From Sphingomonas abietis (GTDB lineage: Bacteria; Pseudomonadota; Alphaproteobacteria; Sphingomonadales; Sphingomonadaceae), in NCBI RefSeq assembly GCF_027625475.1, contig NZ_CP115174.1:2391001-2455000 (forward strand): DNA of 64,000 nucleotides, in the 5' to 3' direction. Each line of letters starts with the position of its first letter. The first letter of the stretch is position 1. The position numbers and the translations under genes are program-made. Positions 1 to 64,000 of the stretch are shown in pieces. Under the pieces are notes generated by a model. It was not told where the DNA came from. It worked only from the letters and a program-made list of their open reading frames with translations, and searched no databases.

Positions 1-163
1 GCACCAGCAGCCCGCGCATCCCGTAGAATCCGAAGCGTTCCCACGCCTCGATCGAGAAGAGCCGGGCAAGCTGACGTGGGTGCCCCAACCATGAGCCGCC
101 GTCCGTGCGGGCGACATCGGGGGATTGGGGTGCGAAGGTGGCGTCTGCGTCTGGAAGGACCAT
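1..163 (-). CDS. POT/PTR2-family peptide:H+ symporter, N-terminal part only
   Basis: This is the first 54 codons of a gene that runs off the left edge of the window. Reading the minus strand from an ATG at 163-161 gives a polar N-terminus of about 25 residues, then [18 protein letters not shown] and [11 protein letters not shown] 'W-E-R-F-[SG]-[FY]-Y-G-M-R-[AG]-L-L' stretch just after a His-Pro is the hallmark start of transmembrane helix 1 in proton-dependent oligopeptide transporters. A GGAG ribosome site lies about six bases before the ATG (on the minus strand). The family imports di- and tripeptides across the inner membrane. The gene is divergent from the nitroreductase gene and has no evident link to the polysaccharide loci. 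The rest of the protein cannot be seen. Confidence 0.8.
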
Positions 164-335
164 TGAGGCTCCGAAATAGCTGGCGGGCGGGCATCTCACG
201 CCTCACCGATCATGGCGCGCAGACTAGCGATGGCGGCGGCGGCGGCAAGAGGTGCGAAAGAATATTGCGTTCCTCGGTCGGCGTTGTGGCGCCCCCGCTG
301 TCGACGGCCGTCGTCCACTTTGCTAATCGGCTGCC
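164..335. promoter_or_regulatory. Divergent intergenic region (POT transporter / nitroreductase)
   Basis: These 172 bases separate two genes transcribed away from each other and must hold both promoters. A purine/GGC-rich run at about 229-246 is the only obvious feature. I could not identify a convincing -35/-10 pair. Confidence 0.4.
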
Positions 336-908
336 ATGCTCAACGATCTGTCCACGCCCGCCACGCTCGCTGCAACCCGCCGTTCGGGCAAGCCCCGCGA
401 GATCGTCGCCCCCGGCCCGAACACGGCGCAGATGCAGCGCGTCCTCACCGCCGCAATGCGGGTGCCTGATCATGGCAAACTGGCGCCCTGGCGGTTCGTG
501 GTGATCGGCGAGGACCGGCGCGATGCATTCGCCACTTTGCTGCAACAGGCGTGGCGCAGCGAACATGGCAGCGAGGATCGACCCGATGTCGAGGCGATCA
601 ACCAGTTCGCACGCCAGGCGCCCGCGCTGGTGGTGGTGATCTCGACGCCGATCCCCGGCAGCAAAATCCCGGTGTGGGAGCAGGAGCTTTCGGCCGGTGC
701 GGCGTGCATGGCGATGCTGACCGCGGCCCATGCGGAAGGCTTCGTCGGCGGCTGGCTGAGCGGCTGGGCGGCCTATTCGCCTATGGTGGCCGAAGGGCTC
801 GGCCATCCCGGCGGGCGGATTGCGGGCTTCCTCTTCCTCGGCACGGCCGGCAAGGATGCGGAAGAACGTCCCCGCCCGTCCTACGATAGTATCGTTTCGT
901 GCTGGTGA
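336..908 (+). CDS. Nitroreductase-family FMN oxidoreductase (YdjA-like)
   Basis: The product is 190 aa, the normal length for the short YdjA/TdsD-like branch of NAD(P)H-dependent nitroreductases. The N-terminus has the FMN-phosphate-binding pattern TRRSGKPREI. It is followed by AAMRVPDHGKLAPWRFVV, which matches the conserved 'A-P-D-H-[GK]-x-L-x-P-W-R' of this branch. A Gly-rich segment around residues 120-160 (AGAACMAMLTAAHAEGFVGG) is the usual dimer/FMN contact helix. These soluble flavoproteins reduce nitro or quinone compounds; the natural substrate is unknown. It stands alone, 49 bases before a GntR regulator on the same strand, so the two may be co-regulated. Confidence 0.85.
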   Translation: MLNDLSTPATLAATRRSGKPREIVAPGPNTAQMQRVLTAAMRVPDHGKLAPWRFVVIGEDRRDAFATLLQQAWRSEHGSEDRPDVEAINQFARQAPALVVVISTPIPGSKIPVWEQELSAGAACMAMLTAAHAEGFVGGWLSGWAAYSPMVAEGLGHPGGRIAGFLFLGTAGKDAEERPRPSYDSIVSCW

Positions 909-932
909 TGCCGAAAGCGGCTTGACCCGCCA

Positions 933-950
933 TGCTGTGTTACTACAGCA
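933..950. promoter_or_regulatory. Perfect inverted repeat TGCTGT-N6-ACAGCA, candidate GntR operator
   Basis: The 6-base arms are exactly complementary with a 6-base spacer, and the repeat ends seven bases before the regulator's ATG at 958. A TTGACC (-35-like) lies at 922-927, so the palindrome sits where the core promoter and transcription start should be. An autoregulatory operator is the natural reading. The same protein would also affect any transcript coming through from the nitroreductase gene. Confidence 0.5.
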
Positions 951-957
951 CGTCGGC

Positions 958-1299
958 ATGGCCCATGATGATCGCCCCGTCTATATCCGCCTGCGCGACG
1001 TGATCGCCGACGCGATCCTCGAGGGACGATATAAGGACGGTGACGCGTTGCCGTCCGTCCGGTCGCTGGCCGCCGAGCATGGCGCCAATCCGCTGACCGT
1101 CGCGAAGGCCTATCAGAGCTTCCAGGATGATGGGCTCGTCACCGTTCGCCGTGGCGTCGGCATGTTCGTCGCCCAAGGCGCCTCGGTTCGGCTCCGCCGT
1201 CGGGCTCGCGAGCAGTTCCTGCAGGTGGAGTGGCCAAGGATACGCGCGCAGATCGAGCGGCTTGATCTGAACATGACCGACCTGTTCGATATGGCCTGA
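958..1299 (+). CDS. GntR-family transcriptional regulator, YtrA-like short form
   Basis: The product is 113 aa. Residues 1-75 form a GntR winged helix-turn-helix: DRPVYIRLRDVIADAIL, then DGDALPSVRSLAAEHGANPL with the recognition helix, then a wing ending in RRGVGMFV. The remaining ~40 residues are a short basic helical tail instead of a FadR/HutC-type ligand domain, which is the YtrA-subfamily architecture. YtrA-type regulators usually control transporter or stress genes and repress themselves. I chose the ATG at 958 because the homologous core starts there; the reading frame is open further upstream, but into the nitroreductase gene. The palindrome at 933-950 is immediately upstream. Effector and targets cannot be told from sequence. 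Confidence 0.85.
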   Translation: MAHDDRPVYIRLRDVIADAILEGRYKDGDALPSVRSLAAEHGANPLTVAKAYQSFQDDGLVTVRRGVGMFVAQGASVRLRRRAREQFLQVEWPRIRAQIERLDLNMTDLFDMA

Positions 1300-1431
1300 T
1301 CGCGAGCCGGCCCGATTTGGACCGCCGGCATTGCTTTCGGGAGGGTCGGGTTGGCCGCTCGCGGCAGATCCGCCTCAACCGATCGACATCCCGCGTCCGG
1401 ATCGATCGATCGACGGCGACGCTTCCGCCCT

Positions 1432-1476
1432 AATACGCTCCGACCCCAATACCCTCCGACCCCAATACCCTCCGAC
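1432..1476. repeat. 16-bp tandem repeat, 2.8 copies
   Basis: The units are AATACGCTCCGACCCC (1432-1447), AATACCCTCCGACCCC (1448-1463) and AATACCCTCCGAC (1464-1476). They lie between the GntR gene and the 3' end of the minus-strand sugar transferase gene, 31 bases beyond its stop. The copies are nearly identical, which suggests recent slippage. No function is evident; the repeat is in a convergent 3' region, so it does not touch a promoter. Confidence 0.85.
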
Positions 1477-1506
1477 AACGTCCCCAGCCTTGCCGGCCGA
1501 GGATGG

Positions 1507-2907
1507 TCAATAAGCGTTGCGATGGACGACCACACGCAGCGTGGCGATGAGGATCGAGATATCGCGCAGCACCGTCCAGCCGGTGACATATTCCAGATCG
1601 GACTGAAGGCGATTGATGAGATCGGACTGGAGCAAGGTGGCGCCGCGGAACCCACGGATCTGCGCCAGTCCGGTCAGTCCCGGCTTGCAGGCATGGCGAT
1701 GCCAATAGCGCTCGTCGATTTCCCAGAACAGGCGATCGCCGGCGAGCGATCCCAGGGCGTGCGGGCGCGGGCCGACGAAGCTCATCTCGCCCCGCAGGAT
1801 GTTCAGAAGCTGGGGCAGTTCATCGATGCTGGTGGCACGGATGATCCGCCCGACACGCGTGATCCGCTCGTCGTCCCGGCCGGTCGAGCGGTGCCCGCGT
1901 GCATCGAGGCTTTCCGATCGCATACTGCGGAATTTGTAGATGCCGAACAGACGGTTTCCTCGTCCGACGCGGGTCTGGACAAACAATATCGCACCTGCAC
2001 TATCCAGCTTGATCGCGATCGCGACCAGCAGCAGCAGCGGCGACAGCAGGAGCAAGGCAGAGCCGGCAAGCGCCAGATCGAGCGCGCGCTTGAGCCCGCG
2101 CTGGCGCAGATCGAGCGGCCCAGCCGCGACCACGACCGTGGTATGATCCCCGAAACGCCCGGTTCCAAGCGGACCGATTTCGCCCAGCTCCGGGCTGACG
2201 ATCTCGGCGTCGATATTCGCCCCCTTCAACACCATCGCCCATTTGCGACGCAATTCGGCGGGACAGGCGATCACCACCCGGTCGGCGGGCGCCAGCAGGC
2301 GCCCGATGCGATCGAGCATCAGAGGATCGGACAGGTCGCATCGCAGCCCCATCGACGCGGCATCGATGACGAATGCCCCCGGCGGCGAGGACAATTCGCA
2401 TCCATCCACCACCAGGATTTCGCTATTAACCTGCGATCCGAAGCGATGGAGCACGGCGGTATGAAAGAGCACCCGCTCCACGCCGATGAAAAGACTTCCC
2501 AACATGCCGCCGATCAGCAGCATCATTCGCGAAACCTGCTCGCCGGCCTTGAGGAAGAACGCCGCCAGGACGACGCCCGCACATGCGATCAGCACCGATC
2601 GCACCGCCAGTTCGACGCCCTTCTTCCGCCTCGCCAACCCGTCCGAGCCGAACGCGCCGCTGTTCAGGCTGGCCAGCACATAGAAAAGGACGAAGGCATA
2701 TATAATCGGCGCCGTGGTAGAGAATTCACGGTTTCCCGGCCAGGCGACACTGGCAATGACCGCCGCCGCGATCAGGCAGCCGATATCGAGCCCGAACAGC
2801 AGGATCTGCAATTGAAGCCGATGAATCAAGCGACGAGGGGGGAGCGCCAACTCCTGGAACGAAGGGTGCTTAATATCCTGTCGTGCCATATCCGAGTTGA
2901 CCGTCAC
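1507..2907 (-). CDS. Polyprenyl-phosphate sugar-1-phosphate transferase (EPS-initiating enzyme)
   Basis: The product is 466 aa with the classic WbaP/GelB-like plan. It has four N-terminal membrane helices (about 33-55, 65-85, 100-120, 127-147), a soluble linker with a Rossmann-like half (about 160-255), then a C-terminal bacterial sugar transferase domain. In that domain KRALDL (273-278) precedes the re-entrant helix, followed by QTRVG (311-315), KFRSM (325-329), DELPQL (362-367), FVGPRP (377-382) and KPGLTGLAQ (408-416). The enzyme moves a hexose-1-phosphate from a nucleotide sugar to undecaprenyl phosphate on the inner membrane, the first step of repeat-unit assembly. The sugar is not predictable, though the length and layout fit glucose-specific sphingomonad enzymes. 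The start is GTG 2907; ATG 2889 is an alternative. It is divergent from a second transferase of the same superfamily. Confidence 0.9.
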
Positions 2908-3279
2908 GACGCCCCCCGGCGAATTCCGACTCGATCCGTGGATGACGGATCTGCATTAAATTGCATTTAGCGAATTTTGTGCGGCACAGCAATTGATACG
3001 AACTCATTTCAAGTCGAAACGCATATTCCCTCAAATCGGCCTTTTCTGTCTTTCCAATAGGATGGGTCGCTTGTCCACCGGAATAGGTGGCTCGTCTCCC
3101 GCGATCTGGAGCGCGCCAATCCATCCGGCCATCGGCAAATCATTCCGCAACTAAAAATAGCAGGTAGACAGCGGCCGATATCAGCCAGATTATAGCCGAA
3201 AGTAGATCCTGGCTTTCCGATGGCGGGCCGTTGACACGATGAATGGATAAGCCGGGGGCTTCGTGAAGGGTAACGGTGC
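2908..3279. promoter_or_regulatory. Divergent 372-base intergenic region between two sugar transferase genes
   Basis: The region is AT-richer than its surroundings at 2950-3040 and must hold promoters for both the minus-strand (1507-2907) and plus-strand (3280-4569) genes. A perfect TTGACA is at 3231-3236 on the plus strand, but no good -10 box lies 16-18 bases downstream. A weak hairpin CCACC-N6-GGTGG is at 3075-3090. A GAAGGG ribosome site (3265-3270) precedes the GTG start at 3280. I see no small gene in it. Confidence 0.45.
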
Positions 3280-4569
3280 GTGCTGATGTTGCGCGATCCG
3301 GTCGTAGGGCGTTTGGGGAGCGTCATCGACAAGCTGAGAGTGCAACTCGCGCTCGGCCTGTTGGGTGGCGTATTGCTGCCGACTCTCATGCTGCTGCCCT
3401 ATCTTGGCGACGAGACCCGTGCCGGTCGCGGCGTCACCTACAGCATCGTCGGGGGCACATTGGCGATTATCGCCGCGACACTGATCGTCCGCCGGGTATC
3501 CTCCTTTCCCGGAACCCGTGCATTCACCTATATTCTGCCGTCTTTCGCCAGCTGCTATGGGCTTGTACTGGCCGGGCTCTTTCTGGCGCGCCTCGAATAT
3601 AACCGGCTGTTCCTGTCGGTTTCCTTTGCGCTCTCCTTGCTGATCGCGCTGGGCACCGCATTGCACATCGCGCGCACCGTGCGCCGCTGCTTCTGGCTGG
3701 TGCCGTTCGGCCGCACCGAGCGGATGCGCGAAGCCTCCCATGTCGACTGGGTCGTGCTGACCTCCCCGGTCGTGCCGAGCGATCCCAATGCGGTGATCGT
3801 CGCCGACCTCCAGCATGACCATGACGACGCCTGGGCCCATATGCTGGCGGTGGCGGCCGTCACCGGCCACGCCGTCTATCACACCAAGGTGTTGATGGAG
3901 TCGCTCACCGGACGGGTCTCGATGGACCATCTTTCCGAAAACAGCTTCGGCTCGCTCCTGCCGAATCTCGCTTACGTCCATATCAAGCGGACGATCGACT
4001 TGCTCGGCGTCGTGTTCCTCCTGCCCTTTCTTGTGATCCCCTTGCTGGTGATCGCGATGCTGGTGAAACTCAGCTCGCCGGGGCCTGTCTTCTTCGTCCA
4101 GGAGCGCATGGGGCATCGGGGCGTGCCGTTCCGAATGGTCAAGTTCCGGACCATGTATGTCCGCGCCAAATCCGGGTCCGAAGCCGCACGCGGCGATGCG
4201 ATGACGGCAAACCGCGATCTGCGCGTCACCGCCATCGGCCATATTCTGCGCCGCAGCCGGCTGGACGAGCTGCCCCAGATCTGGAACATCGTCAAAGGCG
4301 AGATGAGCTGGATCGGCCCTCGCCCGGAAGCCATCCCTTTGTCACAGTGGTATCAAGGCGATATTCCTTTCTACCATTATCGCCACATCATCCGGCCCGG
4401 CATTTCGGGCTGGGCGCAGGTCAATCAGGGGCATGTCACCGATCTCGAAGCGGTTCGGGACAAGCTCAAATATGATTTCTATTACATCAAGAACTTCTCG
4501 GCGTGGCTCGATCTGCTGATCTCACTGAAGACGCTCAGGGTCATCTCAAACGGGTTCGGTGCCCGTTGA
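3280..4569 (+). CDS. Second polyprenyl-phosphate sugar transferase
   Basis: The product is 429 aa. The N-terminus has about four membrane helices (24-42, 56-70, 84-103, 110-131), a soluble linker, then the sugar transferase domain. IKRTID (235-240) leads into a hydrophobic re-entrant helix, followed by KFRTM (288-292), DELPQ (329-333), GPRPE (346-350) and RPGISGWAQV. It has the same catalytic core as the enzyme at 1507-2907, but the two sequences diverge well beyond recent duplication: KFRTM versus KFRSM, and GPRPE versus GPRPH. The spacing of GAAGGG (3265-3270) favours GTG 3280 over ATG 3286. It likely initiates a repeat unit on undecaprenyl phosphate. Having two such enzymes implies two donor sugars or two polymers, which fits the two export systems in this window. 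Confidence 0.9.
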   Translation: MLMLRDPVVGRLGSVIDKLRVQLALGLLGGVLLPTLMLLPYLGDETRAGRGVTYSIVGGTLAIIAATLIVRRVSSFPGTRAFTYILPSFASCYGLVLAGLFLARLEYNRLFLSVSFALSLLIALGTALHIARTVRRCFWLVPFGRTERMREASHVDWVVLTSPVVPSDPNAVIVADLQHDHDDAWAHMLAVAAVTGHAVYHTKVLMESLTGRVSMDHLSENSFGSLLPNLAYVHIKRTIDLLGVVFLLPFLVIPLLVIAMLVKLSSPGPVFFVQERMGHRGVPFRMVKFRTMYVRAKSGSEAARGDAMTANRDLRVTAIGHILRRSRLDELPQIWNIVKGEMSWIGPRPEAIPLSQWYQGDIPFYHYRHIIRPGISGWAQVNQGHVTDLEAVRDKLKYDFYYIKNFSAWLDLLISLKTLRVISNGFGAR

Positions 4570-4693
4570 GGCCCCGCCGCCAGCCGCGCTTCATGGGGCT
4601 TGCCCGCGGCCACTTTCTTCCGTGGCGGAAAGGCCCTAAACGCGAACGCGAAGGACGGCACGTTTCGCCATCCTGAGCGTTCCGGACATCATA

Positions 4694-5470
4694 GTGCGCA
4701 TACCATCATTTCTGCGCCGGAAAGCCGGCCATGTCGAACCGACAAGCGCGCCCGCCATTCCGCCCGGCGAGCGCGTCTATGCGATCGGCGATGTCCACGG
4801 CTGCGCCGACGAACTGGAACGCTTGCTCGATATGATCGCGCAGGACCATGCGGCTCGCGGCCCCGCCAGGCAGACGGTGATCCTGCTCGGCGATCTGGTC
4901 AATCGCGGCCCCGATTCCGCCCGTGCGGTCCAGGTGGCGCGAGACCTGCTGGCATCGGGCACGGGGCGCCTCGTGAAGGGCAATCATGAGGAGCTGTTCA
5001 TCCTCGCCGGCCGCGGCGACCGCCGGGCGATCCGCACTCTTCTGGCGGTCGGCGGCCTCACCACTCTGGCCAGCTTCGGTTTGACCGACGAGGAGATCCA
5101 TGGCGGAAACTATCACGACCTCGCGCTGCTGCTGAAGCAGAGGATTCCTCGCGACATATTGGCCTTTCTCGATGCCGCCGAACAGAAGATCGCGATCGGC
5201 GACTATCTGTTCGTCCATGCCGGCATTCGCCCCGGCGTCCCGATCACCGAGCAGAACAGCGCCGATCTCCGCTGGATTCGCGACGAATTCCTGACGAGTC
5301 AGGCCGCGCATGGCGCGATGGTGGTCCACGGCCACACGATCACCGAAACCGTCGCCGAGCGGGAAAATCGAATCGGTATCGATACGGGCGCGTATCAGAG
5401 CGGCATTTTGACTGCGATCGGGCTGGAGGGCAGCGCCCGCTGGTTCCTTTCAACGACTGCGAAACTCTAG
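4694..5470 (+). CDS. PPP-family metallophosphoesterase (serine/threonine protein phosphatase-like)
   Basis: The product is 258 aa from a GTG start. Metal-binding motifs appear in order: GDVHG (32-36), GDLVNRG (66-72), GNHE (96-99), a later VHAGIRPG, and VVHGHT near the C-terminus. This is the signature of bacterial PrpA/ApaH-like phosphatases with a dinuclear metal centre. It is a soluble enzyme; substrates could be phosphoproteins, diadenosine polyphosphates or similar. It lies between a polymer-initiating transferase and the export lipoprotein, so a role in dephosphorylating the polysaccharide machinery is possible. Note that the Wzc-type kinases here phosphorylate tyrosine, and no low-molecular-weight tyrosine phosphatase gene is present nearby. 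Confidence 0.85.
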   Translation: MRIPSFLRRKAGHVEPTSAPAIPPGERVYAIGDVHGCADELERLLDMIAQDHAARGPARQTVILLGDLVNRGPDSARAVQVARDLLASGTGRLVKGNHEELFILAGRGDRRAIRTLLAVGGLTTLASFGLTDEEIHGGNYHDLALLLKQRIPRDILAFLDAAEQKIAIGDYLFVHAGIRPGVPITEQNSADLRWIRDEFLTSQAAHGAMVVHGHTITETVAERENRIGIDTGAYQSGILTAIGLEGSARWFLSTTAKL

Positions 5471-5569
5471 GCCGATGGCTGCTCCGGTACTTGCCGGGCG
5501 ATCGGGTTTGACCTAGACAAAAATCGGGGGCCGGAACTTATTCCAGGTCCGGGGCGTGGGGATTGGCGG

Positions 5570-6259
5570 TTGCGCGTAGGAACCCGATGGCTGGTGCAGT
5601 TGATGGCATTGGCGTTGTTGGCCGGCTGCGCCCAGCGCGACCGGCATATGGCCTATAATCCATCCAGTTTTACGGCACCTGATCCGGCCTTGAACACCGA
5701 TTCGCTGACGACCTACCGCCTGGGAACGGACGACGTGGTCACGGTGACGGTGTTCGGCGTGGATTCGCTGACCGGCGACCGGACGGTCGATGCGGCGGGC
5801 AATCTCAGCATGCCGTTGATCGGATCGGTTCCCGCCGCGGACAAGACGGCAGCCGAACTGCAAGCCGAGCTCACCGCGAAACTCGGTGCGCGCTATCTTC
5901 AGAATCCGCAGGTCACCGTGGTCCTGAAAGCGGCGGCGGCGCGCGAAGTGACGGTCGACGGTTCGGTGAGCACGCCGGGGCTGTACCCGATCGGCAACAG
6001 GACGACGCTCCTCAAGACCATCGCGATGGCCCATGGCACCTCGCAAGGGGCCAATCCGAAGAAGGTCGTGGTGTTTCGCCAGATCAAGGGGGAGCGCAAC
6101 GCCGCCGCCTTCGATCTGACGACGATCCGCAACGGCATCGATCCTGATCCGACGATCTATCCGAACGACATCGTCGTCGTCGATGGCAAGCAGACCAGCC
6201 TGTTCTGGACGACGCTGTTGCAGACAGTACCTCTGGCGGCGCTCTTCACGCGCTTCTGA
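5570..6259 (+). CDS. Polysaccharide export outer-membrane lipoprotein (Wza/GelD-like)
   Basis: The product is 229 aa from a TTG start. It has a lipoprotein signal peptide with lipobox LLAGC, making Cys20 the lipidated residue. A Poly_export domain follows (LGTDDVVTVTVFGVDSLT, then NLSMPLIGSVPAADKTAAEL), then an SLBB-like segment containing VDGSVSTPGLYPIG. The C-terminus ends in a hydrophobic stretch. Wza-type proteins form the outer-membrane exit pore for capsular or exopolysaccharide with a Wzc-type kinase partner, here encoded at 8291. At 229 residues it is shorter than E. coli Wza (379), as usual for sphingomonad and rhizobial versions. No in-frame ATG fits before the signal peptide, so TTG is the likely start. 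Confidence 0.9.
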   Translation: MRVGTRWLVQLMALALLAGCAQRDRHMAYNPSSFTAPDPALNTDSLTTYRLGTDDVVTVTVFGVDSLTGDRTVDAAGNLSMPLIGSVPAADKTAAELQAELTAKLGARYLQNPQVTVVLKAAAAREVTVDGSVSTPGLYPIGNRTTLLKTIAMAHGTSQGANPKKVVVFRQIKGERNAAAFDLTTIRNGIDPDPTIYPNDIVVVDGKQTSLFWTTLLQTVPLAALFTRF

Positions 6260-6382
6260 GAATATATAATGGCGATCAAGTCCTGCGGGTCGCACAGTCA
6301 AGAGCAGTGTTGCAGCTTTAGTGTCGCCCTGTTAGGCTCGATCTGGGAACCGCTGCGGCGCGGTAGAATTTGAGGGGTTCTA

Positions 6383-6634
6383 ATGGCTAAAATGATGATA
6401 TTCGGGGCCGTTCTGGCTCTCGCGGCCAGTGGGCCGGCGATGGCGGCGCAGACGGGCGATTCTTCCGCGCCGTCGAATGCGACGAGCGGCACGGCCAAGG
6501 GTGGCGCCCAGCACGCGGGTGTCTTCCGCAGCCCCACCAATATTGCGATCGCTCTCGGCGGTCTCGCGGCGGTGGGCGTCGGCGTTGCCGTCGCGACGAG
6601 CGGCCATGACGGTCATCGCCCTACGAGCCCGTGA
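6383..6634 (+). CDS. Small secreted or membrane protein with C-terminal RPTSP
   Basis: The product is 83 aa. It has a cleavable-type signal peptide (about 1-21, ending AMA before AQ), a Ser/Thr/Gly/Ala-rich linker, one hydrophobic glycine/alanine-rich helix (about 53-73), and a short His/Asp tail ending in RPTSP. A GAGGGG ribosome site is at 6372-6377. I recall many sphingomonad genomes encoding tiny proteins with this plan (signal, glycine-rich helix, charged tail ending in PTSP), but I know of no assigned function. Its place between the export lipoprotein and the ligase/polymerase gene suggests an accessory role in EPS export or envelope anchoring. Confidence 0.7.
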   Translation: MAKMMIFGAVLALAASGPAMAAQTGDSSAPSNATSGTAKGGAQHAGVFRSPTNIAIALGGLAAVGVGVAVATSGHDGHRPTSP

Positions 6635-6674
6635 CATCTGAACGGTATCGTTTTTACTGATTTCGATATTGCAG

Positions 6675-6706
6675 CGCTCCGCAGTCGATAGCGATCCTGC
6701 GGAGCG
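6675..6706 (+). repeat. 10-bp perfect stem hairpin, possible terminator or attenuator
   Basis: CGCTCCGCAG (6675-6684) and CTGCGGAGCG (6697-6706) are exact inverted copies around a 12-base loop. The hairpin lies 40 bases after the small-protein stop and 47 bases before the next start. No T-run follows, so it is not a standard intrinsic terminator. It may be an mRNA-stabilising or processing element that separates expression of the upstream and downstream genes. Confidence 0.5.
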
Positions 6707-6753
6707 GCGTGCCGGCGTCGTTGCATTCCTGGATCAAGCCTGGAGCTTTATAG

Positions 6754-8163
6754 TTGTCGCGCGCGATCAGCCGATATCTGGCACCCATCTATCTGACGCT
6801 GTGTCTGCTGCTGGGAGGGGCTAGTGCGGCTGGCTTTCTGGCGAACTGCGCTCTGCAACTGATCGGGCTATTGTGCATCCTGACGGTGGTCCTGTCCGGC
6901 TCGTTGCCGGTGCTGCCGCGACCGGCCCGCCTTCTACTTTGCCTGTTCGGCGCGGCGGCGGCGTTGTTGCTGTTCGAGCTGCTGCCCTTGCCGCCTTTTC
7001 TCTGGCAGCTGCTGCCCGGGCGCGGCGTGGAGGCGCAGGGCTATGCACTGCTCGGCATGAGCGCACCGTGGCTGCCCGTCACGCTGTCGCCAGACGGCAC
7101 GCTGTCCGCCCTCGCATCGCTGATCCCTCCCGTCGCCATGATTCTGCTGGTCTATGCGTCGTCCGGCTATGGGCGGCTGTTTTCCGTCTATGCGCTGGTC
7201 GCGATCGCGATCCTGTCGATCCTGCTCGGGCTGTTCCAGAGAATGCAGGGGCCCGACTCCCCTTATTATATCTATGAAGTGACCAATCTCGGCGGCGTCG
7301 TCGGCTTTTTCGCGAACCGCAATCACCTCGCCACATTGCTGCTGACGACGCTGCCGTTCGTGAGCGCGCTGGCGGTCAGTCCCAAGCGCAATGCCAAGCA
7401 GGATGAGTCGAAGGTCGGCCGCCTGATGATCACGTGCTGCATGGGCCTGCTCATCGCGGTCGGCATTCTGGTGGTGAAGTCCGCCGCAGGCTGGATGCTT
7501 CTTCCGCCCACCCTGTTCGCAGGCGTGGCGATCTTCCTGCGCGGCGAAAGCGGCGTGGTGCCCCGCCCGGTGTTGCAGATCGGCACGCTGCTGTGTGTGG
7601 TCTGTGTCATCGCGTCGATCGCGGTGCCGATCAAATCGAACGATCTCGGCGACAAGCTGAGCGGCATCGACCCCCATATGCGCAACCAGTCGATCCGCAC
7701 GACGGCGGCCGCCTCGCTGCACTATCTGCCATTCGGATCGGGCGGCGGCACCTTCACCCGCGTCTATCCCGAATATGAGAATGCCGAAAACGCGTCGCTG
7801 GAATATCTCAATCATGCCCATGACGATTATGTCGAAGTCGCGCTGGAGCATGGCCTGCCCGGTATCGCGCTGATCGTCGCGGCATTCATTTTCTGGCTGA
7901 CGCTGGTCCGCCAGGTCTGGGCTCGCGAACGGGGCGATGCCCTGGCCCGTGCCGGTTCGATCGCGGTCGGCCTCATTTTCGCGCATTCCATTGTCGATTA
8001 CCCGCTGCGCACGGCGGCCATCGCGGCCGTCGCGGCGCTCGCCGCCTCACTGATGGTCGCGCCCGAGTCCGCGGAGATGCCGAACTGGCAATCCACGCGC
8101 CGGCAGAGGCGGAAGAGGGGCAAGAGCGCACGGACGATCGATATTTCGGTGACAAACCGATGA
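6754..8163 (+). CDS. O-antigen ligase/Wzy-type polymerase family membrane protein
   Basis: The product is 469 aa from a TTG start. It has about ten to twelve hydrophobic helices across its length and a large periplasmic loop. The loop ends in the Wzy_C/WaaL-like motif NHAHDDYVEVALEHG (around residues 353-367), after which a final helix pair and a basic tail (RRQRRKRGKSAR) follow. Such proteins either polymerise lipid-linked repeat units in the periplasm (Wzy) or transfer chains to an acceptor. It is placed between the Wza-type and Wzc-type genes, so it is the first candidate for the locus A polymerase. A second candidate of a different family (EpsG-like) lies at 20884. Confidence 0.8.
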   Translation: MSRAISRYLAPIYLTLCLLLGGASAAGFLANCALQLIGLLCILTVVLSGSLPVLPRPARLLLCLFGAAAALLLFELLPLPPFLWQLLPGRGVEAQGYALLGMSAPWLPVTLSPDGTLSALASLIPPVAMILLVYASSGYGRLFSVYALVAIAILSILLGLFQRMQGPDSPYYIYEVTNLGGVVGFFANRNHLATLLLTTLPFVSALAVSPKRNAKQDESKVGRLMITCCMGLLIAVGILVVKSAAGWMLLPPTLFAGVAIFLRGESGVVPRPVLQIGTLLCVVCVIASIAVPIKSNDLGDKLSGIDPHMRNQSIRTTAAASLHYLPFGSGGGTFTRVYPEYENAENASLEYLNHAHDDYVEVALEHGLPGIALIVAAFIFWLTLVRQVWARERGDALARAGSIAVGLIFAHSIVDYPLRTAAIAAVAALAASLMVAPESAEMPNWQSTRRQRRKRGKSARTIDISVTNR

Positions 8164-8290
8164 CAGCTGATCGCGGCCCCGTTGCGCAGGGCTCGGCCTT
8201 GCCGCTTGCCATGCGGGGCGATGCCACTGCATCTTCGCCCATGCGATTGCCGATCGCGAGCAGCAGCCTTTTCCGGACAAACGCGATATC

Positions 8291-10561
8291 ATGAACGACA
8301 TCACAGCCACCTTCCCGCAGGATCGTCCGGAAGACCCGAAAGGGCCGCTGGCGCACAAGGGCACCACCGCCCTCGCCAACCCCATTCAGGTGGAAAAGCC
8401 ACCTCATCATTTCGACGTCAACGAGGCGTGGCGCATCCTGATGAAGTGGCGCTGGCTGATCGTCGGCATCATGATCGCGTCGATCGCGGTGGCGATCATC
8501 GTCACCGTGCTGACGACGCCGATCTATCGTTCCACGGTGACGCTCCAGATCAATACCCAGCCGCTGCAGGTCATGCAGCAGCAGGAGAATACCGACGTTC
8601 AGCCGGTATCGCGCGACGAGGCGACGTTCCTCGCGACGCAGATCGGTCTGCTGAGCAGCCGGACGCTCGCCGAGCGGGTGATGCGGACGCTGAACCTGGC
8701 GGACAACAACGCCTTCGTGAAGGGCTATCCCAATCGGCAGGCCCGCGAAGGCGCGGTCATCGCCAAGCTCATGAAGAATCTCGAGGTGACACCGCTTCGC
8801 GGCAGCACCCTGATCATGATCGGCTATGACGATCCGGACCCGGCATTGGCGGCCCGCATCATCAACGCTTTCTCGCAGGGCTTCATCGATACCTCGCTTG
8901 AACGAGGCTATAACGCCACCGCGTTCGCCCGCCAGTTCCTGCAGAGCCGGCTCGACGCGACGCGCGGCAAGCTGGAGAGCAGCGAGCGTGCGCTCGTGGC
9001 CTATGCCCGTTCGCAGAATATCCTGTCGCTCGACGGCAGCGCCAGTGCCGCCGGCGGCAAGGACGGCGACAGCGCGTCCGCGCAGGACTCCCTGTCCGCC
9101 CAGTCGCTCGTCGCCTACAACGAAGCGCTGACAGCCGCGACGCGCGACCGCATCGCAGCGGAGGAGGCCTATCGCCAGGGCGATCCCGCAGCGAGCGCGG
9201 CGGCCGAGAGCAATCCGGCGGTGCAGCAGTTGCGGGGGCAGCTGGCCGGCGTTCAGGCCGATTATCAGCAGAAGCTCGGCACCTATCGCCCCGATTATCC
9301 CGAATTGGTTGCGCTGCGTCAGCGCATGGACTCGCTCAGCAGCGCGATCAGCAGCGAGACCCACAAGCTCGCCTCCGCGCAGCGTGATACGTTGCGCTCG
9401 GCCTATGTCTCCGCTCGTGGCCGCGAGCAGGAACTGCAGAGCCAGGTCAACACCTATCGCTCGAACGTGCTGGATCTCCGCAATCGCGGCATCCAATATA
9501 ATATCCTGCAGCGCGATCTCGATACCAACCGCTCGATCTATGATGCGCTGCTCCAGCGCTTCAAGGAGATCGGCGCGGCCAGCGGTGTCGGAGAAAGCCA
9601 GGCCGCGATCGTCGACAACGGTGTTCGGCCGAGCACGCCTTATTATCCCAACGTCTTCGAGAATCTGGCGATCGGCCTGCTCGCCGGTCTCGTGATCGGC
9701 CTGGGCACCGCCTTCGCGATCGAATTCATCGACGACACGATCAAGACGCCGGACGATGTCATCAACAAGCTGAAGATCCCGGTGCTCGGCGTGGTGCCCA
9801 AGAACAGCAAGGGCATGACCTTCGTCGACGAGCTGAAGGACCAGCGTTCGGAGATCAGCGAAGCCTATTACACGGTGATGAGCTCGATCCAGTTCATCGC
9901 GGGCAGCAGTTTCCCGCGCACGGCGCTGGTGACGAGCACGCGGCCGAGCGAAGGCAAATCGTCGAGCTCGCTGGCCCTGGCGCAGAATCTCGCACGCACC
10001 GGCGCCAGCGTGGTGCTGGTCGATGCCGATATGCGCAAGCCTTCGTTCAAGACCAGCCTGCCCGAGGAAATGGGCCTGGCGACTTTGCTGCTGTCTAACG
10101 GCGACGTCATGGAGCATGTCGCCGCGACGTCCCTGGCCAACCTCTCGCTGCTGTCGAGCGGCCCGATCCCGCCCAATCCCGCGGAGCTGCTGGCGACGCC
10201 GCGGATCAACACGATCATTGCGGAGCTGTCGGCGCATTTCGACATCGTGCTGATCGATTCGCCGCCGGTGCTGGGTTTTGCCGACGTGCCGGTGCTGTCC
10301 GCAATCTGCGATGCGACGATCCTGGTGGTCGAAGCCGGTGCGGTTCGCCGTCCGTCGGTGCTGAGTTCGCTGCGCCGGATCATGGCCGCCAACGGCCATG
10401 TCGCCGGGGCGATCCTGACCAAATATAACCCCCGCAACGGTGGTTATGGATACGGTTATGGCTATGGCTATGGCTACGGTTATGGCTACGCCCCCGGCAG
10501 CTCGCCGCGCTACGGCCAGGATGCCGAGGTTCGTCAGCTCGATATCGACCGGATCGCGTGA
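8291..10561 (+). CDS. Wzc-type polysaccharide co-polymerase / tyrosine autokinase
   Basis: The product is 756 aa. An N-terminal Wzz domain has its first membrane helix at about 57-80. A long coiled-coil periplasmic region (about 100-440) follows, with a GNVR-like region and second helix near 455-480, then a cytoplasmic bacterial tyrosine kinase domain. Walker A is RPSEGKSSSSLA (about 550), Walker A' VVLVDADMRK (about 577) and Walker B IVLIDSPPV (about 655). The C-terminal tail has eight consecutive Gly-Tyr pairs plus one further Tyr, so the autophosphorylation cluster is unusually regular. Wzc-type proteins set chain length and open the export channel through cycles of oligomerisation and tyrosine phosphorylation. 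It starts the long co-transcribed run and overlaps the next gene by one base. Confidence 0.95.
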   Translation: MNDITATFPQDRPEDPKGPLAHKGTTALANPIQVEKPPHHFDVNEAWRILMKWRWLIVGIMIASIAVAIIVTVLTTPIYRSTVTLQINTQPLQVMQQQENTDVQPVSRDEATFLATQIGLLSSRTLAERVMRTLNLADNNAFVKGYPNRQAREGAVIAKLMKNLEVTPLRGSTLIMIGYDDPDPALAARIINAFSQGFIDTSLERGYNATAFARQFLQSRLDATRGKLESSERALVAYARSQNILSLDGSASAAGGKDGDSASAQDSLSAQSLVAYNEALTAATRDRIAAEEAYRQGDPAASAAAESNPAVQQLRGQLAGVQADYQQKLGTYRPDYPELVALRQRMDSLSSAISSETHKLASAQRDTLRSAYVSARGREQELQSQVNTYRSNVLDLRNRGIQYNILQRDLDTNRSIYDALLQRFKEIGAASGVGESQAAIVDNGVRPSTPYYPNVFENLAIGLLAGLVIGLGTAFAIEFIDDTIKTPDDVINKLKIPVLGVVPKNSKGMTFVDELKDQRSEISEAYYTVMSSIQFIAGSSFPRTALVTSTRPSEGKSSSSLALAQNLARTGASVVLVDADMRKPSFKTSLPEEMGLATLLLSNGDVMEHVAATSLANLSLLSSGPIPPNPAELLATPRINTIIAELSAHFDIVLIDSPPVLGFADVPVLSAICDATILVVEAGAVRRPSVLSSLRRIMAANGHVAGAILTKYNPRNGGYGYGYGYGYGYGYGYAPGSSPRYGQDAEVRQLDIDRIA
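10442..10489 (+). repeat. In-frame 6-bp microsatellite (GGNTAY)8 encoding (Gly-Tyr)8
   Basis: Eight contiguous 6-base units vary only at the third codon positions (GGT/GGA/GGC, TAT/TAC). They encode the tyrosine cluster of the autokinase. Since the unit is six bases, copy-number change adds or removes Gly-Tyr pairs without shifting the frame. Confidence 0.95.
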
Positions 10562-11784
10562 TGGCAGACGATGCCCGTTTCGTTCCCGGCCCGGTGGTGC
10601 GATGGTCGATGCTCGGCGCCGCGCTCCTGCTGGGCTGGATATCCGTCCGCGCCGGCGTGCAGGGCAATTTCCAGGAGAGCGACCCTGCGGTCGCCGTGCA
10701 GGCCTGGCCGGCGGGCGGCACCGCCCTGGAGGCGCTCGCCCGCGGGCGTGTGGCGGCGGCAAGCGGGGAGATCGACGACACCACCCGTTCGCTCTACCGC
10801 AGCGCGCTGACGCAGGAGCCGCTGCTTGCGAATCCGCTGGCGCTGGCCGCGCTCGATGCGGCCAATTCGGGCCATACCGACCGTGCCGAAAGGCTGATGC
10901 TGGCGGCGCGCGACCGCGACATCCGCATCCCGATGGTTCGCTTCTGGCTGTTCGATCATTTCGTGCGAACCGGCCAATATCCCCGCGCGCTCGATGAAGT
11001 CGGCCCGGCGATCCGGTTGCAGTCCGATTCCATCACCGCCATCATGACGGTGCTGGCGGCGATCGCCAGCACGCCGGACGGCAATAGCGCATTGGCGCAC
11101 AAGCTCGCGTCGCATCCGTTCTGGGAGACGGACTTCTTCAACACCGCCAAGAACAGCACGCCGCCGGAAGCGTTGCTGACGCTGCTGTCCCGCCTGCCCA
11201 ACCCCGCCCAGGCGCTGGACGAGCAGCGCGCGGTGTTCCTGGCGCTGATCGATGCCGGGGACGGCGCCCGCGCCTATCAGACGTGGCGTCAACTCGTGCC
11301 GGCGGTCTACCGCACGCAGATTCAGGGCGTCTATGATGGCAATTTCAGCCACTGGCCCGGTGCCGAGCCATTCAACTGGATGCTGACCAACGACAGCAAC
11401 GGTACTGCCCGGATGGTGAGCGCGAGCGATCTGCCGCAATCCACGGCCCTCGACGTGCGCTATTTCGGAACCGACGCCACCATGCTGGCCGAGCAATATA
11501 CCGATGCCGCGCCCGGTCTCTACAAGCTCGAACTGGCCGCCCGGCGGCGCAGCACCGCCGCCACCGGCGGGCGGCTCGCCATGGAGGTGCGCTGCATGCG
11601 GGGCGACCTGCTGGCGACCCTGCCGCTTGATCCGCTCGATCTGGAACTGCGCGCCTTCTCGATGCCGGTGACGGTGCCGGCAGGGTGCGGGCTGCTGCGG
11701 GTTCGGCTGGTGGGCGCACCCGGCGATCTGTTCAGCGAGGTCGAGGCCCAGATCACCGGCGTCACGCTGGTGCGTGGTGGCTGA
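10561..11784 (+). CDS. Membrane-anchored TPR-like protein with C-terminal beta-sandwich, unknown function
   Basis: The product is about 407 aa. There is one N-terminal membrane helix (about 14-31). An alpha-helical region (about 50-240) has TPR-like alternation of Ala/Leu-rich helices (for example LALAALDAANSGHTDRAERL). A C-terminal region (about 265-405) starts with GNFSHWPGAEPFNWML and reads like a carbohydrate-binding or jelly-roll beta-sandwich. Its start overlaps the autokinase stop (TGATG), so the two are translationally coupled. The single membrane anchor would place the rest in the periplasm. A role as periplasmic scaffold or glycan-binding adaptor for the export machine is inference from position. 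I do not recognise a named family. Confidence 0.75.
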   Translation: MADDARFVPGPVVRWSMLGAALLLGWISVRAGVQGNFQESDPAVAVQAWPAGGTALEALARGRVAAASGEIDDTTRSLYRSALTQEPLLANPLALAALDAANSGHTDRAERLMLAARDRDIRIPMVRFWLFDHFVRTGQYPRALDEVGPAIRLQSDSITAIMTVLAAIASTPDGNSALAHKLASHPFWETDFFNTAKNSTPPEALLTLLSRLPNPAQALDEQRAVFLALIDAGDGARAYQTWRQLVPAVYRTQIQGVYDGNFSHWPGAEPFNWMLTNDSNGTARMVSASDLPQSTALDVRYFGTDATMLAEQYTDAAPGLYKLELAARRRSTAATGGRLAMEVRCMRGDLLATLPLDPLDLELRAFSMPVTVPAGCGLLRVRLVGAPGDLFSEVEAQITGVTLVRGG

Positions 11785-11805
11785 CCGAAGGACGGCGTCG
11801 ACGCC

Positions 11806-13167
11806 ATGATGCGCCTGCGCGCGCTGACCCGATCCGATCTGGGCCGGCGCCTTGCCCTTGCCACCGTGTCCAGCGGCATCATCTGGGCCGCCGGGACGGC
11901 CGCGACCTTCGCGGTGGGGGTGCTGCTGGCGCGCCGGCTGGGGCCGGCCGGCTATGGCGTCTATGGCACGGCGATCGCCATCGTCACGCTGCTCGCGGTG
12001 CCCGCCCAGTTCGGTCTGCCCCTGCTCTCGACACGGGAAGTGTCGGCGGCGCGCGTGCGCGGCCGGGCGGACGAGGTGGCGGCACTCGGCTGGTGGTTCG
12101 CCGCGATCGTCGCCGGCGCCTCCCTCTTCCTCGCGGGCGGGCTCCGGCTCGCGAACGATGTTCTGCCCCTCGCCCCGCCGATCCGGCCGGCGATCGCCGC
12201 GGCAGCTTTGCTGTTGCCGGCATTGGCCTTGTCCGGGCTGACCAGCGGACTGCTGCGGGGACGCGAGCGTGTGATCACCAGCCAGTTGCTCGATGTGCTG
12301 ATACGACCGCTCGTCTTCGTCGCCGCATTGCTCGCATGGTCGCAGCCGCTGGGGCCATCGCAGGCGATCGGCGCACAGGTGGTGGCCGCAGGAACCATCG
12401 CGCTGATCGGCTTCGTGCTGTTCTTCCGCGGGCTGCCGCTCACCATGTCCGGTGGTGCCGTCCGTCTCCGCACCTGGTCTGCCGCGGCCTTTCCGATGAC
12501 ATTGATGGAGGCGATGCGCGCGCTCGAAGGCAGCTATGCCGTGCTGGTGGCGAGCTATGTCGCGAGTATCGCCGATGCCGGGCTGCTGCGGGTGGCGATC
12601 GCCAGTTCGGTGATCCTGCAATTGCCGATCTCGTTGCAGAACATCGTCACGGCCCCCTTCCTCGCCGGCGCCCACGCGGCGGGCGAGACCCGGCGCCTGG
12701 CCCAGATCGTGGCGGCATCGACATTGTTCATGACCGGCGGGGTGGCGGCGGTGCTGATCGTCCTCGCCGTCGCGGGACGATGGGCGCTCCCCTTCGCCTT
12801 CGGGCAGGGCTTTGCCGGCGCCTATGTGCCGCTGATGATCCTGGGCGGCAACCAGTTGCTCTCGGCCATGATCGGCCCGAACATCATGCTGCTGAGCATG
12901 ACCGGGCATGAGCGTATCGTCGCCCAGGCATTCATCGCATCGGTGCTGGCGGGCGTGGCGACGGCGGCGGTCCTCACGCCGATATTCGGCGTCACCGGCA
13001 CCGCCGCCTCGACCTGGGTGGTCACCGCGATCCGGGGCGTGCTGCTCAATCGCCACGCGCGACAAACGCTGGGTCTCTCGCCGTCGCTTCTTGCCGCGAT
13101 CGGGCAGTTCAGCCGTCACGGTGGTTCGGCGCGTCCGGATGCGGCATCCGGGCGGGGTGGCCTGTGA
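11806..13167 (+). CDS. Oligosaccharide flippase, Wzx/MATE-like
   Basis: The product is 453 aa with about 12-14 hydrophobic helices. The N-terminus (GIIWAAGTAATFAVGVLLARRLGPAG, followed by YGVYGTAIAIVTL) is typical of Wzx proteins, with the conserved 'R-x-L-G-P-x-x-Y-G' after helix 1. Wzx proteins of the MOP superfamily move undecaprenyl-diphosphate-linked repeat units from the cytoplasmic to the periplasmic face. It sits between the TPR-like protein and the first GT4 gene. The same operon also encodes an ABC exporter (21941-23875) which could in principle do the same job. Confidence 0.9.
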   Translation: MMRLRALTRSDLGRRLALATVSSGIIWAAGTAATFAVGVLLARRLGPAGYGVYGTAIAIVTLLAVPAQFGLPLLSTREVSAARVRGRADEVAALGWWFAAIVAGASLFLAGGLRLANDVLPLAPPIRPAIAAAALLLPALALSGLTSGLLRGRERVITSQLLDVLIRPLVFVAALLAWSQPLGPSQAIGAQVVAAGTIALIGFVLFFRGLPLTMSGGAVRLRTWSAAAFPMTLMEAMRALEGSYAVLVASYVASIADAGLLRVAIASSVILQLPISLQNIVTAPFLAGAHAAGETRRLAQIVAASTLFMTGGVAAVLIVLAVAGRWALPFAFGQGFAGAYVPLMILGGNQLLSAMIGPNIMLLSMTGHERIVAQAFIASVLAGVATAAVLTPIFGVTGTAASTWVVTAIRGVLLNRHARQTLGLSPSLLAAIGQFSRHGGSARPDAASGRGGL

Positions 13168-13186
13168 ACGCCCCGGCGCGCGTCTG

Positions 13187-14260
13187 ATGGCCCGCATCGC
13201 CCTGCTGTTGCCGGACCTGCAAGTGGGTGGCGCCGAGCGCGTCACGCTGACTCTGGCCGCGGGCCTGCTCGCGCTCGGCGACGGGGTCGATCTGGTGGTG
13301 CTCCGCCGGGAAGGGCCGCTGCTCGATGAAATCCCCGCCGGCCTCCGGCTGATTTCGCTCGATGCGCCACGATTGCGGCAGGCGGCGCGCCCGCTCGCCG
13401 ATTATTATGCCCGCGAACGGCCCGATGCGCTGCTCGCGCCGATGTGGCCGCTCAGCAGCATCGCGGTATGGGCCGCCCGCCGCAGCGATACGCGCGTGGT
13501 CGTGATCGAGCACAATATGCTGTCGGTCGAAGCCCGGACATGGCGGCTGGCCGCCCGCCTCCTGCTCCGGCCGGTCCTGCGCTGGACCCATCGCCGCGCG
13601 GCCGCCCGGATATCGGTGTCGCAGGGTGCGGCGGACGATCTGGCGAGGCTGAGCGGCTTGCCGGGAGATGCCGTAGAGGCAGTCTATAACCCCATCCCCC
13701 TGCCCATCCCCCCTGTCGAGGACGAACGGCTCGACTGGGGCGGAACCGGGCGGCGGATCCTGACCGTCGGCCGTCTCAAGGCCCAGAAGAACCATCGTCT
13801 GCTGGTCGAGGCGTTCGCCCGGATGAGCCGTCCGGAAGACCGGCTCGCGATCGTGGGAGAAGGCGAGGAGCGCGCCGAGATCGAAAGGATCGCCGCCGAG
13901 CTGGGTGTGGCGGACAGGCTGTTGCTGCCGGGCTTCATGGCCGATCCCGGTCGCTGGTATGCCTCGGCCGATCTGTTCGTGCTGTCGTCCGACTATGAAG
14001 GCTTCGCCAATGTCGTGGCCGAGGCGCTGGGCTACGGGCTGACCGTGGTGTCGACCGACTGCCCGAGTGGCCCTGCCGAAATCCTCGCCGGTCTCGGCCG
14101 GTTGGTGCCGGTCGGCGATGCCGCTGCGCTGGCGGCTGCGATGACCTCCGCACTGGATGCGCCGGACGCACCCGATGCCGCCCGAACGCGCGCGGAAGCC
14201 TTTGCGCCGCAATCGATCACCCGGCGCTATCGCGCGCTGTTGCTGGGTGATGCCGGATGA
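13187..14260 (+). CDS. GT4-family glycosyltransferase
   Basis: The product is 357 aa. The N-terminal GT-B domain begins ARIALLLPDLQVGGAERV, the usual Gly-Gly-Ala-Glu acceptor-side loop. The C-terminal donor domain has ILTVGRLKAQKNHRLLVEAF and the E-x7-E signature in SSDYEGFANVVAEALG. It is a retaining, cytoplasmic enzyme that extends the lipid-linked repeat unit; sugar specificity is not predictable. I chose the ATG at 13187 because homology begins there; the frame is open earlier, but inside the flippase gene. It overlaps the next GT by four bases (ATGA). Confidence 0.9.
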   Translation: MARIALLLPDLQVGGAERVTLTLAAGLLALGDGVDLVVLRREGPLLDEIPAGLRLISLDAPRLRQAARPLADYYARERPDALLAPMWPLSSIAVWAARRSDTRVVVIEHNMLSVEARTWRLAARLLLRPVLRWTHRRAAARISVSQGAADDLARLSGLPGDAVEAVYNPIPLPIPPVEDERLDWGGTGRRILTVGRLKAQKNHRLLVEAFARMSRPEDRLAIVGEGEERAEIERIAAELGVADRLLLPGFMADPGRWYASADLFVLSSDYEGFANVVAEALGYGLTVVSTDCPSGPAEILAGLGRLVPVGDAAALAAAMTSALDAPDAPDAARTRAEAFAPQSITRRYRALLLGDAG

Positions 14261-15438
14261 CGATCCTCTACATCAGCCAGGACGGCATCGCCGATCATAT
14301 CGGCCAGAGCCAGATCGCGCCCTATATTCTCGGGCTCGCCGCCCGCGGTCATGACATCCATCTGATCAGCGCCGAGAAGGACGGCATGGAACCCATCCTC
14401 GCCCGCTATCGCGCGCGTTTCGATGCGGCTGGCGTGCGCTGGACGGTGGTGCGCTACCATAAGCCGCTGCTCGGCACGCTGCGCGATCTTGTGGCGATGA
14501 CACGCGCCGCGCGGCGCATCGCGCGGGTCGAACATATCAGCCTGATCCATTGCCGCAGCCATCCGACCATGCCCGTCGGCATGGCGGTGAAGCGCTGGAC
14601 CGGCGCCAGGCTGCTCTTCGACTTTCGCGACTTCTGGGCGGACACCGGCATCGCCAAGGGCCGCTTCGTGCCGATCTACCGCTTCTTCAAGCGGCTGGAA
14701 CGGCGCTTCATCGCGGCTGCCGATCACGTTAATTGCCTCACCGAGCGCGCGGCGGCGTATCTGCGCCGTGTCTATCCCGAACAGCAGGCCAGCTGGTCGG
14801 TGATCCCGTGCTGCGCCGATTTCGATCTGTTCCGGCTGGCCACCGATGCCGGTGCGACCCGCGCCGAACTGGCCATCGCCGGGGATGCGACGGTATTGCT
14901 CTATCTCGGCAGCATCGGCCCGGACTATCTGCTCGATCGGATGATGGCGCTGTTCGCGGCTTTGCGCGGCCTCCGCCCCGATGCGATATTCCTGTTCGTC
15001 GTCAACAATGCGGCCGAGACCGTCCATGCCGCCGCCGCCGCCGCCGGGCTGCCGCGCGAGGCGATCCGCGTCACTGGTGCCCCGCGCGAGCGCGTGCCGG
15101 CCTTGATCGGGGCGGCCAATCTCTCGGTGGTGTTCATCCGTGCCGATCTCTCGAAGATCGGCTGCTCGCCGACCAAGCTCGGCGAGACATTGGCCTGCGG
15201 CGTGCCGGTCGTGGCCAATGCCGGTGTCGGCGATCTCGACGCGCTGCTCGATCCCGCTGTCAATGGATCGCTCACCGTGACCGATTTCGCGCCGGCGACC
15301 TTGCGGGATGGGCTTGAACGGGTTTTGCATTCGTCCCTTTCCGGCGCAGAAATCCGCCAATCCGCTCTGGCGTTCAGCCTCGAATCCGGCATAAATGCCT
15401 ATGCTTCGGTGTATGAGGCGCTCAGGGGGGGATCATGA
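14257..15438 (+). CDS. GT4-family glycosyltransferase, divergent
   Basis: The product is 393 aa. It starts with an ISQDGIADHIGQSQIAPYI segment that resembles the acceptor loop of GT4 enzymes in EPS clusters. A Rossmann half (GSIGPDYLLDRMMALF) and GCSPTKLGETLACGVPVV follow, the latter standing where the E-x7-E donor motif normally lies, with Lys and Glu retained. It is translationally coupled to the preceding GT (ATGA). The most divergent part is the linker around residues 190-220. Likely a cytoplasmic repeat-unit GT; donor unknown. Confidence 0.85.
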   Translation: MTILYISQDGIADHIGQSQIAPYILGLAARGHDIHLISAEKDGMEPILARYRARFDAAGVRWTVVRYHKPLLGTLRDLVAMTRAARRIARVEHISLIHCRSHPTMPVGMAVKRWTGARLLFDFRDFWADTGIAKGRFVPIYRFFKRLERRFIAAADHVNCLTERAAAYLRRVYPEQQASWSVIPCCADFDLFRLATDAGATRAELAIAGDATVLLYLGSIGPDYLLDRMMALFAALRGLRPDAIFLFVVNNAAETVHAAAAAAGLPREAIRVTGAPRERVPALIGAANLSVVFIRADLSKIGCSPTKLGETLACGVPVVANAGVGDLDALLDPAVNGSLTVTDFAPATLRDGLERVLHSSLSGAEIRQSALAFSLESGINAYASVYEALRGGS

Positions 15439-15472
15439 GCCGGATGGATGCGTATCCCGTCTTGGAACGGCG

Positions 15473-16702
15473 ATGCTGAACGTCGTCGTTTTGAACGGCG
15501 GCCGTGGCGCCGCGACGCTGCTGCCGTCGCTGCTCGATCTGCCGGGCGTCCGGCTGACCTCGATCGTCAACGCCTATGACGACGGCAAGTCGACCGGCGA
15601 GATCCGGCGTTTCTTCGGGATGCTGGGGCCGTCCGACCTCCGCAAGGTGCAGGCGCTGATGCTGCCGCAGGATGGCACCCAAGCCGCCGCCCGCGCGCTG
15701 TTCGATCATCGCTTCGCCGACGACATCGGCCATGCCGAGGCCTGGGCCACGCTCGCCCGGTTTCGTGACGGCGGCGATCTGCCGGCTGCGATCGGCGTGC
15801 TGCCGCTTCGGATCGCCAACGTGCTGCGTGGCTGGATCGATCGCTTCCTCGACGCGCTGCCGCTCGCGGAGACGGTGATCGGCCGCCGCTTTGCCTTCGG
15901 CGACTGCGCGATCATGAACATCCTCTACGCCGGCGCCTTCCTCGCCTGCGCGCGCGACATGGAGGAGACGGTGTCCGCCGTCGACCGGCTGTTCCGGCTG
16001 CGCGGCGTGGTGCTGCCCAACAGCTGCGACGATCGCTGGCTGGCCGCCGAGCGGGAGGACGGCACGATCCTGTCGACCGAGGCCGAGATCGTCGAATTGC
16101 GCTCGAACGACCGGCTCGCGCGGCTTTTCCTGCTGGAACGGCCGGTCGATGCGGAGGCGCTGGCGCGGCTCGATAGCGCCGACCGGGCGCGTTTTCTCGC
16201 TCAGCGCCACACGCCCGTCCGGCTGTCGGCCGGCGCGCGGCTGGCGATCGAGCAGGCCGATGCGATCATCTATTCGGCCGGCACCCAGCACAGCTCGCTA
16301 TACCCGACCTATATGTCGCGCGGCATCGCCGCCGACATCGCGGCGAACAGCGGCGCCTTGAAGGTGTTCGTCACCAACATCGGCGCCGATTACGAGACGC
16401 CGCGCTATCGCACCTCCGATTTCGTGCAGGGCGCATTGCGCTTCCTCCGCCTCGGCGTGGAGCGCTTCATCGCCACCGAGGATCTGATCCACGTCGCGCT
16501 GATCAATTCCAGCCGGATCAAGCCCGACGAAACCTATGTCGACGACGATGCCGAGAATTTTGCCGATCTGCCGGTGATGCGGATCGTCGCCGATCTCGAA
16601 TCCCGCGCGGCGCCGGGCAAGCATGATGGCGCGGCGATCGTGCGGTTGATCATGGAACAGCTCGATCGCCGCGAAGAGGCAAGGCGCCATGCACGGGCCT
16701 GA
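15473..16702 (+). CDS. CofD/YvcK-like protein in an EPS operon
   Basis: The product is 409 aa. The N-terminus reads NVVVLNGGRGAATLLPSLL, then SIVNAYDDGKSTGEIRRFFG and GPSDLRKVQALM. These correspond to the Gly-rich loop, 'DDGGSSGRLR' and 'PGDIRN' of the YvcK/CofD superfamily. Further on, IIYSAGTQHSSLYPTYMSRG and VFVTNIGADYETP match the YvcK 'GPGSLYTSIIPNLL' and 'V-x-N-L' regions. CofD transfers phospholactate from a nucleotide-activated donor in F420 synthesis; B. subtilis YvcK binds UDP-sugars. Neither role fits an EPS operon directly, and this copy lacks the exact Gly-Gly-Ser-Ser. It heads a five-gene module with a HAD phosphatase, a GT2, a nucleotidyltransferase and AsnB. The ATG at 15473 is chosen from homology. 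Family call good, function unknown. Confidence 0.8.
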   Translation: MLNVVVLNGGRGAATLLPSLLDLPGVRLTSIVNAYDDGKSTGEIRRFFGMLGPSDLRKVQALMLPQDGTQAAARALFDHRFADDIGHAEAWATLARFRDGGDLPAAIGVLPLRIANVLRGWIDRFLDALPLAETVIGRRFAFGDCAIMNILYAGAFLACARDMEETVSAVDRLFRLRGVVLPNSCDDRWLAAEREDGTILSTEAEIVELRSNDRLARLFLLERPVDAEALARLDSADRARFLAQRHTPVRLSAGARLAIEQADAIIYSAGTQHSSLYPTYMSRGIAADIAANSGALKVFVTNIGADYETPRYRTSDFVQGALRFLRLGVERFIATEDLIHVALINSSRIKPDETYVDDDAENFADLPVMRIVADLESRAAPGKHDGAAIVRLIMEQLDRREEARRHARA

Positions 16703-17321
16703 GCGGTTGCTGGCGGGGCGCCGGCTGTTCATCTTCGATCTCGACGGCACGCTGGCCGACAGCTCGCCGATCCATGCCGCCGCCTTCGCCACCGTGCTGG
16801 CGCCGCGCGGCATCGCCGTCGACTATCCCGCGATCGCCGGCATGGCGACCGCACCGGCGATGCGGCACCTGCTCGCCTTGGCCGGGCAGCAGCCCGACGA
16901 CGCCGAACTCGCCGCGCTCGTCGCCGCGAAGCGGGCCGCCGCGCGACAGGCCCTCGTCGGGCTGCGCGAGATAGCAGGGGCCGGCGCCTTCGTCGCTTGT
17001 GCCGCCCGCCATCATCGGCTGGCGCTTTGCACCTCGGCGGCGCGCGTGACCGCCGACGCGACGCTCGCGGTGCTGGGGCTGGCGGATCGCTTCGAGACGA
17101 TCGTTACCGCCGACGATGTCGCGAAGCCGAAGCCCGATGCCGAGGCGTTCCTGGCCGTCCTCGATCGTGCCGGGGTGGCCGCCGCCGATGCGCTGATATT
17201 CGAGGATAGCGAGGCCGGGCTTGCCGCCGCGCATGCCGCCGGGATCGATGCGATCCGGATCGGCGAAGGGGCCGCCGACTGGCCCCGCCTTACCCTGCTG
17301 CTGGATGGAGCGGCTGCGTGA
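16689..17321 (+). CDS. HAD-superfamily phosphatase/mutase (beta-phosphoglucomutase-like)
   Basis: The product is 210 aa. HAD motif I is FDLDGTLADS (Asp17 nucleophile, Asp19 acid/base), a small helical cap follows, motif II is LCTSAA, motif III Lys lies in DVAKPKPD, and motif IV is IFEDSEAG. Length and cap type fit the beta-phosphoglucomutase/phosphoglycolate phosphatase group. It overlaps the CofD/YvcK-like gene by 14 bases and the following GT2 by four. In this setting it could make a sugar-1-phosphate or remove a phosphate for the nucleotidyltransferase two genes on. The substrate is inferred only. Confidence 0.85.
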   Translation: MHGPERLLAGRRLFIFDLDGTLADSSPIHAAAFATVLAPRGIAVDYPAIAGMATAPAMRHLLALAGQQPDDAELAALVAAKRAAARQALVGLREIAGAGAFVACAARHHRLALCTSAARVTADATLAVLGLADRFETIVTADDVAKPKPDAEAFLAVLDRAGVAAADALIFEDSEAGLAAAHAAGIDAIRIGEGAADWPRLTLLLDGAAA

Positions 17322-18220
17322 AGATCCTCGCGGCGGTGGTCACGCATAACCGTTGCGTGCTGCTGGAACGCTGCGTCGATGCGATCCGCGCCCAGACCAG
17401 GCCGGCGGACGGCGTGGTCGTCATCAACAATGCCAGCACCGACGGCACCGTGGCGATGCTCGATGCCAAGGGCGTGGCCCATGTCGATCAGGCCAATCTC
17501 GGCTCGGCCGGCGGCTGGAACCGCGCCATCGCGGAGTGTCTCGCGGGGGGCTATGACGCCGTCTGGCTGATGGACGATGACGGCTATCCCGACGCCGATG
17601 CGCTGGCGGCCCTGGCCGGCAGCCTGACCGACGGCATCGCCTGCGTCTCGTCGGTGGTGCTGCGCGAGACCGAGCCGACCCATTTCGTCTTTCCCTTCCC
17701 GCTGCTCGATCGGGCCGGCCTGCCGGTGGTGATGGCCCGGCCACGCAAGCTGGCGACGCTCGCCGAACTGGACGGCATCGCGCAGGCCGGCAGCTATCCT
17801 TTCGCGCATCTGTTCAACGGCGCCCTCATCGCGCGGGCCGCGATCGACGCGGCCGGCACGGTCGATACCGGATTCTTCATGTTCGGCGACGAGGTCGATT
17901 ATTTCTTCCGACTGCGCCAAGTGGGCGAAGTCCGTTCGGTGCTGGCCGCGCGTCATTATCATCCCGACGTCGCGCGCCGGCCGCTGACACCCGCCAAGCT
18001 CTATTATTATCTCAAGAATACGCTGATTTTGAACCGCCGTTACTTTGACAAGGTGGCGGTGCGTGATGCATTGACGCTCGGAGTGGGATTGGCGCGCTAC
18101 GGCGCGCGCAATGGGTGGTATTCTCTCGTCATCATGCTGGTCTGGCGTCGGCGGCAATTGGTGCCGCGCGCCATATCTCGGGGTCTACGTGGAAAGGTAG
18201 GGCCCGACTTCAATGAGTGA
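17318..18220 (+). CDS. GT2-family glycosyltransferase (rhamnosyl/galactofuranosyl type)
   Basis: The product is 300 aa from a GTG that overlaps the HAD stop (GTGA). The GT-A fold begins AAVVTHNRCVLLERCVDAI, with INNASTDGT, the donor-metal motif WLMDDDGYPD, and the post-catalytic TGFFMFGDEVDYFFRLRQ, where 'E-D/E-V-D' supplies the catalytic base. NLGSAGGWNRAI is typical of rhamnosyl- and galactofuranosyltransferases such as GlfT1. The C-terminus is amphipathic and basic, suiting peripheral membrane attachment. It lies inside the CofD/YvcK-like module, so it may transfer the residue whose donor that module makes. Confidence 0.88.
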   Translation: MKILAAVVTHNRCVLLERCVDAIRAQTRPADGVVVINNASTDGTVAMLDAKGVAHVDQANLGSAGGWNRAIAECLAGGYDAVWLMDDDGYPDADALAALAGSLTDGIACVSSVVLRETEPTHFVFPFPLLDRAGLPVVMARPRKLATLAELDGIAQAGSYPFAHLFNGALIARAAIDAAGTVDTGFFMFGDEVDYFFRLRQVGEVRSVLAARHYHPDVARRPLTPAKLYYYLKNTLILNRRYFDKVAVRDALTLGVGLARYGARNGWYSLVIMLVWRRRQLVPRAISRGLRGKVGPDFNE

Positions 18221-18935
18221 ACCCCGTGTGCTGATCGCCGCCGCCGGCGCGGGCGCGCGCGCCGGCCTGCCCTATCCCAAGACGCTGCATCCCGTGCAGG
18301 GCCGAGCGATCCTGGGCCGCCTGCTCGATGTGACGGCACGCCTCGATCCCAGCCCGACGATCATCGTCTCGCCGTCGGGACGTGCGCCGATCACCCAGTT
18401 TCTCGATAGCGAAGGCGCGCGCGCGCATCTGGTCGAACAGGCCTTGCCGACCGGTATGGGAGATGCGGTGCTGGCGTTCGAACGCTCGCCCGCCGCGGCC
18501 GGCGCGGATACCGTGGTGCTGGCGTGGGGGGACATCCCCTTCCTGTCCTCCGAGACCGTAGCGGCGACGCTCGCGCATCATCAGCGAACCGGCGCGGTGC
18601 TGACCTTCCCCTCGATCCGCGTCGACCGCGCCTACACGATCGTCTCGCGCGCTGCCGATGGCAGCGTCGCGGCGCTGGACGAGACCCGCCTGTCGGGCGC
18701 CGAACCCGGACCCGGCGAACGCGATATCGGCCTGTTCCTGTTTCGCGCCGCCCCGGTGCTGACCGCGCTGCGACAGTCGGCCGCCGAGCATGATCCGGCG
18801 CGGGGCGAGCATGGGTTCCTGCAGCTGATCCGGCGCCTGGTGGCCGCCGGGCATCGTGTCGAGGCCCCGCCGATCGCGACGGATCGCGAAACCATCTCCT
18901 TGAATGCCCTCAGCGATCTCGGGGCCGACGCCTGA
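18213..18935 (+). CDS. GlmU-like sugar nucleotidyltransferase
   Basis: The product is 240 aa. The nucleotide-binding loop is LIAAAGAGARAGLPYPKTLH with HPVQGRAIL straight after, very like the N-terminal half of GlmU (L-A-A-G-x-G-T-R-M...P-K-x-L-H). ALPTGMGDAVL and the metal Asp in WGDIPFLSSE follow. It lacks the left-handed beta-helix acetyltransferase half of GlmU. The basal reaction should be NTP plus sugar-1-phosphate giving NDP-sugar. The Gly-Thr-Arg-Met of GlmU is replaced by Gly-Ala-Arg-Ala-Gly, so the base or sugar preference may differ. It overlaps the GT2 by eight bases and AsnB by one. Confidence 0.85.
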   Translation: MSEPRVLIAAAGAGARAGLPYPKTLHPVQGRAILGRLLDVTARLDPSPTIIVSPSGRAPITQFLDSEGARAHLVEQALPTGMGDAVLAFERSPAAAGADTVVLAWGDIPFLSSETVAATLAHHQRTGAVLTFPSIRVDRAYTIVSRAADGSVAALDETRLSGAEPGPGERDIGLFLFRAAPVLTALRQSAAEHDPARGEHGFLQLIRRLVAAGHRVEAPPIATDRETISLNALSDLGADA

Positions 18936-20890
18936 TGTGCGGCATTGCAGGAATGCTGACCATCGGGGCCGTCACCGAAACCGTGATGCGGGCCATGGCC
19001 GATGCGGTGGCGCATCGCGGCCCGGATGACGAGGGCGTGTGGATCGATGCCGGCGCAGGCATCGGCCTGGCCCACCGGCGGCTGTCGATCGTCGATCTCT
19101 CCGCGGCCGGGCACCAGCCCTTCCATTCGCGCTGTGGCCGCTTCGTGCTCAGCTACAATGGCGAGATCTACAACCATGCCGAACTGCGACGGACGATCGA
19201 GGAGAAGGGGCCGGTTCCGTGGCGTGGCCATTCGGATACCGAGACCCTGCTGGAAGCGATCGCGCTCTGGGGGCTGAGCGAGGCGCTCCAGCGTGCGAGC
19301 GGCATGTTCGCGCTGGCGCTATGGGATCGCGAGACCCGTGAACTCAGCCTCGCGCGCGATCGGGTGGGCGAGAAACCGCTTTATTATGGCTGGAGCGGCG
19401 ATCGCCTGCTGTTCGGATCGAGCCTCGCCTCGTTCCGCGCGGTGCCGGGCTTCGCCGGCGAGGCCGATCCCGATGTCACCGCGCTCTATCTGCGGTTCAA
19501 CTGCGTGCCGGCCCCCTATTCGATCTATCGCCGCGTCTACAAGGTGATGCCCGGTACGATCGTGACGATCGACCAGCGCGCCATCGGCCGGGCGCCGTCG
19601 CAGCCGCCGGCGGTGCCGTCCCGCCAGGTCGGGCTGTCCACCATGCGCTACTGGTCGCTCGCCACGGTGGCGAAGAACGGCGCGGGCCGAGCCGAGCATG
19701 ATCCGGATCGTGCCCTCGCCACGCTCGAACAGCGGCTCACCACCGCCGTGGCGCAGCAGACCATGGGGGATGTGCCGATCGGCGCGTTCCTGTCCGGCGG
19801 GGTCGACAGTTCGCTCATCGTCGCCCTGATGCAGCGCGCGATCGGGGAACGGGTCCGCACCTTCACGCTCGGCTTCGACGATCCGTTGATGGACGAGGCC
19901 CCGCACGCCGCCGCCATCGCCCGCCACCTCGGCACCGAGCATCACGAACATTATATCACGCCGGCCGACGCGGCGGATGCCGTCGCCGCGATGCCGTCGA
20001 TCTACGACGAACCCTTCGCCGACTCCTCCCAGATCGCGACCTATATCCTGAGCCGGGAGACGCGGCGCACGGTGACGGTGGCGTTGTCGGGCGACGGCGG
20101 CGACGAATTGTTCGGCGGCTATAACCGCTACATGATGACAAGCCGGATCTTCGATCGGCTTTCGATGCTGCCGGCCAGCGGGCGGCGGGGGCTCGGCCGG
20201 ATGCTGGCCGGCATCTCGACCGACATGTGGGATCGGATGGGCGCGCTGCCCTTCGCCCCGAACGTGCCGATGCTCGGCAACAAGGCCCACAAGGTCGCCC
20301 GCGCAATGCGCTCCGGCGGTGGCTTGGACGAGATCTACGCGGCCTTCACCGAGGAATGGCATTCGGGCGTGCCCATTGCCCATGACAGGCGCATCGCCGC
20401 ACCGGCCCTCGACGGCGCCTTCGAGGCCAAGACCCGCGAAGAGCAGATGATGTACTGGGACATGATGTCCTATTTGCCGGACGATATTCTGGCCAAGGTC
20501 GATCGCGCCTCCATGGCGGTAGGGCTCGAGGTGCGGGCACCGATGCTGGATCGCGATGTCGTCGCGGCCGCTTGGGAGACACCATTGTCGCTCAAAATTC
20601 GCGATGGCCAGAGCAAATGGTTGCTGCGCCAGCTTCTCTTCCGCTACGTGCCTCCTGTACTGATCGAAAGGCCGAAGACAGGGTTCGGCGTGCCGTTGGG
20701 TCGTTGGTTGCGTGGTCCGCTTCGGGATTGGGCCGAAAGCCTGCTCTCGACTGCCGCGCTGGATCGCGTCGCGGGTCTCGACGCGATCGCCGTGCAGCGT
20801 CGCTGGCAACAGCATCTGCGCGGGACACACGACTGGACGGCGGCCTTATGGTCCGTGCTCATGCTGATGGGGTGGCAAAGCGAGTGCTGA
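18935..20890 (+). CDS. asnB: AsnB-type glutamine-dependent amidotransferase
   Basis: The product is 651 aa. It has the class II glutaminase N-terminus MCGIAGML with catalytic Cys2, HRGPDDEG and the LSYNGEIYNH loop. The synthetase half has the PP-loop SGGVDSS (about 289-295), LSGDGGDELFGGYNRY and LDRDVVAAAW. Many EPS and O-antigen loci carry an AsnB homologue that amidates a hexuronic acid carboxylate (WbpS-like) rather than aspartate. A uronic-acid dehydrogenase and epimerase at 34476-36758 are consistent with that, and the position inside a GT operon favours it over asparagine biosynthesis. The gene starts on the last base of the nucleotidyltransferase stop. Confidence 0.9.
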   Translation: MCGIAGMLTIGAVTETVMRAMADAVAHRGPDDEGVWIDAGAGIGLAHRRLSIVDLSAAGHQPFHSRCGRFVLSYNGEIYNHAELRRTIEEKGPVPWRGHSDTETLLEAIALWGLSEALQRASGMFALALWDRETRELSLARDRVGEKPLYYGWSGDRLLFGSSLASFRAVPGFAGEADPDVTALYLRFNCVPAPYSIYRRVYKVMPGTIVTIDQRAIGRAPSQPPAVPSRQVGLSTMRYWSLATVAKNGAGRAEHDPDRALATLEQRLTTAVAQQTMGDVPIGAFLSGGVDSSLIVALMQRAIGERVRTFTLGFDDPLMDEAPHAAAIARHLGTEHHEHYITPADAADAVAAMPSIYDEPFADSSQIATYILSRETRRTVTVALSGDGGDELFGGYNRYMMTSRIFDRLSMLPASGRRGLGRMLAGISTDMWDRMGALPFAPNVPMLGNKAHKVARAMRSGGGLDEIYAAFTEEWHSGVPIAHDRRIAAPALDGAFEAKTREEQMMYWDMMSYLPDDILAKVDRASMAVGLEVRAPMLDRDVVAAAWETPLSLKIRDGQSKWLLRQLLFRYVPPVLIERPKTGFGVPLGRWLRGPLRDWAESLLSTAALDRVAGLDAIAVQRRWQQHLRGTHDWTAALWSVLMLMGWQSEC

Positions 20891-21984
20891 TCTACTGGGC
20901 CTTCATGGGGTTCGCCTGCTTCATGGCGATGATCGAGCAGGGCGTCGAGCGGGTGAGCCACCGCGTCAACTTCATCTGGGTCATGTTCACGATCGCGCTT
21001 GCGCTGTTCATCGGCGGCCGATGGAAAACCGGCGGCGACTGGGGCAATTACTATGTGAACCTCGAGCCTTTCTATCAGATGCGGCTCGGAGAAGCGGCAG
21101 CGTCATCGAAGGATGTCGGCTTCACCCTGCTCGAGATCATCGCGGCCGAGTTCACCACCGGCATCGTCGTCATCACCATGTTCAGCGGCATCGTCATGGC
21201 GGTCGCGCTGCTGATCTTCTGTCTCCGGCAACCGCGGCCTTGGCTGTGCATGGCGGTGGCCTTTCCCTATCTCGTCGTCGTCTGCGGCATGGGCTATATC
21301 CGGCAGGGCATCGCCATCTCGTTCATCATGGTCGGCCTGACCGCCCTGGATCGCGACCGGATCGAACGCTATATCGGCTGGGTGATGGCCGGCGCGATGT
21401 TCCACGCGACCGCACTGGCGATGATCCCGCTCGGCGCCGTCGTCAGCAAGAAGAACCGGCTGCTGGTGATTGCGATGGTGGGCGCGATCACGCTTCTGGC
21501 TTATCATTACCTGATCGCCTCGCGCGCCGACAATCTGGTCACCAATTATGTCGATGTCGAAGCGGAATCGTCCGGCGCGCTCGTCCGTTCGCTGATGGGC
21601 GCCCTGCCCGGTGCGATATTCCTGGTGTTCCGCAAGAATTTCGGCCTGTCCGGCAGCGCGCTGCTCGCCTGGATGGCGCTGAGCGCCGCCGCGATCGCGA
21701 CCGTGCCGGCGGTGCTGCTCTACCCGTCCTCCACCGTGGTCGACCGGCTCGGCCTGTACCTGCTGCCGGTGCAGTGCTTCGTCTATGCCCGCGCGCCCGA
21801 TGCACTCGCCAGGAACGCGCAGCAGCGCCTGTTCTTCGCGATCGGCACGTTGTTGCTCTACATCGTCGTCTTCTTCACCTTCATCAATTACAGCGACCAT
21901 GCCAAATCATGGGTGCCCTACCGCTTTTACCTGTTCGAGGATGGCATTTGCCTCGAATGCGGTGGCCCAGACCGGTCCTATTGA
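20884..21984 (+). CDS. EpsG-family membrane protein, candidate polymerase
   Basis: The product is about 366 aa from the GTG at 20884, which overlaps the AsnB stop by seven bases; an in-frame ATG at 20848 is an alternative. It has about ten helices. The EpsG-like hallmark is TGGDWGNYYVNLEPFYQ after helix 2 ('G-x-D-W-x-x-Y'), then GMGYIRQGIAISFIM, matching the conserved 'R-Q-x-[IL]-A' helix. EpsG-type proteins polymerise EPS repeat units. Together with the Wzy/ligase-like protein at 6754, locus A holds two polymerase-type proteins; one of them may ligate or cap. Confidence 0.85.
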   Translation: MLIYWAFMGFACFMAMIEQGVERVSHRVNFIWVMFTIALALFIGGRWKTGGDWGNYYVNLEPFYQMRLGEAAASSKDVGFTLLEIIAAEFTTGIVVITMFSGIVMAVALLIFCLRQPRPWLCMAVAFPYLVVVCGMGYIRQGIAISFIMVGLTALDRDRIERYIGWVMAGAMFHATALAMIPLGAVVSKKNRLLVIAMVGAITLLAYHYLIASRADNLVTNYVDVEAESSGALVRSLMGALPGAIFLVFRKNFGLSGSALLAWMALSAAAIATVPAVLLYPSSTVVDRLGLYLLPVQCFVYARAPDALARNAQQRLFFAIGTLLLYIVVFFTFINYSDHAKSWVPYRFYLFEDGICLECGGPDRSY

Positions 21985-23875
21985 CGTGTCGGTGACGACG
22001 CCCCCCGCGGCGGCCGCACCGGCACCATTGGTGGTGCTGACGCCGGTGAGCAAGACCGATCCGCGCGAGGCCAAAGCCAGCCGCGTGTCCGTGGCGATCG
22101 GCCGGCTGTTCGGCCAATTGTCCGCCCGGCGGCGGCGGCAGGCCGCGCGCATCTGGCTGTTCATGCTCGTCGGCGCCTTCGCCGAGATGATGAGCATCGG
22201 CGCGCTGCTGCCGTTCCTGACGTTGCTCGCCGCGCCCGAGCAGATGCAGCGCTATCCGCTGTTCACCGATCTGATCGCCTGGCTCGGCCTGCCCAAAGGC
22301 GGCCTGTTGCCGGTGGCGGCGACATTGTTCGTCACCACCGCCATCGTCTGCACGGCGATCCGTCTGCTGCTGCTGCGCTCCGCCCAGCGCTTCGTCTTCG
22401 CGGTCGGGCATGATCTCGGCATCAAGCTGTACGATCATCTGCTCCACCAGAGCTATCTGTACCATACGCTGCACAACAGCGCCGAGGTTCAGGCCGGCAT
22501 CCAGAAGGTGAACAACATCACCAATCTGTTCCTGCAACCGCTGATGCAGGGCGTGATCTCGATCACCGTGATGATCTTCATCGTCGCGGCCTTGGCGTGG
22601 GCCGATCCGTTCCTGGCGGCGGTCGCGATCGGCGGGTTCGGCGGCGTGTATGTCGTGATCTCGTTCACCGTGCGGCGGGTTCTCCAACTCAACAGCGGCC
22701 GCCTGTCCTCGCTCGCGACGCAGCGCATCCAGGCCATTCAGGAGGGCATGGGCGCGATCCGCGACGTGCTGATCGAGCGCGCCCAGCCGCTCTATCTCGC
22801 CAAGTTCGCCAGGCTCGATCAATCCTTCCGCGACGCGCAATCGCTGACCACGCTGCTCGCCAATGCCCCCCGCTATCTGGTCGAGGGCATGGGGCTGGTG
22901 CTGATCGCGGTGCTGGCGATCGCGATGTCTCGGCAACCGGGCGGACTGCCCGCCGCCCTGCCGGTACTCGGCGCGCTGGCGGTCGGCGCGCAACGGCTGA
23001 TGCCGCTGCTCCAGCAGGCCTATTTCGGCTGGTCGCAGATGATGACCAACTATGTGAACCTCACCAACGTGCTCGACGTACTCGACCAACCGGTCGAGCG
23101 CCCGGATCGCTCGGCGGCGCCCCTGCCCTTTTCGCGGGAGATCGCGCTGAGCGGTGTGAGTTTCGGTTATGGTGCGGCGGGGCAGGTGCTGCACGACGTC
23201 TCGCTCGCCATTCCCAGGGGCGCCCGGATCGGGCTGGTCGGGCGTACCGGCAGCGGCAAGAGCACGGTGCTCGATCTGCTGATGGGGCTGCTCCAGCCGC
23301 AGCAGGGCGCGATCACGGTGGACGGCGAGCCGCTCGCCGCCGCGCAGGATCGGTTCCGCTGGCAGGCCAATATCAATCATGTGCCGCAGGCGGTTTTCCT
23401 CTCGGACGACACGATCGCGGCCAACATCGCCTTCGGGCAGGAAGCCGGCGCGATCGACATGGCGCGGGTGCGCGCCGCCGCCGAAGCCGCCCATGCCACC
23501 GAGTTCATCGATGCTCTGCCCGATGGCTATGCCAGCACCGTCGGCGAGCAGGGCACGCGCCTGTCGGGCGGGCAGCGCCAGCGGATCGGCCTCGCCCGCG
23601 CGCTCTATGCCCGGCGCCCGGTGCTGGTGCTGGACGAAGCGACCAGCGCGCTCGACGCCGCCACCGAAGATGCCGTGATGGAGTCGATCCGCCGGCTGGA
23701 CGAGGATCTGACGATTATCATCGTCGCCCATCGGCTCAGCACGCTGCGCCATTGCTCGACCATCATCCGCCTCGATGCCGGCCGGATCGCCGCGCAAGGC
23801 CCGTTTGCGGAGGTGATCGGCGCGGATGCGACCGCCCTCGCTTCGGAGAACCGCAGCCAACGGGCAGGAGCATGA
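21941..23875 (+). CDS. ABC exporter with fused membrane and ATPase domains (PglK/MsbA-like)
   Basis: The product is about 644 aa from ATG 21941 (629 from GTG 21986; neither has a clear ribosome site). Six membrane helices span about 60-360, then one nucleotide-binding domain follows. Walker A is VGRTGSGKSTV, the Q-loop has HVPQAVFL, the signature is LSGGQRQRIGLARAL, Walker B VLVLDEATSALD and the H-loop VAHRLS. Such half-transporters work as homodimers; PglK flips a lipid-linked glycan, MsbA flips lipid A. A second flippase-type system in an operon that already encodes a Wzx protein is notable. The gene overlaps the EpsG-like gene under the ATG start and the next GT2 by four bases. Confidence 0.9.
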   Translation: MAFASNAVAQTGPIDVSVTTPPAAAAPAPLVVLTPVSKTDPREAKASRVSVAIGRLFGQLSARRRRQAARIWLFMLVGAFAEMMSIGALLPFLTLLAAPEQMQRYPLFTDLIAWLGLPKGGLLPVAATLFVTTAIVCTAIRLLLLRSAQRFVFAVGHDLGIKLYDHLLHQSYLYHTLHNSAEVQAGIQKVNNITNLFLQPLMQGVISITVMIFIVAALAWADPFLAAVAIGGFGGVYVVISFTVRRVLQLNSGRLSSLATQRIQAIQEGMGAIRDVLIERAQPLYLAKFARLDQSFRDAQSLTTLLANAPRYLVEGMGLVLIAVLAIAMSRQPGGLPAALPVLGALAVGAQRLMPLLQQAYFGWSQMMTNYVNLTNVLDVLDQPVERPDRSAAPLPFSREIALSGVSFGYGAAGQVLHDVSLAIPRGARIGLVGRTGSGKSTVLDLLMGLLQPQQGAITVDGEPLAAAQDRFRWQANINHVPQAVFLSDDTIAANIAFGQEAGAIDMARVRAAAEAAHATEFIDALPDGYASTVGEQGTRLSGGQRQRIGLARALYARRPVLVLDEATSALDAATEDAVMESIRRLDEDLTIIIVAHRLSTLRHCSTIIRLDAGRIAAQGPFAEVIGADATALASENRSQRAGA

Positions 23876-24810
23876 CCGAGGCGGGGGGCATATCGCCGGG
23901 TGCGGGGGCACAGGACGCCGACGCATCGGCGGCGCTGTCCGTCAGCATCGTCATCCCGACATGGAACAGCAGCGCCACCCTACCCCGCGCGCTCGCCTCG
24001 ATCACCGATCCCGGCGCGGGAATAGAGATCATCGTCGTCGACGATCAGTCCGACGACCGGGCGTCGCTGCACGCCATCGTCGAGGCAGACGCGCGCGTCA
24101 TCCTGATCGTCAAGCCCGAGCGGACCAATGCCGCGCACTCGCGGGCGATCGGGCTGGAACGGGCGACCGGCGATGTCGTGCTGTTCCTCGATTCCGACGA
24201 TCATTATCTGCCTGGCCATATCGCACGGCGCCGTGCGCTCCACGCCGCGACCGGGGCGAGCGTCGTCGTCGGCCGGTTTCGTCTCAACGACGGTCGCCGC
24301 GAATGGGATGGCCCGATGAGCGCCTATGAGGGCGGCAGCATCGAGGCGTATCTGTTCGCCCGCGGCGGCGATGCTCGCTCCTCGACCCTCTCGGTCGCAC
24401 GGGCGGCGCTGCGCGGGACGACCTTCGACGCGCGGCTCGCCAAGCATCAGGACTGGGGCTTCGCGCTCGCCGCCTGTCGCAACGGCGAACGGATCGCGTT
24501 CGATCCCGATGCGGGGGCCGTGATCAGTATCGCCGGCGGAGCCCGGATGAGCGCGCGCTCCCACGTCGAGGCGAGCCTCGGCTTCGCCCGCGATCATCTG
24601 ACGCAGGAGGCCCATCGTCGCCGCTTCCTGATCGGACGCCTGCGCACCAGCCTGCGGCTGGGCGACATCGGCGCGGCGCGCCGGTTCCGGGCGGCGCTGA
24701 TGCCCCTTCATCCCAGCCCCCGCGAACGCTGGGGCAGCGCCGCCATGATCGTGGCGGCCGGTCTCGGTATCGCCGCGCCCCTCCACCGTCTGTTGACGAG
24801 GCGACGGTGA
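23872..24810 (+). CDS. GT2-family glycosyltransferase
   Basis: The product is 312 aa. A 24-residue Ala/Gly-rich leader precedes the GT-A core SVSIVIPTWNSSATLPRAL. VVDDQSDDRAS is followed by LFLDSDDHYLPGH (metal-binding D-x-D). Downstream, the usual 'E-D-x-x-L' base region is replaced by KHQDWGFALA, with Asp retained as possible base. The start ATG overlaps the ABC exporter stop (ATGA) and the end overlaps the next GT4 (GTGA). Cytoplasmic repeat-unit GT; donor unknown. Confidence 0.88.
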   Translation: MTEAGGISPGAGAQDADASAALSVSIVIPTWNSSATLPRALASITDPGAGIEIIVVDDQSDDRASLHAIVEADARVILIVKPERTNAAHSRAIGLERATGDVVLFLDSDDHYLPGHIARRRALHAATGASVVVGRFRLNDGRREWDGPMSAYEGGSIEAYLFARGGDARSSTLSVARAALRGTTFDARLAKHQDWGFALAACRNGERIAFDPDAGAVISIAGGARMSARSHVEASLGFARDHLTQEAHRRRFLIGRLRTSLRLGDIGAARRFRAALMPLHPSPRERWGSAAMIVAAGLGIAAPLHRLLTRRR

Positions 24811-25940
24811 CGACGTCCGCTGCCTCCGAGCAGACGCGCGCACCGTCCCCCGGCGATCGGCACGGGGCATTGCCGCAGATCGTCCATGTCATTCCCTATG
24901 ACGGCATCGGTGGGGTCGAGATCGCGGCCTCCAGCGTCGCGGCCGGCCCCTATCCGGGCTTCGTCTTTCGCAAGGTCTATATCGCCAGCAGGCGCGCTTC
25001 CATGCCGCGCGACCATATCTATGAATCCGGCGTGGGCGGGGAAAACAACCCGCTCGCCTTCCTCCGCACGATCGCCCATCTGCTGCGGGCACGTCCCGAA
25101 ATCCTCGTCCTGTCGCTGTGGCGGTCGTGCATCGTGGGGATGGCCGTGAAACTGTTGCGGCCGCGCACCCGGCTGGTGCTTTTCCTCCATAACACCCGCC
25201 ATTCCAACCCGGTGGATGCGCTCCTCACCCGCATGACGGCGCGGATCGCAGAAGCGATCTGGGCCGATTCCGCATCGACGGCGGCGCAGCGCCTCGGCCC
25301 CGCATGGGCATTGCGGGCGCGGCCGATCTCTTTCCTGACGGCGCGGATCCCGCGCGTCGCCGCCGAGCGGCCGGCGCCGCACTTCATCACCTGGGGCCGG
25401 CTGCATCCGCGCAAGCGGATCGAGTGGGCACTGGATTTCTTCGCATTGGTCCATGCCCGCCATGCCGATGCCCGCTTCACCATCATCGGCCCCGATCGGG
25501 GCGAAGGCGCGATGCTGGAGGCCAAGGTGGCAGCGCTGGGGCTGGCGGATGCCGTGCGCTTCCTCGGCGCAGCCGACATGCCGGACATCGCCCGTCACGC
25601 CGCGTCCGCCGCCTTCTTCGTCCAGACCAGCAAGTCCGAGGGAATGGGCATGGCGGTGGTGGAGGCGATGCAGATGGGGCTCGTTCCCGTCGTCACCCCG
25701 GTCGGCGAGATCGGCTCCTATGTCGAGAATATGCGCAACGGGGTCTGGTTCGCGACGTCCGAGGATGCCCTCGCCAAGGTCGAACGGCTGCTCGCCGATC
25801 CTGCCGCCTTCGCGAGGATGAGCGACGCCGCAGCGCTGACCTGGCGCGATCGCACGCTCTATGTCGACGAATTCGTGGCGGCCTGTACGCAGCTCGCCGC
25901 CCGTCCCGTCATCGCCGTTTCGCAAGAGGGACCGCGGTGA
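24807..25940 (+). CDS. GT4-family glycosyltransferase
   Basis: The product is 377 aa from a GTG start. After a variable N-terminus the GT-B acceptor side shows HVIPYDGIGGVEIAASSVA ('G-G-[VA]-E'). The donor domain has TWGRLHPRKRIEWALDF and the E-x7-E in SEGMGMAVVEAMQMG. Coupled start and stop with both neighbours (four-base overlaps) place it firmly in the operon. Retaining transferase, sugar not predictable. Confidence 0.88.
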   Translation: MTTSAASEQTRAPSPGDRHGALPQIVHVIPYDGIGGVEIAASSVAAGPYPGFVFRKVYIASRRASMPRDHIYESGVGGENNPLAFLRTIAHLLRARPEILVLSLWRSCIVGMAVKLLRPRTRLVLFLHNTRHSNPVDALLTRMTARIAEAIWADSASTAAQRLGPAWALRARPISFLTARIPRVAAERPAPHFITWGRLHPRKRIEWALDFFALVHARHADARFTIIGPDRGEGAMLEAKVAALGLADAVRFLGAADMPDIARHAASAAFFVQTSKSEGMGMAVVEAMQMGLVPVVTPVGEIGSYVENMRNGVWFATSEDALAKVERLLADPAAFARMSDAAALTWRDRTLYVDEFVAACTQLAARPVIAVSQEGPR

Positions 25941-27079
25941 AGATCGTCGCCACGGTCAACGCCGCATGGAATCTCGTCAACTTCCGGATGGGCGTGCTGC
26001 GCGCGCTGATCGCGCAGGGCGACGAGGTCGTCGCGATCGCGCCGGAGGATGCGGGCTCGCGGGCGAGATTGGCGGAGGCCGGCATCCGGCTGGCGGCGCT
26101 GCCGATGGACAGCGCGGGATTGTCGCCGGCGCGCGATCTCGCCTTGCTCGCCGGTTTCCGCAGCCTGCTGGCCCGCGAACGGCCGGCGGCGATGCTCGGC
26201 TACACCATCAAGCCCAATGTCTACGGATCGCTCGCGGCGCGCAGCCTCGGCATCCCGACGCTCAACAACATCTCCGGCCTGGGCACCGGCTTCATGCGCG
26301 AAGGCCTGCTGAACCGGGTGGTGCGCGGCCTGTATCGCGTCGGGCTGAACGGCGCGCACACGGTCTTCTTCCAGAATGAGGACGATCGCGCGCAATTCGT
26401 GGCCTTGCGCCTCGTCCGGCCGCAGCAGACGGTGCTGTTGCCCGGATCGGGGATCGATCTCGATCGCTTCGCCGCCGCGCCCCCCAACGATCCATCCGGC
26501 GATGATCCGGCCTATCCGTTGCGGTTCCTGCTGGTCGCCCGAATGTTGTGGGACAAGGGCGTCGGCGAATATGTCGAGGCGGCGCGGATGGTGAAGGCGG
26601 ACTATCCGCATGTCCGCTTCGGCCTGCTCGGCGGCCTCGGCGCCGAGAACCGTACCGCGATTCCCGCCGCGACGGTCGAACAATGGGTGCGCGAAGGCGT
26701 GGTCGATTACCATCCCGCCGTCGATGACGTGCGCAGGCCGATGGCCGGGGCGGACGTCATCGTGCTGCCCTCCTATCGCGAGGGCACGTCCCGCGTTCTG
26801 CTCGAAGCCTCCGCGCTCGGCCGGCCGATGATCACCACCGACGTGCCGGGCTGCCGCGATGTCGTGGAGGATGGCGTCGCTGGCCTGCTCGCCCGGGTGA
26901 AGGATGCCGGCTCGCTCGCCGATGCGATGCGCCGGATGATCCGGCTGGCCCCGGCGGCGCGGCACGCCATGGGCCGGTCGGCCCGCGCCCGCGTCGAGAG
27001 GGATTATGCCGAGCAGCGCGTGATCGACATCTATCTCGAACGCATCGGGATGGCGGTCGGATCGCGCGCTGTCTCTTGA
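25937..27079 (+). CDS. GT4-family glycosyltransferase, PglA-like
   Basis: The product is 380 aa from GTG 25937. The start KIVATVNAAWNLVNFRMGVL and the donor motif PSYREGTSRVLLEASALG closely follow the pattern of PglA-type enzymes, which add an N-acetylhexosamine to a lipid-linked sugar as an early step. GYTIKPNVYGSLAAR and NNISGLGTGFMREG are further signature stretches of this branch. It is likely the second-sugar transferase for a repeat unit that starts with one of the polyprenyl-phosphate transferases. A 72-base gap to the next gene is one of the larger gaps in the operon. Confidence 0.88.
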   Translation: MKIVATVNAAWNLVNFRMGVLRALIAQGDEVVAIAPEDAGSRARLAEAGIRLAALPMDSAGLSPARDLALLAGFRSLLARERPAAMLGYTIKPNVYGSLAARSLGIPTLNNISGLGTGFMREGLLNRVVRGLYRVGLNGAHTVFFQNEDDRAQFVALRLVRPQQTVLLPGSGIDLDRFAAAPPNDPSGDDPAYPLRFLLVARMLWDKGVGEYVEAARMVKADYPHVRFGLLGGLGAENRTAIPAATVEQWVREGVVDYHPAVDDVRRPMAGADVIVLPSYREGTSRVLLEASALGRPMITTDVPGCRDVVEDGVAGLLARVKDAGSLADAMRRMIRLAPAARHAMGRSARARVERDYAEQRVIDIYLERIGMAVGSRAVS

Positions 27080-27151
27080 CAGGGTGCGCCTCCCCCTTGA
27101 TCCCACGGATCGCGTCGTGACCATGGCTTTTTCCGATCCGGGCGGGGATGA

Positions 27152-28264
27152 ATGAAGATCTGCATCGTCGTTGCCCGCTTCTCGTTCACAGGCGTGCCGC
27201 TTACCCAGATTCGTTTCGCCCGTGCCCTCGCCGCGCGGGGACATGACGTCGAGCTGGTCTTCGGCCATGTGCCGGCGAGCACCCACATGCCCGATATCGG
27301 CGCGGCGCGGCTGGTCGTACTGGGCCATGCGGCGGCGAGCGGCATGTTGCTGCCCTTCTGCCGCTACCTGCGCCGCAACCAGCCCGATATCGTCTTCTCG
27401 TCGCAGGACAATCTGAACGGCTTCGTGCTGCTGGCGGCGATCCTCACCAGATCGCAGGCGAAGATCAGCGGCTCTTCGCGGGTCAATCCCTTCTTCACCT
27501 ATTCGAACCGCCCCTTCACCCGCAAATGGCTCTACAAGCAGGCGATGCGGATGGTGATGTGGCGGGCCGACGCGCTGACCTGCGTGTCGCAGGGGATGAT
27601 CGGCGAATATCGCACGCTGTTCCGCAACCCGCCGCATGTCGTCGCCTATAATCTCGTCGACGATGCGCCTTCGCGGGCGCGGATCGACGAACCGATCGAC
27701 CATCCCTGGTTCGTCGACAAGAGCGTGCCGATCGTGGTCAGCGCCGGCACGCTCTCGCCGCGCAAAGGCTATGCCGATCTCGTCGCCGCGTTCGGACAGT
27801 TGGTCGCCGGCGGCCGCGATGCCCGGCTGGTGATCTTCGGCGAAGGGCCGTCACGCCCCGATCTCGAACGGCAGGTCCGCGATCTCGGGCTGGAGGGCCG
27901 TGTCTCGCTGCCGGGCAATGTGCCCAACCCGCTGCGCTATTTCGCCCGTTCGGACGTGTTCGCGATGACCTCCTATTTCGAGGGCCTCGGCAATGTACTG
28001 ATCGAGGCGATGATGTGCGGGTGCAGCCTCGTCGCGACCGATTGCCCCAGCGGCCCGGCCGAGATCCTCGATTTCGGCCGCTATGGCCGGGTCGTCCCGG
28101 TCGGCGATGTCGACGCGCTGGCGCAGGCGATCGCCGGGCAGCTCGATCACCCGACCGATCCCGCCTTGCTCGCAGAGGGTGTCCACCGGTTCGGCGAGGA
28201 GGCGGTGCTCGCCCGCCATTTCGAGCTGCTCGGCCTGCCCGGCCAGGAGCGCGGCGCGGCATGA
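27152..28264 (+). CDS. GT4-family glycosyltransferase
   Basis: The product is 370 aa. The N-terminal domain begins KICIVVARFSFTGVPLTQIR, the donor domain contains VSAGTLSPRKGYADLVAAF, and the E-x7-E lies in TSYFEGLGNVLIEAMMCG. DCPSGPAEIL after the motif is shared with the GT at 13187. The stop overlaps the next start (ATGA). Cytoplasmic retaining GT of unknown specificity. Confidence 0.9.
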   Translation: MKICIVVARFSFTGVPLTQIRFARALAARGHDVELVFGHVPASTHMPDIGAARLVVLGHAAASGMLLPFCRYLRRNQPDIVFSSQDNLNGFVLLAAILTRSQAKISGSSRVNPFFTYSNRPFTRKWLYKQAMRMVMWRADALTCVSQGMIGEYRTLFRNPPHVVAYNLVDDAPSRARIDEPIDHPWFVDKSVPIVVSAGTLSPRKGYADLVAAFGQLVAGGRDARLVIFGEGPSRPDLERQVRDLGLEGRVSLPGNVPNPLRYFARSDVFAMTSYFEGLGNVLIEAMMCGCSLVATDCPSGPAEILDFGRYGRVVPVGDVDALAQAIAGQLDHPTDPALLAEGVHRFGEEAVLARHFELLGLPGQERGAA

Positions 28265-29139
28265 ACGCGAACCGCCCCGATTTCGTCTGCATCGGACCGA
28301 AGCGATCGGCGACGACTTGGCTGGCCGACCAGCTCAAGGCGCATCGCGATATCTGGCTGACCCCGATCCAGGAACTCAATTATCTCGATGGCGGCTTCGC
28401 CCAGCATCGCGACAAGCCCTATCTGCGGATGCGCTGGAGCATGTGGGAGAATGCCAAGCGGGTGATCCGCAACAAGGGGCCGGGGATCATCGCCGATCGC
28501 GCCTTCCTGCGCGTCGCCCGCCAGCTCGCCGCCGATCCGGCCTTCGATATCCCCGCCTATCGCGCGCTGTTTGCGCCGGCCGGCCGGCGGCTGTCCGGCG
28601 ACATCTCGCCGATGTATGCCTCGATGACGGCCGCGCAGATCGAGCGGGCGCTGCCGGTGCTGGCGCGAAGCCATGTGATGCTGCTCGCGCGAGATCCGGT
28701 GCAGCGTTTCTGGTCCGAACTGTCGATGCACGCCCGCAAGCGCAGCTTCGGCAATGTCGATTATGGCTCGATCGCCGTGGTGCGATCCTTCTTCGAGGAT
28801 CCGGAACGCCAACGGCAGCATCTGCTCAGCGACATCGTCACGCGCTGGCGGCAGGGCATCGGCGCGGATCGGTTGAGCATCCTGTTCTTCGACGATATCG
28901 CCACCGACCCGGAGGGCTCGCTCCGCCGGATCGTCCACGAAATCGGTGCCGACTGGAGCAAGCGCCTGCCGGGCGTCGCGCCGGGGCGGAACCGCAAGCG
29001 CGGCCGTGCCAGCCTCGCCCCCACGCTCGATGTCCGCGATGCGGTGGCCGGATGGTTCGGCGACGAACTCGATCGCTGCGCCGTTCTGTTCGGCCGGCAC
29101 GGGGCCGAGTGGCGCGCCCGCCATGGCCAGCGACGCTGA
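28261..29139 (+). CDS. Sulfotransferase-family protein
   Basis: The product is 292 aa. The N-terminal PAPS 5'-phosphosulfate loop is present as FVCIGPKRSATTWLADQLK ('G-x-x-[KR]-[SA]-[GA]-T-T-W-L'). WLTPIQELNYLDG follows, as in bacterial heparan-type sulfotransferases, then the 3'-phosphate site LLARDPVQRFWSELSMH ('R-[DN]-P-x-x-R-x-W-S'). The family moves sulfate from PAPS to a hydroxyl or amine of a glycan. Its position between a GT and a methyltransferase suggests sulfation of the repeat unit. No PAPS synthesis genes are nearby; those are normally elsewhere in the genome. Confidence 0.85.
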   Translation: MNANRPDFVCIGPKRSATTWLADQLKAHRDIWLTPIQELNYLDGGFAQHRDKPYLRMRWSMWENAKRVIRNKGPGIIADRAFLRVARQLAADPAFDIPAYRALFAPAGRRLSGDISPMYASMTAAQIERALPVLARSHVMLLARDPVQRFWSELSMHARKRSFGNVDYGSIAVVRSFFEDPERQRQHLLSDIVTRWRQGIGADRLSILFFDDIATDPEGSLRRIVHEIGADWSKRLPGVAPGRNRKRGRASLAPTLDVRDAVAGWFGDELDRCAVLFGRHGAEWRARHGQRR

Positions 29140-29184
29140 TGGAAGCCTCCCCCTCCAGACGTCCGATCTCCACGGAGAAGCCAC

Positions 29185-29886
29185 GTGCGTAATCTCGACC
29201 GCATCATGCGCCGTCTCCGCAAGGAGTATCGCGCCTGGACCACCCCGAAGCGGGGGCGTGACGTCTGCGTCGATCTGGCCCGCGTCCTGAAGCCGGCGAT
29301 GATCTTCGACGTGGGCGCGAATGTCGGCCAGTCGGCGGCGAAGTTCAAAAAACGCTTCCCGGCCGCGCACATCCATTGCTTCGAACCCTCGGCCGCCAGC
29401 GCCCGGCGCATCCGCGCCCGCAGGCTGGGCGGGGTCGAGGTGCATGAGATGGCGCTCGGCAGCGTAGCCGGCACGGCATCGCTCGCACGCGGCCATGACC
29501 CCGCGATCTTCCACATCGCCGAGCATGGCGCCACGGCGGGGGACGAGACCGTCGCCATCGAGACCGTCGATTCTTTCTGCGCCGCCGGTGGCATCGACCG
29601 GATCGACTTCATGAAGATCGACACCGAGGGCCATGATCTGGAGGTGCTCAAGGGCGCCGCGACGATGCTGGCGGCGGGCAGGATCGCCGCCGTGCAGGTC
29701 GAAGCCGGCATGAACCCGGAAAATGACTTCCACATTCCCTTCGAGGCGCTGAAATCCTTTCTGGAGGCCAGCGGCTACCGCCTGTTCGGCTTCTACGATC
29801 AGGTCAATGAATGGCCGACGAAGCAGCCGCACCTGCGCCGTGCCAACCCGCTGTTCGTCAGCCGCGAGATATACGCGCCGGCCTGA
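29185..29886 (+). CDS. FkbM-family SAM-dependent methyltransferase
   Basis: The product is 233 aa from GTG 29185, with GGAG eight to nine bases upstream. The SAM-binding motif is IFDVGANVGQSAAKFKKRF and the second acidic strand HIHCFEPSA. IDFMKIDTEGHDLEVLKGA is the FkbM hallmark. FkbM enzymes O-methylate sugar or polyketide hydroxyls; in EPS clusters they usually make methoxy sugars. It closes the co-oriented run that began at 8291. The next gene is convergent, only 19 bases away. Confidence 0.9.
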   Translation: MRNLDRIMRRLRKEYRAWTTPKRGRDVCVDLARVLKPAMIFDVGANVGQSAAKFKKRFPAAHIHCFEPSAASARRIRARRLGGVEVHEMALGSVAGTASLARGHDPAIFHIAEHGATAGDETVAIETVDSFCAAGGIDRIDFMKIDTEGHDLEVLKGAATMLAAGRIAAVQVEAGMNPENDFHIPFEALKSFLEASGYRLFGFYDQVNEWPTKQPHLRRANPLFVSREIYAPA

Positions 29887-29905
29887 TCGCGGGCGAGGCC
29901 GCCGG

Positions 29906-30823
29906 TCAGCCGCGCTCGCCCTGCATCAAGGCGCGCAAGCTGCGCCGGAGCCTCACGGGCGAGGCATAGAAATAGGCGAAGGCGAATAATTGCTTCGGGG
30001 TCGGCCTGCCATATCGCCGTGCGGCGGCGAGCAACGGTGCGAAACCGTCCCGCTGCCCGAAGGATGCCGCCATCTGGGCGGCGACGGTCAGGAAGAAGCC
30101 GCTCATCGCGCGCTCGGTCATGATCGCCCGCAGGCTCAGCGCCCAGCTGATCGAGCGGCGCCATGTGTGGGTGCGGCTGAGCGACAGGCGCGCGTCGGGG
30201 ACATGATAGATCACCAGCGGTTCGGCGACGGTGACGAGGCGATGGCCATGCTGCTTGACCGCACGCACGACGAACTCCCAATCGTCATGCTGCTTCATGT
30301 CGGCGAAGCGGATCAGCCCGAACAGGGCGCGCGGCACCATCAGCGACGAGCTTTGCAGGAAGCTTTCCCCGCCCTTCGTCCAGGTCCGCCGGTCGAACAG
30401 CCACTCATCGACGGGGATGCGCTCGTCATAGGCCTCGCCCGGCCGGACGAAAGCCCCCGCCGTGCCGACGACGCGGGACAAGGTCATCAGCAGCGCCGGC
30501 TCGGCCGGCGCCGCGGCCAGCTGCGCGGCAAGCTTGTCCGGCAGCCATTCGTCATCGTCGTCGAGCAGCGCGATCCAGTCGCTCGCCGCCGCCGCCGCGC
30601 CGGTGTCGCGCGCCGCACCGGCGCCGCGATTGGCGGCATGTGCGATCACCCGCAGGCGCTCGTCCGGGATCGTTGCGAGCGCCCCACGCGTCGCCGGGTC
30701 GTCGCCGTCGACGACGACGATTACTTCTATGTCATGCACCGTCTGGGCAAGCGCGGTTCGCACCGCCCGGCAGACGAGCTCGGGCCGCCCAAAAGTCGGT
30801 ATTACAACACTCACCAACGTCAT
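29906..30823 (-). CDS. GT2-family glycosyltransferase
   Basis: The product is 305 aa. The GT-A core begins TLVSVVIPTFGRPELVCRAV with VVVDGDD and the metal motif ALLDDDDEWLPDKL. FADMKQHDDWEFVVRAV supplies the conserved acidic base and the 'D-W-[ED]' post-base stretch. A basic, amphipathic C-terminus (SPVRLRRSLRALMQ) suggests membrane attachment. The internal ATG at 30823 is the homologous start; an extension to 30901 is unlikely. It is the first minus-strand gene after the long plus-strand run. Confidence 0.88.
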   Translation of the reverse strand: MTLVSVVIPTFGRPELVCRAVRTALAQTVHDIEVIVVVDGDDPATRGALATIPDERLRVIAHAANRGAGAARDTGAAAAASDWIALLDDDDEWLPDKLAAQLAAAPAEPALLMTLSRVVGTAGAFVRPGEAYDERIPVDEWLFDRRTWTKGGESFLQSSSLMVPRALFGLIRFADMKQHDDWEFVVRAVKQHGHRLVTVAEPLVIYHVPDARLSLSRTHTWRRSISWALSLRAIMTERAMSGFFLTVAAQMAASFGQRDGFAPLLAAARRYGRPTPKQLFAFAYFYASPVRLRRSLRALMQGERG

Positions 30824-30954
30824 GCCGGTCCCTCCCGCGCCTCCTTCTAGGGCGGGATCGCGCAACTCCCAAGCCGGGCAAACGCATTGAGATGCACCCA
30901 AAGCGGTGTTAGCGCTCGAAGGGTTCGATAGGGCGCCGGGGGACAGACAGAATC
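30824..30954. promoter_or_regulatory. Divergent intergenic region (GT2 / acyltransferase)
   Basis: These 131 bases lie between two starts facing away from each other, so both promoters should be here. I see no clear boxes or repeats. Confidence 0.35.
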
Positions 30955-32853
30955 ATGGATCGCGCGGAGCAGCGCCTGCCGGTTGTCGACGGGCTCCGTG
31001 CCTTTGCCGTGGTCGCCGTGGTGCTGTTCCACGGTTTTCCCGCGCTGGTCGGCGGCGGCTATATCGGCGTCGACATCTTCTTCGTGATCTCGGGGTTCGT
31101 GATCGCGCTGCGTTATCTGGAACCGATGATCGCGCGCGAGGTGGGCTACGGCCATTTCTTCCTGCGCCGTGTCCGCCGACTGGTGCCCGCCTATTTCGCG
31201 ATGCTGATCGCCACCACCATCGCCGCCGCCTGCGTGATGGTGCCCAAGGATCTGATCAACTTCGCCACCAGCCTGATCGGGCAGGCGCTCTATCTCCAGA
31301 ACATCGTCTTCTGGGTGCAGGGCGAATATTTCGATGCGGCGCTGCTGAAGCCGCTGCTGCACACATGGTCGCTGGCGATCGAGGAGCAATTCTACCTCTG
31401 CTTCCCGCTGCTGGTGCTGGCGCTGCGACGTTGCCCGCGCGGCACGATCGTCGCCTGCGTGATCCTGTCCCTGCTGGCGCTCGGCGTGGGCGCCTATGTC
31501 GAGCAGATCAGCCCGAAGACGACCTTCTACTGGCTTCCCTTCCGGGTCTGGGAGTTCTTTGCCGGGATCGGCGCCGCGATGCTGTTCCGGCGCGGCGTCG
31601 CCGATCGGCTGACGCCGCCGGCGGCGACGGTGATCGGTTTCCTTGCCCTGGCTGGCATCCTCGCTGCCGCTTTGCTGTTCGACAGCGACGATGCCAGCGT
31701 GCTGACCCAGGGCCTGCTCGCGGTCGTCGCCACCGCCGCGCTGTGCCTGGTCCAGCAGCGACTGGCACCGGGGCTGCGAACCCTGTTCACCAACCCGATC
31801 GCCCAGCATTTCGGGCGCATTTCCTACAGCTGGTATCTGTGGCACTGGCCGCCGCTGGTGCTCGCCTATCTGCTGCTCGGCCATGCCGCCACCGGCGGGA
31901 TCGCGGTGGCACTGACATTGCTCGGCTATGGGCTGGGCGTCGCATCATGGCGACTGTTCGAACGCGGCGCCTCGCGCGCGGCATGGCTGGCGCCGCCGTC
32001 GCGGACGATCGCGCTGCTGCTCGTCTTCCTGCTGAGCGCGGCCGCGGCCGGCGCTGCGCTGATCGCCAGCAACGGCTTCCTCCAGCGCTATCCCGCCAAC
32101 GAGCGGCCGCTGCTGCTGGCCGAGATGGATCGCCCCGATGGCCGCTGCACCTTCACCAGCCGGCTCGAGCATTGGCGCGGGCAGACCTGCCGGGTGAATG
32201 CCGTCGGCGGGCGCGGCGGCATCCTCTTCATCGGCGATTCGCATGTCGAGATGCAGAAGCATGCGCTGGCCGCACTCGGCGATCGCTATGGCGTCCCCGT
32301 CTTCATCACCAAGCAGAATTGCCGGGTCGTGGACTTCGGCGTCGATCGCAACTGCCACTGGCCGGTGTGGCGCGGCGTCGCGCGGGATATCCGGCGCGAG
32401 AAGATCAGCCGCGTCGTGGTGATCGCGCTATGGCCCGAGCCGTTCGATCCGGCGGCGTTCGACGCCGCCGTCTCGCGCATCCTCGCGACCGGGGCGAAGG
32501 TGGTGCTCGAACGCCCGACGCCACGCGACGAGCGGCTGGCACCGGCTTTCTATCTCGGCCATCCCGCGGACTGGGGCGATCAGAGCCTCTATCCCGCCGC
32601 CATGAACGAGGCTCGCCAGCGGCCCGTCAACGCGGCGATGACCGGCTGGGCAGCGCGCGACAGCCGCGTGAGCCTGCTCGATCCGGCCCCGTCCCTATGT
32701 CCGGGCGAACGCTGCCTGTTCGCGCAGGGCGGCGTGCCGCTTTATTCGGACACCCATCATCTGACATCGGCCGGCGTGCGGCTGATCGCCCCCATTTACG
32801 ACCCGCTGTTCGCCGCCGCCGCCCGCGAACGTGCCGCCGCGCCGGGGAAATGA
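30955..32853 (+). CDS. AT3-SGNH fused acyltransferase (OafA-like)
   Basis: The product is 632 aa. An N-terminal acyltransferase-3 membrane domain covers about 1-370, with the active-site region VVDGLRAFAVVAVVLFH (catalytic His), GGYIGVDIFFVISGF and RRVRRLVPAYF. A periplasmic SGNH domain follows (about 410-620), with Gly-Asp-Ser-His in ILFIGDSHVEM and the C-terminal catalytic pair in YSDTHHLTSAG. This two-domain plan is that of OafA/OatA-type enzymes. The membrane part carries an acyl group across from acetyl-CoA and the SGNH part places it on a periplasmic glycan. It should O-acetylate the exported polymer. Confidence 0.92.
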   Translation: MDRAEQRLPVVDGLRAFAVVAVVLFHGFPALVGGGYIGVDIFFVISGFVIALRYLEPMIAREVGYGHFFLRRVRRLVPAYFAMLIATTIAAACVMVPKDLINFATSLIGQALYLQNIVFWVQGEYFDAALLKPLLHTWSLAIEEQFYLCFPLLVLALRRCPRGTIVACVILSLLALGVGAYVEQISPKTTFYWLPFRVWEFFAGIGAAMLFRRGVADRLTPPAATVIGFLALAGILAAALLFDSDDASVLTQGLLAVVATAALCLVQQRLAPGLRTLFTNPIAQHFGRISYSWYLWHWPPLVLAYLLLGHAATGGIAVALTLLGYGLGVASWRLFERGASRAAWLAPPSRTIALLLVFLLSAAAAGAALIASNGFLQRYPANERPLLLAEMDRPDGRCTFTSRLEHWRGQTCRVNAVGGRGGILFIGDSHVEMQKHALAALGDRYGVPVFITKQNCRVVDFGVDRNCHWPVWRGVARDIRREKISRVVVIALWPEPFDPAAFDAAVSRILATGAKVVLERPTPRDERLAPAFYLGHPADWGDQSLYPAAMNEARQRPVNAAMTGWAARDSRVSLLDPAPSLCPGERCLFAQGGVPLYSDTHHLTSAGVRLIAPIYDPLFAAAARERAAAPGK

Positions 32854-32855
32854 CC

Positions 32856-32877
32856 GGCAGGGGCGACCGCCCCTGCC
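32856..32877. terminator. 9-bp stem hairpin between convergent genes
   Basis: GGCAGGGGC (32856-32864), loop GACC, GCCCCTGCC (32869-32877). The stem is perfect and GC-rich and begins two bases after the acyltransferase stop, in the 49-base gap to the convergent minus-strand gene. There is no T-run, so termination efficiency is uncertain; the symmetry would serve both strands. Confidence 0.6.
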
Positions 32878-32887
32878 CGCGAACGGC

Positions 32888-32901
32888 CGGGCTTCAGCCC
32901 G
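32888..32901. repeat. Second small hairpin, CGGGCT-TC-AGCCCG
   Basis: A perfect 6-bp stem with a two-base loop lies directly beside the 9-bp hairpin and one base before the 3' end of the minus-strand gene (32903). It may act with the neighbour as a bidirectional terminator. Confidence 0.45.
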
Positions 32902-32902
32902 T

Positions 32903-34306
32903 TCAGGCGCTCGGGCTCTTGGGGATCGCCCTGCCGTTCAGGGTCACCTGGCCTACGATCACCGACGCGCCCAGATCGACCGGCCCGCTGATGACGGTGC
33001 GTCCCTCGAACCGGCCCCGCGTGGCGGCCGGCTTGGGCGAGCGCTGGCTCATCGTGCAATCGCGGTAGATCACGCCCTCGCTGGTCGGTAGCACGCCGTC
33101 GCGGATCATCACGAAGCGGCAATGATCGAACAGCACGTTGTCGGCCTGGCCGAGCGGCGAGGCGACGCCCTTACGCAGGTTGAGCGCCCCGGTCGGCGAC
33201 ACCGCCGGATTGTCGGTGAACAGGCAGTTGGTGAATTGTGTCGCGCGCTTCGGATCGGGATCCGAGAAGGGATGCACCACATTGCCGGCGAAGGTGCAGC
33301 GATCGAAACGAAAGCCGGGCTTGTTCGGCCATACCGACCAATTGTCGGTGCCGACGAACACGCAGTCCGTGAAGGTCACGTCGGCGCTGTCGCCCGAATC
33401 CGCGACCATCGCGCAGCCGCGATTGTCGGCGAAATGACAGCCGACGAAGGCGAGATTGCGAACCGGCTTCTTGCGCTCCGCCTCGATATCGACGCCGGCG
33501 CTCGGCGCGCTCGCCACCGCGCCGCGCGCCGTCCGCGTAAAACTGGAATTCTCGATGCGGTAATCCTGCCCGCCGACGATGCTCATGCCCTGCCGGCCGT
33601 TGGTGTCCGCCTTGATCCCGGTGAACTGGCGGACTACGCCGGGGGTCGGATCGCGCGGCCCGTCGACATAGATGCCGTCATGCGGCTGGTGATGGGCGTT
33701 GACATTGACCAGGCGCTCCGGCCCCGGATTGTTGCGCAGCGCGACACCGATACAGCCGACCTGCCAACCCTTGTCGCCGTGCTTGCCGCCGAGGATCAGC
33801 GCGCCCGAATTGCCGTCCAGCTCGATATCCTGGATCAGGACGCCGCCGCTGCACAGGCTCGCCTCGATCATCGCGGCATAAGGCCGGGCCATGCCCTGCG
33901 GGCCCTTGCGGACGATTTCGGGATTGGCCGAGCCATCGGGCAGGAACATGCCGTAGCGCTGGCCTGGCGCGCACTTCATCGTTGCGCCATTGCCGCGGAT
34001 CACCAGCGGGCGACGGCAATTCGCGAACGCCATCAGCCGCGCCTCGACGAATCCGTCCGGGCCATGCTGCTGGGTGCCGACCAGATAGGTCGTCCGCCTG
34101 AGCACCACCGTGCCGCCGCCGGCGGCGTTGACCGCATCGGACAGGCGCGCGAAGGCGTCGCTGTCATCGGTTCGGCCATCCCCCTTGGCGCCGAAACGCT
34201 CCGGCGTGAACGTCATTTCGGCCGCGATGGCGGGGCTGACACTGACGAATATTGCTGCGCCGGCGCTCAGCAGCATCCGGCGGCGATCGAGGACAGGTGC
34301 GGACAT
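32903..34306 (-). CDS. Secreted parallel beta-helix protein (pectate lyase-like)
   Basis: The product is 467 aa. The signal region DRRRMLLSAGAAIFVSVS resembles a Tat signal (Arg-Arg before a hydrophobic stretch), with cleavage around AIAAE. The mature protein begins FTPERFGAKGDGRTDDSDAF, the pectate-lyase-superfamily N-cap found in phage tailspikes and glycan lyases, followed by many short beta-strand repeats. The C-terminus has Cys-containing rungs (FDHCRF, YRDCTM). It could cut the polymer made here, or be a non-catalytic glycan-binding protein. It is divergent from the epimerase gene. Confidence 0.85.
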   Translation of the reverse strand: MSAPVLDRRRMLLSAGAAIFVSVSPAIAAEMTFTPERFGAKGDGRTDDSDAFARLSDAVNAAGGGTVVLRRTTYLVGTQQHGPDGFVEARLMAFANCRRPLVIRGNGATMKCAPGQRYGMFLPDGSANPEIVRKGPQGMARPYAAMIEASLCSGGVLIQDIELDGNSGALILGGKHGDKGWQVGCIGVALRNNPGPERLVNVNAHHQPHDGIYVDGPRDPTPGVVRQFTGIKADTNGRQGMSIVGGQDYRIENSSFTRTARGAVASAPSAGVDIEAERKKPVRNLAFVGCHFADNRGCAMVADSGDSADVTFTDCVFVGTDNWSVWPNKPGFRFDRCTFAGNVVHPFSDPDPKRATQFTNCLFTDNPAVSPTGALNLRKGVASPLGQADNVLFDHCRFVMIRDGVLPTSEGVIYRDCTMSQRSPKPAATRGRFEGRTVISGPVDLGASVIVGQVTLNGRAIPKSPSA

Positions 34307-34475
34307 CGAAGCCTCCTCGGGTTTGTCTTGTCCTATCGTCTGCCGGAAGGCTTGTCGATGTGTCTGCTCTATGGCGATGCCGTCCTGAAGGGCTGCACAC
34401 TATGTACGATTGCCCTTTCATCGGGATGACAGGAAGGCTAGCACCCGGCGCACACTGTGGGGAGCGAAGCCGGCT
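34307..34475. promoter_or_regulatory. Divergent intergenic region (beta-helix protein / epimerase)
   Basis: These 169 bases must hold promoters for two divergent genes. No confident sigma-factor box was found. Confidence 0.35.
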
Positions 34476-35474
34476 ATGACGACACTCATCACCGGGGTGG
34501 CCGGCTTTATCGGAATGCACACGGCCGAGCGCATGTTGGCGCGCGGCGACACGATCGTCGGCATCGATATCGTCAACGATTATTACACGCCGCAGCTCAA
34601 GGAGGATCGCATAGCCTTGCTGCGCGAGCGGTTCGGCGATCGCTTCACCTTCATCCGGGTCGATTTCGCCGACATGCAGGCGCTCGACGCGGCGCTGAAA
34701 CCCTATTCCTTCGATCGCATCATCCATCTCGGCGCGCAGGCCGGCGTGCGCTATTCGATCGAGAACCCGCACGCCTACGTCCAGTCGAACCTCGTCGGCC
34801 ATCTCAACCTGCTCGAGATCGGCCGGCAGCGGAAAGTGGCGCATCTCGTCTATGCGTCGAGCTCGTCGGTCTATGGCGGCAATACCAGCCTCCCCTTCCG
34901 GGTCGAGGATCGCGTCGATCATCCGCTCTCGCTCTATGCCGCCACCAAGAAGGCGGACGAACTGATGAGCGAGACCTATGCCAATCTCTATCGCCTGCCG
35001 CTGACCGGGCTGCGCTTCTTCACCGTCTATGGCCCATGGGGGCGCCCCGACATGGCGATGTGGATCTTCGCCAAGGCGATCTTCGCCGGCGAGCCGATCC
35101 CGGTGTTCGGCGAAGGCCGGATGGAGCGCGATTTCACCTTCATCGACGATATCGTCTCGGGCGTGGTCGCCTGCCACGACAATCCTCCGCCCGACGATGG
35201 CGAGGAGAAGGCCGGCGGCAGCCGGGGGCCGCACCGGCTCTACAATATCGGCAACAACAACAGCGAGCAGCTTGGCCGCATGATCGCGCTGCTCGAACAG
35301 GCGTGCGGGCGCGAGGCGGTGAAGAACTATCTGCCGATGCAGCCGGGCGACGTGCGCGCGACCTATGCCGACATTTCGGCCATCCAGCGCGATCTCGGCT
35401 TCGCGCCGACCACGCCGATCGACAAGGGCATCCCCGCCTTCGTCGATTGGTATCGCCGTTACCACCAGATCTGA
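34476..35474 (+). CDS. NAD-dependent epimerase, UDP-glucuronate 4-epimerase type
   Basis: The product is 332 aa. The Rossmann motif is TLITGVAGFIGMHTAERML ('G-x-x-G-x-x-G'), followed by VGIDIVNDYYTPQLKEDR, which is the hallmark of CapI/LpsL-type UDP-glucuronate 4-epimerases. The catalytic Ser/Tyr/Lys are in SSSSVYGG and LYAATKKADE. GRPDMAMWIFAKAI and MERDFTFIDDI are further signatures of the group. It would make UDP-galacturonate from UDP-glucuronate, or act on the corresponding N-acetylhexosaminuronate. Only 15 bases separate it from the dehydrogenase, so they form a pair. The start at 34476 is chosen from homology. Confidence 0.9.
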   Translation: MTTLITGVAGFIGMHTAERMLARGDTIVGIDIVNDYYTPQLKEDRIALLRERFGDRFTFIRVDFADMQALDAALKPYSFDRIIHLGAQAGVRYSIENPHAYVQSNLVGHLNLLEIGRQRKVAHLVYASSSSVYGGNTSLPFRVEDRVDHPLSLYAATKKADELMSETYANLYRLPLTGLRFFTVYGPWGRPDMAMWIFAKAIFAGEPIPVFGEGRMERDFTFIDDIVSGVVACHDNPPPDDGEEKAGGSRGPHRLYNIGNNNSEQLGRMIALLEQACGREAVKNYLPMQPGDVRATYADISAIQRDLGFAPTTPIDKGIPAFVDWYRRYHQI

Positions 35475-35489
35475 TCGGGCGTCGGCAGC

Positions 35490-36758
35490 ATGGATCAACC
35501 GCATATCGTCGTCGTCGGGCTCGGTTATGTCGGCCTGCCGCTCGCCGTCGCGCTCGCCCGCCACTTCCCGACCGTCGGCATCGACATCGATGCGACGCGC
35601 ATCGCCGAACTGGAGCGGCATCACGACCGCACCAACGAGATCGATGCCGGCCGTCTCGCGGCGACCAGCCTGACGCTGACCAGCGACCCCGGAGCGGTTC
35701 CGCCGGCGGACATCTACATCGTCACCGTCCCCACCCCGGTCGACGCCGCCAATCGGCCGGACCTGTCGATCGTCGAGAGCGCATCGCGCATGGTCGGCCG
35801 GATGATGGCGGCCGAGCGCCGGCCGATCATCTGTTTCGAGAGCACCGTCTATCCCGGCGTCACCGAAGATGTCTGCGGGCCCATCCTCGAACAGGTGTCG
35901 GGGCTGAGGCGCGGCGCGGACTTCTTCCTCGGTTACTCGCCCGAGCGCATCAATCCCGGCGACCGCGAGCATACGATCGACCGCATCACCAAGGTCGTCG
36001 CCGGCGAGAATGCGGAGGTGACCGATCGCCTCGCCGCGATCTACGGCGCGGTGACGACCGGCGGCACGCACAAGGCGGAGTCGATCAAGGTGGCCGAGGC
36101 GGCCAAGGTGATCGAAAATGCGCAGCGCGACATCAACATCGCCTTCATGAACGAGATTACCCGCATCTTCTCGCTGATGGACATTTCGGTGTGGGAGGTG
36201 TTGCGCGCGGCCGGCACCAAATGGAATTTCCTGCCGTTCCAGCCCGGCCTGGTCGGCGGCCACTGCATCGGGGTGGACCCTTATTATCTCGCCCATGCGG
36301 CCGCCACCCTCGGCCACGATCCCGCGGTCATCCTGTCCGGCCGCGCGATCAACGACGGCATGGGCGCGTGGGTCGCAGACCAGCTCTCCGAACGATTGGC
36401 GCCAGCATCCGACGTGCTGGTGATGGGCCTCACCTTCAAGGAGGATGTGCCGGACCTCCGCAACAGCAAGGTGGTGGACGTCATCGCCCGGCTGAAGGCG
36501 CTTGGGCATCGCGTCGATGTCAGCGATCCGCGTGCCAATCCGGCCGAAGCGCAGCATGAATATGGCCTGGCGCTCGTCGCCAATCCCGGCATGGGCGCCT
36601 ATGACAGCGTGCTGGTCGCCGTGCCCCACGCGCAATATCGCGCCGACGGTGCTGCGGGCATGGCACGCCATCTCAAGCCCGGCGGGGTGCTTGCGGATCT
36701 CAAGGGTCTGTTCGCTGGCCAGACGATGCCGGACGGCGTGACCTATTGGGGCCTCTGA
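35490..36758 (+). CDS. Nucleotide-sugar 6-dehydrogenase, HexNAc type (WbpO/TviB-like)
   Basis: The product is 422 aa. The NAD-binding loop is VVGLGYVGLPLAVALARHF. The middle domain has YSPERINPGD. The active-site Cys region is FQPGLVGGHCIGVDPYYL, the version typical of UDP-N-acetylhexosamine dehydrogenases rather than UDP-glucose dehydrogenase ('C-x-P-K-D'). LTFKEDVPDLRNSKV is the UDP-binding C-domain motif. It oxidises C6 of a UDP-HexNAc in two steps, giving a uronic acid. With the epimerase it can supply an acidic sugar such as GalNAcA, which AsnB (18935) may then amidate. Confidence 0.9.
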   Translation: MDQPHIVVVGLGYVGLPLAVALARHFPTVGIDIDATRIAELERHHDRTNEIDAGRLAATSLTLTSDPGAVPPADIYIVTVPTPVDAANRPDLSIVESASRMVGRMMAAERRPIICFESTVYPGVTEDVCGPILEQVSGLRRGADFFLGYSPERINPGDREHTIDRITKVVAGENAEVTDRLAAIYGAVTTGGTHKAESIKVAEAAKVIENAQRDINIAFMNEITRIFSLMDISVWEVLRAAGTKWNFLPFQPGLVGGHCIGVDPYYLAHAAATLGHDPAVILSGRAINDGMGAWVADQLSERLAPASDVLVMGLTFKEDVPDLRNSKVVDVIARLKALGHRVDVSDPRANPAEAQHEYGLALVANPGMGAYDSVLVAVPHAQYRADGAAGMARHLKPGGVLADLKGLFAGQTMPDGVTYWGL

Positions 36759-36768
36759 CCGCCGCGGA

Positions 36769-37749
36769 TCAGAAATCGCCTGCCTGACGGTGCCCGGCTC
36801 GATCCTGCTTCGTGTCGGATGCGGCGAGAAATTCCCGCAGCGCGTCCGCGAACCGCCCGCCCCGCTTCGATATGCGGTGCAGCACGCCCTTGGGCGGTGC
36901 GTCGCCCTGTGCCGCGCGCAGCGTTGCCACCTGGCGCTGGATCTGCCCCAGCCGCCGGTCGATCGCATCAAGGCTGGAGATCCGCGTCACATAGAGATGC
37001 GCTGCACGATCGTGCCGGTCGACGAAATAGCCCGCGTCTCCGGACAGACCGCCTGGGCTCTTGGCGATCGCTGCGAACGCGGCCTGATCGAAGGCGACAC
37101 AGAAATCGACGGCATCCCAGCCATCGGCATTGGCGGCCTGCGCATGGCATTGCTCGCTATACGCCCGCGCCCTGCCGAAATCACCGTCGGCGGCATAACG
37201 GTGATAGGCGCCGACACCCCGCGCCACGATCGCGCCGGACACCGAAGGCATGGCCTGCGCTTCCCGCGCCGTCGCGGCCGCGAGCAGCTGCACCGCGCGT
37301 TCCGCCGCGCCATCCGTATCATCGTCACTGGCCAGTGCCGCCGGCGACGCGTCTCCGCCGAGCAGGCGCTGTTCGATCTGCCAACTGCCAATGCCTGCCA
37401 AGCTCAGCACCGCGATCAGCGTCAGCCATGCATCATAGCGCCGGAACAAGGGGCGACGGCGACGGCGATGCACGACCAGTGCCCGGCTGCCGCTGCGGGA
37501 TCGATCGAGGGCACGGACATTGACCACATCCCGCCGCCGCGCGGCCAGCCCCGCATCGTGCTGCGCCCGCAATTCCGGATCGGACAGATAATGGAAGGCC
37601 TCGTTGATCTCGGCGGCGCGCGCATGGGCCAGCGGCGAACGGCTACGATCGGGATGGTAGCGCTGGATCAGGCGCAGGTAATGCGCCTTGATCTTCTCCT
37701 GGCTGGCCGTGGCAGACACACCGAGCACGTCATAGTAGCTGCCTCGCAC
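36769..37749 (-). CDS. Membrane-anchored J-domain protein
   Basis: The product is 326 aa. An N-terminal J domain covers about 1-66, with helix II and the HPD motif at residues 32-34 in LIQRYHPDRS. It has no Gly/Phe or zinc-finger region, so it is a type III J-protein. A basic stretch (about 80-100) precedes one membrane helix (about 107-125, LTLIAVLSLAGIGSWQI). The C-terminal ~200 residues are Ala-rich and helical and match no domain I know. It would recruit DnaK to the inner membrane. It is convergent with the dehydrogenase gene (10-base gap) and lies at the junction of the two polysaccharide loci. Confidence 0.85.
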   Translation of the reverse strand: MRGSYYDVLGVSATASQEKIKAHYLRLIQRYHPDRSRSPLAHARAAEINEAFHYLSDPELRAQHDAGLAARRRDVVNVRALDRSRSGSRALVVHRRRRRPLFRRYDAWLTLIAVLSLAGIGSWQIEQRLLGGDASPAALASDDDTDGAAERAVQLLAAATAREAQAMPSVSGAIVARGVGAYHRYAADGDFGRARAYSEQCHAQAANADGWDAVDFCVAFDQAAFAAIAKSPGGLSGDAGYFVDRHDRAAHLYVTRISSLDAIDRRLGQIQRQVATLRAAQGDAPPKGVLHRISKRGGRFADALREFLAASDTKQDRAGHRQAGDF

Positions 37750-37842
37750 CCGCGCCTATGCCTCCAGCGGCTCACCAACCAGCATCAGTCCGCCACATGC
37801 CAACGCTATCCGAACATGTCAGGCGTTGGAAGGAACTTCCAT

Positions 37843-37878
37843 CACGTTTCGAGAAGAAAAACCAATGCTAGAAACGTG
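37843..37878. repeat. 8-bp inverted repeat CACGTTTC-N20-GAAACGTG
   Basis: The arms (37843-37850 and 37871-37878) are exact. It lies 33 bases beyond the stop of the GT2 gene (37911-38831, minus) and about 95-130 bases before the J-domain protein start. It could be a hairpin at the end of one transcript or an operator for the other; no T-run marks it as a terminator. A looser pair CCAACGC/GCGTTGG lies beside it at 37800-37829. Confidence 0.45.
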
Positions 37879-37910
37879 CCGACGCGATATCGTCCGACTA
37901 TTATTTCAGC

Positions 37911-38831
37911 TTATCCGGCGCTCGCCCCCTCGCGGTTGACGGATATCATCGCCGGATCGGAATTGCGGTCCCGAAGCGCAAGGAATGAGGTCGGCATGAT
38001 CCGGCCTCGGCGCCGCGGCAGAAACGGGCCGATCATCATGCAGAGCGCCCGTATGAACGATGCTCGCGCGCGGACGACATCGCCTTTGAGAAGCGAAACC
38101 AACAGTCGGGCAACGGTCTTCAGCATCTGCCAGACATAGGTGAAATAATAACCGTGCTGGATCAGCACCGCGCCATTGCCCAACGAATAGAAGAAAGCCC
38201 GCTCCGCCCGATAATCGCCCGCGGTGTCCAATGGTGGATGGTCGATGAAAAACGAAGCCATCCTCCGCCCCTTGAAGCCATTCTTGAGAAGGCGATAGCC
38301 GAAATCGAATCCCTCGCTCGACCCGTGGATACAGGCGATCCCAAGTGTCGGATCAAACTGGGTCTGGACGAAGGCCTGGCGCCGCACCGTCAATCCCGGC
38401 TCCCACATGTGCGCGATGATGTTCCGTTCATCGAGCGGCGTGTCGGCGGAGAGACCTTCACCAGACATGACCGCGCCCGTCGAATGGATGTTGCAAGTCA
38501 CGAAATCGAGATTTTCCGCATCCATCAGTTCCAGGACTTTTATGCCAAAATCATGATCGAGCGGAAAAGTATCGTCATCAAGGAAGCAGATCATATCCGA
38601 GCAAGCCGCCAGGCCGCCGATGTTGCGCTTCTCCGAAATGCTGATGAGACCGACCGGTATGACAATCACGCCGTCATAAGCAGGTACGTTCCCGAGATCG
38701 CACCCTTCCCAGACAAGAATGACTTCAAACTCTATGCCGATCTGTCGCCGCAGGTTCGCCAGCACCTCAGCCAGACGTTCGTCAGGTTTTTCCTTTTCAA
38801 AGGTGCAAACGACAAAGGAAATCGATCGCAT
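37911..38831 (-). CDS. GT2-family glycosyltransferase
   Basis: The product is 306 aa. It begins RSISFVVCTFEKEKPDERLA, has SISEKRNIGGLAACSDM, the metal motif MICFLDDDTFPLDHDFG, and FGYRLLKNGFKGRR in the acceptor half. C-terminal helices around 225-270 include a hydrophobic stretch that could dock on the membrane. It is shorter and more divergent than the GT2 enzymes of locus A. The ATG at 38831 begins the homologous core. It opens locus B on the minus strand. Confidence 0.82.
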   Translation of the reverse strand: MRSISFVVCTFEKEKPDERLAEVLANLRRQIGIEFEVILVWEGCDLGNVPAYDGVIVIPVGLISISEKRNIGGLAACSDMICFLDDDTFPLDHDFGIKVLELMDAENLDFVTCNIHSTGAVMSGEGLSADTPLDERNIIAHMWEPGLTVRRQAFVQTQFDPTLGIACIHGSSEGFDFGYRLLKNGFKGRRMASFFIDHPPLDTAGDYRAERAFFYSLGNGAVLIQHGYYFTYVWQMLKTVARLLVSLLKGDVVRARASFIRALCMMIGPFLPRRRGRIMPTSFLALRDRNSDPAMISVNREGASAG

Positions 38832-39129
38832 TGGTGTTGCCTTCTGAATAAAATTTCGCCGCCGGCAACGCCTGAGCGCACCTGCTGCCGCGCTCAACGT
38901 ATCGCTGCCGCATTCTCGTTGTATGTCGAGACGAGCAAATCGATATTTCCTAGCTTGATTTTACCGATAGCTGCCGCGTTCGGCCCGCGCAATCCTGCAT
39001 GATGGGACAGCCGTAGACATGTCTACCCTACCCCCGTAAGCTTAGATGGGAACCACTCCCTAATCACTGCCCATTATGTCGGGTAGTTACCACGTCATTC
39101 GTCCCCTTGCCTCTTGCCGATGAAGACTG
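38832..39129. promoter_or_regulatory. Divergent intergenic region at the start of locus B
   Basis: These 298 bases separate two GT genes facing away from each other and are less GC-rich than neighbouring coding DNA. No convincing promoter pair or gene was seen. Confidence 0.35.
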
Positions 39130-40206
39130 ATGACACAGCCACGCGTAGTAATCTTACAAAATTATTATACCCCTTACCGGGCCGCGCTGTTCACAGAATT
39201 GAGAACGAAGAATCTACATCTGCGCGTCATCTATTATCAAATCCCCGAAAACGAAGGTCGAAAGTGGCGACCAGCGGAAGATTTGCCTTATGAATCGGCC
39301 CGTGTTCCTTCGCGCCAGTTTCGCAAGCTAGCCCTGTTCACGGTGCCGAAGGCGTTGTTCGCTGACGCAGACACCGTCATCCTGCTCGACGACAACCCTT
39401 CAAGTCTGTCGATGGCACTATTGGCGCTTCGATGCCGATTGCACGGCGTGCGCCGGCTCTTGTGGGTCGAGCATATTCCGGACAGCTTCAAGTCGCGCGC
39501 CAAGCGGCTCTACCAGAACCTATGCTCGCGCATGTTACTGATGCTCAGTGACGCGACGATCTGCTTTTCGCAGATGTCCGCAGCCTATGTGCGTGCGCTG
39601 GACAGGACGATCCCTATCAACCCAATGGTACAGGCCACGCCGGAGCCGAACCAACTCTCACCCCGTACTCCCGGTGAACCGATACGTCGCTTCGGCTATC
39701 TCGGCTCCGAAGGGCCGCGCAAGAATGTCGACACGCTGATTCGTGCTTTTTCTTCGCTAGCCGATCCGAACCTCGAATTACATCTGGCTGGCTTCAACGG
39801 TCACTCTGACGACCCGCGGGTGCATTGGCATGGCTATGTCGATGGCGATGCACGCGAAAGGTTCTTTGCCGGTATCGACATACTTGTCCTGCCATCGCAG
39901 GCCGACCCATGGGGCTTGGTGATCAATGAGGCGCTCCAGCGTGGCTGTCTCGCAATCGCGTCGAACCGGTGCGGAAGCTCGGAACTCGTGGCGATGATAG
40001 ACGAACGCCTTGTCACCGGGACGGAACAAAACGAAATTGCCACGACGCTGGCCTACGCCCGCACACTTGATCGCGGGACTGTGATCAGATTGCACGCTCG
40101 GGCGTGCGCGGCCATGACAGGATATTCGATCGAGGCCGCCGCCACCGCGATGCACGACGCCATCGCACGAGGCCATAGGCCAGCCTTGGCACCGCTGGCG
40201 ACGTGA
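39130..40206 (+). CDS. GT4-family glycosyltransferase
   Basis: The product is 358 aa. The N-terminus PRVVILQNYYTPYRAALFTE is typical of GT4 enzymes with a 'Y-x-P-x-R' loop. The donor domain has GYLGSEGPRKNVDTLIRAF and the E-x7-E counterpart QADPWGLVINEALQRGC, where 'D-P-W-G-x-x-x-x-E-A' is the usual variant. Codon third positions are less GC-biased than in locus A. Cytoplasmic, retaining; donor unknown. Confidence 0.88.
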   Translation: MTQPRVVILQNYYTPYRAALFTELRTKNLHLRVIYYQIPENEGRKWRPAEDLPYESARVPSRQFRKLALFTVPKALFADADTVILLDDNPSSLSMALLALRCRLHGVRRLLWVEHIPDSFKSRAKRLYQNLCSRMLLMLSDATICFSQMSAAYVRALDRTIPINPMVQATPEPNQLSPRTPGEPIRRFGYLGSEGPRKNVDTLIRAFSSLADPNLELHLAGFNGHSDDPRVHWHGYVDGDARERFFAGIDILVLPSQADPWGLVINEALQRGCLAIASNRCGSSELVAMIDERLVTGTEQNEIATTLAYARTLDRGTVIRLHARACAAMTGYSIEAAATAMHDAIARGHRPALAPLAT

Positions 40207-40277
40207 TAGCCGACAAATGCCCGTTCGCCGAGAAATCAGATAGATAAGCAAGGGTTCGCAAGCGCATGATAACGGAG

Positions 40278-40298
40278 TTTTCGCCTAAAAAGCGAAAA
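40278..40298. terminator. 7-bp stem hairpin TTTTCGC/GCGAAAA between convergent genes
   Basis: TTTTCGC (40278-40284), loop CTAAAAA, GCGAAAA (40292-40298). It lies 72 bases after the GT4 stop and 75 bases after the stop of the convergent minus-strand gene. The stem is AT-rich at its base and no long T-run follows, so it is a weak terminator candidate for either strand. Confidence 0.35.
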
Positions 40299-40372
40299 TG
40301 ACCTCGAATATATATCCACACCACCATTGCTAGCCAATCTCCGCGGCGTCTCCGGGCCAGAACGACACGGAC

Positions 40373-41242
40373 TCAGGCGCTATTCCTCGTCCAACGATGA
40401 TCGGCGCCCAGCTTGTGAACAAACGACTTTATGCGCGCGAGTACTCGTGCGCCTGCCGACGATGTCGGACGGTGCGTATAGCTCCATTGCACGGCCTCGG
40501 GCAGCGGCATGGCGCGGGCGCGATCAAGCAGCGCCGGAAGCGCCCCCAAAAACGGCTTGCGCAAATTATCATGCCAATAATGAAAGACGACATCATCGGC
40601 CTCAGAAAGTCGCCCGGCATGCATCACATGCCCAAGCGCAAATTGCTCGACAGTGTGAACACGCTGCTCATACTGCCAAATCTCGTCCATGAGATGCAAG
40701 GCCTCCCGCAACATGTGATGGTCGTCGGCGTGAACACCGATAATTCCCGAGTTCCACATGCTTTCGCCAGGATACAAAGCCACCGGCTTCCCATTCAGGT
40801 CACGGATCGCCCCCGTATCGAACAACTGCCCCAAAATGGCGCCGGCAGTACCCGTGCGCTGGGTCAACCGAATTTCCCGCATATGCAGACAGTGGCGGCC
40901 AGGGCCAACACGATCGAACAAAGCGGCCGGGTTTGACAGGAAATATGTGTCGCCGTCGGCAAGGATGACCTTCCCGCCTCGCTCCGTCAGAAAATCGAGA
41001 AGGCACGCCACCTTGCGCCGAAAGGGATAGGTTCCCGCACCCATCCACGAACCCAGAATATCGGGATTCAGAAATCTCGTCTCCACCCCCAGCCAGATAA
41101 ATTCATCCGGCCTATCGGTATAAACAACGACGTCAACGCCATCCGATTCAGACAAAAAATAATTTGCCGACAGAATCGCGAACATCGCCTCCTGCTGGTA
41201 GCGGGATTTTCCGTAACAAAGATACAACAGTGTCTTGGTCAT
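40373..41242 (-). CDS. Putative GT-A fold glycosyltransferase of unassigned family
   Basis: The product is 289 aa. It begins KTLLYLCYGKSRYQQEAMFA and has GAGTYPFRRKVACLLDFL followed by KVILADGDTYFLSNP, which looks like a D-x-D metal site at the end of a GT-A strand. The downstream SMWNSGIIGVHADDH and TVEQFALGHVMHA resemble acceptor-binding parts of GT8-like enzymes. No signal peptide or membrane helix. I do not recognise a specific family. Operon neighbours are convergent GT4 and co-oriented flippase genes. Confidence 0.65.
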   Translation of the reverse strand: MTKTLLYLCYGKSRYQQEAMFAILSANYFLSESDGVDVVVYTDRPDEFIWLGVETRFLNPDILGSWMGAGTYPFRRKVACLLDFLTERGGKVILADGDTYFLSNPAALFDRVGPGRHCLHMREIRLTQRTGTAGAILGQLFDTGAIRDLNGKPVALYPGESMWNSGIIGVHADDHHMLREALHLMDEIWQYEQRVHTVEQFALGHVMHAGRLSEADDVVFHYWHDNLRKPFLGALPALLDRARAMPLPEAVQWSYTHRPTSSAGARVLARIKSFVHKLGADHRWTRNSA

Positions 41243-41296
41243 TGCGCCCATCACTTATTTTTATAGACGATGATTCAAGCAAAGCATTCCGACACC

Positions 41297-42787
41297 TCAA
41301 CCACTCGCCTGCATACCCAACAGCATATAGCGGTCGACAGCCCCTCGGACACGCGCGGGCAGCGGCAGAGTGCCAATCACCGAATGCAGTTGCCGCCTGC
41401 AGAGCCAAAACACCATGCCAGCATAGACAAGACTGGCAACCACGCCCAGCAGCACGCCCGGGACGAGCCCGGACCGGACAGATGGAAGCAGCATTTTGAT
41501 GACCAAGACCCCGGCCCCGACGGCCAAAGCGAGATAGCAGGGCAGCAACGCCTTCACGAACCGCCGTGGTGCCATGGTCGGATCAGCGCGGGTCAGGATC
41601 GCGAGCACGACTACTGCCACGACATATGCGCGCAGGCTGAACATGATGCCTAGGACCACCGGTCCATGTGTCGCACCGATCGAGAGGAAGATCATATTGG
41701 GAACGAGATCCACCACGGTAAGGATCAGTCCCATCCGTACCCAACCTTGGGATATGCTAAAGGTCTGGGACGATCCGATCACGGCATTGGTGGGATAGGC
41801 GACCGCCATCCATGCCAGCAATGGCCCTAAGGCAATCCACGCATGAGAGACGAACGTCGCGCTCACCGCTTCGGCACTGGCAAACAGCGCCAGAAAAGGA
41901 AAACTCAGAACCACGCAGGATATGAACATGATCTGCGCCAAAATTCCCGCCGCCCGTTGAGGGTCCGTGGCCAAGCGTGAGAAGATCGGCATCAGGACGC
42001 TTGTGAACGGCTGGTAGATCACGCTGATGACGAGATCGATGATCGTGCGCGCAATGCGAAACGTACCGGCGGTGGCGGGTCCAGCGAAGATGCCAATCGC
42101 CAGATCCGCCAGGCGCGTATTCGCCTGAACGCTCGCCTGGGCGAGACTGGTATAGCTTGCCATCCGCGCGAAGGCTCGAAGCTCTGCCCGATCGACGAAG
42201 AAACGAGGTCGAAATCCACTGCCAAAAAGTGCGACCGACGATGAAATGAGACTGGTCAGCAATGTGTTGGCGATCAGGCTCCAAGGTCCATAGCCGGCAA
42301 ATGCCAAAAGGATGCAGAATGGCGCGGATCCAAACAATCCAGCCGTCCGGCGTATCGCCAACATCCGGAACTGGAATTTGCGGGTCAGCACCCCCTCGCC
42401 GACGACGCCCAACGACGTCGCCAGGGGCGCGAAGGCTGCCGGGACCATGTAGGACACAAGATTGGGCGCTTTGATCAAATGCGCGATCAACGGACTCAGC
42501 GCGATCGTGATCAAGGAGAAGACCACGCCTAGGCCGATCGCAAACCAAAACGCCGTGGCGAGAAAGTCGTCGGATGCCTCTTCGCGCTGGATGATGACCT
42601 GCACCGTGCCGTATAATGTCGCAACAAAAACCATCGGAAGCGAGATCGCAATCGCCGCGATGCCGAATTCAGCCGGACCAAGCAGCTTCGCTACAATGAA
42701 GAACAATGAAGCCTGAAGACCGCGCTCCACCAACATCTGACCGAGCGACCATGCGCTCCCACTCAAAGCGACCCGTGCAAAGCTCAT
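41297..42787 (-). CDS. Oligosaccharide flippase, WzxC-like
   Basis: The product is 496 aa, with about 12-14 helices. It begins SFARVALSGSAWSLGQMLVE, then AKLLGPAEFGIAAIAISLPM ('L-G-P-x-x-F-G'), as in WzxC/MOP-superfamily flippases for colanic-acid-like repeat units. Arg and Lys cluster on the cytoplasmic loops. It would supply the flipping step for locus B, whose export lipoprotein and autokinase lie just to the right on the opposite strand. Confidence 0.9.
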   Translation of the reverse strand: MSFARVALSGSAWSLGQMLVERGLQASLFFIVAKLLGPAEFGIAAIAISLPMVFVATLYGTVQVIIQREEASDDFLATAFWFAIGLGVVFSLITIALSPLIAHLIKAPNLVSYMVPAAFAPLATSLGVVGEGVLTRKFQFRMLAIRRTAGLFGSAPFCILLAFAGYGPWSLIANTLLTSLISSSVALFGSGFRPRFFVDRAELRAFARMASYTSLAQASVQANTRLADLAIGIFAGPATAGTFRIARTIIDLVISVIYQPFTSVLMPIFSRLATDPQRAAGILAQIMFISCVVLSFPFLALFASAEAVSATFVSHAWIALGPLLAWMAVAYPTNAVIGSSQTFSISQGWVRMGLILTVVDLVPNMIFLSIGATHGPVVLGIMFSLRAYVVAVVVLAILTRADPTMAPRRFVKALLPCYLALAVGAGVLVIKMLLPSVRSGLVPGVLLGVVASLVYAGMVFWLCRRQLHSVIGTLPLPARVRGAVDRYMLLGMQASG

Positions 42788-43205
42788 CGTCTGCGATACT
42801 CGTCAGGAAAATGGAGACACAGCGACGAATGTTACAAGGTCCTCCGGTTCCCGTCCTGCTGGAAGAATGGGCATCCGACGTCTCTCGCCCATAAGAGCGG
42901 TCGTAGTATCAACATATTCGCCCTCTGCTCGTCAGCCAAGCGATATGTTTGGTGCGCCCACCAAGCGTATCGCAGACGGGGTAGCCATATCTGTTTCATC
43001 CTCGTTTCCGCAAAGAAGCCGCAGAGACGATAGTCGGATAGGATGTCGCCCTTAAAAACATGCCGGATAGTATATTCCATGGCGGACCAATCTCGTCATT
43101 CACCATGTGGTAGCCCGGCATTGAAGGCCTCGGTCACCTGCAGTTGCCACCATCAAGCGGTTATGCGACAAAGCCGACCTAAGCCCTTCTGGACTACGAA
43201 TCCCC
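42788..43205. promoter_or_regulatory. 418-base divergent region (flippase / export lipoprotein)
   Basis: The region must contain promoters for the minus-strand flippase and the plus-strand export operon. A minus-strand open frame (42832-43080, 82 codons) is present but I do not accept it as a gene. TATATT near 43072 resembles a -10 box, without a good -35 partner. I see no RNA element. Confidence 0.4.
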
Positions 43206-43784
43206 ATGCAAATCCGTTCGATCCTTCTGCTCACGGTGCTGCTTGTCACCGCCGCTTGCGCTGAAAATGGCACAGGTCCTGTCATATCCAGTGGAGATCG
43301 GTATAGCTCCGCTGCCGCATCTGCGGCGGACTATCGCCTTGCTCCAGGCGATCGAATCAAGATCACGGTCTACAACGAGCCGAACCTAACGGGTGATTAC
43401 GGCGTTTCCGCAGATGGGGCGGTTTCGTTGCCATTGATTGGCGATGTGCCCGCGACGGACCATACGGTGAATGAGGTGATTGCGGAGGCCACCACTCGCT
43501 ACGCCGGGGGCTTCCTTCGCACACCGAAGCTTAGCGGCGAAGTCAGCATCTTTCGCCCTTTCTTCATACTTGGCGAAGTCGCGACACCGGGTAATTACCC
43601 GTATGTTGTCGGCATGACGGCGATGAACGCCATCGCTATCGCCAAAGGTTTCACCCCGCGCGCCAACCGTCGTATGGTATTCATCCGCCGTAAGGATGAC
43701 GCCAAGGAGATCAGTTATCGCCTGACTCCGGAGCTGCGCGTTTATCCGGGGGATACGGTTCGCGTCGGAGAGCGCTACTTCTAA
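43206..43784 (+). CDS. Polysaccharide export lipoprotein (Wza-like), second copy
   Basis: The product is 192 aa. The lipoprotein signal ends in VTAAC (Cys18). The Poly_export domain shows YRLAPGDRIKITVYNEPNLT and GAVSLPLIGDVPATDHTV, and an SLBB-like part has FFILGEVATPGNYPY. It is 37 residues shorter than the locus A copy and clearly distinct in sequence. With the beta-barrel protein and autokinase that follow, it forms the export machine of locus B. In short versions like this the alpha-helical outer-membrane barrel of Wza is missing, so a separate barrel protein may provide the exit. Confidence 0.9.
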   Translation: MQIRSILLLTVLLVTAACAENGTGPVISSGDRYSSAAASAADYRLAPGDRIKITVYNEPNLTGDYGVSADGAVSLPLIGDVPATDHTVNEVIAEATTRYAGGFLRTPKLSGEVSIFRPFFILGEVATPGNYPYVVGMTAMNAIAIAKGFTPRANRRMVFIRRKDDAKEISYRLTPELRVYPGDTVRVGERYF

Positions 43785-43815
43785 AGACGGGGTTGATTCG
43801 TTGGGGGTGGGGCAG

Positions 43816-45093
43816 ATGATGACGCGCTGGAAGGCCTTGGCCTTGCCATCTGCCTTGCTTTTGGCAACGCCTGTTGTCGCGCAGGTCGAGGAAGGATTGA
43901 TCGTCCAGCCGGCGATCCCGCAAAATTTCGGTCGAGACCGGAACGTCAGCGTGCAGCAGCAATCCCGCCCGGACTATGATCCGCTAGGCATACCGCTTGG
44001 TTCGCTGAACTTCTTCCCCGGTATCGAAATCGGCGGAGGTGGTGATTCGAACACCTATCTGACGGCAAAAAACCGGATCGCTTCGGCCTATCTCTATCAA
44101 GAGGCGTCGGCGCGTCTGATTTCAGGATGGTCGCGGCATTCGCTTCAGATCACGGGCTCTACGACGCAGCGAGAATATATCGGGCAATCCCAGCGAAACG
44201 AGGATCTTTGGACCATCGACGCTGACGGTCGTCTGGACATATATGATTCCCTGCAGGTCGAAGGGGATGCCAATATCTCACGCGGCTTCGAGAACATATT
44301 CTCGGGAGAAGTCACGCCGACAGTGGCGGCGCTTTCCCGGTATCGGCGCAATTTCGGCTCTATCAAGACCACCTACACGCAGGGCCGTATTCGCACCTTT
44401 CTGCTGTTGGATCATGCCGATTTCAATTTCGCCCCGGTGCCACTTCGTGCGGGCGGAGAGCAAAGCCAGAGCGAGCGCAACCGACAGATCACGCGGCTCA
44501 CCGGCCAAATTGAGTATGCGCGAACCCCGTCGGTTTCCTTTTTCGCGCAGCTCGGCGGCAGTCGCACGAGCTTCAGCCAAGACCTGCCATCCGGCCTTCC
44601 CAATGTGGACTCGAAAGCGGTGCGGTTCCTCGGCGGCGTCAATGTGGATATCGCCCAGGGCATTCGCGGCACCGTCGGGCTAGGCTATAGCATTCGCAAT
44701 TATGATGCGAGCGCCTATAAAACGGTGCGTGGTCTTTCGATCGAAACCCAGCTGCAAGCGTTCCCCACGTCGCGTTTGACCTTCGGATTGACTGCACAAC
44801 GAACGATCGAAGATGCGACGATCGGTGGCTACGACCCCTTCCGGGATACCGCGTTGAGCGTGACTGCCGACTATGAAGTGCTGCGGAATCTGATCATCAG
44901 CGCCGCTGGCTATTATTCGCGGCAATCTTTTCTGGTCGAACACACTACCAGCAATGTTTACGGTGCCAGCGCGAGCGCACGCTTTCTGGTATCGCGACGC
45001 ATCAGCCTTAGGGGGATACTGAACTATGGATCGTCTCCCTCCAATTCGGTGAGCCATACGACCATCGAAGTGGCCGCTGGATATCAATTGTAA
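43816..45093 (+). CDS. Outer-membrane beta-barrel protein of EPS export
   Basis: The product is 425 aa from ATG 43816, with a GGGGTGGGG tract as ribosome site just upstream. The signal peptide is ALALPSALLLATPVVAQ. The mature part begins with a proline- and glutamine-rich linker, then repeated amphipathic beta-strands with alternating aromatic ends (ASARLISGWSRHSLQITG, GSTTQREYIG). The final strand ends in hydrophobic/aromatic residues (EVAAGYQL), as outer-membrane barrels do. Similar barrels lie next to Wza/Wzc genes in gellan-type loci. A role as polymer exit pore or partner of the short Wza-like protein is inferred. Confidence 0.85.
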   Translation: MMTRWKALALPSALLLATPVVAQVEEGLIVQPAIPQNFGRDRNVSVQQQSRPDYDPLGIPLGSLNFFPGIEIGGGGDSNTYLTAKNRIASAYLYQEASARLISGWSRHSLQITGSTTQREYIGQSQRNEDLWTIDADGRLDIYDSLQVEGDANISRGFENIFSGEVTPTVAALSRYRRNFGSIKTTYTQGRIRTFLLLDHADFNFAPVPLRAGGEQSQSERNRQITRLTGQIEYARTPSVSFFAQLGGSRTSFSQDLPSGLPNVDSKAVRFLGGVNVDIAQGIRGTVGLGYSIRNYDASAYKTVRGLSIETQLQAFPTSRLTFGLTAQRTIEDATIGGYDPFRDTALSVTADYEVLRNLIISAAGYYSRQSFLVEHTTSNVYGASASARFLVSRRISLRGILNYGSSPSNSVSHTTIEVAAGYQL

Positions 45094-45104
45094 TATAATG
45101 CCAT

Positions 45105-47276
45105 ATGAATGGCGTTCGGTCGATCAACAGGGAATTCGGGGATATGGAAATCAGGCGCGAAGCGGATGAATACGAGGCTCGGCTTGCCGACGTCGTCAGT
45201 GTCGTTCGGGATACGGTTCGCCGGCGCTGGCTGACGTTGCTTGCAGTCACGGGCGTGGTGATGGTGCTGGGGTTCATCGTCGTCTCGCAAATGACACCAA
45301 AGTACGATGCGACTGCTAAGATAAGGCTGGATCCCGGCCGGAACCCCCTTAGCGGCAGCCAACAGCCGACAAGCGCCACCTTGTCCGATGATGCCATCGC
45401 AACCGAACTGACCGAAGCCCGTTCGCTCGAAGTCGCACGGGGCATCGTGCATTCGCAGGATCTGCTTTCCGATCCTGAATTCAATGGGGTTCTCGCTAAA
45501 GCGACCAACGCTACGGTGACCAATACCGATACCCGTGAGACGATCGTCGCCAACGAGTTGCTCCAACACGTCACGGTAACTCGCGAGAAGGATGCCTATG
45601 TTCTCGACATGACCGTGCGATCGATCGATCCGATCAAGGCGGCACGCTTGGCGAACTCTTTTGCCAAAGCTTATATCGATTATCGCACTGGCAAGAATGT
45701 CGGCACCGCGCGCCAGCAGACCGCTTGGTATCAGCAGCAATTGTCCGATCTCAATCATGATGCCACTCAGGCTGAGACACATGCGGCCGAGTATCGTGCC
45801 CGGGCCGGCATCCTCGAAGCCGGTGCAGATGGTAGCGGCGGCGGAACGATCGTGGACCAGCAGATTGCGCCCCTGGCGGGAATGCTGTCATCCGCGCAAT
45901 CGGACGCTGCAACCGCGAACACGAATTTAGCGGAAGCGCAGGCGCAGGTTGCGCGTGGCGATTTCGCCAATGTCTCTTCGGTGCTCACCTCTCCGGTGAT
46001 CCAGACGCTCCGCAATCAGCGCTCCCAACTGCTGCTGGCTCAGGGCGAAGTTGAAAAGCGTTATGGTGATCTGCATCCGGAAAGCATCCGCGTCCGGGAC
46101 CAGGTCACAGCGGTCGATACGCAGATCAAGGCAGAAGCAAACCGAATCCTCGGCTCCCTGCGAGCCACTGCAGCCGCGTCACAGGCACGTGTTGGCAGCC
46201 TGAGAAAATCCCTCGACGAGCTCGAGCTGCAGCGGGAGCGCAGCGTTGAGGCATCCGCGGCCGCAGACGGGCTGCAGCATGAAGCGGATGCGAAACAGGC
46301 GCTCTACGACAAGATGTCGCAGATGTCCTTGGACAGCATGCAGGCCGCCGATTCGAAGATGGCCCTGGCCGAGGTGGTGGTTTCGGCTGAGCCGCCTGCC
46401 AAGCCGGTCGCTCCCAACAAGCCCCTCCTTTACGCCTTGTCGCTCATCGTTGCGCTTCTGGCCGGAGCCGCCACGATCACTGCCCTGGAGAAGCTGAGCA
46501 GCGGTTTCCGCTCGGTCGAGGATCTCGAACAGCAATTGGGGCTTCGCGTGCTGGCGGTCGTGCCGAAGGTGGCGAAGTCCGAAAATCCGGGCGAACTCAT
46601 GCTCGATCGGCCGACGTCCATGTTTGCGGAATCGTTCCGCATCGCGCGCACCGCGATACTCGGGGCCCGCACCGACACGGACGTAAAGGTCATCGCGTTC
46701 ACGTCCGCTTTGCCCGCGGAAGGCAAGACGACCTCCGCAGTCGCCTTCGCTCGAACCTTGGCGATCGCCAATGCGCGCGTGTTGCTGCTCGAGTGCGATG
46801 TCCGGCGCGCCGCCGTTCGGGAAATCGTCAGAAGCAATGCCCCCAAAGTGGGTCTGGTGGAACTGCTGCACGGCGAGATTTCGCTCGACGAAGCGATCAA
46901 GCCTGGTGACGTACCCAATCTCGATCAAATCCTGGTGGTAAGCCCATATTTTTCGGGCGAGAATCTGTTCGGCGAAGGCCGCATGGAGCAGCTGCTCAAC
47001 GCCGTCCGTGATCGCTACGATTATATCGTACTCGATCTGCCGCCGCTTATGGGGTTGGCGGACGGGCGCTACCTGGCGGTATTTGCCGATGCTACGGCGC
47101 TCGTGGTGAAATGGAGCAGCACGCCGATCTCAGCCGCGACCTCGGCCGCAGGATGGTTGCGGAGCGATGGCAGCAAGCCGGTTGGCGTGATCTATACTCA
47201 GGTTGATCCGTCAGCCCATTCGGTCGGGGGCTTGTACTATTACTCGAAACAATATTCGGATTATTATCAAAGATGA
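45105..47276 (+). CDS. Wzc-type polysaccharide co-polymerase / tyrosine autokinase, second copy
   Basis: The product is 723 aa (ATG at 45144 is a possible start 13 residues later). The Wzz domain has a first helix at about 42-64, a long coiled-coil periplasmic part, and a second helix near 440-460. The kinase domain has Walker A ALPAEGKTTSAVAFA (about 535-550), Walker A' VLLLECDVRR and Walker B YIVLDLPPL. The Walker A' reads Glu-Cys-Asp where Asp-x-Asp is usual. The tail ends YYYSKQYSDYYQR, a six-Tyr cluster of conventional type. It follows the barrel gene by 11 bases, so the three genes are one operon. Confidence 0.93.
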   Translation: MNGVRSINREFGDMEIRREADEYEARLADVVSVVRDTVRRRWLTLLAVTGVVMVLGFIVVSQMTPKYDATAKIRLDPGRNPLSGSQQPTSATLSDDAIATELTEARSLEVARGIVHSQDLLSDPEFNGVLAKATNATVTNTDTRETIVANELLQHVTVTREKDAYVLDMTVRSIDPIKAARLANSFAKAYIDYRTGKNVGTARQQTAWYQQQLSDLNHDATQAETHAAEYRARAGILEAGADGSGGGTIVDQQIAPLAGMLSSAQSDAATANTNLAEAQAQVARGDFANVSSVLTSPVIQTLRNQRSQLLLAQGEVEKRYGDLHPESIRVRDQVTAVDTQIKAEANRILGSLRATAAASQARVGSLRKSLDELELQRERSVEASAAADGLQHEADAKQALYDKMSQMSLDSMQAADSKMALAEVVVSAEPPAKPVAPNKPLLYALSLIVALLAGAATITALEKLSSGFRSVEDLEQQLGLRVLAVVPKVAKSENPGELMLDRPTSMFAESFRIARTAILGARTDTDVKVIAFTSALPAEGKTTSAVAFARTLAIANARVLLLECDVRRAAVREIVRSNAPKVGLVELLHGEISLDEAIKPGDVPNLDQILVVSPYFSGENLFGEGRMEQLLNAVRDRYDYIVLDLPPLMGLADGRYLAVFADATALVVKWSSTPISAATSAAGWLRSDGSKPVGVIYTQVDPSAHSVGGLYYYSKQYSDYYQR

Positions 47277-47280
47277 TCGC

Positions 47281-47314
47281 CGCCGCCGGGTTCGCTCGGC
47301 GGCGCTGGCGTTTT
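47281..47314 (+). terminator. Intrinsic terminator-like hairpin after the locus B export operon
   Basis: CGCCGCCG (47281-47288), 8-base loop, CGGCGGCG (47297-47304), then CTGGCG and TTTT at 47311-47314. The perfect GC-rich stem begins four bases after the autokinase stop. The T-run is short and six bases from the stem, so it is not ideal but is the best terminator candidate in the window. Confidence 0.6.
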
Positions 47315-47393
47315 CCGGGCGGGTGGAAGTGGCCGCGGCTGCCGGGCGAGGAATGCACGGCCGGCAGCCTTGCAACGCGCTCCAGCTAGGGCG

Positions 47394-48305
47394 TCACAAG
47401 CCTGCAATCCTGTCAAGCGAGCGGCGCAGCTCGCGTAGCGGCCTCATCAGCAGCCCACGAGGCGAGACGATCGTTCGTTTGACGTCGATGAGGGTGACAG
47501 GCCCCGCCGCCGATAAAGTATGACACCCATCACGATAAGGCGCCGCGGCTGACGGAGCGTGCAAGATCCCGGCGGCCGAGAGGATGATGCTGTCGGGCTC
47601 CAACCGCTCGAAGCGGAGAAGACGCAACGCAGCGCCATACGTGCCTCGGCAGTCCTGGATAGGCAGATGCAGGACACCGCCTCGCCACAATGGGGTGCCT
47701 CCTGGGCGCGCCCCGTTTACATCTACGAGGACGGGGTTAGCGGGATGATCCGTCCACGGCCCTTCCAGCCGGTCTGCCCACGCCGCATGAAGATGAGACA
47801 GCCGCCCGCGCTCGGGAAAGGCAGGCGCATAGAATAGCCACCAGCGTGATCCGTCGTGAAAGGGGGTCGCGTCGAGCGGGATATGGCCGAGTTCGATCCG
47901 ATGGGCCCGTTCCCACCGATATGGAAATGCCATCGCGCGATAAAGCCAGAGCCCGCCGGACTGAAATGCTTCGGGCAGGAGCCATGTTTCCCCGTCCGCC
48001 TCGAACACGAAGGGATAGGACAGATGCCATGGTTCTTGCAGCACCGATGTCTGCTCGACCAAAGCAAGGTCGCTATCAAAAACACTGACGGAAATGGTGC
48101 CGATCGCGTCGCGATAATCGAACTTCTCCGTAAAGACATAGAGCATGTTTCCACGCCAAAGGCCGAACGGATCAGCATGGTATCGCAGGTTTCCCGATCC
48201 GGGGATCCATGTCAGCGGCAGGTCGCCCAGCGATGCACGCGCAAGAATCTCGTCGACCGGTGCGGGCACGATCGCACATCGCCAGATATCCTTTCTCAAC
48301 TGCAC
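47394..48305 (-). CDS. Beta-propeller glycan-transfer protein (GINT1 N-terminal-like)
   Basis: The product is 303 aa from a GTG. The repeats NLRYHADPFGLWRGNMLYVF, WHLSYPFVFEADGETWLLPE, IPLDATPFHDGSRWWLFYA and GTPLWRGGVLHLPIQDC have the rhythm of a five-bladed GH43-like propeller: 'D-P-F', 'Y-P-x-x-F' and a Glu/Gly-x-W-x-L-F strand. I recall such a domain at the N-terminus of plant inositolphosphorylceramide glucosaminyltransferases and in bacterial formyl-transferase fusions. Here it stands alone. It is soluble, without signal peptide. It may be a GT accessory or modifying enzyme; no catalytic residue can be assigned with confidence. Confidence 0.6.
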   Translation of the reverse strand: MQLRKDIWRCAIVPAPVDEILARASLGDLPLTWIPGSGNLRYHADPFGLWRGNMLYVFTEKFDYRDAIGTISVSVFDSDLALVEQTSVLQEPWHLSYPFVFEADGETWLLPEAFQSGGLWLYRAMAFPYRWERAHRIELGHIPLDATPFHDGSRWWLFYAPAFPERGRLSHLHAAWADRLEGPWTDHPANPVLVDVNGARPGGTPLWRGGVLHLPIQDCRGTYGAALRLLRFERLEPDSIILSAAGILHAPSAAAPYRDGCHTLSAAGPVTLIDVKRTIVSPRGLLMRPLRELRRSLDRIAGL

Positions 48306-48702
48306 CGGAAAAACCGTGATGACGTTCCGCGTTCAGCGCGGCTGAGAGCATTGGCGATCGACGCCGGGGCAAGATCGCGTCCCATCCATCGCCGTCTGGC
48401 ATATCGATGCGAATACGGAAACCATCTTCATCGATGACGGTCGATTAGGAGAAACCGCGCAAAAGGATGACGCCATTGCCGACATCACCAATCCCCCTCA
48501 AATGCACGCAACTACCGGCTGCACGATCGGTGGCCGCAGGCCAAGCAACAGGAACTATCATCAACCGCGGTTGAATGATCAACTCGTTGACGAAATGGAT
48601 AATGCAACGCGCAGCATTGTCTCGGACAGCTTCGCTTGCGCCGCCCCTTCATGAGCCTTATCGCCGTGAAACAACAACGCCTGTCGGGATCGTGACCATC
48701 TC
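48306..48702. promoter_or_regulatory. 397-base divergent region with palindromes
   Basis: The region lies between the minus-strand propeller gene and the plus-strand ligase/polymerase gene. Apart from the palindrome pair at 48557-48590 it holds nothing I can name. Short open frames in it do not resemble proteins. Confidence 0.45.
48557..48590. promoter_or_regulatory. Two adjacent palindromes, TCAACCGCGGTTGA and TCAACTCGTTGA
   Basis: The first (48561-48574) is a perfect 14-base palindrome, flanked by ATCA and (one base displaced) TGAT. The second (48579-48590) has the same TCAAC/GTTGA arms around two bases. Their centres are 17 bases apart, roughly one and a half helical turns, and they lie about 115-145 bases before the GTG at 48703. 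This looks like a tandem operator for a dimeric regulator, but which one is unknown. Confidence 0.5.
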
Positions 48703-50067
48703 GTGAAACAATCCGCCGACGCTCCATCCTTCCGCCTGGCACGCATATCCCGCGCCATGACCCGTTCGCAGGAGATCGCGCCCAAGTGGAGCGAGTATCT
48801 CGCGATACTGACATTCGCGATGCTCATCGGGCTGACGCTGCTCGGTCCCTGGATGACGATCAGAAACGAGGCCGGACAGAATCTGATCCGCCAGGCCGGA
48901 TACGGCACCATTTTGCTGCTCGCATTGGTGGCCATGCGTCCGTGGCGCCATCCGGAACGGTTGCTGGTCGTGCCCTGGCCAATCTTGCTGGCGCTGGTCT
49001 GGTGCTGGTTGACCTTGCTATGGGCGATCGACCCTGCGGTGGGGATGCGACGGCTCGTTCTCACGACGATCATCGCCTGGTCGCTGTTTGCGCTGGTGCG
49101 TCAGTTGGGCGCAGAACGGACGGTCGCGGTCCTGCGATTCATGCTCGTGGCGATGTTGGTGGTGAACTTTTTCGTCGTACTGGCCTATCCGACGATCGGC
49201 GTGCATCTGAACACCGACGGCGAAGGCTTCGGCGGAAAGTGGCGTGGGCTGATGGCTCATAAAAATTATGCCGGCATGGTCTGCGCGATAACGATCCTGT
49301 TCTTCGCGTTCGACGCAGCCGCCGTCCATCGCATGATCCGCATCATCGTCTGCGTCGCCGCCGCCGTGTTTCTCGTGATGAGCGATTCTCGCACGTCCAT
49401 GGGAATCGGCGTGGCTGCCATCATGGCAGGCCTCCTCTTCACGTATCTTGCCGGCCGTAACGGGCAGCATCGCCTTGCGTCCCCGGCATTGGCATGGCTG
49501 CTGCTGATCATCCCGGCAGTGATTTTCGTCAGCATGGCGATCGATAATGCGCCCTACCTCCAGATGGTCAGCGATCCGTCCGGCTTCACCGGAAGGACGC
49601 AAATCTGGGCGGCGTTGATCAAGGCCTATGCCGATCATCCTTGGCTGGGCGTCGGCTACGGATCATTCTGGGATCTCGGTTCGGACGGCCCGATTTTTCG
49701 CTATGCGAGCGGCTGGGTCACGGACATGAGCGAAGGGCATAACGGCTATCTCGATCTCTTGGTGCAGACCGGGTGCATCGGCGCCGTACTGGTGCTATAT
49801 GCCGTTCTGGTGTGGCCTGCCCGGCGATTGCTGCACGGCGGGAACCATCCCGCACGGGCGCTGGGCGCAGCGCTGGTGATATTTTGCGTTGGGCATAATT
49901 TCACGGAATCGCAGCTATTCGATCGCGACGCGCTGGCGCAGGTATTCCTCATGATCGCCATCGCTCTATTATGGGCAGTGACGGCAGCGCCCATTGGCGG
50001 GACGGCTATTTCCGTCCCTGACCGGCGCCATCGCCCCGTTCCGCCGCGCGCACCGCTTCGTCTCTGA
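48703..50067 (+). CDS. O-antigen ligase/Wzy-type polymerase family membrane protein
   Basis: The product is 454 aa from GTG 48703 (ATG 48757 is an alternative; neither has a clear ribosome site). About ten to twelve helices; the large periplasmic loop includes GGKWRGLMAHKNYAGMVCAI, GFTGRTQIWAALIKAYADHP and the conserved EGHNGYLDLLVQTG with its His. This is the WaaL/Wzy ligase-polymerase superfamily. It heads a short run with a GT4 (50075). As locus B also has another polytopic protein at 51283, which of the two polymerises is open. Confidence 0.85.
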   Translation: MKQSADAPSFRLARISRAMTRSQEIAPKWSEYLAILTFAMLIGLTLLGPWMTIRNEAGQNLIRQAGYGTILLLALVAMRPWRHPERLLVVPWPILLALVWCWLTLLWAIDPAVGMRRLVLTTIIAWSLFALVRQLGAERTVAVLRFMLVAMLVVNFFVVLAYPTIGVHLNTDGEGFGGKWRGLMAHKNYAGMVCAITILFFAFDAAAVHRMIRIIVCVAAAVFLVMSDSRTSMGIGVAAIMAGLLFTYLAGRNGQHRLASPALAWLLLIIPAVIFVSMAIDNAPYLQMVSDPSGFTGRTQIWAALIKAYADHPWLGVGYGSFWDLGSDGPIFRYASGWVTDMSEGHNGYLDLLVQTGCIGAVLVLYAVLVWPARRLLHGGNHPARALGAALVIFCVGHNFTESQLFDRDALAQVFLMIAIALLWAVTAAPIGGTAISVPDRRHRPVPPRAPLRL

Positions 50068-50074
50068 TCGCCTG

Positions 50075-51178
50075 ATGGCGAAGACAGCATCGTCCGAGCG
50101 ACGCATGATCATACTCGGCGGCTCGCGGCACCACCGCGGCGGTCTGGAGGCCTTTTGCGAACGCGCGGCGATTGCGCTGCCACGGCACGCCGCCAATTGG
50201 CAGGCGACCTGGTGGCCGACCGACACCGCTTATTTTTCGCTGAGGCATCTCGGCGCGCTCGTGCGGGCATGGCGACGACTGGGCCGGGTCAAGCCCCGGG
50301 AAGTCGATCTTATCTGGCTGCAATGGAGCACATTCGCGGACCTTTTATTCTTGCGTCGCGCACTGGCGCTGGGGATTCCCGTGATGGCGACGCCGCACCT
50401 TGGCGCCAATGCCCGGCTTCAGCGGGTGCCGGTGCTGCGTGCCCTCAGCACCAGGTTGCTCGCGCGTGCGGATCGGATTGCGCTGCTCTTCGCCGGGCAA
50501 GATACCGAAATCGCGCTTCCGTCTGGGGTGCCCCGAACAGTGACTGGATCCTTCCTTCCGGAGACGGCACTATCCGCCCGTCGCTCTATCGAGGGAACGG
50601 CGCCGCTAAAGCTGATCCATGCCAGCCGCCTGAGCCACGGCAAAGGCACGTTTCGGATGGTCGCGCTATGCGCCACGTTGCGCGCACAAGGCATCGCCTT
50701 CCACGCGCAAATCGCCGGGCGCGCCGATCCCGCAACGATGGCCGAACTGCGGCAGGCCATCGCCGATGCGGACCTGGGCGCTTCGCTCACCTTAACCGAT
50801 TGGATGAATGAGGCCGCATTGATCGATGCCCTCGAACGGACAGATATATTGGTGCATTTGTCCGAGCTCGACAGCTTCCCCCTCATCGTCCTCGAAGCAC
50901 TGGCGGCCGGGACCATGCCGATCGTCGCCGACATGACCGGGGCACGCGCCATGGCAGAGCGCTATGGCGGCTTCGTCGCCACGGGTACTGACGGCGGCGT
51001 GACAGCCGCCGCAGACTGGCTCGCGACGCAGGATCTGGCAGATCTGCGGCACAGAGCGGCCGATGTCGCCGCAGCGGTTCGCCGAGAACAGGCGTGGGAG
51101 AGTTGCGTGGGACGCGTCGTCGACGCCGCCAACACGACGATCGAAGGGCGGAACGCCAACCGAAGTCTTCGGGGTTGA
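50075..51178 (+). CDS. GT4-family glycosyltransferase
   Basis: The product is 367 aa from ATG 50075, eight bases after the preceding stop; the next in-frame ATG (50105) sits right before the core RMIILGGSRHHRGGLEAFCE. The donor domain has LIHASRLSHGKGTFRMVAL and the E-x7-E counterpart LSELDSFPLIVLEALAAG. Early HRGGLEAF takes the place of the usual 'G-G-A-E'. Cytoplasmic retaining GT. Confidence 0.87.
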   Translation: MAKTASSERRMIILGGSRHHRGGLEAFCERAAIALPRHAANWQATWWPTDTAYFSLRHLGALVRAWRRLGRVKPREVDLIWLQWSTFADLLFLRRALALGIPVMATPHLGANARLQRVPVLRALSTRLLARADRIALLFAGQDTEIALPSGVPRTVTGSFLPETALSARRSIEGTAPLKLIHASRLSHGKGTFRMVALCATLRAQGIAFHAQIAGRADPATMAELRQAIADADLGASLTLTDWMNEAALIDALERTDILVHLSELDSFPLIVLEALAAGTMPIVADMTGARAMAERYGGFVATGTDGGVTAAADWLATQDLADLRHRAADVAAAVRREQAWESCVGRVVDAANTTIEGRNANRSLRG

Positions 51179-51282
51179 AATATCGGTGGAAACCGGCAAC
51201 GTCATCCTATGATGAAAACTTCGGTTTCAGGCGAAGACTTGGGCATCCCGGGTTGGCGGCACGTTCAGGGTAGATCGTAGAT

Positions 51283-52635
51283 ATGCAACGAAGGCGAAAA
51301 GCGAGTTCGGCCGAGGCTGGCGCCGGCGTCGATTACCCGTCGAAAGCGCTCGAAAGGCGCTCGTTTCGATGCTTTGTCGCCCTTGTCATATCCATGTTCC
51401 TGAACTTCGTTCTCGCAATCCTGAATCAACACGGGGTGGCGATGGACACCCAAAAAGTCACCATCATCCAGACCTTCGTCACGATCTGCTGCGGCAGCCT
51501 GCTATTTTCGCGATATACGAAAATAAGCGACACGTCGGTGATGGTATTGGCCGGGATATTCCTACTGCTTCTACTGACAAATTTCACCAATACACCTAAT
51601 GTAAAAACATTTTACGACTGCCTCATTATCCCACTTTACATTGCGCTTGGTGCATCTGCTTTCGGCGTGAAAGAACGCTGGATGAATGGCCTGCTCTTGT
51701 TCGTTTCGCTGTTCGTAGGAATGGAGATCCTCGCTCCATCTTTGTATAGCTCGATGGTCAATCCGGGAGCCTACTTCACCGCAACGCGGGAGTGGGTCGG
51801 CGGGCAGACCGCAAACCATGCCATCGACGACGGCTTGTATATCGGTGCCTATAGAGGTGGCGGCTCGATATTCTCGCTTGCCGACCACCGTGTCTCGGGA
51901 CCATTTCTGGAGCCCCTTTCGCTGGGATATTTCTCGATCATAATGGCCACCTATTTCGCGAGCATGTATCGTGGATCGCTATTGTATCGATTGATCGTAA
52001 TCGGAATCTGCATCTTTCTATCACTACTATCCGATTCTCGTGCCGCTTCTGCAATTATTATTATTGGAACACCAATTTTACTTCTAAGGGTTAGGGTTCC
52101 GACGATAACTTCGTGGGCAGTCTCACCGATTATATTGTTGCTCTCCTGGTCTATATACTATTTTCAACCGCAATTTCTCACGGGAGATTATTTTTACAGG
52201 ATCGGACTAACGTTCGAGGGCATGGATCAGATCACGATAGCAGATCTTGTTCTCGGAAGAGTGCCAATCGAGCACATGTTTGATAGCGGGTATTCCTACC
52301 TGCTCCATTGCGTGACTCCGCTGGGCGTGTTCCCGATCATTTGGTATTGTTGCGGCCTATTTACGCGACGTAGGAATTCCAACCCGACCATTTTTCTCAT
52401 GCTATCGCTATATGCGACAACAACCCTGCTGCTGGGAGGCGCATTTTTCTCGATCAAAACCGCCAGCCTGCTCGGATACATTATCGGCATTGCGGGACTC
52501 GGCACCTCTCCACTGCAAGCTCTTAGACGTCTTCCGAAAAATCAGTTCACCTCACAGATACTGGCACCTGAGGAGATACCATCGGATGATGAAACACGCG
52601 CAATGCGAAGCGCGGCTACCCAGTTTTTTTCCTGA
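51283..52635 (+). CDS. Polytopic membrane protein, candidate O-antigen polymerase (Wzy)
   Basis: The product is 450 aa with ten or so hydrophobic helices and a basic N-terminal tail of about 28 residues. A long extracytoplasmic stretch (about 150-200) contains TREWVGGQTANHAID and GAYRGGGSIFSLADHRVSGP, which recalls the Arg-containing loops of Wzy proteins; FLEPLSLGYFSII and DSRAASAIIIIGTP match the pattern of Wzy-like polymerases ('E-x-x-x-x-G', 'S-R-x-[AG]'). Wzy proteins share little sequence, so this is a structural call. Base composition falls noticeably within this gene, starting the AT-rich island that runs to 54644. Confidence 0.65.
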   Translation: MQRRRKASSAEAGAGVDYPSKALERRSFRCFVALVISMFLNFVLAILNQHGVAMDTQKVTIIQTFVTICCGSLLFSRYTKISDTSVMVLAGIFLLLLLTNFTNTPNVKTFYDCLIIPLYIALGASAFGVKERWMNGLLLFVSLFVGMEILAPSLYSSMVNPGAYFTATREWVGGQTANHAIDDGLYIGAYRGGGSIFSLADHRVSGPFLEPLSLGYFSIIMATYFASMYRGSLLYRLIVIGICIFLSLLSDSRAASAIIIIGTPILLLRVRVPTITSWAVSPIILLLSWSIYYFQPQFLTGDYFYRIGLTFEGMDQITIADLVLGRVPIEHMFDSGYSYLLHCVTPLGVFPIIWYCCGLFTRRRNSNPTIFLMLSLYATTTLLLGGAFFSIKTASLLGYIIGIAGLGTSPLQALRRLPKNQFTSQILAPEEIPSDDETRAMRSAATQFFS

Positions 52636-52871
52636 CCATGTCGTTCACGGAATGACGTCATTGCCAATCAACGAGCTTCCCGATTTCACGTATAATAATT
52701 TAACTAACAGAATAAACTTGTTTAAATAATCAAATAAATGAGCATGCCACTTTGCTTCCAACGGTAAAGGCGGATCATGCATCGTCAGTTATGTTAACGG
52801 CGGCCTAGTATAACCATTTATTCTCCCCCAGTATTAACTGAACTGGCTAGAACTGAGTTTAGGGGATAGAA
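52636..52871. other. AT-rich intergenic region
   Basis: These 236 bases lie between co-oriented membrane protein genes. AT-rich runs at 52685-52740 and 52790-52840, and an AGGGG ribosome site (52859-52863) before ATG 52872. A separate promoter for the acyltransferase is likely here. Confidence 0.4.
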
Positions 52872-53933
52872 ATGCGAAGTTCGGAGGCTAAACCACGATA
52901 TGAGACACTCGATGCAATGCGTGGTTTTGCGGCACTTTTGGTTGCCACCTTTCATTTTAGCCGTCCGCTAGCCGAAAGCGGATATTTGGCCGTAGATTTC
53001 TTTTTAGCACTCTCGGGATTTGTGATCGCCAAAAATTACTCGGGACGTCTTCGGAACGATGCTGCGTTGAGCCTCGGGCGATTCATGGTGCTGCGCCTTA
53101 TTCGGCTTTATCCACTTTTCTTTGCAGGATCACTCATTGGGATAGCGCACGAGATACAAAGCACTTGGCGGGGCGCAGGCATTCACCTTTCCTGGACGGC
53201 GCTACCCATGGCGTCCCTGCTAGATTTATTGATCTTGCCTTGGCCAGGTACGGACATGATGTATCCGATTAACGGAGTATTCTGGTCGATTGCCGGCGAG
53301 GTTATCGTCAATCTTCTTTTTGCGATCTGGCTGTTTAGGGCGTCCTCGCGGATCATCGCCGCGATCGTGGCCGTTCTGGCGCTATGCCTTTGCCTTTTTA
53401 TCAAGGCTCCGAATTTTGCGGACAGCGGCGCTGTCTGGTCCCTTTCCTATTTGGCAGCCGCACGAACCATGTTTTCGTTCGCCGTCGGGGTGTTGATTGC
53501 GAGGTTCGAATTCTTTGCAAATCCCCGGTCCAGTTGGGCGTCTCTGGTCGTCATCCTAGGACTCGTTGCCATCCTGCTTGCGCCGATTGGCCTGGAGTGG
53601 CGACGCGCGTTCGATATCAGTGCGATCCTGATCGCCTTCCCGCTCCTGCTAATCGCGGGGACGAAACTCAACTTGCCACGCCCGCTGGTCGCGCCCGGCC
53701 TATTTCTGGCGGACATTTCATACGCGCTATATGCGATCCATCTGCCTATCACTAAAGTGGTAGCATATGTCCTCAAGGCCAAAAACATAGAGCCTTTGGA
53801 GGCGCTGCCATTGTTTTTGGCCGGTATAATCTTGATCTCGTTCTTGGCGGTCCATTTTTTTGACAAGCCGGCGCGAAAGTATCTGAGCGTCAAGTTTCAC
53901 AGTCGGTTCTCCGCAAAGCCGCAAATGGTCTGA
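52872..53933 (+). CDS. Acyltransferase-3 family membrane protein
   Basis: The product is 353 aa, the usual length of AT3 proteins without an SGNH domain. The active-site region ETLDAMRGFAALLVATFHFS carries the catalytic His, then SGYLAVDFFLALSGFVIAKN and RLIRLYPLFFAGS follow, with about ten helices in all. Such enzymes acetylate or otherwise acylate sugars, taking acetyl-CoA from the cytoplasmic side. A good AGGGG ribosome site precedes the ATG. It lies in the AT-rich island. Confidence 0.9.
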   Translation: MRSSEAKPRYETLDAMRGFAALLVATFHFSRPLAESGYLAVDFFLALSGFVIAKNYSGRLRNDAALSLGRFMVLRLIRLYPLFFAGSLIGIAHEIQSTWRGAGIHLSWTALPMASLLDLLILPWPGTDMMYPINGVFWSIAGEVIVNLLFAIWLFRASSRIIAAIVAVLALCLCLFIKAPNFADSGAVWSLSYLAAARTMFSFAVGVLIARFEFFANPRSSWASLVVILGLVAILLAPIGLEWRRAFDISAILIAFPLLLIAGTKLNLPRPLVAPGLFLADISYALYAIHLPITKVVAYVLKAKNIEPLEALPLFLAGIILISFLAVHFFDKPARKYLSVKFHSRFSAKPQMV

Positions 53934-54119
53934 AGCGAACAACCAATTGACGAACAGCAAAAACCCGTAATAATCTTTAGTTTAATTGCGATAATTGTAA
54001 ATAATTAGCTCATTTTTCACAGAAGGTATATTTCTATTATGCAACATTATTATTTTAATAACGAATATTTATTATTTAACAAAAAAATATAATTTTTAGG
54101 GATAATCCACAGGAGCGAT
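53934..54119. other. Strongly AT-rich convergent intergenic region
   Basis: By hand count positions 53941-54120 hold 45 G/C of 180 (25%), far below the coding DNA around it. Runs such as ATTATTATTTTAATA and AAAAAAATATAATTTTT dominate. It lies between the 3' ends of convergent genes; no gene, inverted-repeat pair or recombinase site was seen. Terminators for both genes may use the T/A runs. Confidence 0.75.
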
Positions 54120-54644
54120 CTAAATCTCGACAGGAAGTACTCGGATTAGTTTGGCTGGAATTCCCATATAAAGTCCGTTCGCTTCGGTAGTAGTCGTGAT
54201 GACAGCTCCAGCACCAATGACGCACCCTTCCCGGATCGCGCACCCTGGTAGGATGATGCATCCAGCACCAAGCCAAACTCCATCTTCGATATGCACTGGC
54301 TGACTCTTGAGTTTTAAGCTGGCTCTTTTTTTCGGGTTTGAAGTTATATCGTGAGTACTGGTGATAATCGTAACACCCGGCCCAATACTCACGTCATTCC
54401 CAATCATAACCTCCCCTTCTCCGTTTGTTCGGAACCCTGTGTTGATAAAAGTGCGACTCCCAATCCGCACAGGTGCGATCGATAATTCGTTCGGGGTATC
54501 AATGAACGAATTTTCACCGAAATTTATTCCGACAGATTTCAATATTTTAATTCTAATAAACCATGGCACTATCCGTAAATTGTTGACCCCTAACATAACG
54601 TCACGGAGCATCCGATTAATCTTCCTCACGTAGCATCCCTTCAT
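54120..54644 (-). CDS. Left-handed beta-helix O-acetyltransferase (WcaF/maltose acetyltransferase type)
   Basis: The product is 174 aa. Hexapeptide repeats run from about residue 45 (INFGENSFID, VRIGSRTFINTG, VMIGNDVSIGPG, VHIEDGVWLGAGCIILPG, REGCVIGAGAVI). The catalytic His is in TIITSTHDI and the C-terminal cap is MGIPAKLIR, both standard for sugar O-acetyltransferases using acetyl-CoA. It is a soluble trimer-forming fold. It acts in the cytoplasm, unlike the AT3 enzymes, so it should modify the nucleotide sugar or the lipid-linked unit before export. Low GC relative to the window. Confidence 0.9.
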   Translation of the reverse strand: MKGCYVRKINRMLRDVMLGVNNLRIVPWFIRIKILKSVGINFGENSFIDTPNELSIAPVRIGSRTFINTGFRTNGEGEVMIGNDVSIGPGVTIITSTHDITSNPKKRASLKLKSQPVHIEDGVWLGAGCIILPGCAIREGCVIGAGAVITTTTEANGLYMGIPAKLIRVLPVEI

Positions 54645-54888
54645 CGCAATTGCAGATTCGGCTTCACATCATAACCGATTGAGCTTGCCGGCAGGCAGAA
54701 CTGGGTATCCTGCCGTCGACGCTAGAGCATTTTCACCAATCGGATCCACTTGCGCATGAACCGACCTGCACGGAATAGCCACCATCGCTGACCGGAATGG
54801 GACGACGCTCAACGCTTCGCGTTGCATCGCAACGCCTTTGCTGCAATGGCGGGCCGGAAATAGGGACGCTTTCAGGAGGCCGACGACA
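54645..54888. promoter_or_regulatory. Divergent region and leader of the GT4 gene
   Basis: These 244 bases separate the minus-strand acetyltransferase from the plus-strand GT. A stretch at 54721-54750 beginning CTAGAGCATTTTCACC resembles the dispersed 'AGAGCATTTT' intergenic elements common in alphaproteobacteria. A three-segment alternative hairpin is at 54810-54835. A strong AGGAGG (54874-54879) lies nine bases before TTG 54889. Confidence 0.45.
54810..54835 (+). promoter_or_regulatory. Mutually exclusive hairpins in the GT4 leader
   Basis: CAACGC (54810-54815), GCGTTG (54819-54824) and CAACGC (54830-54835) lie in a row. The middle segment can pair with either flank, giving two alternative 6-bp stems with 3- and 5-base loops. 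This is the minimal form of an attenuator or a short triple repeat; no leader peptide was found. Confidence 0.4.
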
Positions 54889-55926
54889 TTGGTGATCGCT
54901 GTAGATCTTGTGTTGGCGACAAGGCCCAAAGCGTCGACCGGGATCGAGCGGTACGCCGTGAATCTCTTCAAGGCTCTGCGGGACATTTCACCCGAGACGA
55001 TCGCGTTCGTCGACAGGCGCTCGACGGTTCTAGACGGGCCGGGCGTCATATCGATCGAAGGAGGCTTCAAAGGCTGGGCGCTGATGCCGTTCGCATCGTC
55101 CTATCGCGCCGCCAAATTCGACATCCTGCTGTGCCCCGCCTTCCCGCCCAGTCCTTTGGCGCTATTTTCGAAAACGCCGGTCAGCCGTATCATCCACGAT
55201 GATTTCCCATGGACGCGCTCGGCGACCCTCAATGCCCGTGGTCGTTTTCTGTTCAGGGATGTCGAAACGCGAATGGCGCCCCGTTACAGGCCCTTGTTCG
55301 CGCCGACCGATCTGATGGCACGGAGTTTGGCCGGCATATTAGGCCGGGACGTCATCACGATCGGCAACGCCCCCGGGCTCGATCTCGACGCCGCGCCCCC
55401 GGTCGGCGAACGCCGCCCACAGCTCGTCGCCGTCGGCACGATAGAACCGCGCAAGAACTATGAAGCCGTGCTGGCCCTGACCACCCATCTGCCAAAATCC
55501 TGGTCGGTGGCGGTCGTCGGCCGCAAGGGATGGGGCGATGTCGCGACAGACTGGGATCGGCGCCTCGACGAAAAGGTGGGTTCGCTGACATGGCATGGCC
55601 ATGCGTCGGACGCGGACTTGCTGGCGCTGTACCGGACGTCCAGCTGCTTTATCTCGATGTCGCTGGCTGAGGGTTTCAACATGCCGCTTGTCGAAGCGGG
55701 TAGTCTTGGCCTGCCGATCGTGTGCAGCGACATCGTAATCCATCGCACGGTGGCGCCGCCATGGGCGCACTTCGCCCCGCTCACAATATCCCCGGAACAT
55801 CTGTCCGATATCGTCCTCCAGGCCTCCAGCGCCTTGCCCGCGGCGGCCGACGTGGCCGCCTACCGGCAACGGTTCAGCTGGAAGGCGATCGCGCACAAGC
55901 TTGAAAGAGACATCGCAGATGACTGA
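54889..55926 (+). CDS. GT4-family glycosyltransferase (mannosyltransferase-like)
   Basis: The product is 345 aa. AGGAGG at 54874-54879 is ideally spaced for TTG 54889, directly before the conserved VIAVDLVLATRPKASTGIER; GTG 54892 is the next choice. 'S-T-G-I-E-R-Y' is the acceptor loop of WbaZ/WbdA-type GT4 enzymes. The donor domain has LVAVGTIEPRKNYEAVLAL and MSLAEGFNMPLVEAGSLG (E-x7-E). It overlaps the WecG-like gene by eight bases, so the two act in one pathway. Confidence 0.88.
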   Translation: MVIAVDLVLATRPKASTGIERYAVNLFKALRDISPETIAFVDRRSTVLDGPGVISIEGGFKGWALMPFASSYRAAKFDILLCPAFPPSPLALFSKTPVSRIIHDDFPWTRSATLNARGRFLFRDVETRMAPRYRPLFAPTDLMARSLAGILGRDVITIGNAPGLDLDAAPPVGERRPQLVAVGTIEPRKNYEAVLALTTHLPKSWSVAVVGRKGWGDVATDWDRRLDEKVGSLTWHGHASDADLLALYRTSSCFISMSLAEGFNMPLVEAGSLGLPIVCSDIVIHRTVAPPWAHFAPLTISPEHLSDIVLQASSALPAAADVAAYRQRFSWKAIAHKLERDIADD

Positions 55927-56725
55927 TATGCGTCCTGCGGGTTCTCTACGGGCAAACCGCCGTTACGGTCTGAATTTCGAGCGCGCGACGTTCGAGCGGG
56001 TCGTCGAGATCGCGCTCGAACCTCGCGACGCGCCGCAGCTCTACTGCACCTGCAATTTGAATCATCTGCGCCTCTTGCAGACGGATGCCGAATTCCGCGA
56101 CGCCTATCGCAAGGCCGGGGTGATCACCGTGGACAGCCGGCCGATCCAGTTGCTCGCGCGGTTGCAGTGCGCGGATTCGCTGCCGCTCGTCACCGGCTCC
56201 GATCTTTTCTCGGCACTTATTCCGAGACTCAGGCCAAGCGTGGATCGTCCCTTCTTCGTCACGAGTTCGATGGAAGCAGGCCATATCCTGGCGAGCCAAC
56301 TGATGGATCAGGGCTTCGCGCCCGAGGCCATCGGCCATGTCAGCCCGCCCTTCGGCTTTCAGGACGACGAGCCTTATAGCGATCATCTCATCGAGCAGAT
56401 CACGGCGCTGGGAACGACGCATCTCTTCATGGGTGTCGGCGCTCCCAAGTCCGAACGCTGGATTGCCCGGTATTTTGCCAAGTTGCCAGCGGCACACATC
56501 TTCTGCGTCGGCGCGGCGCTGGATTTCACGTCCGGCCTGAAGAATCGCGCTCCGTCATGGCTACGTCGCTTCAACCTCGAATGGCTGCACCGGATGCTCG
56601 GCGAACCGCGTCGGCTGGCCCCGCGATATCTGGGCGATGCCCTGTTCCTGGCACGGATTATCGGTGGGGGGCGGCTCGTCCAGGTCAGCCCTATGCCGCA
56701 AGATATAGGACATAATGTCGGATAG
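55919..56725 (+). CDS. WecG/TagA/CpsF-family glycosyltransferase
   Basis: The product is 268 aa from ATG 55919 (ATG 55928 is three codons on). TCNLNHLRLLQTDAEFRDAY and ITVDSRPIQLLARLQC are the family's N-terminal motifs, with Asp-Ser-Arg-Pro where Asp-Gly-x-Gly is usual. MGVGAPKSERWIARYF, FCVGAALDFTSG and RAPSWLRRFNLEWLHRML are the strongly conserved C-terminal signatures. WecG-type enzymes (GT26) add the second sugar to a lipid-linked first sugar, for instance ManNAcA or ManNAc, at the membrane surface. It overlaps the preceding GT4. Confidence 0.92.
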   Translation: MTDMRPAGSLRANRRYGLNFERATFERVVEIALEPRDAPQLYCTCNLNHLRLLQTDAEFRDAYRKAGVITVDSRPIQLLARLQCADSLPLVTGSDLFSALIPRLRPSVDRPFFVTSSMEAGHILASQLMDQGFAPEAIGHVSPPFGFQDDEPYSDHLIEQITALGTTHLFMGVGAPKSERWIARYFAKLPAAHIFCVGAALDFTSGLKNRAPSWLRRFNLEWLHRMLGEPRRLAPRYLGDALFLARIIGGGRLVQVSPMPQDIGHNVG

Positions 56726-56753
56726 CGGCCGTGAAGCTCGTTCCAGATGCCCA

Positions 56754-56774
56754 GAGCGCTAACACGGAGCGCTC
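56754..56774. terminator. 7-bp stem hairpin GAGCGCT/AGCGCTC between convergent genes
   Basis: The stems (56754-56760, 56768-56774) are perfect around a 7-base loop, 28 bases after the WecG-like stop and 49 bases from the stop of the convergent acyltransferase. AAAACC follows on the plus strand; no T-run. Plausible bidirectional terminator. Confidence 0.45.
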
Positions 56775-56823
56775 AAAACCTTAAAATCAGCACTGCATCG
56801 CCGTGATCAAAATAGCTTATCAT

Positions 56824-57942
56824 TTAGGGTGCAGCTCGGCCCCACCTCGCCAAGCGGCACCGTAGCGGCGCATCATAAAAGCGGGCCAATCCCCAAGCCA
56901 CGATCACTGCGCCTGCTATCGCCAATAGACCACTCCACGGCGCGAGGCTTTCCGCAGAAACGTGCCCTATTTTCACAAGCCGATCCCATGGCAATGTCGC
57001 ATGGATGACATAGAGCGGATAAGAGACCAGCCCGAGCCATAGATAGGGCTTCGACCACCGCGGCTCGCTATGGAGCGCTGTGATGCACAGCAGCGGAAAG
57101 GCGAGCATCACGCACAGCGCATCCTTGATCCAGCCAAGCCAGGTGGGCAGCGCGAACAGCATGCTGGCGGCGATCAATATCAGCCACGGCGGCATCCGTA
57201 TGTGCCACAACCGGCCAGCCGCGAGGAGCCGTGCCAACACTATCCCTGTGGAGAAACCTGCAGCGACCCGAAGCAGGCCGATTTCAGGCCGCTGCCAGTT
57301 CGAGCCGAAATCCAGCCCCCCCGCGTGCCACGCCGCGACGGCGAGCGCCGCCTGGGCGAGCATGGCCATGGCGATCACCATGCCGGGTTTCAGCCAGCGC
57401 AATGATAGTGCGTAGGCGAGGTTGATCAGCAATTCCCAAAACAGCGACCAGCACGGGATGTCGAGCGGATAAAGATCAGCGCGCGGCGCCGGGAAGAGAT
57501 TAGGAAGTAGCAGCGCACCGCACAGCACGACGGGCAGCAGCGTGCCCCATGTCCACCCCGACCCGGCAAACAGCAGTCCGGTCATCGCGACAGCCGTCCC
57601 CACTCCCAGCCCCGCAAGATAGAGCGGCATGAGCCGGATTATCCGCTTGGCCATGAAATCCGAGACGGTCATGCCCTGTGCCAGCCTGTGCTCATAGGCG
57701 TGGGTGATAACGACACCGCTCATCAGAAAGAAGAGATCGACCGCGAGATAGGCGCTGCGGAACACAAATGGCCCGAGCATATCCTGATAATGGAAGGTCA
57801 CCACCGCAAGCGCGGCAATTCCGCGAAGACCGTCCAGCGTGGCGAAATTGTGCGTGCGGCTTGGCTGCTTAGGGACTGCCGCGTTCGCTAAAGCTGCGGG
57901 CCGACCGAACCCCAATTCGGCCGCCTTCTCCTGCCCTGCCAT
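56824..57942 (-). CDS. Acyltransferase-3 family membrane protein
   Basis: The product is 372 aa from ATG 57942; an extension to 58002 is possible but has a basic, unhomologous leader. ATLDGLRGIAALAVVTFHYQ carries the catalytic His, SAYLAVDLFFLMSGVVITHA and KRIIRLMPLYLAGLGVG follow, with ten or so helices. It is similar in plan and in several motifs ('Y-L-A-V-D-x-F-F-x-x-S-G-V-V', 'A-Y-E-H-R-L') to the protein at 61760, so the two are paralogues. It should O-acylate a sugar of the locus B polymer. Confidence 0.9.
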   Translation of the reverse strand: MAGQEKAAELGFGRPAALANAAVPKQPSRTHNFATLDGLRGIAALAVVTFHYQDMLGPFVFRSAYLAVDLFFLMSGVVITHAYEHRLAQGMTVSDFMAKRIIRLMPLYLAGLGVGTAVAMTGLLFAGSGWTWGTLLPVVLCGALLLPNLFPAPRADLYPLDIPCWSLFWELLINLAYALSLRWLKPGMVIAMAMLAQAALAVAAWHAGGLDFGSNWQRPEIGLLRVAAGFSTGIVLARLLAAGRLWHIRMPPWLILIAASMLFALPTWLGWIKDALCVMLAFPLLCITALHSEPRWSKPYLWLGLVSYPLYVIHATLPWDRLVKIGHVSAESLAPWSGLLAIAGAVIVAWGLARFYDAPLRCRLARWGRAAP

Positions 57943-58177
57943 CAAGAAGAGCCGGATAGCTGATATGTTGTTCGACCGTCGTCGCCGGCGAAACGAAACC
58001 ATAGGATACCGACGGATTCAACTTGATCGGAGTCGCCTGAGCAGCGTCGCATTGTGATGTCAAAGAAACGACGCATAGTCTTTTTTCCTATCGCCCAGCC
58101 TGGCGCTTTGGGCACCCAAGCCGCCCAGGGCCATCACCTTCATCATGCTGAGATTCTCAGATCAGCACGTTATCATC

Positions 58178-59191
58178 TTAATATTTTCCGATAAAATGCC
58201 TCAGAACTGCCATTTGCGGCTTATCAACCGACCCTATCGGGTCGATGGTTTGGCTATTGTCTTTTCCCCAGACCCCGCCTCCAGCCCAGTAGGTGGCGCC
58301 GATAAAGACATCGTGATGGGACGTCATCACATCGACCATGTCTGTCAACTCGCGAAGCGAAGCGAGGCTAGGGCCGGTGCTGAACTCGCCGATAAATATT
58401 GTCCGCGAGTGGGATCGTGCCCAAGCGATGACGGGCAACAGAACCTTGGCGCCAATGCCAGGAATCGCGTCGGGACGAGAACCTCCGAACCCCTCGTCCA
58501 GATATTGGTGCATATCAAACCCAAAATTATCCGCCGGATCGACAGCACCAAGCATCACCGATCCGTTGCCGGAATCGATCCATGAATGCGCTCCGGTCCA
58601 TGCAATGCCGGAAAACAAAACCTTTCCCCGACCACCATGATGCCTGATCGCCGCACAAGCGGCATTTTGCGCGGCCAGGTTCAAATGCGCATCCTGGTCA
58701 TGAGGTTCGTTCATCAAACCATACCATATGCGCGGCTGTTTTCCGTAACGCAGGGCCAACCGCCCCCAAAAGTCGGCGAAGGCCGCGATCGTCGCGTCGT
58801 TATTGGCGGCCCCGATTACGCCCGTACCTCGACGCCCGTAATCATGCGCATCCAGCAGAATAGTTGCGCCTGCCTGGGTCACGACCTCAACAAGCCGATC
58901 GAGACCCGCCATCGCGGCAGGATCCAGCGGCGCGTTCAAGGTCGGCTGAAGCCGTGTCCATCGGAATGGCACGCGAAAGACATCGAATCCCTTGGACAGA
59001 TAATATCGAAGATTGGATTCGTCCGGCCAATTCCACTGACCGCCGATCGCCTCAAATTCGGAACCCGCCAAATTCACGCCCATCAGGAATGGGGACCGAT
59101 CTCGGATCGCGGCTTTACCGAAAACGGGGCCGGCGCAAAGAGGCAAGCCAGCCCCAAGGGCTACGGCCGCTCGGCGGGTCAGCATCTTCAT
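58178..59191 (-). CDS. Secreted GH5-family endoglycanase
   Basis: The product is 337 aa from ATG 59191, with GGAG nine bases upstream. The signal region TRRAAVALGAGLPLCAGPVF resembles a Tat signal. The TIM-barrel core shows FDVFRVPFRWTRLQP, ILLDAHDYG, the acid/base Glu in YGLMNEPHD (Glu162) and the nucleophile in IFIGEFSTG (Glu269), all as in GH5 cellulases. It would act in the periplasm or outside. A glycanase within an EPS locus usually trims or releases the polymer, so the backbone probably contains a beta-1,4-linked hexose. It is divergent from pssD. Confidence 0.9.
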   Translation of the reverse strand: MKMLTRRAAVALGAGLPLCAGPVFGKAAIRDRSPFLMGVNLAGSEFEAIGGQWNWPDESNLRYYLSKGFDVFRVPFRWTRLQPTLNAPLDPAAMAGLDRLVEVVTQAGATILLDAHDYGRRGTGVIGAANNDATIAAFADFWGRLALRYGKQPRIWYGLMNEPHDQDAHLNLAAQNAACAAIRHHGGRGKVLFSGIAWTGAHSWIDSGNGSVMLGAVDPADNFGFDMHQYLDEGFGGSRPDAIPGIGAKVLLPVIAWARSHSRTIFIGEFSTGPSLASLRELTDMVDVMTSHHDVFIGATYWAGGGVWGKDNSQTIDPIGSVDKPQMAVLRHFIGKY

Positions 59192-59477
59192 AAAACAGGA
59201 CTCCATCGATAGCGGCTGAGGCATCAACCCGCCGACGCCGGTTCGGCGGCAACGGCCTGTCCATGCGACGCCTAGCGCCTTCCACCGCACCTCGCCAAGC
59301 CGATCGCATCGCCATGTTCGGATGACGTCACGTGCCAGCGAACTCCGCCAATATGCCCGATCTGCGCGCTTGCGAAAACGGGTTTCATGGATTAGCCCGA
59401 GATCGGGTCACGACAATCTCACAGCTTTGCGGGAACGGAGCAATACAGGTGGGCAGTCGTTTTTTCGCCGGGGGAAA
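59192..59477. promoter_or_regulatory. Divergent region (GH5 / PssD-like)
   Basis: These 286 bases must hold promoters for both genes. A GGGGAAA ribosome site precedes ATG 59478. No box or repeat stands out. Confidence 0.35.
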
Positions 59478-59939
59478 ATGAGCGACCGTTCGCGCGATTT
59501 TACGGTGCTGGCAGTGTCGTCCGGTGGGGGTCATTGGGAGGAACTGTTGCTGTTGCGCCCGGCCTTTTCCGGCTTCAATCTGGTGTTTGCGACCACCAAC
59601 GCGGAACTCGCCGAACGCGATCACATCGACCGCTTCCTCTTTCTTCCCGATGCCAATCGGGATGAGATATGGCGTTCTGTCCTGTGCTTTTTCGCGTCGA
59701 TCCGGCTGATTATGCGTCTGCGCCCCAATGTCGTGATCACGACAGGCGCACTGCCGGGGTTGTTCTGCCTTATCGCTGCGCGGCTCACCCGCGCACATAC
59801 TGTGTGGATCGACAGTATCGCCAATTCGGACAAACCGTCCTTGAGCGGCAGGGTTGCGCGCCCCTTCGCCCATGAATGGTTCACGCAATGGGCGCATCTG
59901 GCCACGCGAAGCCGGCGCTATGACGGGGCGCTGCTGTGA
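59478..59939 (+). CDS. PssD/Alg14-like glycosyltransferase subunit
   Basis: The product is 153 aa. It begins FTVLAVSSGGGHWEELLLL ('S-S-G-G-H-x-x-E-x-L'), the hallmark of Alg14/PssD proteins. RLRPNVVITTGALPGLFCL matches the membrane-associated acceptor-side domain. ATG 59478 has a GGGGAAA ribosome site. Such proteins anchor the catalytic Alg13/PssE partner, whose gene starts four bases before this one stops. Together they act as one GT28-like glycosyltransferase; in rhizobia the pair transfers glucuronic acid. Confidence 0.9.
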   Translation: MSDRSRDFTVLAVSSGGGHWEELLLLRPAFSGFNLVFATTNAELAERDHIDRFLFLPDANRDEIWRSVLCFFASIRLIMRLRPNVVITTGALPGLFCLIAARLTRAHTVWIDSIANSDKPSLSGRVARPFAHEWFTQWAHLATRSRRYDGALL

Positions 59940-60430
59940 TCCTGCTCACGGTCGGGACGCAATTGCCGTTCGACCGCCTCGTCACGATCGTTGACAGTCT
60001 CGCGCCGAGCCTACCCGAACGGGTTTTCGCGCAGATCGGGCATGGACATTACCGGCCTGAGCATATGGATTGGTGTCCCTTTGTCGGCCCGATCGAGTTC
60101 GAGCGACGCATCGAGGAATGCAGTTATCTGATCTCCCACGCCGGCGTCGGCACCTTGGTCATGGCCCAGAAACACGGCAAGCCGGTGATCTTGTTCCCGC
60201 GCCGCGCCGCGCTGAAAGAACATCGCAACGACCATCAACTCGCAACGGTTCGCGGGCTCGAAGGCCGACCAGGCGTTCAGATCGCCTATGACAAGGACGA
60301 TCTGGCGAGGTTCATCGCTCAACCCAAACCCACGCCCGAGCGGCAGGACATCCTGCCGGAGCGCGATCGCCTGCGCCGCACGGTGGCAGACTTGATCGGC
60401 GCCGAACATCGGCGGCTGGCGGGATCGTAA
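59936..60430 (+). CDS. PssE/Alg13-like glycosyltransferase subunit
   Basis: The product is 164 aa from a GTG. ILLTVGTQLPFDRLVTIV is the Alg13/PssE start, and SYLISHAGVGTLVMAQKHGK with PVILFPRRAALKEHRNDHQ is the C-terminal GT28 donor-site motif. It is the catalytic half of a glycosyltransferase that in other bacteria is one protein or, as here, split into two. The four-base overlap with the partner ensures equal translation. Substrate probably a uronic acid or N-acetylglucosamine donor, by family precedent. Confidence 0.9.
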   Translation: MILLTVGTQLPFDRLVTIVDSLAPSLPERVFAQIGHGHYRPEHMDWCPFVGPIEFERRIEECSYLISHAGVGTLVMAQKHGKPVILFPRRAALKEHRNDHQLATVRGLEGRPGVQIAYDKDDLARFIAQPKPTPERQDILPERDRLRRTVADLIGAEHRRLAGS

Positions 60431-60542
60431 CCGGCCGACCGCCCCGCCCCCTCATTGGATTCCGGCCTCGCTCTTCAAGGCAGGTTTTGACATCGCCCCG
60501 TCTCGGACCCATCCATCCCCGAAATAGCCGCAGGCGACCGAC

Positions 60543-61763
60543 ATGAGCGACAAAAAGGCATTGCTGCTCGTGACCCACGTGCCGATCCGGAACGGGCCGC
60601 GAGGTCTCCAGATCGACGACCAGACGGCGGAGGGCATCGCGCAATGGTGCCGGCATTTCGATCGCGTAACCTATTATGGCATCGCGGATCCGTCGGGCGC
60701 CGCCGCTACGAGCTCGTCGTGGGTCGACACCGCCGATCGCTTCGCGGGGCGCGCCGACATCATCGCCCTTCCCCGCGCCTATCGGGTCGGTGCGATGCTG
60801 CGAGAATATGGGCGAGTTCGCAAGACGTTGCGCGAAGCCGTCGCCCAGCACGAACATCTGTGCTTTACCTTTGGTGGCATCATCGGCGACTGGCCGGCGC
60901 TCGCGGCACGAGAAGCGATCCGGCAAGATCGCCGATATGGTGCGTGGATCGACCGGGTCGAGGTCCCCATCATCCGCAACCGAATGGCTGGCGCTTCGCA
61001 AGGTCGGCGGCTCGCGGCTGCGATCGCGGCACCTCTGGGCGAGCACTATACGCGCCATCTTATCCGGCACAGCGCAGTGGCTCTGCTTCAAGGCGGCGAC
61101 ACGTTCCAACATTATGCGCGCTGGGCCTCTGCTCCCCACTGCACCTATGACACCCATACCCGCATTCACGACCGGATCGATGCCGCCACCGTCTCGGCCA
61201 AGCAAGCACGCCTTGTTGCCGGTGAACCTCTCCGGATCGTCTATGCCGGCCGCGCCGCCCCGATGAAAGGAACGGGCGACTGGCTGGATACGCTCGCCCT
61301 TCTTCACGCGCAGCAAATACCCTTTCGCGCCACCTGGATCGGGGATGGCCCCGATCTGGCGACGATGCGCGGACGGGTCGCGAGTGCCAGGCTGACCGGC
61401 CTGGTCGATCTTCCTGGCTTCGAGGGCGACCGCGATATTCTGCTCGACCGGATGCGGCAGAGCGACATGCTGCTCTTCTGCCACAAGACCCCGGAATCCG
61501 CGCGCTGCCTGATCGAAGCCCTCGTGTCAGGCTGTCCGCTCGTCGGCTATCGGTCGGCCTATGCGTATGGATTGGTCGCCACCCATGGCGGCGGAGCCTT
61601 CACTCCCCTGGACGATCCGAACGCCCTTGCCGTGCAGGTGGCAGAACTTCATCGCGATCGTGCCGGCTTCGCCAGGTTGATCGGCGATGCCGCAGCCAGC
61701 GGACGGCTCTATGACGAAGACGGCGTATACGCACACCGCGCCGAACTGATGCGTCGCGCCTAA
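60543..61763 (+). CDS. GT4-family glycosyltransferase
   Basis: The product is 406 aa. It starts ALLLVTHVPIRNGPRGLQID, lacks a typical 'G-G-[AS]-E' loop, and has CFTFGGIIGDWPALAARE instead. The donor domain has IVYAGRAAPMKGTGDWLDTL and the E-x7-E in CHKTPESARCLIEALVSG. It stops on TAA at 61761-61763, sharing bases with the TAG of the convergent acyltransferase gene. Cytoplasmic GT with unknown donor. Confidence 0.85.
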   Translation: MSDKKALLLVTHVPIRNGPRGLQIDDQTAEGIAQWCRHFDRVTYYGIADPSGAAATSSSWVDTADRFAGRADIIALPRAYRVGAMLREYGRVRKTLREAVAQHEHLCFTFGGIIGDWPALAAREAIRQDRRYGAWIDRVEVPIIRNRMAGASQGRRLAAAIAAPLGEHYTRHLIRHSAVALLQGGDTFQHYARWASAPHCTYDTHTRIHDRIDAATVSAKQARLVAGEPLRIVYAGRAAPMKGTGDWLDTLALLHAQQIPFRATWIGDGPDLATMRGRVASARLTGLVDLPGFEGDRDILLDRMRQSDMLLFCHKTPESARCLIEALVSGCPLVGYRSAYAYGLVATHGGGAFTPLDDPNALAVQVAELHRDRAGFARLIGDAAASGRLYDEDGVYAHRAELMRRA

Positions 61764-62929
61764 GCTCGAGGGCCTGAGGCGGTGTCCCCTGCCGCTACGG
61801 CGTCCTTCACCGTGACCTCAGGCCGATGCCTTTGCAAACCGCCGAGCCAGCGGCGTACCGGCCGGTCGTAAAGCATGTCGACGAACTGGCAGAAGCAGAG
61901 CAGCAGGACCAGGAACGCCAGTCCGATCAACGAGGCCGATCGGCCCAGGACGTCCGCCGGCACAAATGCGTCGAGGAGATCGTGGCATGGCGTGTGGAGG
62001 ACGTAGAGCGCGTAGGACAGGGTTCCGCCGAGAGCGAACAGGGTATTGATCCGCGTCGAGAAAGTGAGCGGCAACGCACAGCAGACGAGCAGCGGGAAGA
62101 GCAGCATCGCGCAGAGCAGATCGTAGAACGGATCCAGGCGTGGACCGGGGGCGATGCTCAGCGCCGCCCCGACCAGCAGCAGGATGCCCAGCGCCGTCGG
62201 CCAGCGTGGCAGCCGGGCGGTGAACCCTCCGGTCCACGATGACGTCCTGAAGATCAACACGCCTGCGAAAAAGGAAAAGCAGGTCCGCACCAGGCCGAAC
62301 GGCATTTGCCGCGGCCGCCAGCCCAGATCGAGCGTGTGCATCAACATGCTGGAGAGGATCATGGCAGCGCCCGAAAGGGCCAGGATGATCGCGATCCGCC
62401 GATTGGTGAGCTGGCGGACGATCAGCGCATAGCCAAAATTGACGAGCAGCTCGAAGAAGAGCGACCAGGATGGCGCATTCAAGGGAAAGAGCAGCAGGTT
62501 CGGATCTCCCGCCACCGTCACCGACCAGAAGCGTGGGATCATCAGCGCGCCGGCCACGACGGCGAGTGGCAGGCCCATGCCATCAAGGCGATGGCCGGGG
62601 GCGATGAGCGCCGCGACGACCCCCATCGCCAGTCCCAGCAGGTAAAGCGGATATAACCGGACCAGCCGGACCCGCGCGAACGAGCGGAGATCCATCACAC
62701 CTAATAACCGATGCTCATAGGCGTTGGCGACCACGACGCCGCTCAGCACGAAGAACATATCCACCGCCAGATAGCCCTTGGCCAGATGAAAACCGAACAG
62801 CTCTGGCGCATGGAATAGGACGACGGCGACGGCGGCGATCCAGCGAATGGCGTCGAGCAGCGGGAAGAAACCCCGGTCATGTCCTGTCTTCGTCAATACG
62901 CCCCCCTGCTGCCGCTCATCCTGCATCAT
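61760..62929 (-). CDS. Acyltransferase-3 family membrane protein
   Basis: The product is 389 aa. PLLDAIRWIAAVAVVLFHAP carries the catalytic His; GYLAVDMFFVLSGVVVANAY and RVRLVRLYPLYLLGLAMG follow, with ten or so helices and a short soluble tail. It is the paralogue of the protein at 56824. Its stop overlaps the stop of the convergent GT4 gene. The next gene upstream on the same strand is a flippase 30 bases away, so the two are likely co-transcribed. Confidence 0.9.
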   Translation of the reverse strand: MMQDERQQGGVLTKTGHDRGFFPLLDAIRWIAAVAVVLFHAPELFGFHLAKGYLAVDMFFVLSGVVVANAYEHRLLGVMDLRSFARVRLVRLYPLYLLGLAMGVVAALIAPGHRLDGMGLPLAVVAGALMIPRFWSVTVAGDPNLLLFPLNAPSWSLFFELLVNFGYALIVRQLTNRRIAIILALSGAAMILSSMLMHTLDLGWRPRQMPFGLVRTCFSFFAGVLIFRTSSWTGGFTARLPRWPTALGILLLVGAALSIAPGPRLDPFYDLLCAMLLFPLLVCCALPLTFSTRINTLFALGGTLSYALYVLHTPCHDLLDAFVPADVLGRSASLIGLAFLVLLLCFCQFVDMLYDRPVRRWLGGLQRHRPEVTVKDAVAAGDTASGPRA

Positions 62930-62959
62930 CGCGCCATCGATCGACGCAGTTCGCTCGCA

Positions 62960-64000
62960 TCACATAGGCGACATGCCTGCCCAGGGCACGCCAAAGCCCG
63001 CGCCGGCCCGTATCGCCAGCCATGCCGCCAGCACCAGCAGGAAGCCGAGCGTAAAAGCCGCATCCTGGCCGACGAAGCTGTTCGGCAGCTTCCGCTGCGC
63101 GATCCTGAGCACCCCATATCGCGCGAGTTCGCTCGCCGGCAGGGCGATCACGGCGCCCGGCAGGCCGAACAGAGCATAGCCCAGCGGCAGCACCGCCGCC
63201 ATCACCAGCAGACGGATCACATTGGCGAAGCTGACGCTGCGCGGTTTTCCCTGGCCGAACATCGTGGCTTCGCCGAGCCATGCGAGCACCGCGATCCAGC
63301 TACTGGCGAGCAACACGAACAGGATCCAGCCCGCCTGCCGATAGCGAGGGTCGTAGAGCAGATCCACCACCCAGTCGGACCAGGCCATGACCGTGGCGAT
63401 GCCGAACAGGAACAGCAGCAGGACATTGCGGCGTGCCCGCGCCAATTCGATCCTGACCAGGGGATCGGCAGCGATCCGGTCACGGGCCACGACGGGAAAG
63501 AGGATCTGCATCGCCAGGCGCGATGCCAGTGCGGACGGCACATCGGACAATGCCCTGGCCAGCCCGTAAATCCCCAGCACGGCCAGGCTCGCGATATGGC
63601 CAATCAACAGGCGATCGGCATAGACCGCGCCGAACAGCATCAGTGACGACAGCATCACCCATTTGCTGAAACCGAAGATCATCCGCCCAAAAGCGCGATC
63701 CACGCACAGGCGATGGCGCTGGTGCGGCAACGCGTAGCTCGCCGCCGATCGCAGCGCGATCGTTCCCAATATGCCCAGGATCGGCGCCCAGACATCGTGC
63801 AGCCACAGCACCAGTGCGATGTTGATGCCGAACCCGATCAGCTCGACCGAGAGCTCGAACAGGTTCTTCGACTTGATCTCGAAATGCCGGGCGAGGCTGA
63901 AGACCGAGGTCGAGGCCAGCGAGTTCAGGAAAGGCGCCGCGCTGATCGCGATCAGGACGGCGGTTTCGACGTGGTAAAAACGCGATACGGCGTAGGCCGC
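62960..64000 (-). CDS. Oligosaccharide flippase, N-terminus beyond the window
   Basis: The frame stays open from the stop at 62960 to the right edge, giving at least 346 residues; translation of 63812-64000 continues without a stop and contains ETAVLIAISAAPFLNS and the segment FEIKSKNLFELSVELIGFGI. The visible part has about ten helices, with YADRLLIGHIASLAVLGIYG and LLYDPRYRQAGWILFVLLAS, as in Wzx/PST-family flippases ('A-[DE]-R-x-x-[IL]-G'). It is the third MOP-type flippase in the window. Start codon and first helices are not visible. Confidence 0.85.
   Translation of the reverse strand, partial: AAYAVSRFYHVETAVLIAISAAPFLNSLASTSVFSLARHFEIKSKNLFELSVELIGFGINIALVLWLHDVWAPILGILGTIALRSAASYALPHQRHRLCVDRAFGRMIFGFSKWVMLSSLMLFGAVYADRLLIGHIASLAVLGIYGLARALSDVPSALASRLAMQILFPVVARDRIAADPLVRIELARARRNVLLLFLFGIATVMAWSDWVVDLLYDPRYRQAGWILFVLLASSWIAVLAWLGEATMFGQGKPRSVSFANVIRLLVMAAVLPLGYALFGLPGAVIALPASELARYGVLRIAQRKLPNSFVGQDAAFTLGFLLVLAAWLAIRAGAGFGVPWAGMSPM

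Follow-up and report, generated by a model that had tools for sequence, protein, structure and literature searches.

CofD-like, HAD and GlmU-like proteins kept together in exopolysaccharide and phage loci suggest an unrecognised route to an activated sugar

In heptose activation, a sugar-phosphate kinase acts first, followed by the HAD phosphatase GmhB and then by a nucleotidyltransferase (HddC or HldC). We know of no characterised CofD relative that phosphorylates sugars. The characterised relatives are reported to move a phospho-acid from a nucleotide donor (PMC7253369, PMC8764529) or to produce UDP-GlcNAc (PMC10128056). The closest described systems with the CofD fold are the F420 pair, CofC/FbiD with CofD/FbiA, and the YvcK/GlmR proteins with E. 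coli YbhK, which are associated with UDP-GlcNAc binding and an accessory uridyltransferase activity. Among phages with unusual cytosine sugars, Shewanella phage Thanatos encodes TH1_063, reported as a UDP-xylose pyrophosphorylase in vitro, and UDP-arabinose genes have been proposed for RB69, with a route made up of a protein containing a nucleotidyltransferase (NTP) domain and a sugar-isomerase-like protein. An open-access literature search, partly at the level of titles and not one that establishes absence from print, found no report tying the CofD family to exopolysaccharide (EPS) or phage DNA.

The locus described here lies in a 64,000-nucleotide stretch of Sphingomonas abietis DNA, referred to as the window. 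It shares with the F420 pair PF01933, Asn33, two metal-binding Asp positions and a partner nucleotidyltransferase, but differs in the GlmU-like nature of that partner, the linked HAD and glycosyltransferase, the lack of an F420 ligase in the genome and a separate branch in the tree. With YvcK/GlmR and YbhK it has in common PF01933, the DDG motif and a possible link to uridine nucleotides, whereas it reads DDGKSTG for DDGGSSG and GTQHSS..PT for GPGSLYTS..PN, scores below the NCBIfam cut-off and has other cassette partners. As in heptose activation, the HAD would follow a phosphorylation and precede a nucleotidyltransferase, with a glycosyltransferase using the product; however, a CofD-like protein would take the place of the known type of kinase, and the core has no isomerase or epimerase. 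RB69 and Thanatos resemble the phage relatives of the locus in encoding an NTP-type protein for a DNA sugar, but CofD is mentioned in neither of the two main texts. The genes of the locus are as follows.

14257-15438, + strand: GT4 glycosyltransferase directly upstream of the CofD-like gene (Pfam GT4 domains)
15473-16702, + strand: CofD-like protein, 409 aa (PF01933, 2.2e-31; family motif NAYDDG(K/L)STG ... LGxSDxRK)
16689-17321, + strand: HAD phosphatase or mutase of the beta-phosphoglucomutase/YqaB type (HAD_2, PF13419, 1.6e-24)
17318-18220, + strand: GT2 glycosyltransferase with a distant likeness to the galactofuranosyltransferase GlfT1 (Glycos_transf_2, PF00535, 5.6e-16; NF050113, 110 bits against a cut-off of 330)
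18213-18935, + strand: GlmU-like nucleotidyltransferase (NTP), 240 aa, without an acetyltransferase domain (NTP_transf_3, PF12804, 1.6e-14)
18935-20890, + strand: AsnB-type amidotransferase (Asn_synthase, 3.1e-107; TIGR01536, 436 bits against a cut-off of 267)
20890-21984, + strand: EpsG-type polymerase downstream of AsnB (PF14897, 2.4e-41)

The five genes from CofD to AsnB overlap by 14, 4, 8 and 1 bases on the same strand, and the open reading frames and Pfam domains agree with the arrangement given by an earlier sequence-only reading. The CofD-like frame is open from 15395, and the ATG at 15473 matches the family start MLNVVV. An Rfam scan of window positions 1-40000 gave no matches.

We compared the locus with 33 related bacterial and 15 viral loci, counts that are lower bounds because the locus search relied on exact peptide patterns and that leave out the window itself (L001, L036). 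The order CofD-HAD-GT2-NTP on one strand was kept in 24 of the 33 bacterial loci, at CofD identities down to 45%, and CofD-GT2-NTP in 28 of the 33, down to 38%; the order is therefore conserved far beyond chance. The sequence-only reading had proposed a five-gene module, and four of the five genes (CofD-like, HAD, GT2 and NTP) form the core. AsnB was rejected as a core member, since it had no match in nine of the 33 loci and directly followed NTP in only nine; with a match in the other 24, it is a frequent but optional companion. A GT4 like that at 14257-15438 was matched in 27/33 loci, 24 of which have it upstream of CofD at a distance within 500 bases. EpsG-like frames also recurred: the 14 members of ORF cluster c9 include one that Pfam identifies as EpsG. 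Every bacterial locus carried a glycosyltransferase (32 by tblastn, L033 by Pfam), upholding the proposal of a module for a glycan residue built around an atypical CofD/YvcK protein.

The EPS-type matches were originally obtained by tblastn from the window, and profile searches then placed NTP in 30 of the 33 EPS-type loci and HAD in 29, one of these a decayed fragment; such matches are partly by construction because the profiles derive from members of the same loci, and L033 falls among the fusion loci in this count and among the 33 in the gene-order count. The three loci lacking NTP (L012, L027, L035) are DNA pieces that stop short of its expected position. HAD had no match in the DNA searched at L026, L028, L030 and L032, which counts against a joint pathway, and GT2 was likewise without a match at L028. 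At L094 the CofD frame was not located among the gene calls. The carriers in the EPS-type set span several phyla and include Geomonas, Prochlorococcus and Accumulibacter.

Gene fusions join the same partners. CofD is fused to GT2 at six loci, seen by Pfam in L033 and L091, with NTP adjacent in all six and HAD in five; a single chain (P0355) reads GT2-CofD-HAD, the HAD part being recognised by its motif. Of the 15 usable phage loci, about 14 are distinct, since L055 repeats L049 in gene places and scores; L054, which breaks off within CofD, was left out. HAD was found in 15/15, NTP in 14/15 and a relative of T4-type DNA glucosyltransferases in 13/15. The HAD, of a phosphomannomutase-like type, switches partner: it is fused to CofD in 14 of the 15 and to NTP in L050. 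The glycosyltransferase varies with context, being a GlfT1-like GT2, a polyprenyl-type GT2 at the fusion loci, or, in phages, a relative of T4 BGT (PF09198) or of the phrog_842 alpha-glucosyltransferase. Outside EPS-type loci, the homologues were thus found at phage DNA glucosyltransferase loci and polyprenyl-type GT2 fusion loci, and not mostly away from glycan-related genes. Some loci count against a joint pathway: L041 has no NTP in the part searched, L090 no HAD by profile search, phages L046 and L053 no recognised DNA glucosyltransferase in the DNA searched, and a relative on an Acaryochloris plasmid (L107) no annotated NTP, HAD or glycosyltransferase adjoining it in PLSDB, where the annotation is incomplete. 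In a set of 50,697 phage records, one matched CofD-HAD and the same one matched NTP. The window CofD itself matched only four unannotated Listeria records among annotated phages, at 24% identity, and had no plasmid match at 1e-10.

CofD and NTP also co-occur at genome level. A first-look screen, in which no more than a few candidates from each genome were scored, found the CofD-like protein in two of 397 genomes of the bacterial family. NTP matched at 368 and 361 bits in these same two alone, with 102 bits for the next-best match. CofD and NTP distances were correlated at r=0.89, compared with 0.56 for CofD and GT4, values that partly reflect common descent.

The window HAD scored 103 bits with TIGR02009 (cut-off 153) and 77 bits with the beta-phosphoglucomutase model TIGR01990 (cut-off 189), with PDB matches to 4g9b and 3kbb, and its motif residues Asp17, Asp19, Ser116, Lys148, Glu172 and Asp173 were kept in 26/26 sequences. 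The phage HAD is of the phosphomannomutase type (7myv, 1.1e-10; 4bnd, 1.4e-9), and just 22 columns could be aligned between the two. The HAD thus appears to have been recruited from two subfamilies, the beta-PGM/YqaB type in bacteria and the phosphomannomutase type in phages. The NTP family profile matched GlmU structures at 5.7e-28, and the Pfam matches of the window NTP were limited to PF12804 and a sub-threshold PF01128. With the full-length GlmU model the 240-aa NTP reached at best 91.2 bits against 611. Lys23, Gln76 and Asp107, present in 32/32 NTPs, align with K25, Q76 and D105 of H. influenzae GlmU, which are reported to hold UTP (PMC10128056). These statements on the NTP pocket, like those on CofD below, come from sequence profiles.

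The presence of the CofD-HAD-NTP set across distant bacteria and phages suggests an unrecognised route to an activated sugar or similar building block. On the basis of gene order, fusions, co-occurrence and the single CofD group, we lean slightly towards the three proteins being successive enzymes that would make a nucleotide-activated residue for the neighbouring glycosyltransferase. The joint pathway and its order are inferred, and probably run from CofD to HAD to NTP. The CofD-like enzyme, through a CofD-type metal site (Asp36, Asp55), would phosphorylate a sugar or sugar phosphate; the HAD would strip or shift a phosphate to leave a 1-phosphate; and NTP would convert the 1-phosphate into the nucleotide donor, most likely a UDP-linked sugar. 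The exchangeable glycosyltransferase would then attach the residue to a lipid-linked EPS intermediate in the window or to modified DNA bases in phages. A bolder proposal, which we put forward tentatively and with more doubt than confidence, is that the CofD fold here represents a novel type of sugar phosphotransferase, one that would use a nucleotide donor and a sugar or its phosphate to form a sugar 1-phosphate or bisphosphate. It would open a previously unrecognised nucleotide-sugar pathway common to EPS synthesis in several phyla and to phage DNA hypermodification, where it would supply T4-type DNA glycosyltransferases with a sugar other than host UDP-glucose. If true, the CofD family would include an enzyme that acts beyond F420 and UDP-GlcNAc metabolism, and a different, testable function could be assigned to relatives whose present database name is '2-phospho-L-lactate transferase'. 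The set would also predict that the surface polymers of organisms like the three genera named above contain an unknown residue, and that the DNA of uncultured phages carries an unknown sugar-type modification.

The main rival, which was the chief proposal of the sequence-only reading and which we consider unlikely, is that NTP links a phospho-acid or phospho-polyol (of the glycerate or lactate kind) to a nucleotide, forming NDP-X, and that the CofD-like enzyme passes phospho-X on to a hydroxyl on the glycan or on a glucosylated DNA base, giving a phosphodiester substituent and NMP. The pairing of a nucleotidyltransferase with a CofD-family protein matches that reported for CofC and CofD (PMC8764529). 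Asn33, Asp36 and Asp55 are common to the family and to the two rows labelled F420-type CofD, with no equivalent of Asn33 in the rows labelled YbhK and GAK; the metal-binding pair reported for FbiA, which is not in the alignment, is D45 and D57 (PMC7253369). In NTP, the near-invariant Arg159 (29/32) and Arg170 (31/32), together with Asp at position 171 (29/32, against Asn in GlmU), could suit an acidic substrate. However, such a transfer leaves the HAD without a clear role, though in each of the 15 usable phage loci it shares a chain with CofD or NTP, and NTP matches GlmU models and structures and no CofC domain model (Pfam, NCBIfam, structure profiles). The activated-sugar route fits better because of the HAD, the GlmU-like NTP and the exchangeable glycosyltransferase. 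F420 synthesis itself was rejected as a role, as the F420 ligase (PF01996) is absent from the organism's own genome (0/1); it was found in three of 14 control rings.

We regard as quite improbable a YvcK/GlmR-like role for the protein, as an accessory uridyltransferase or a sensor that would make or bind a UDP-sugar and tune the supply of EPS precursors. Purified GlmR of Listeria and its Staphylococcus and Bacillus homologues are reported to convert UTP and GlcNAc-1-P into UDP-GlcNAc, and a D40A/D41A/N198A triple mutant to lose activity about 100-fold (PMC10128056); D40 and D41 correspond to Asp36 and Asp37 by alignment to 2hzb. However, position 37 is Asp in four and Asn in four of nine phage rows, and Thr279 occupies the presumed place of N198. 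The CofD-like protein scored 109.6 bits with PF01933 (curated cut-off 30) but only 100.4 with the YvcK model TIGR01826 (cut-off 196) and 92.1 with the GAK-system model TIGR04357 (cut-off 340); these two alone matched in NCBIfam, and the F420 CofD model did not. The Gly-Lys-Ser-Thr noted earlier in place of the Gly-Gly-Ser-Ser of YvcK was confirmed by alignment, the solved YvcK-type proteins 2hzb and 2o2z reading DDGGSSG at this position; Gly38, Ser40 and Thr41 were invariant, and Lys39 nearly so, in a 19-sequence family alignment. In the tree the protein fell into one group with the CofD of phages and fusions (support 97/93), separate from the YbhK-like and GAK-like rows; the tree was built without YvcK itself, drew program warnings of long branches and uneven composition, and took its YbhK, GAK and F420 CofD labels from length, score and motif. 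A role of this kind would also make NTP redundant, and the suggestion of a sensor tying EPS to UDP-sugar supply is disfavoured because the same set, in fused form, sits next to DNA glucosyltransferases in phages.

EPS loci recombine readily, and a chance gathering of unrelated genes with no common pathway may hold for AsnB, inconstant in presence and place, but is scarcely credible for the set as a whole, which recurs in different phyla and in phages, also in fused form, with matched presence and absence. Elsewhere in the genome, the NTP profile had a second, weaker match in a 475 aa frame at C1:2852529.

The window carries five genes in close succession, and the sequence-only reading placed all five correctly and gave each its correct domain call; successive genes overlap by 14, 4, 8 and 1 bases:

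15473-16702, + strand, CofD-like protein
16689-17321, + strand, HAD phosphatase or mutase
17318-18220, + strand, GT2 glycosyltransferase
18213-18935, + strand, GlmU-like nucleotidyltransferase
18935-20890, + strand, AsnB amidotransferase

The CofD-like protein matched PF01933 with 109.6 bits, and it scored far below the curated cut-offs of the YvcK model (100.4 bits, cut-off 196) and the GAK CofD model (92.1 bits, cut-off 340). The Lys-Ser-Thr that had been read in it is indeed present and is a trait common to the CofD-like family. It was the only PF01933 match in the S. abietis genome, where no F420 ligase was found. The surroundings are those of an EPS-type locus, with a Polysacc_synt (Wzx-type) protein and two GT4 glycosyltransferases upstream and an EpsG polymerase downstream. 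The G+C content is 52-61% over window 36001-60000 and 66-69% over 12001-36000; the former is possibly a separately acquired stretch.

We searched 84,980 species genomes with a CofD-like profile made from 19 sequences and recovered at least 33 loci, the scans being pattern-based and their locus counts therefore lower bounds. The hosts include Sphingomonas, Novosphingobium, Brevundimonas, Accumulibacter, Competibacter, Geomonas, SAR86, Prochlorococcus, Pelagibacteraceae and Bacteroidetes. Using tblastn with the window genes, the order CofD-HAD-GT2-NTP (NTP, the nucleotidyltransferase) was found on one strand in 24 of the 33 loci and CofD-GT2-NTP in 28, the other five being L008 (GT2 upstream), L012 and L027 (where the pieces end), L028 and L033. 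In 24/33 loci a GT4 is located no more than 500 bases upstream of CofD, a methyltransferase is inserted in L009, L023, L024 and L028, and AsnB was matched in 24/33, directly 3' of NTP in nine and elsewhere on either strand. Family profiles were applied to 33 EPS-type loci (32 of the tblastn set, without L033, plus L035) and detected GT2 in 32, NTP in 30 (the remaining three pieces end first) and HAD in 29, one of these a decayed fragment. HAD was not found by these profiles in four loci, from two SAR86, one Pelagibacteraceae and one uncultured alphaproteobacterium. In the single-cell alphaproteobacterial locus L012 (2600-3480), only a decayed HAD gene is left between CofD and GT2. The identity matrix of CofD correlated with those of NTP (r=0.89), HAD (0.82) and GT4 (0.56), each with a permutation p of 0.001 and each with a contribution from shared ancestry.

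CofD of the window family is rare, occurring in 2/289 genomes of the class sample and 2/397 of the family sample, S. abietis being one of the two in each. The same two of the 397 genomes gave NTP matches of 368 and 361 bits; the third-best reached 102 bits, and the lower matches were taken for GlmU because they lie mostly in frames of at least 450 aa. At the thresholds used, CofD and NTP agreed in presence (2/2) and in absence (395/395), although absence is no proof, since the initial screen evaluated no more than a few candidates in each genome.

A second bacterial form is a fusion. L033 encodes a single protein in which CofD is joined to a GT2 similar to polyprenyl-phosphate glycosyltransferases. 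When 249 genomes of the phylum were searched with PF01933, 37 had a match, and in ten of these the matching frame was about 600-720 aa long. Five regions with such frames largely share their neighbours, namely a methyltransferase, HAD, NTP, a second GT2 and a radical SAM protein; with L033 included, NTP was present in 6/6 fusion loci and HAD in 5/6. The recurring set in L033 and L090-L094 (CofD-GT2 fusion, radical SAM protein, methyltransferase, HAD, NTP and polyprenyl-type GT2), accompanied in L033 by a flippase-like LPG_synthase_TM protein, is perhaps a lipid-linked glycan pathway.

The cassette is also carried by phages. Scanning viral contigs with the bacterial CofD profile gave three loci, rescanning with the three phage proteins gave at least fifteen, and a search of annotated phage records added one unannotated phage of 462 kb. 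Among 50,697 phage records, CofD-HAD matched one, and NTP matched that same one. The phage proteins consist of CofD with a C-terminal HAD, called from motifs (such as DFDDT and GDE..GND) and profiles; both parts exceed Pfam cut-offs in P0256, which is among the best 120 of 540 relatives. The phage HAD profile is nearest to HAD-type phosphomannomutase and alpha-phosphoglucomutase structures and matches Pfam HAD families weakly, in at most 4/10 members. Phage and bacterial HADs align over only 22 columns, so that in phages this slot seems to be occupied by another type of HAD. The phage and bacterial NTPs align over 233 columns with 99.7% probability. L050 has CofD as a separate protein and joins HAD to NTP instead; P0355 is a single GT2-CofD-HAD chain, its HAD part assigned by motif. 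NTP was present in 14 of 15 usable phage loci, a relative of the T4-type DNA beta-glucosyltransferase (BGT) in nine (L037 and L038 by PF09198, the others by BLAST) and a phrog_842 alpha-glucosyltransferase relative in four; neither of the latter two was found in L046 or L053. Genes of the thymidylate-synthase family, which also includes hydroxymethylases, lie near the cassette in L037, L040, L050 and L051. A queuine tRNA-ribosyltransferase-like protein (phrog_887) and an SDR-like protein adjoin the cassette in L046 (7453-9996), L053 (7122-9986) has genes similar in appearance, and in both a 300 aa protein without a PHROG match immediately precedes CofD-HAD. Four unannotated Listeria phage records (OR848133.1, OR846781.1, OR848159.1 and OR846774.1), 24% identical to the window CofD, probably contain YvcK-like sequence.

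In a maximum-likelihood tree of 39 proteins, the EPS (including the window), fusion and phage CofDs formed one group of 27 rows (97/93), with support of 91/90, 100/99 and 100/100 for the respective branches; long branches were flagged, the outgroup rows (YbhK, GAK and F420 CofD) bear our own labels, and YvcK was left out. Invariant in the 27 rows are N33, Y35, D36, G38, T41, G42, G52, S54, D55, R57, K58 and E203, of which Asn33 is common to two rows labelled CofD (F420) and absent from those labelled YbhK or GAK.

That CofD, HAD and NTP form one set, with the glycosyltransferase as the interchangeable component, is shown by the fusions and the co-occurrence. As HAD is fused either to CofD or to NTP, its acting between both is the easiest explanation. 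NTP retains the UTP-holding residues of GlmU (Lys23, Gln76 and Asp107) in 32/32 sequences, has Asp at the GlmU Asn position in 29/32, and bears a nearly invariant Arg159 and Arg170; from this pattern, its nucleotide substrate is likely UTP and the activated residue is probably other than GlcNAc. Together with the position of HAD, it points to an order in which CofD would act first, followed by HAD, NTP and the glycosyltransferase. The alternative, by analogy with the F420 pathway, where the nucleotidyltransferase step precedes CofD (PMC8764529, PMC7253369), is that NTP would act first and CofD afterwards. Both orders are chemically plausible, since GlmR, a relative with reported uridyltransferase activity, works on UTP and a sugar phosphate (PMC10128056). 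The sensor role also proposed from the sequence is unlikely, since phages carry the cassette as well.

The closest phage precedent is that of RB69 and Thanatos, which have their own genes, proposed or partly assayed, for unusual cytosine sugars, Thanatos TH1_063 having made UDP-xylose in vitro; the main texts of these two reports do not mention CofD (PMC6024577, PMC12838424). CofD relatives of about 400 aa, which we labelled GAK-like without a family search, occur in other neighbourhoods in proteobacteria (L085-L089), with no cassette NTP labelled there. The Acaryochloris marina plasmid pREC4 (L107, 8983-10080) carries a phage-like CofD, 29-36% identical to the phage rows, with no NTP or HAD annotated beside it in the plasmid; it adjoins a protein annotated as 'nucleotide-binding' that looks TIR-like.
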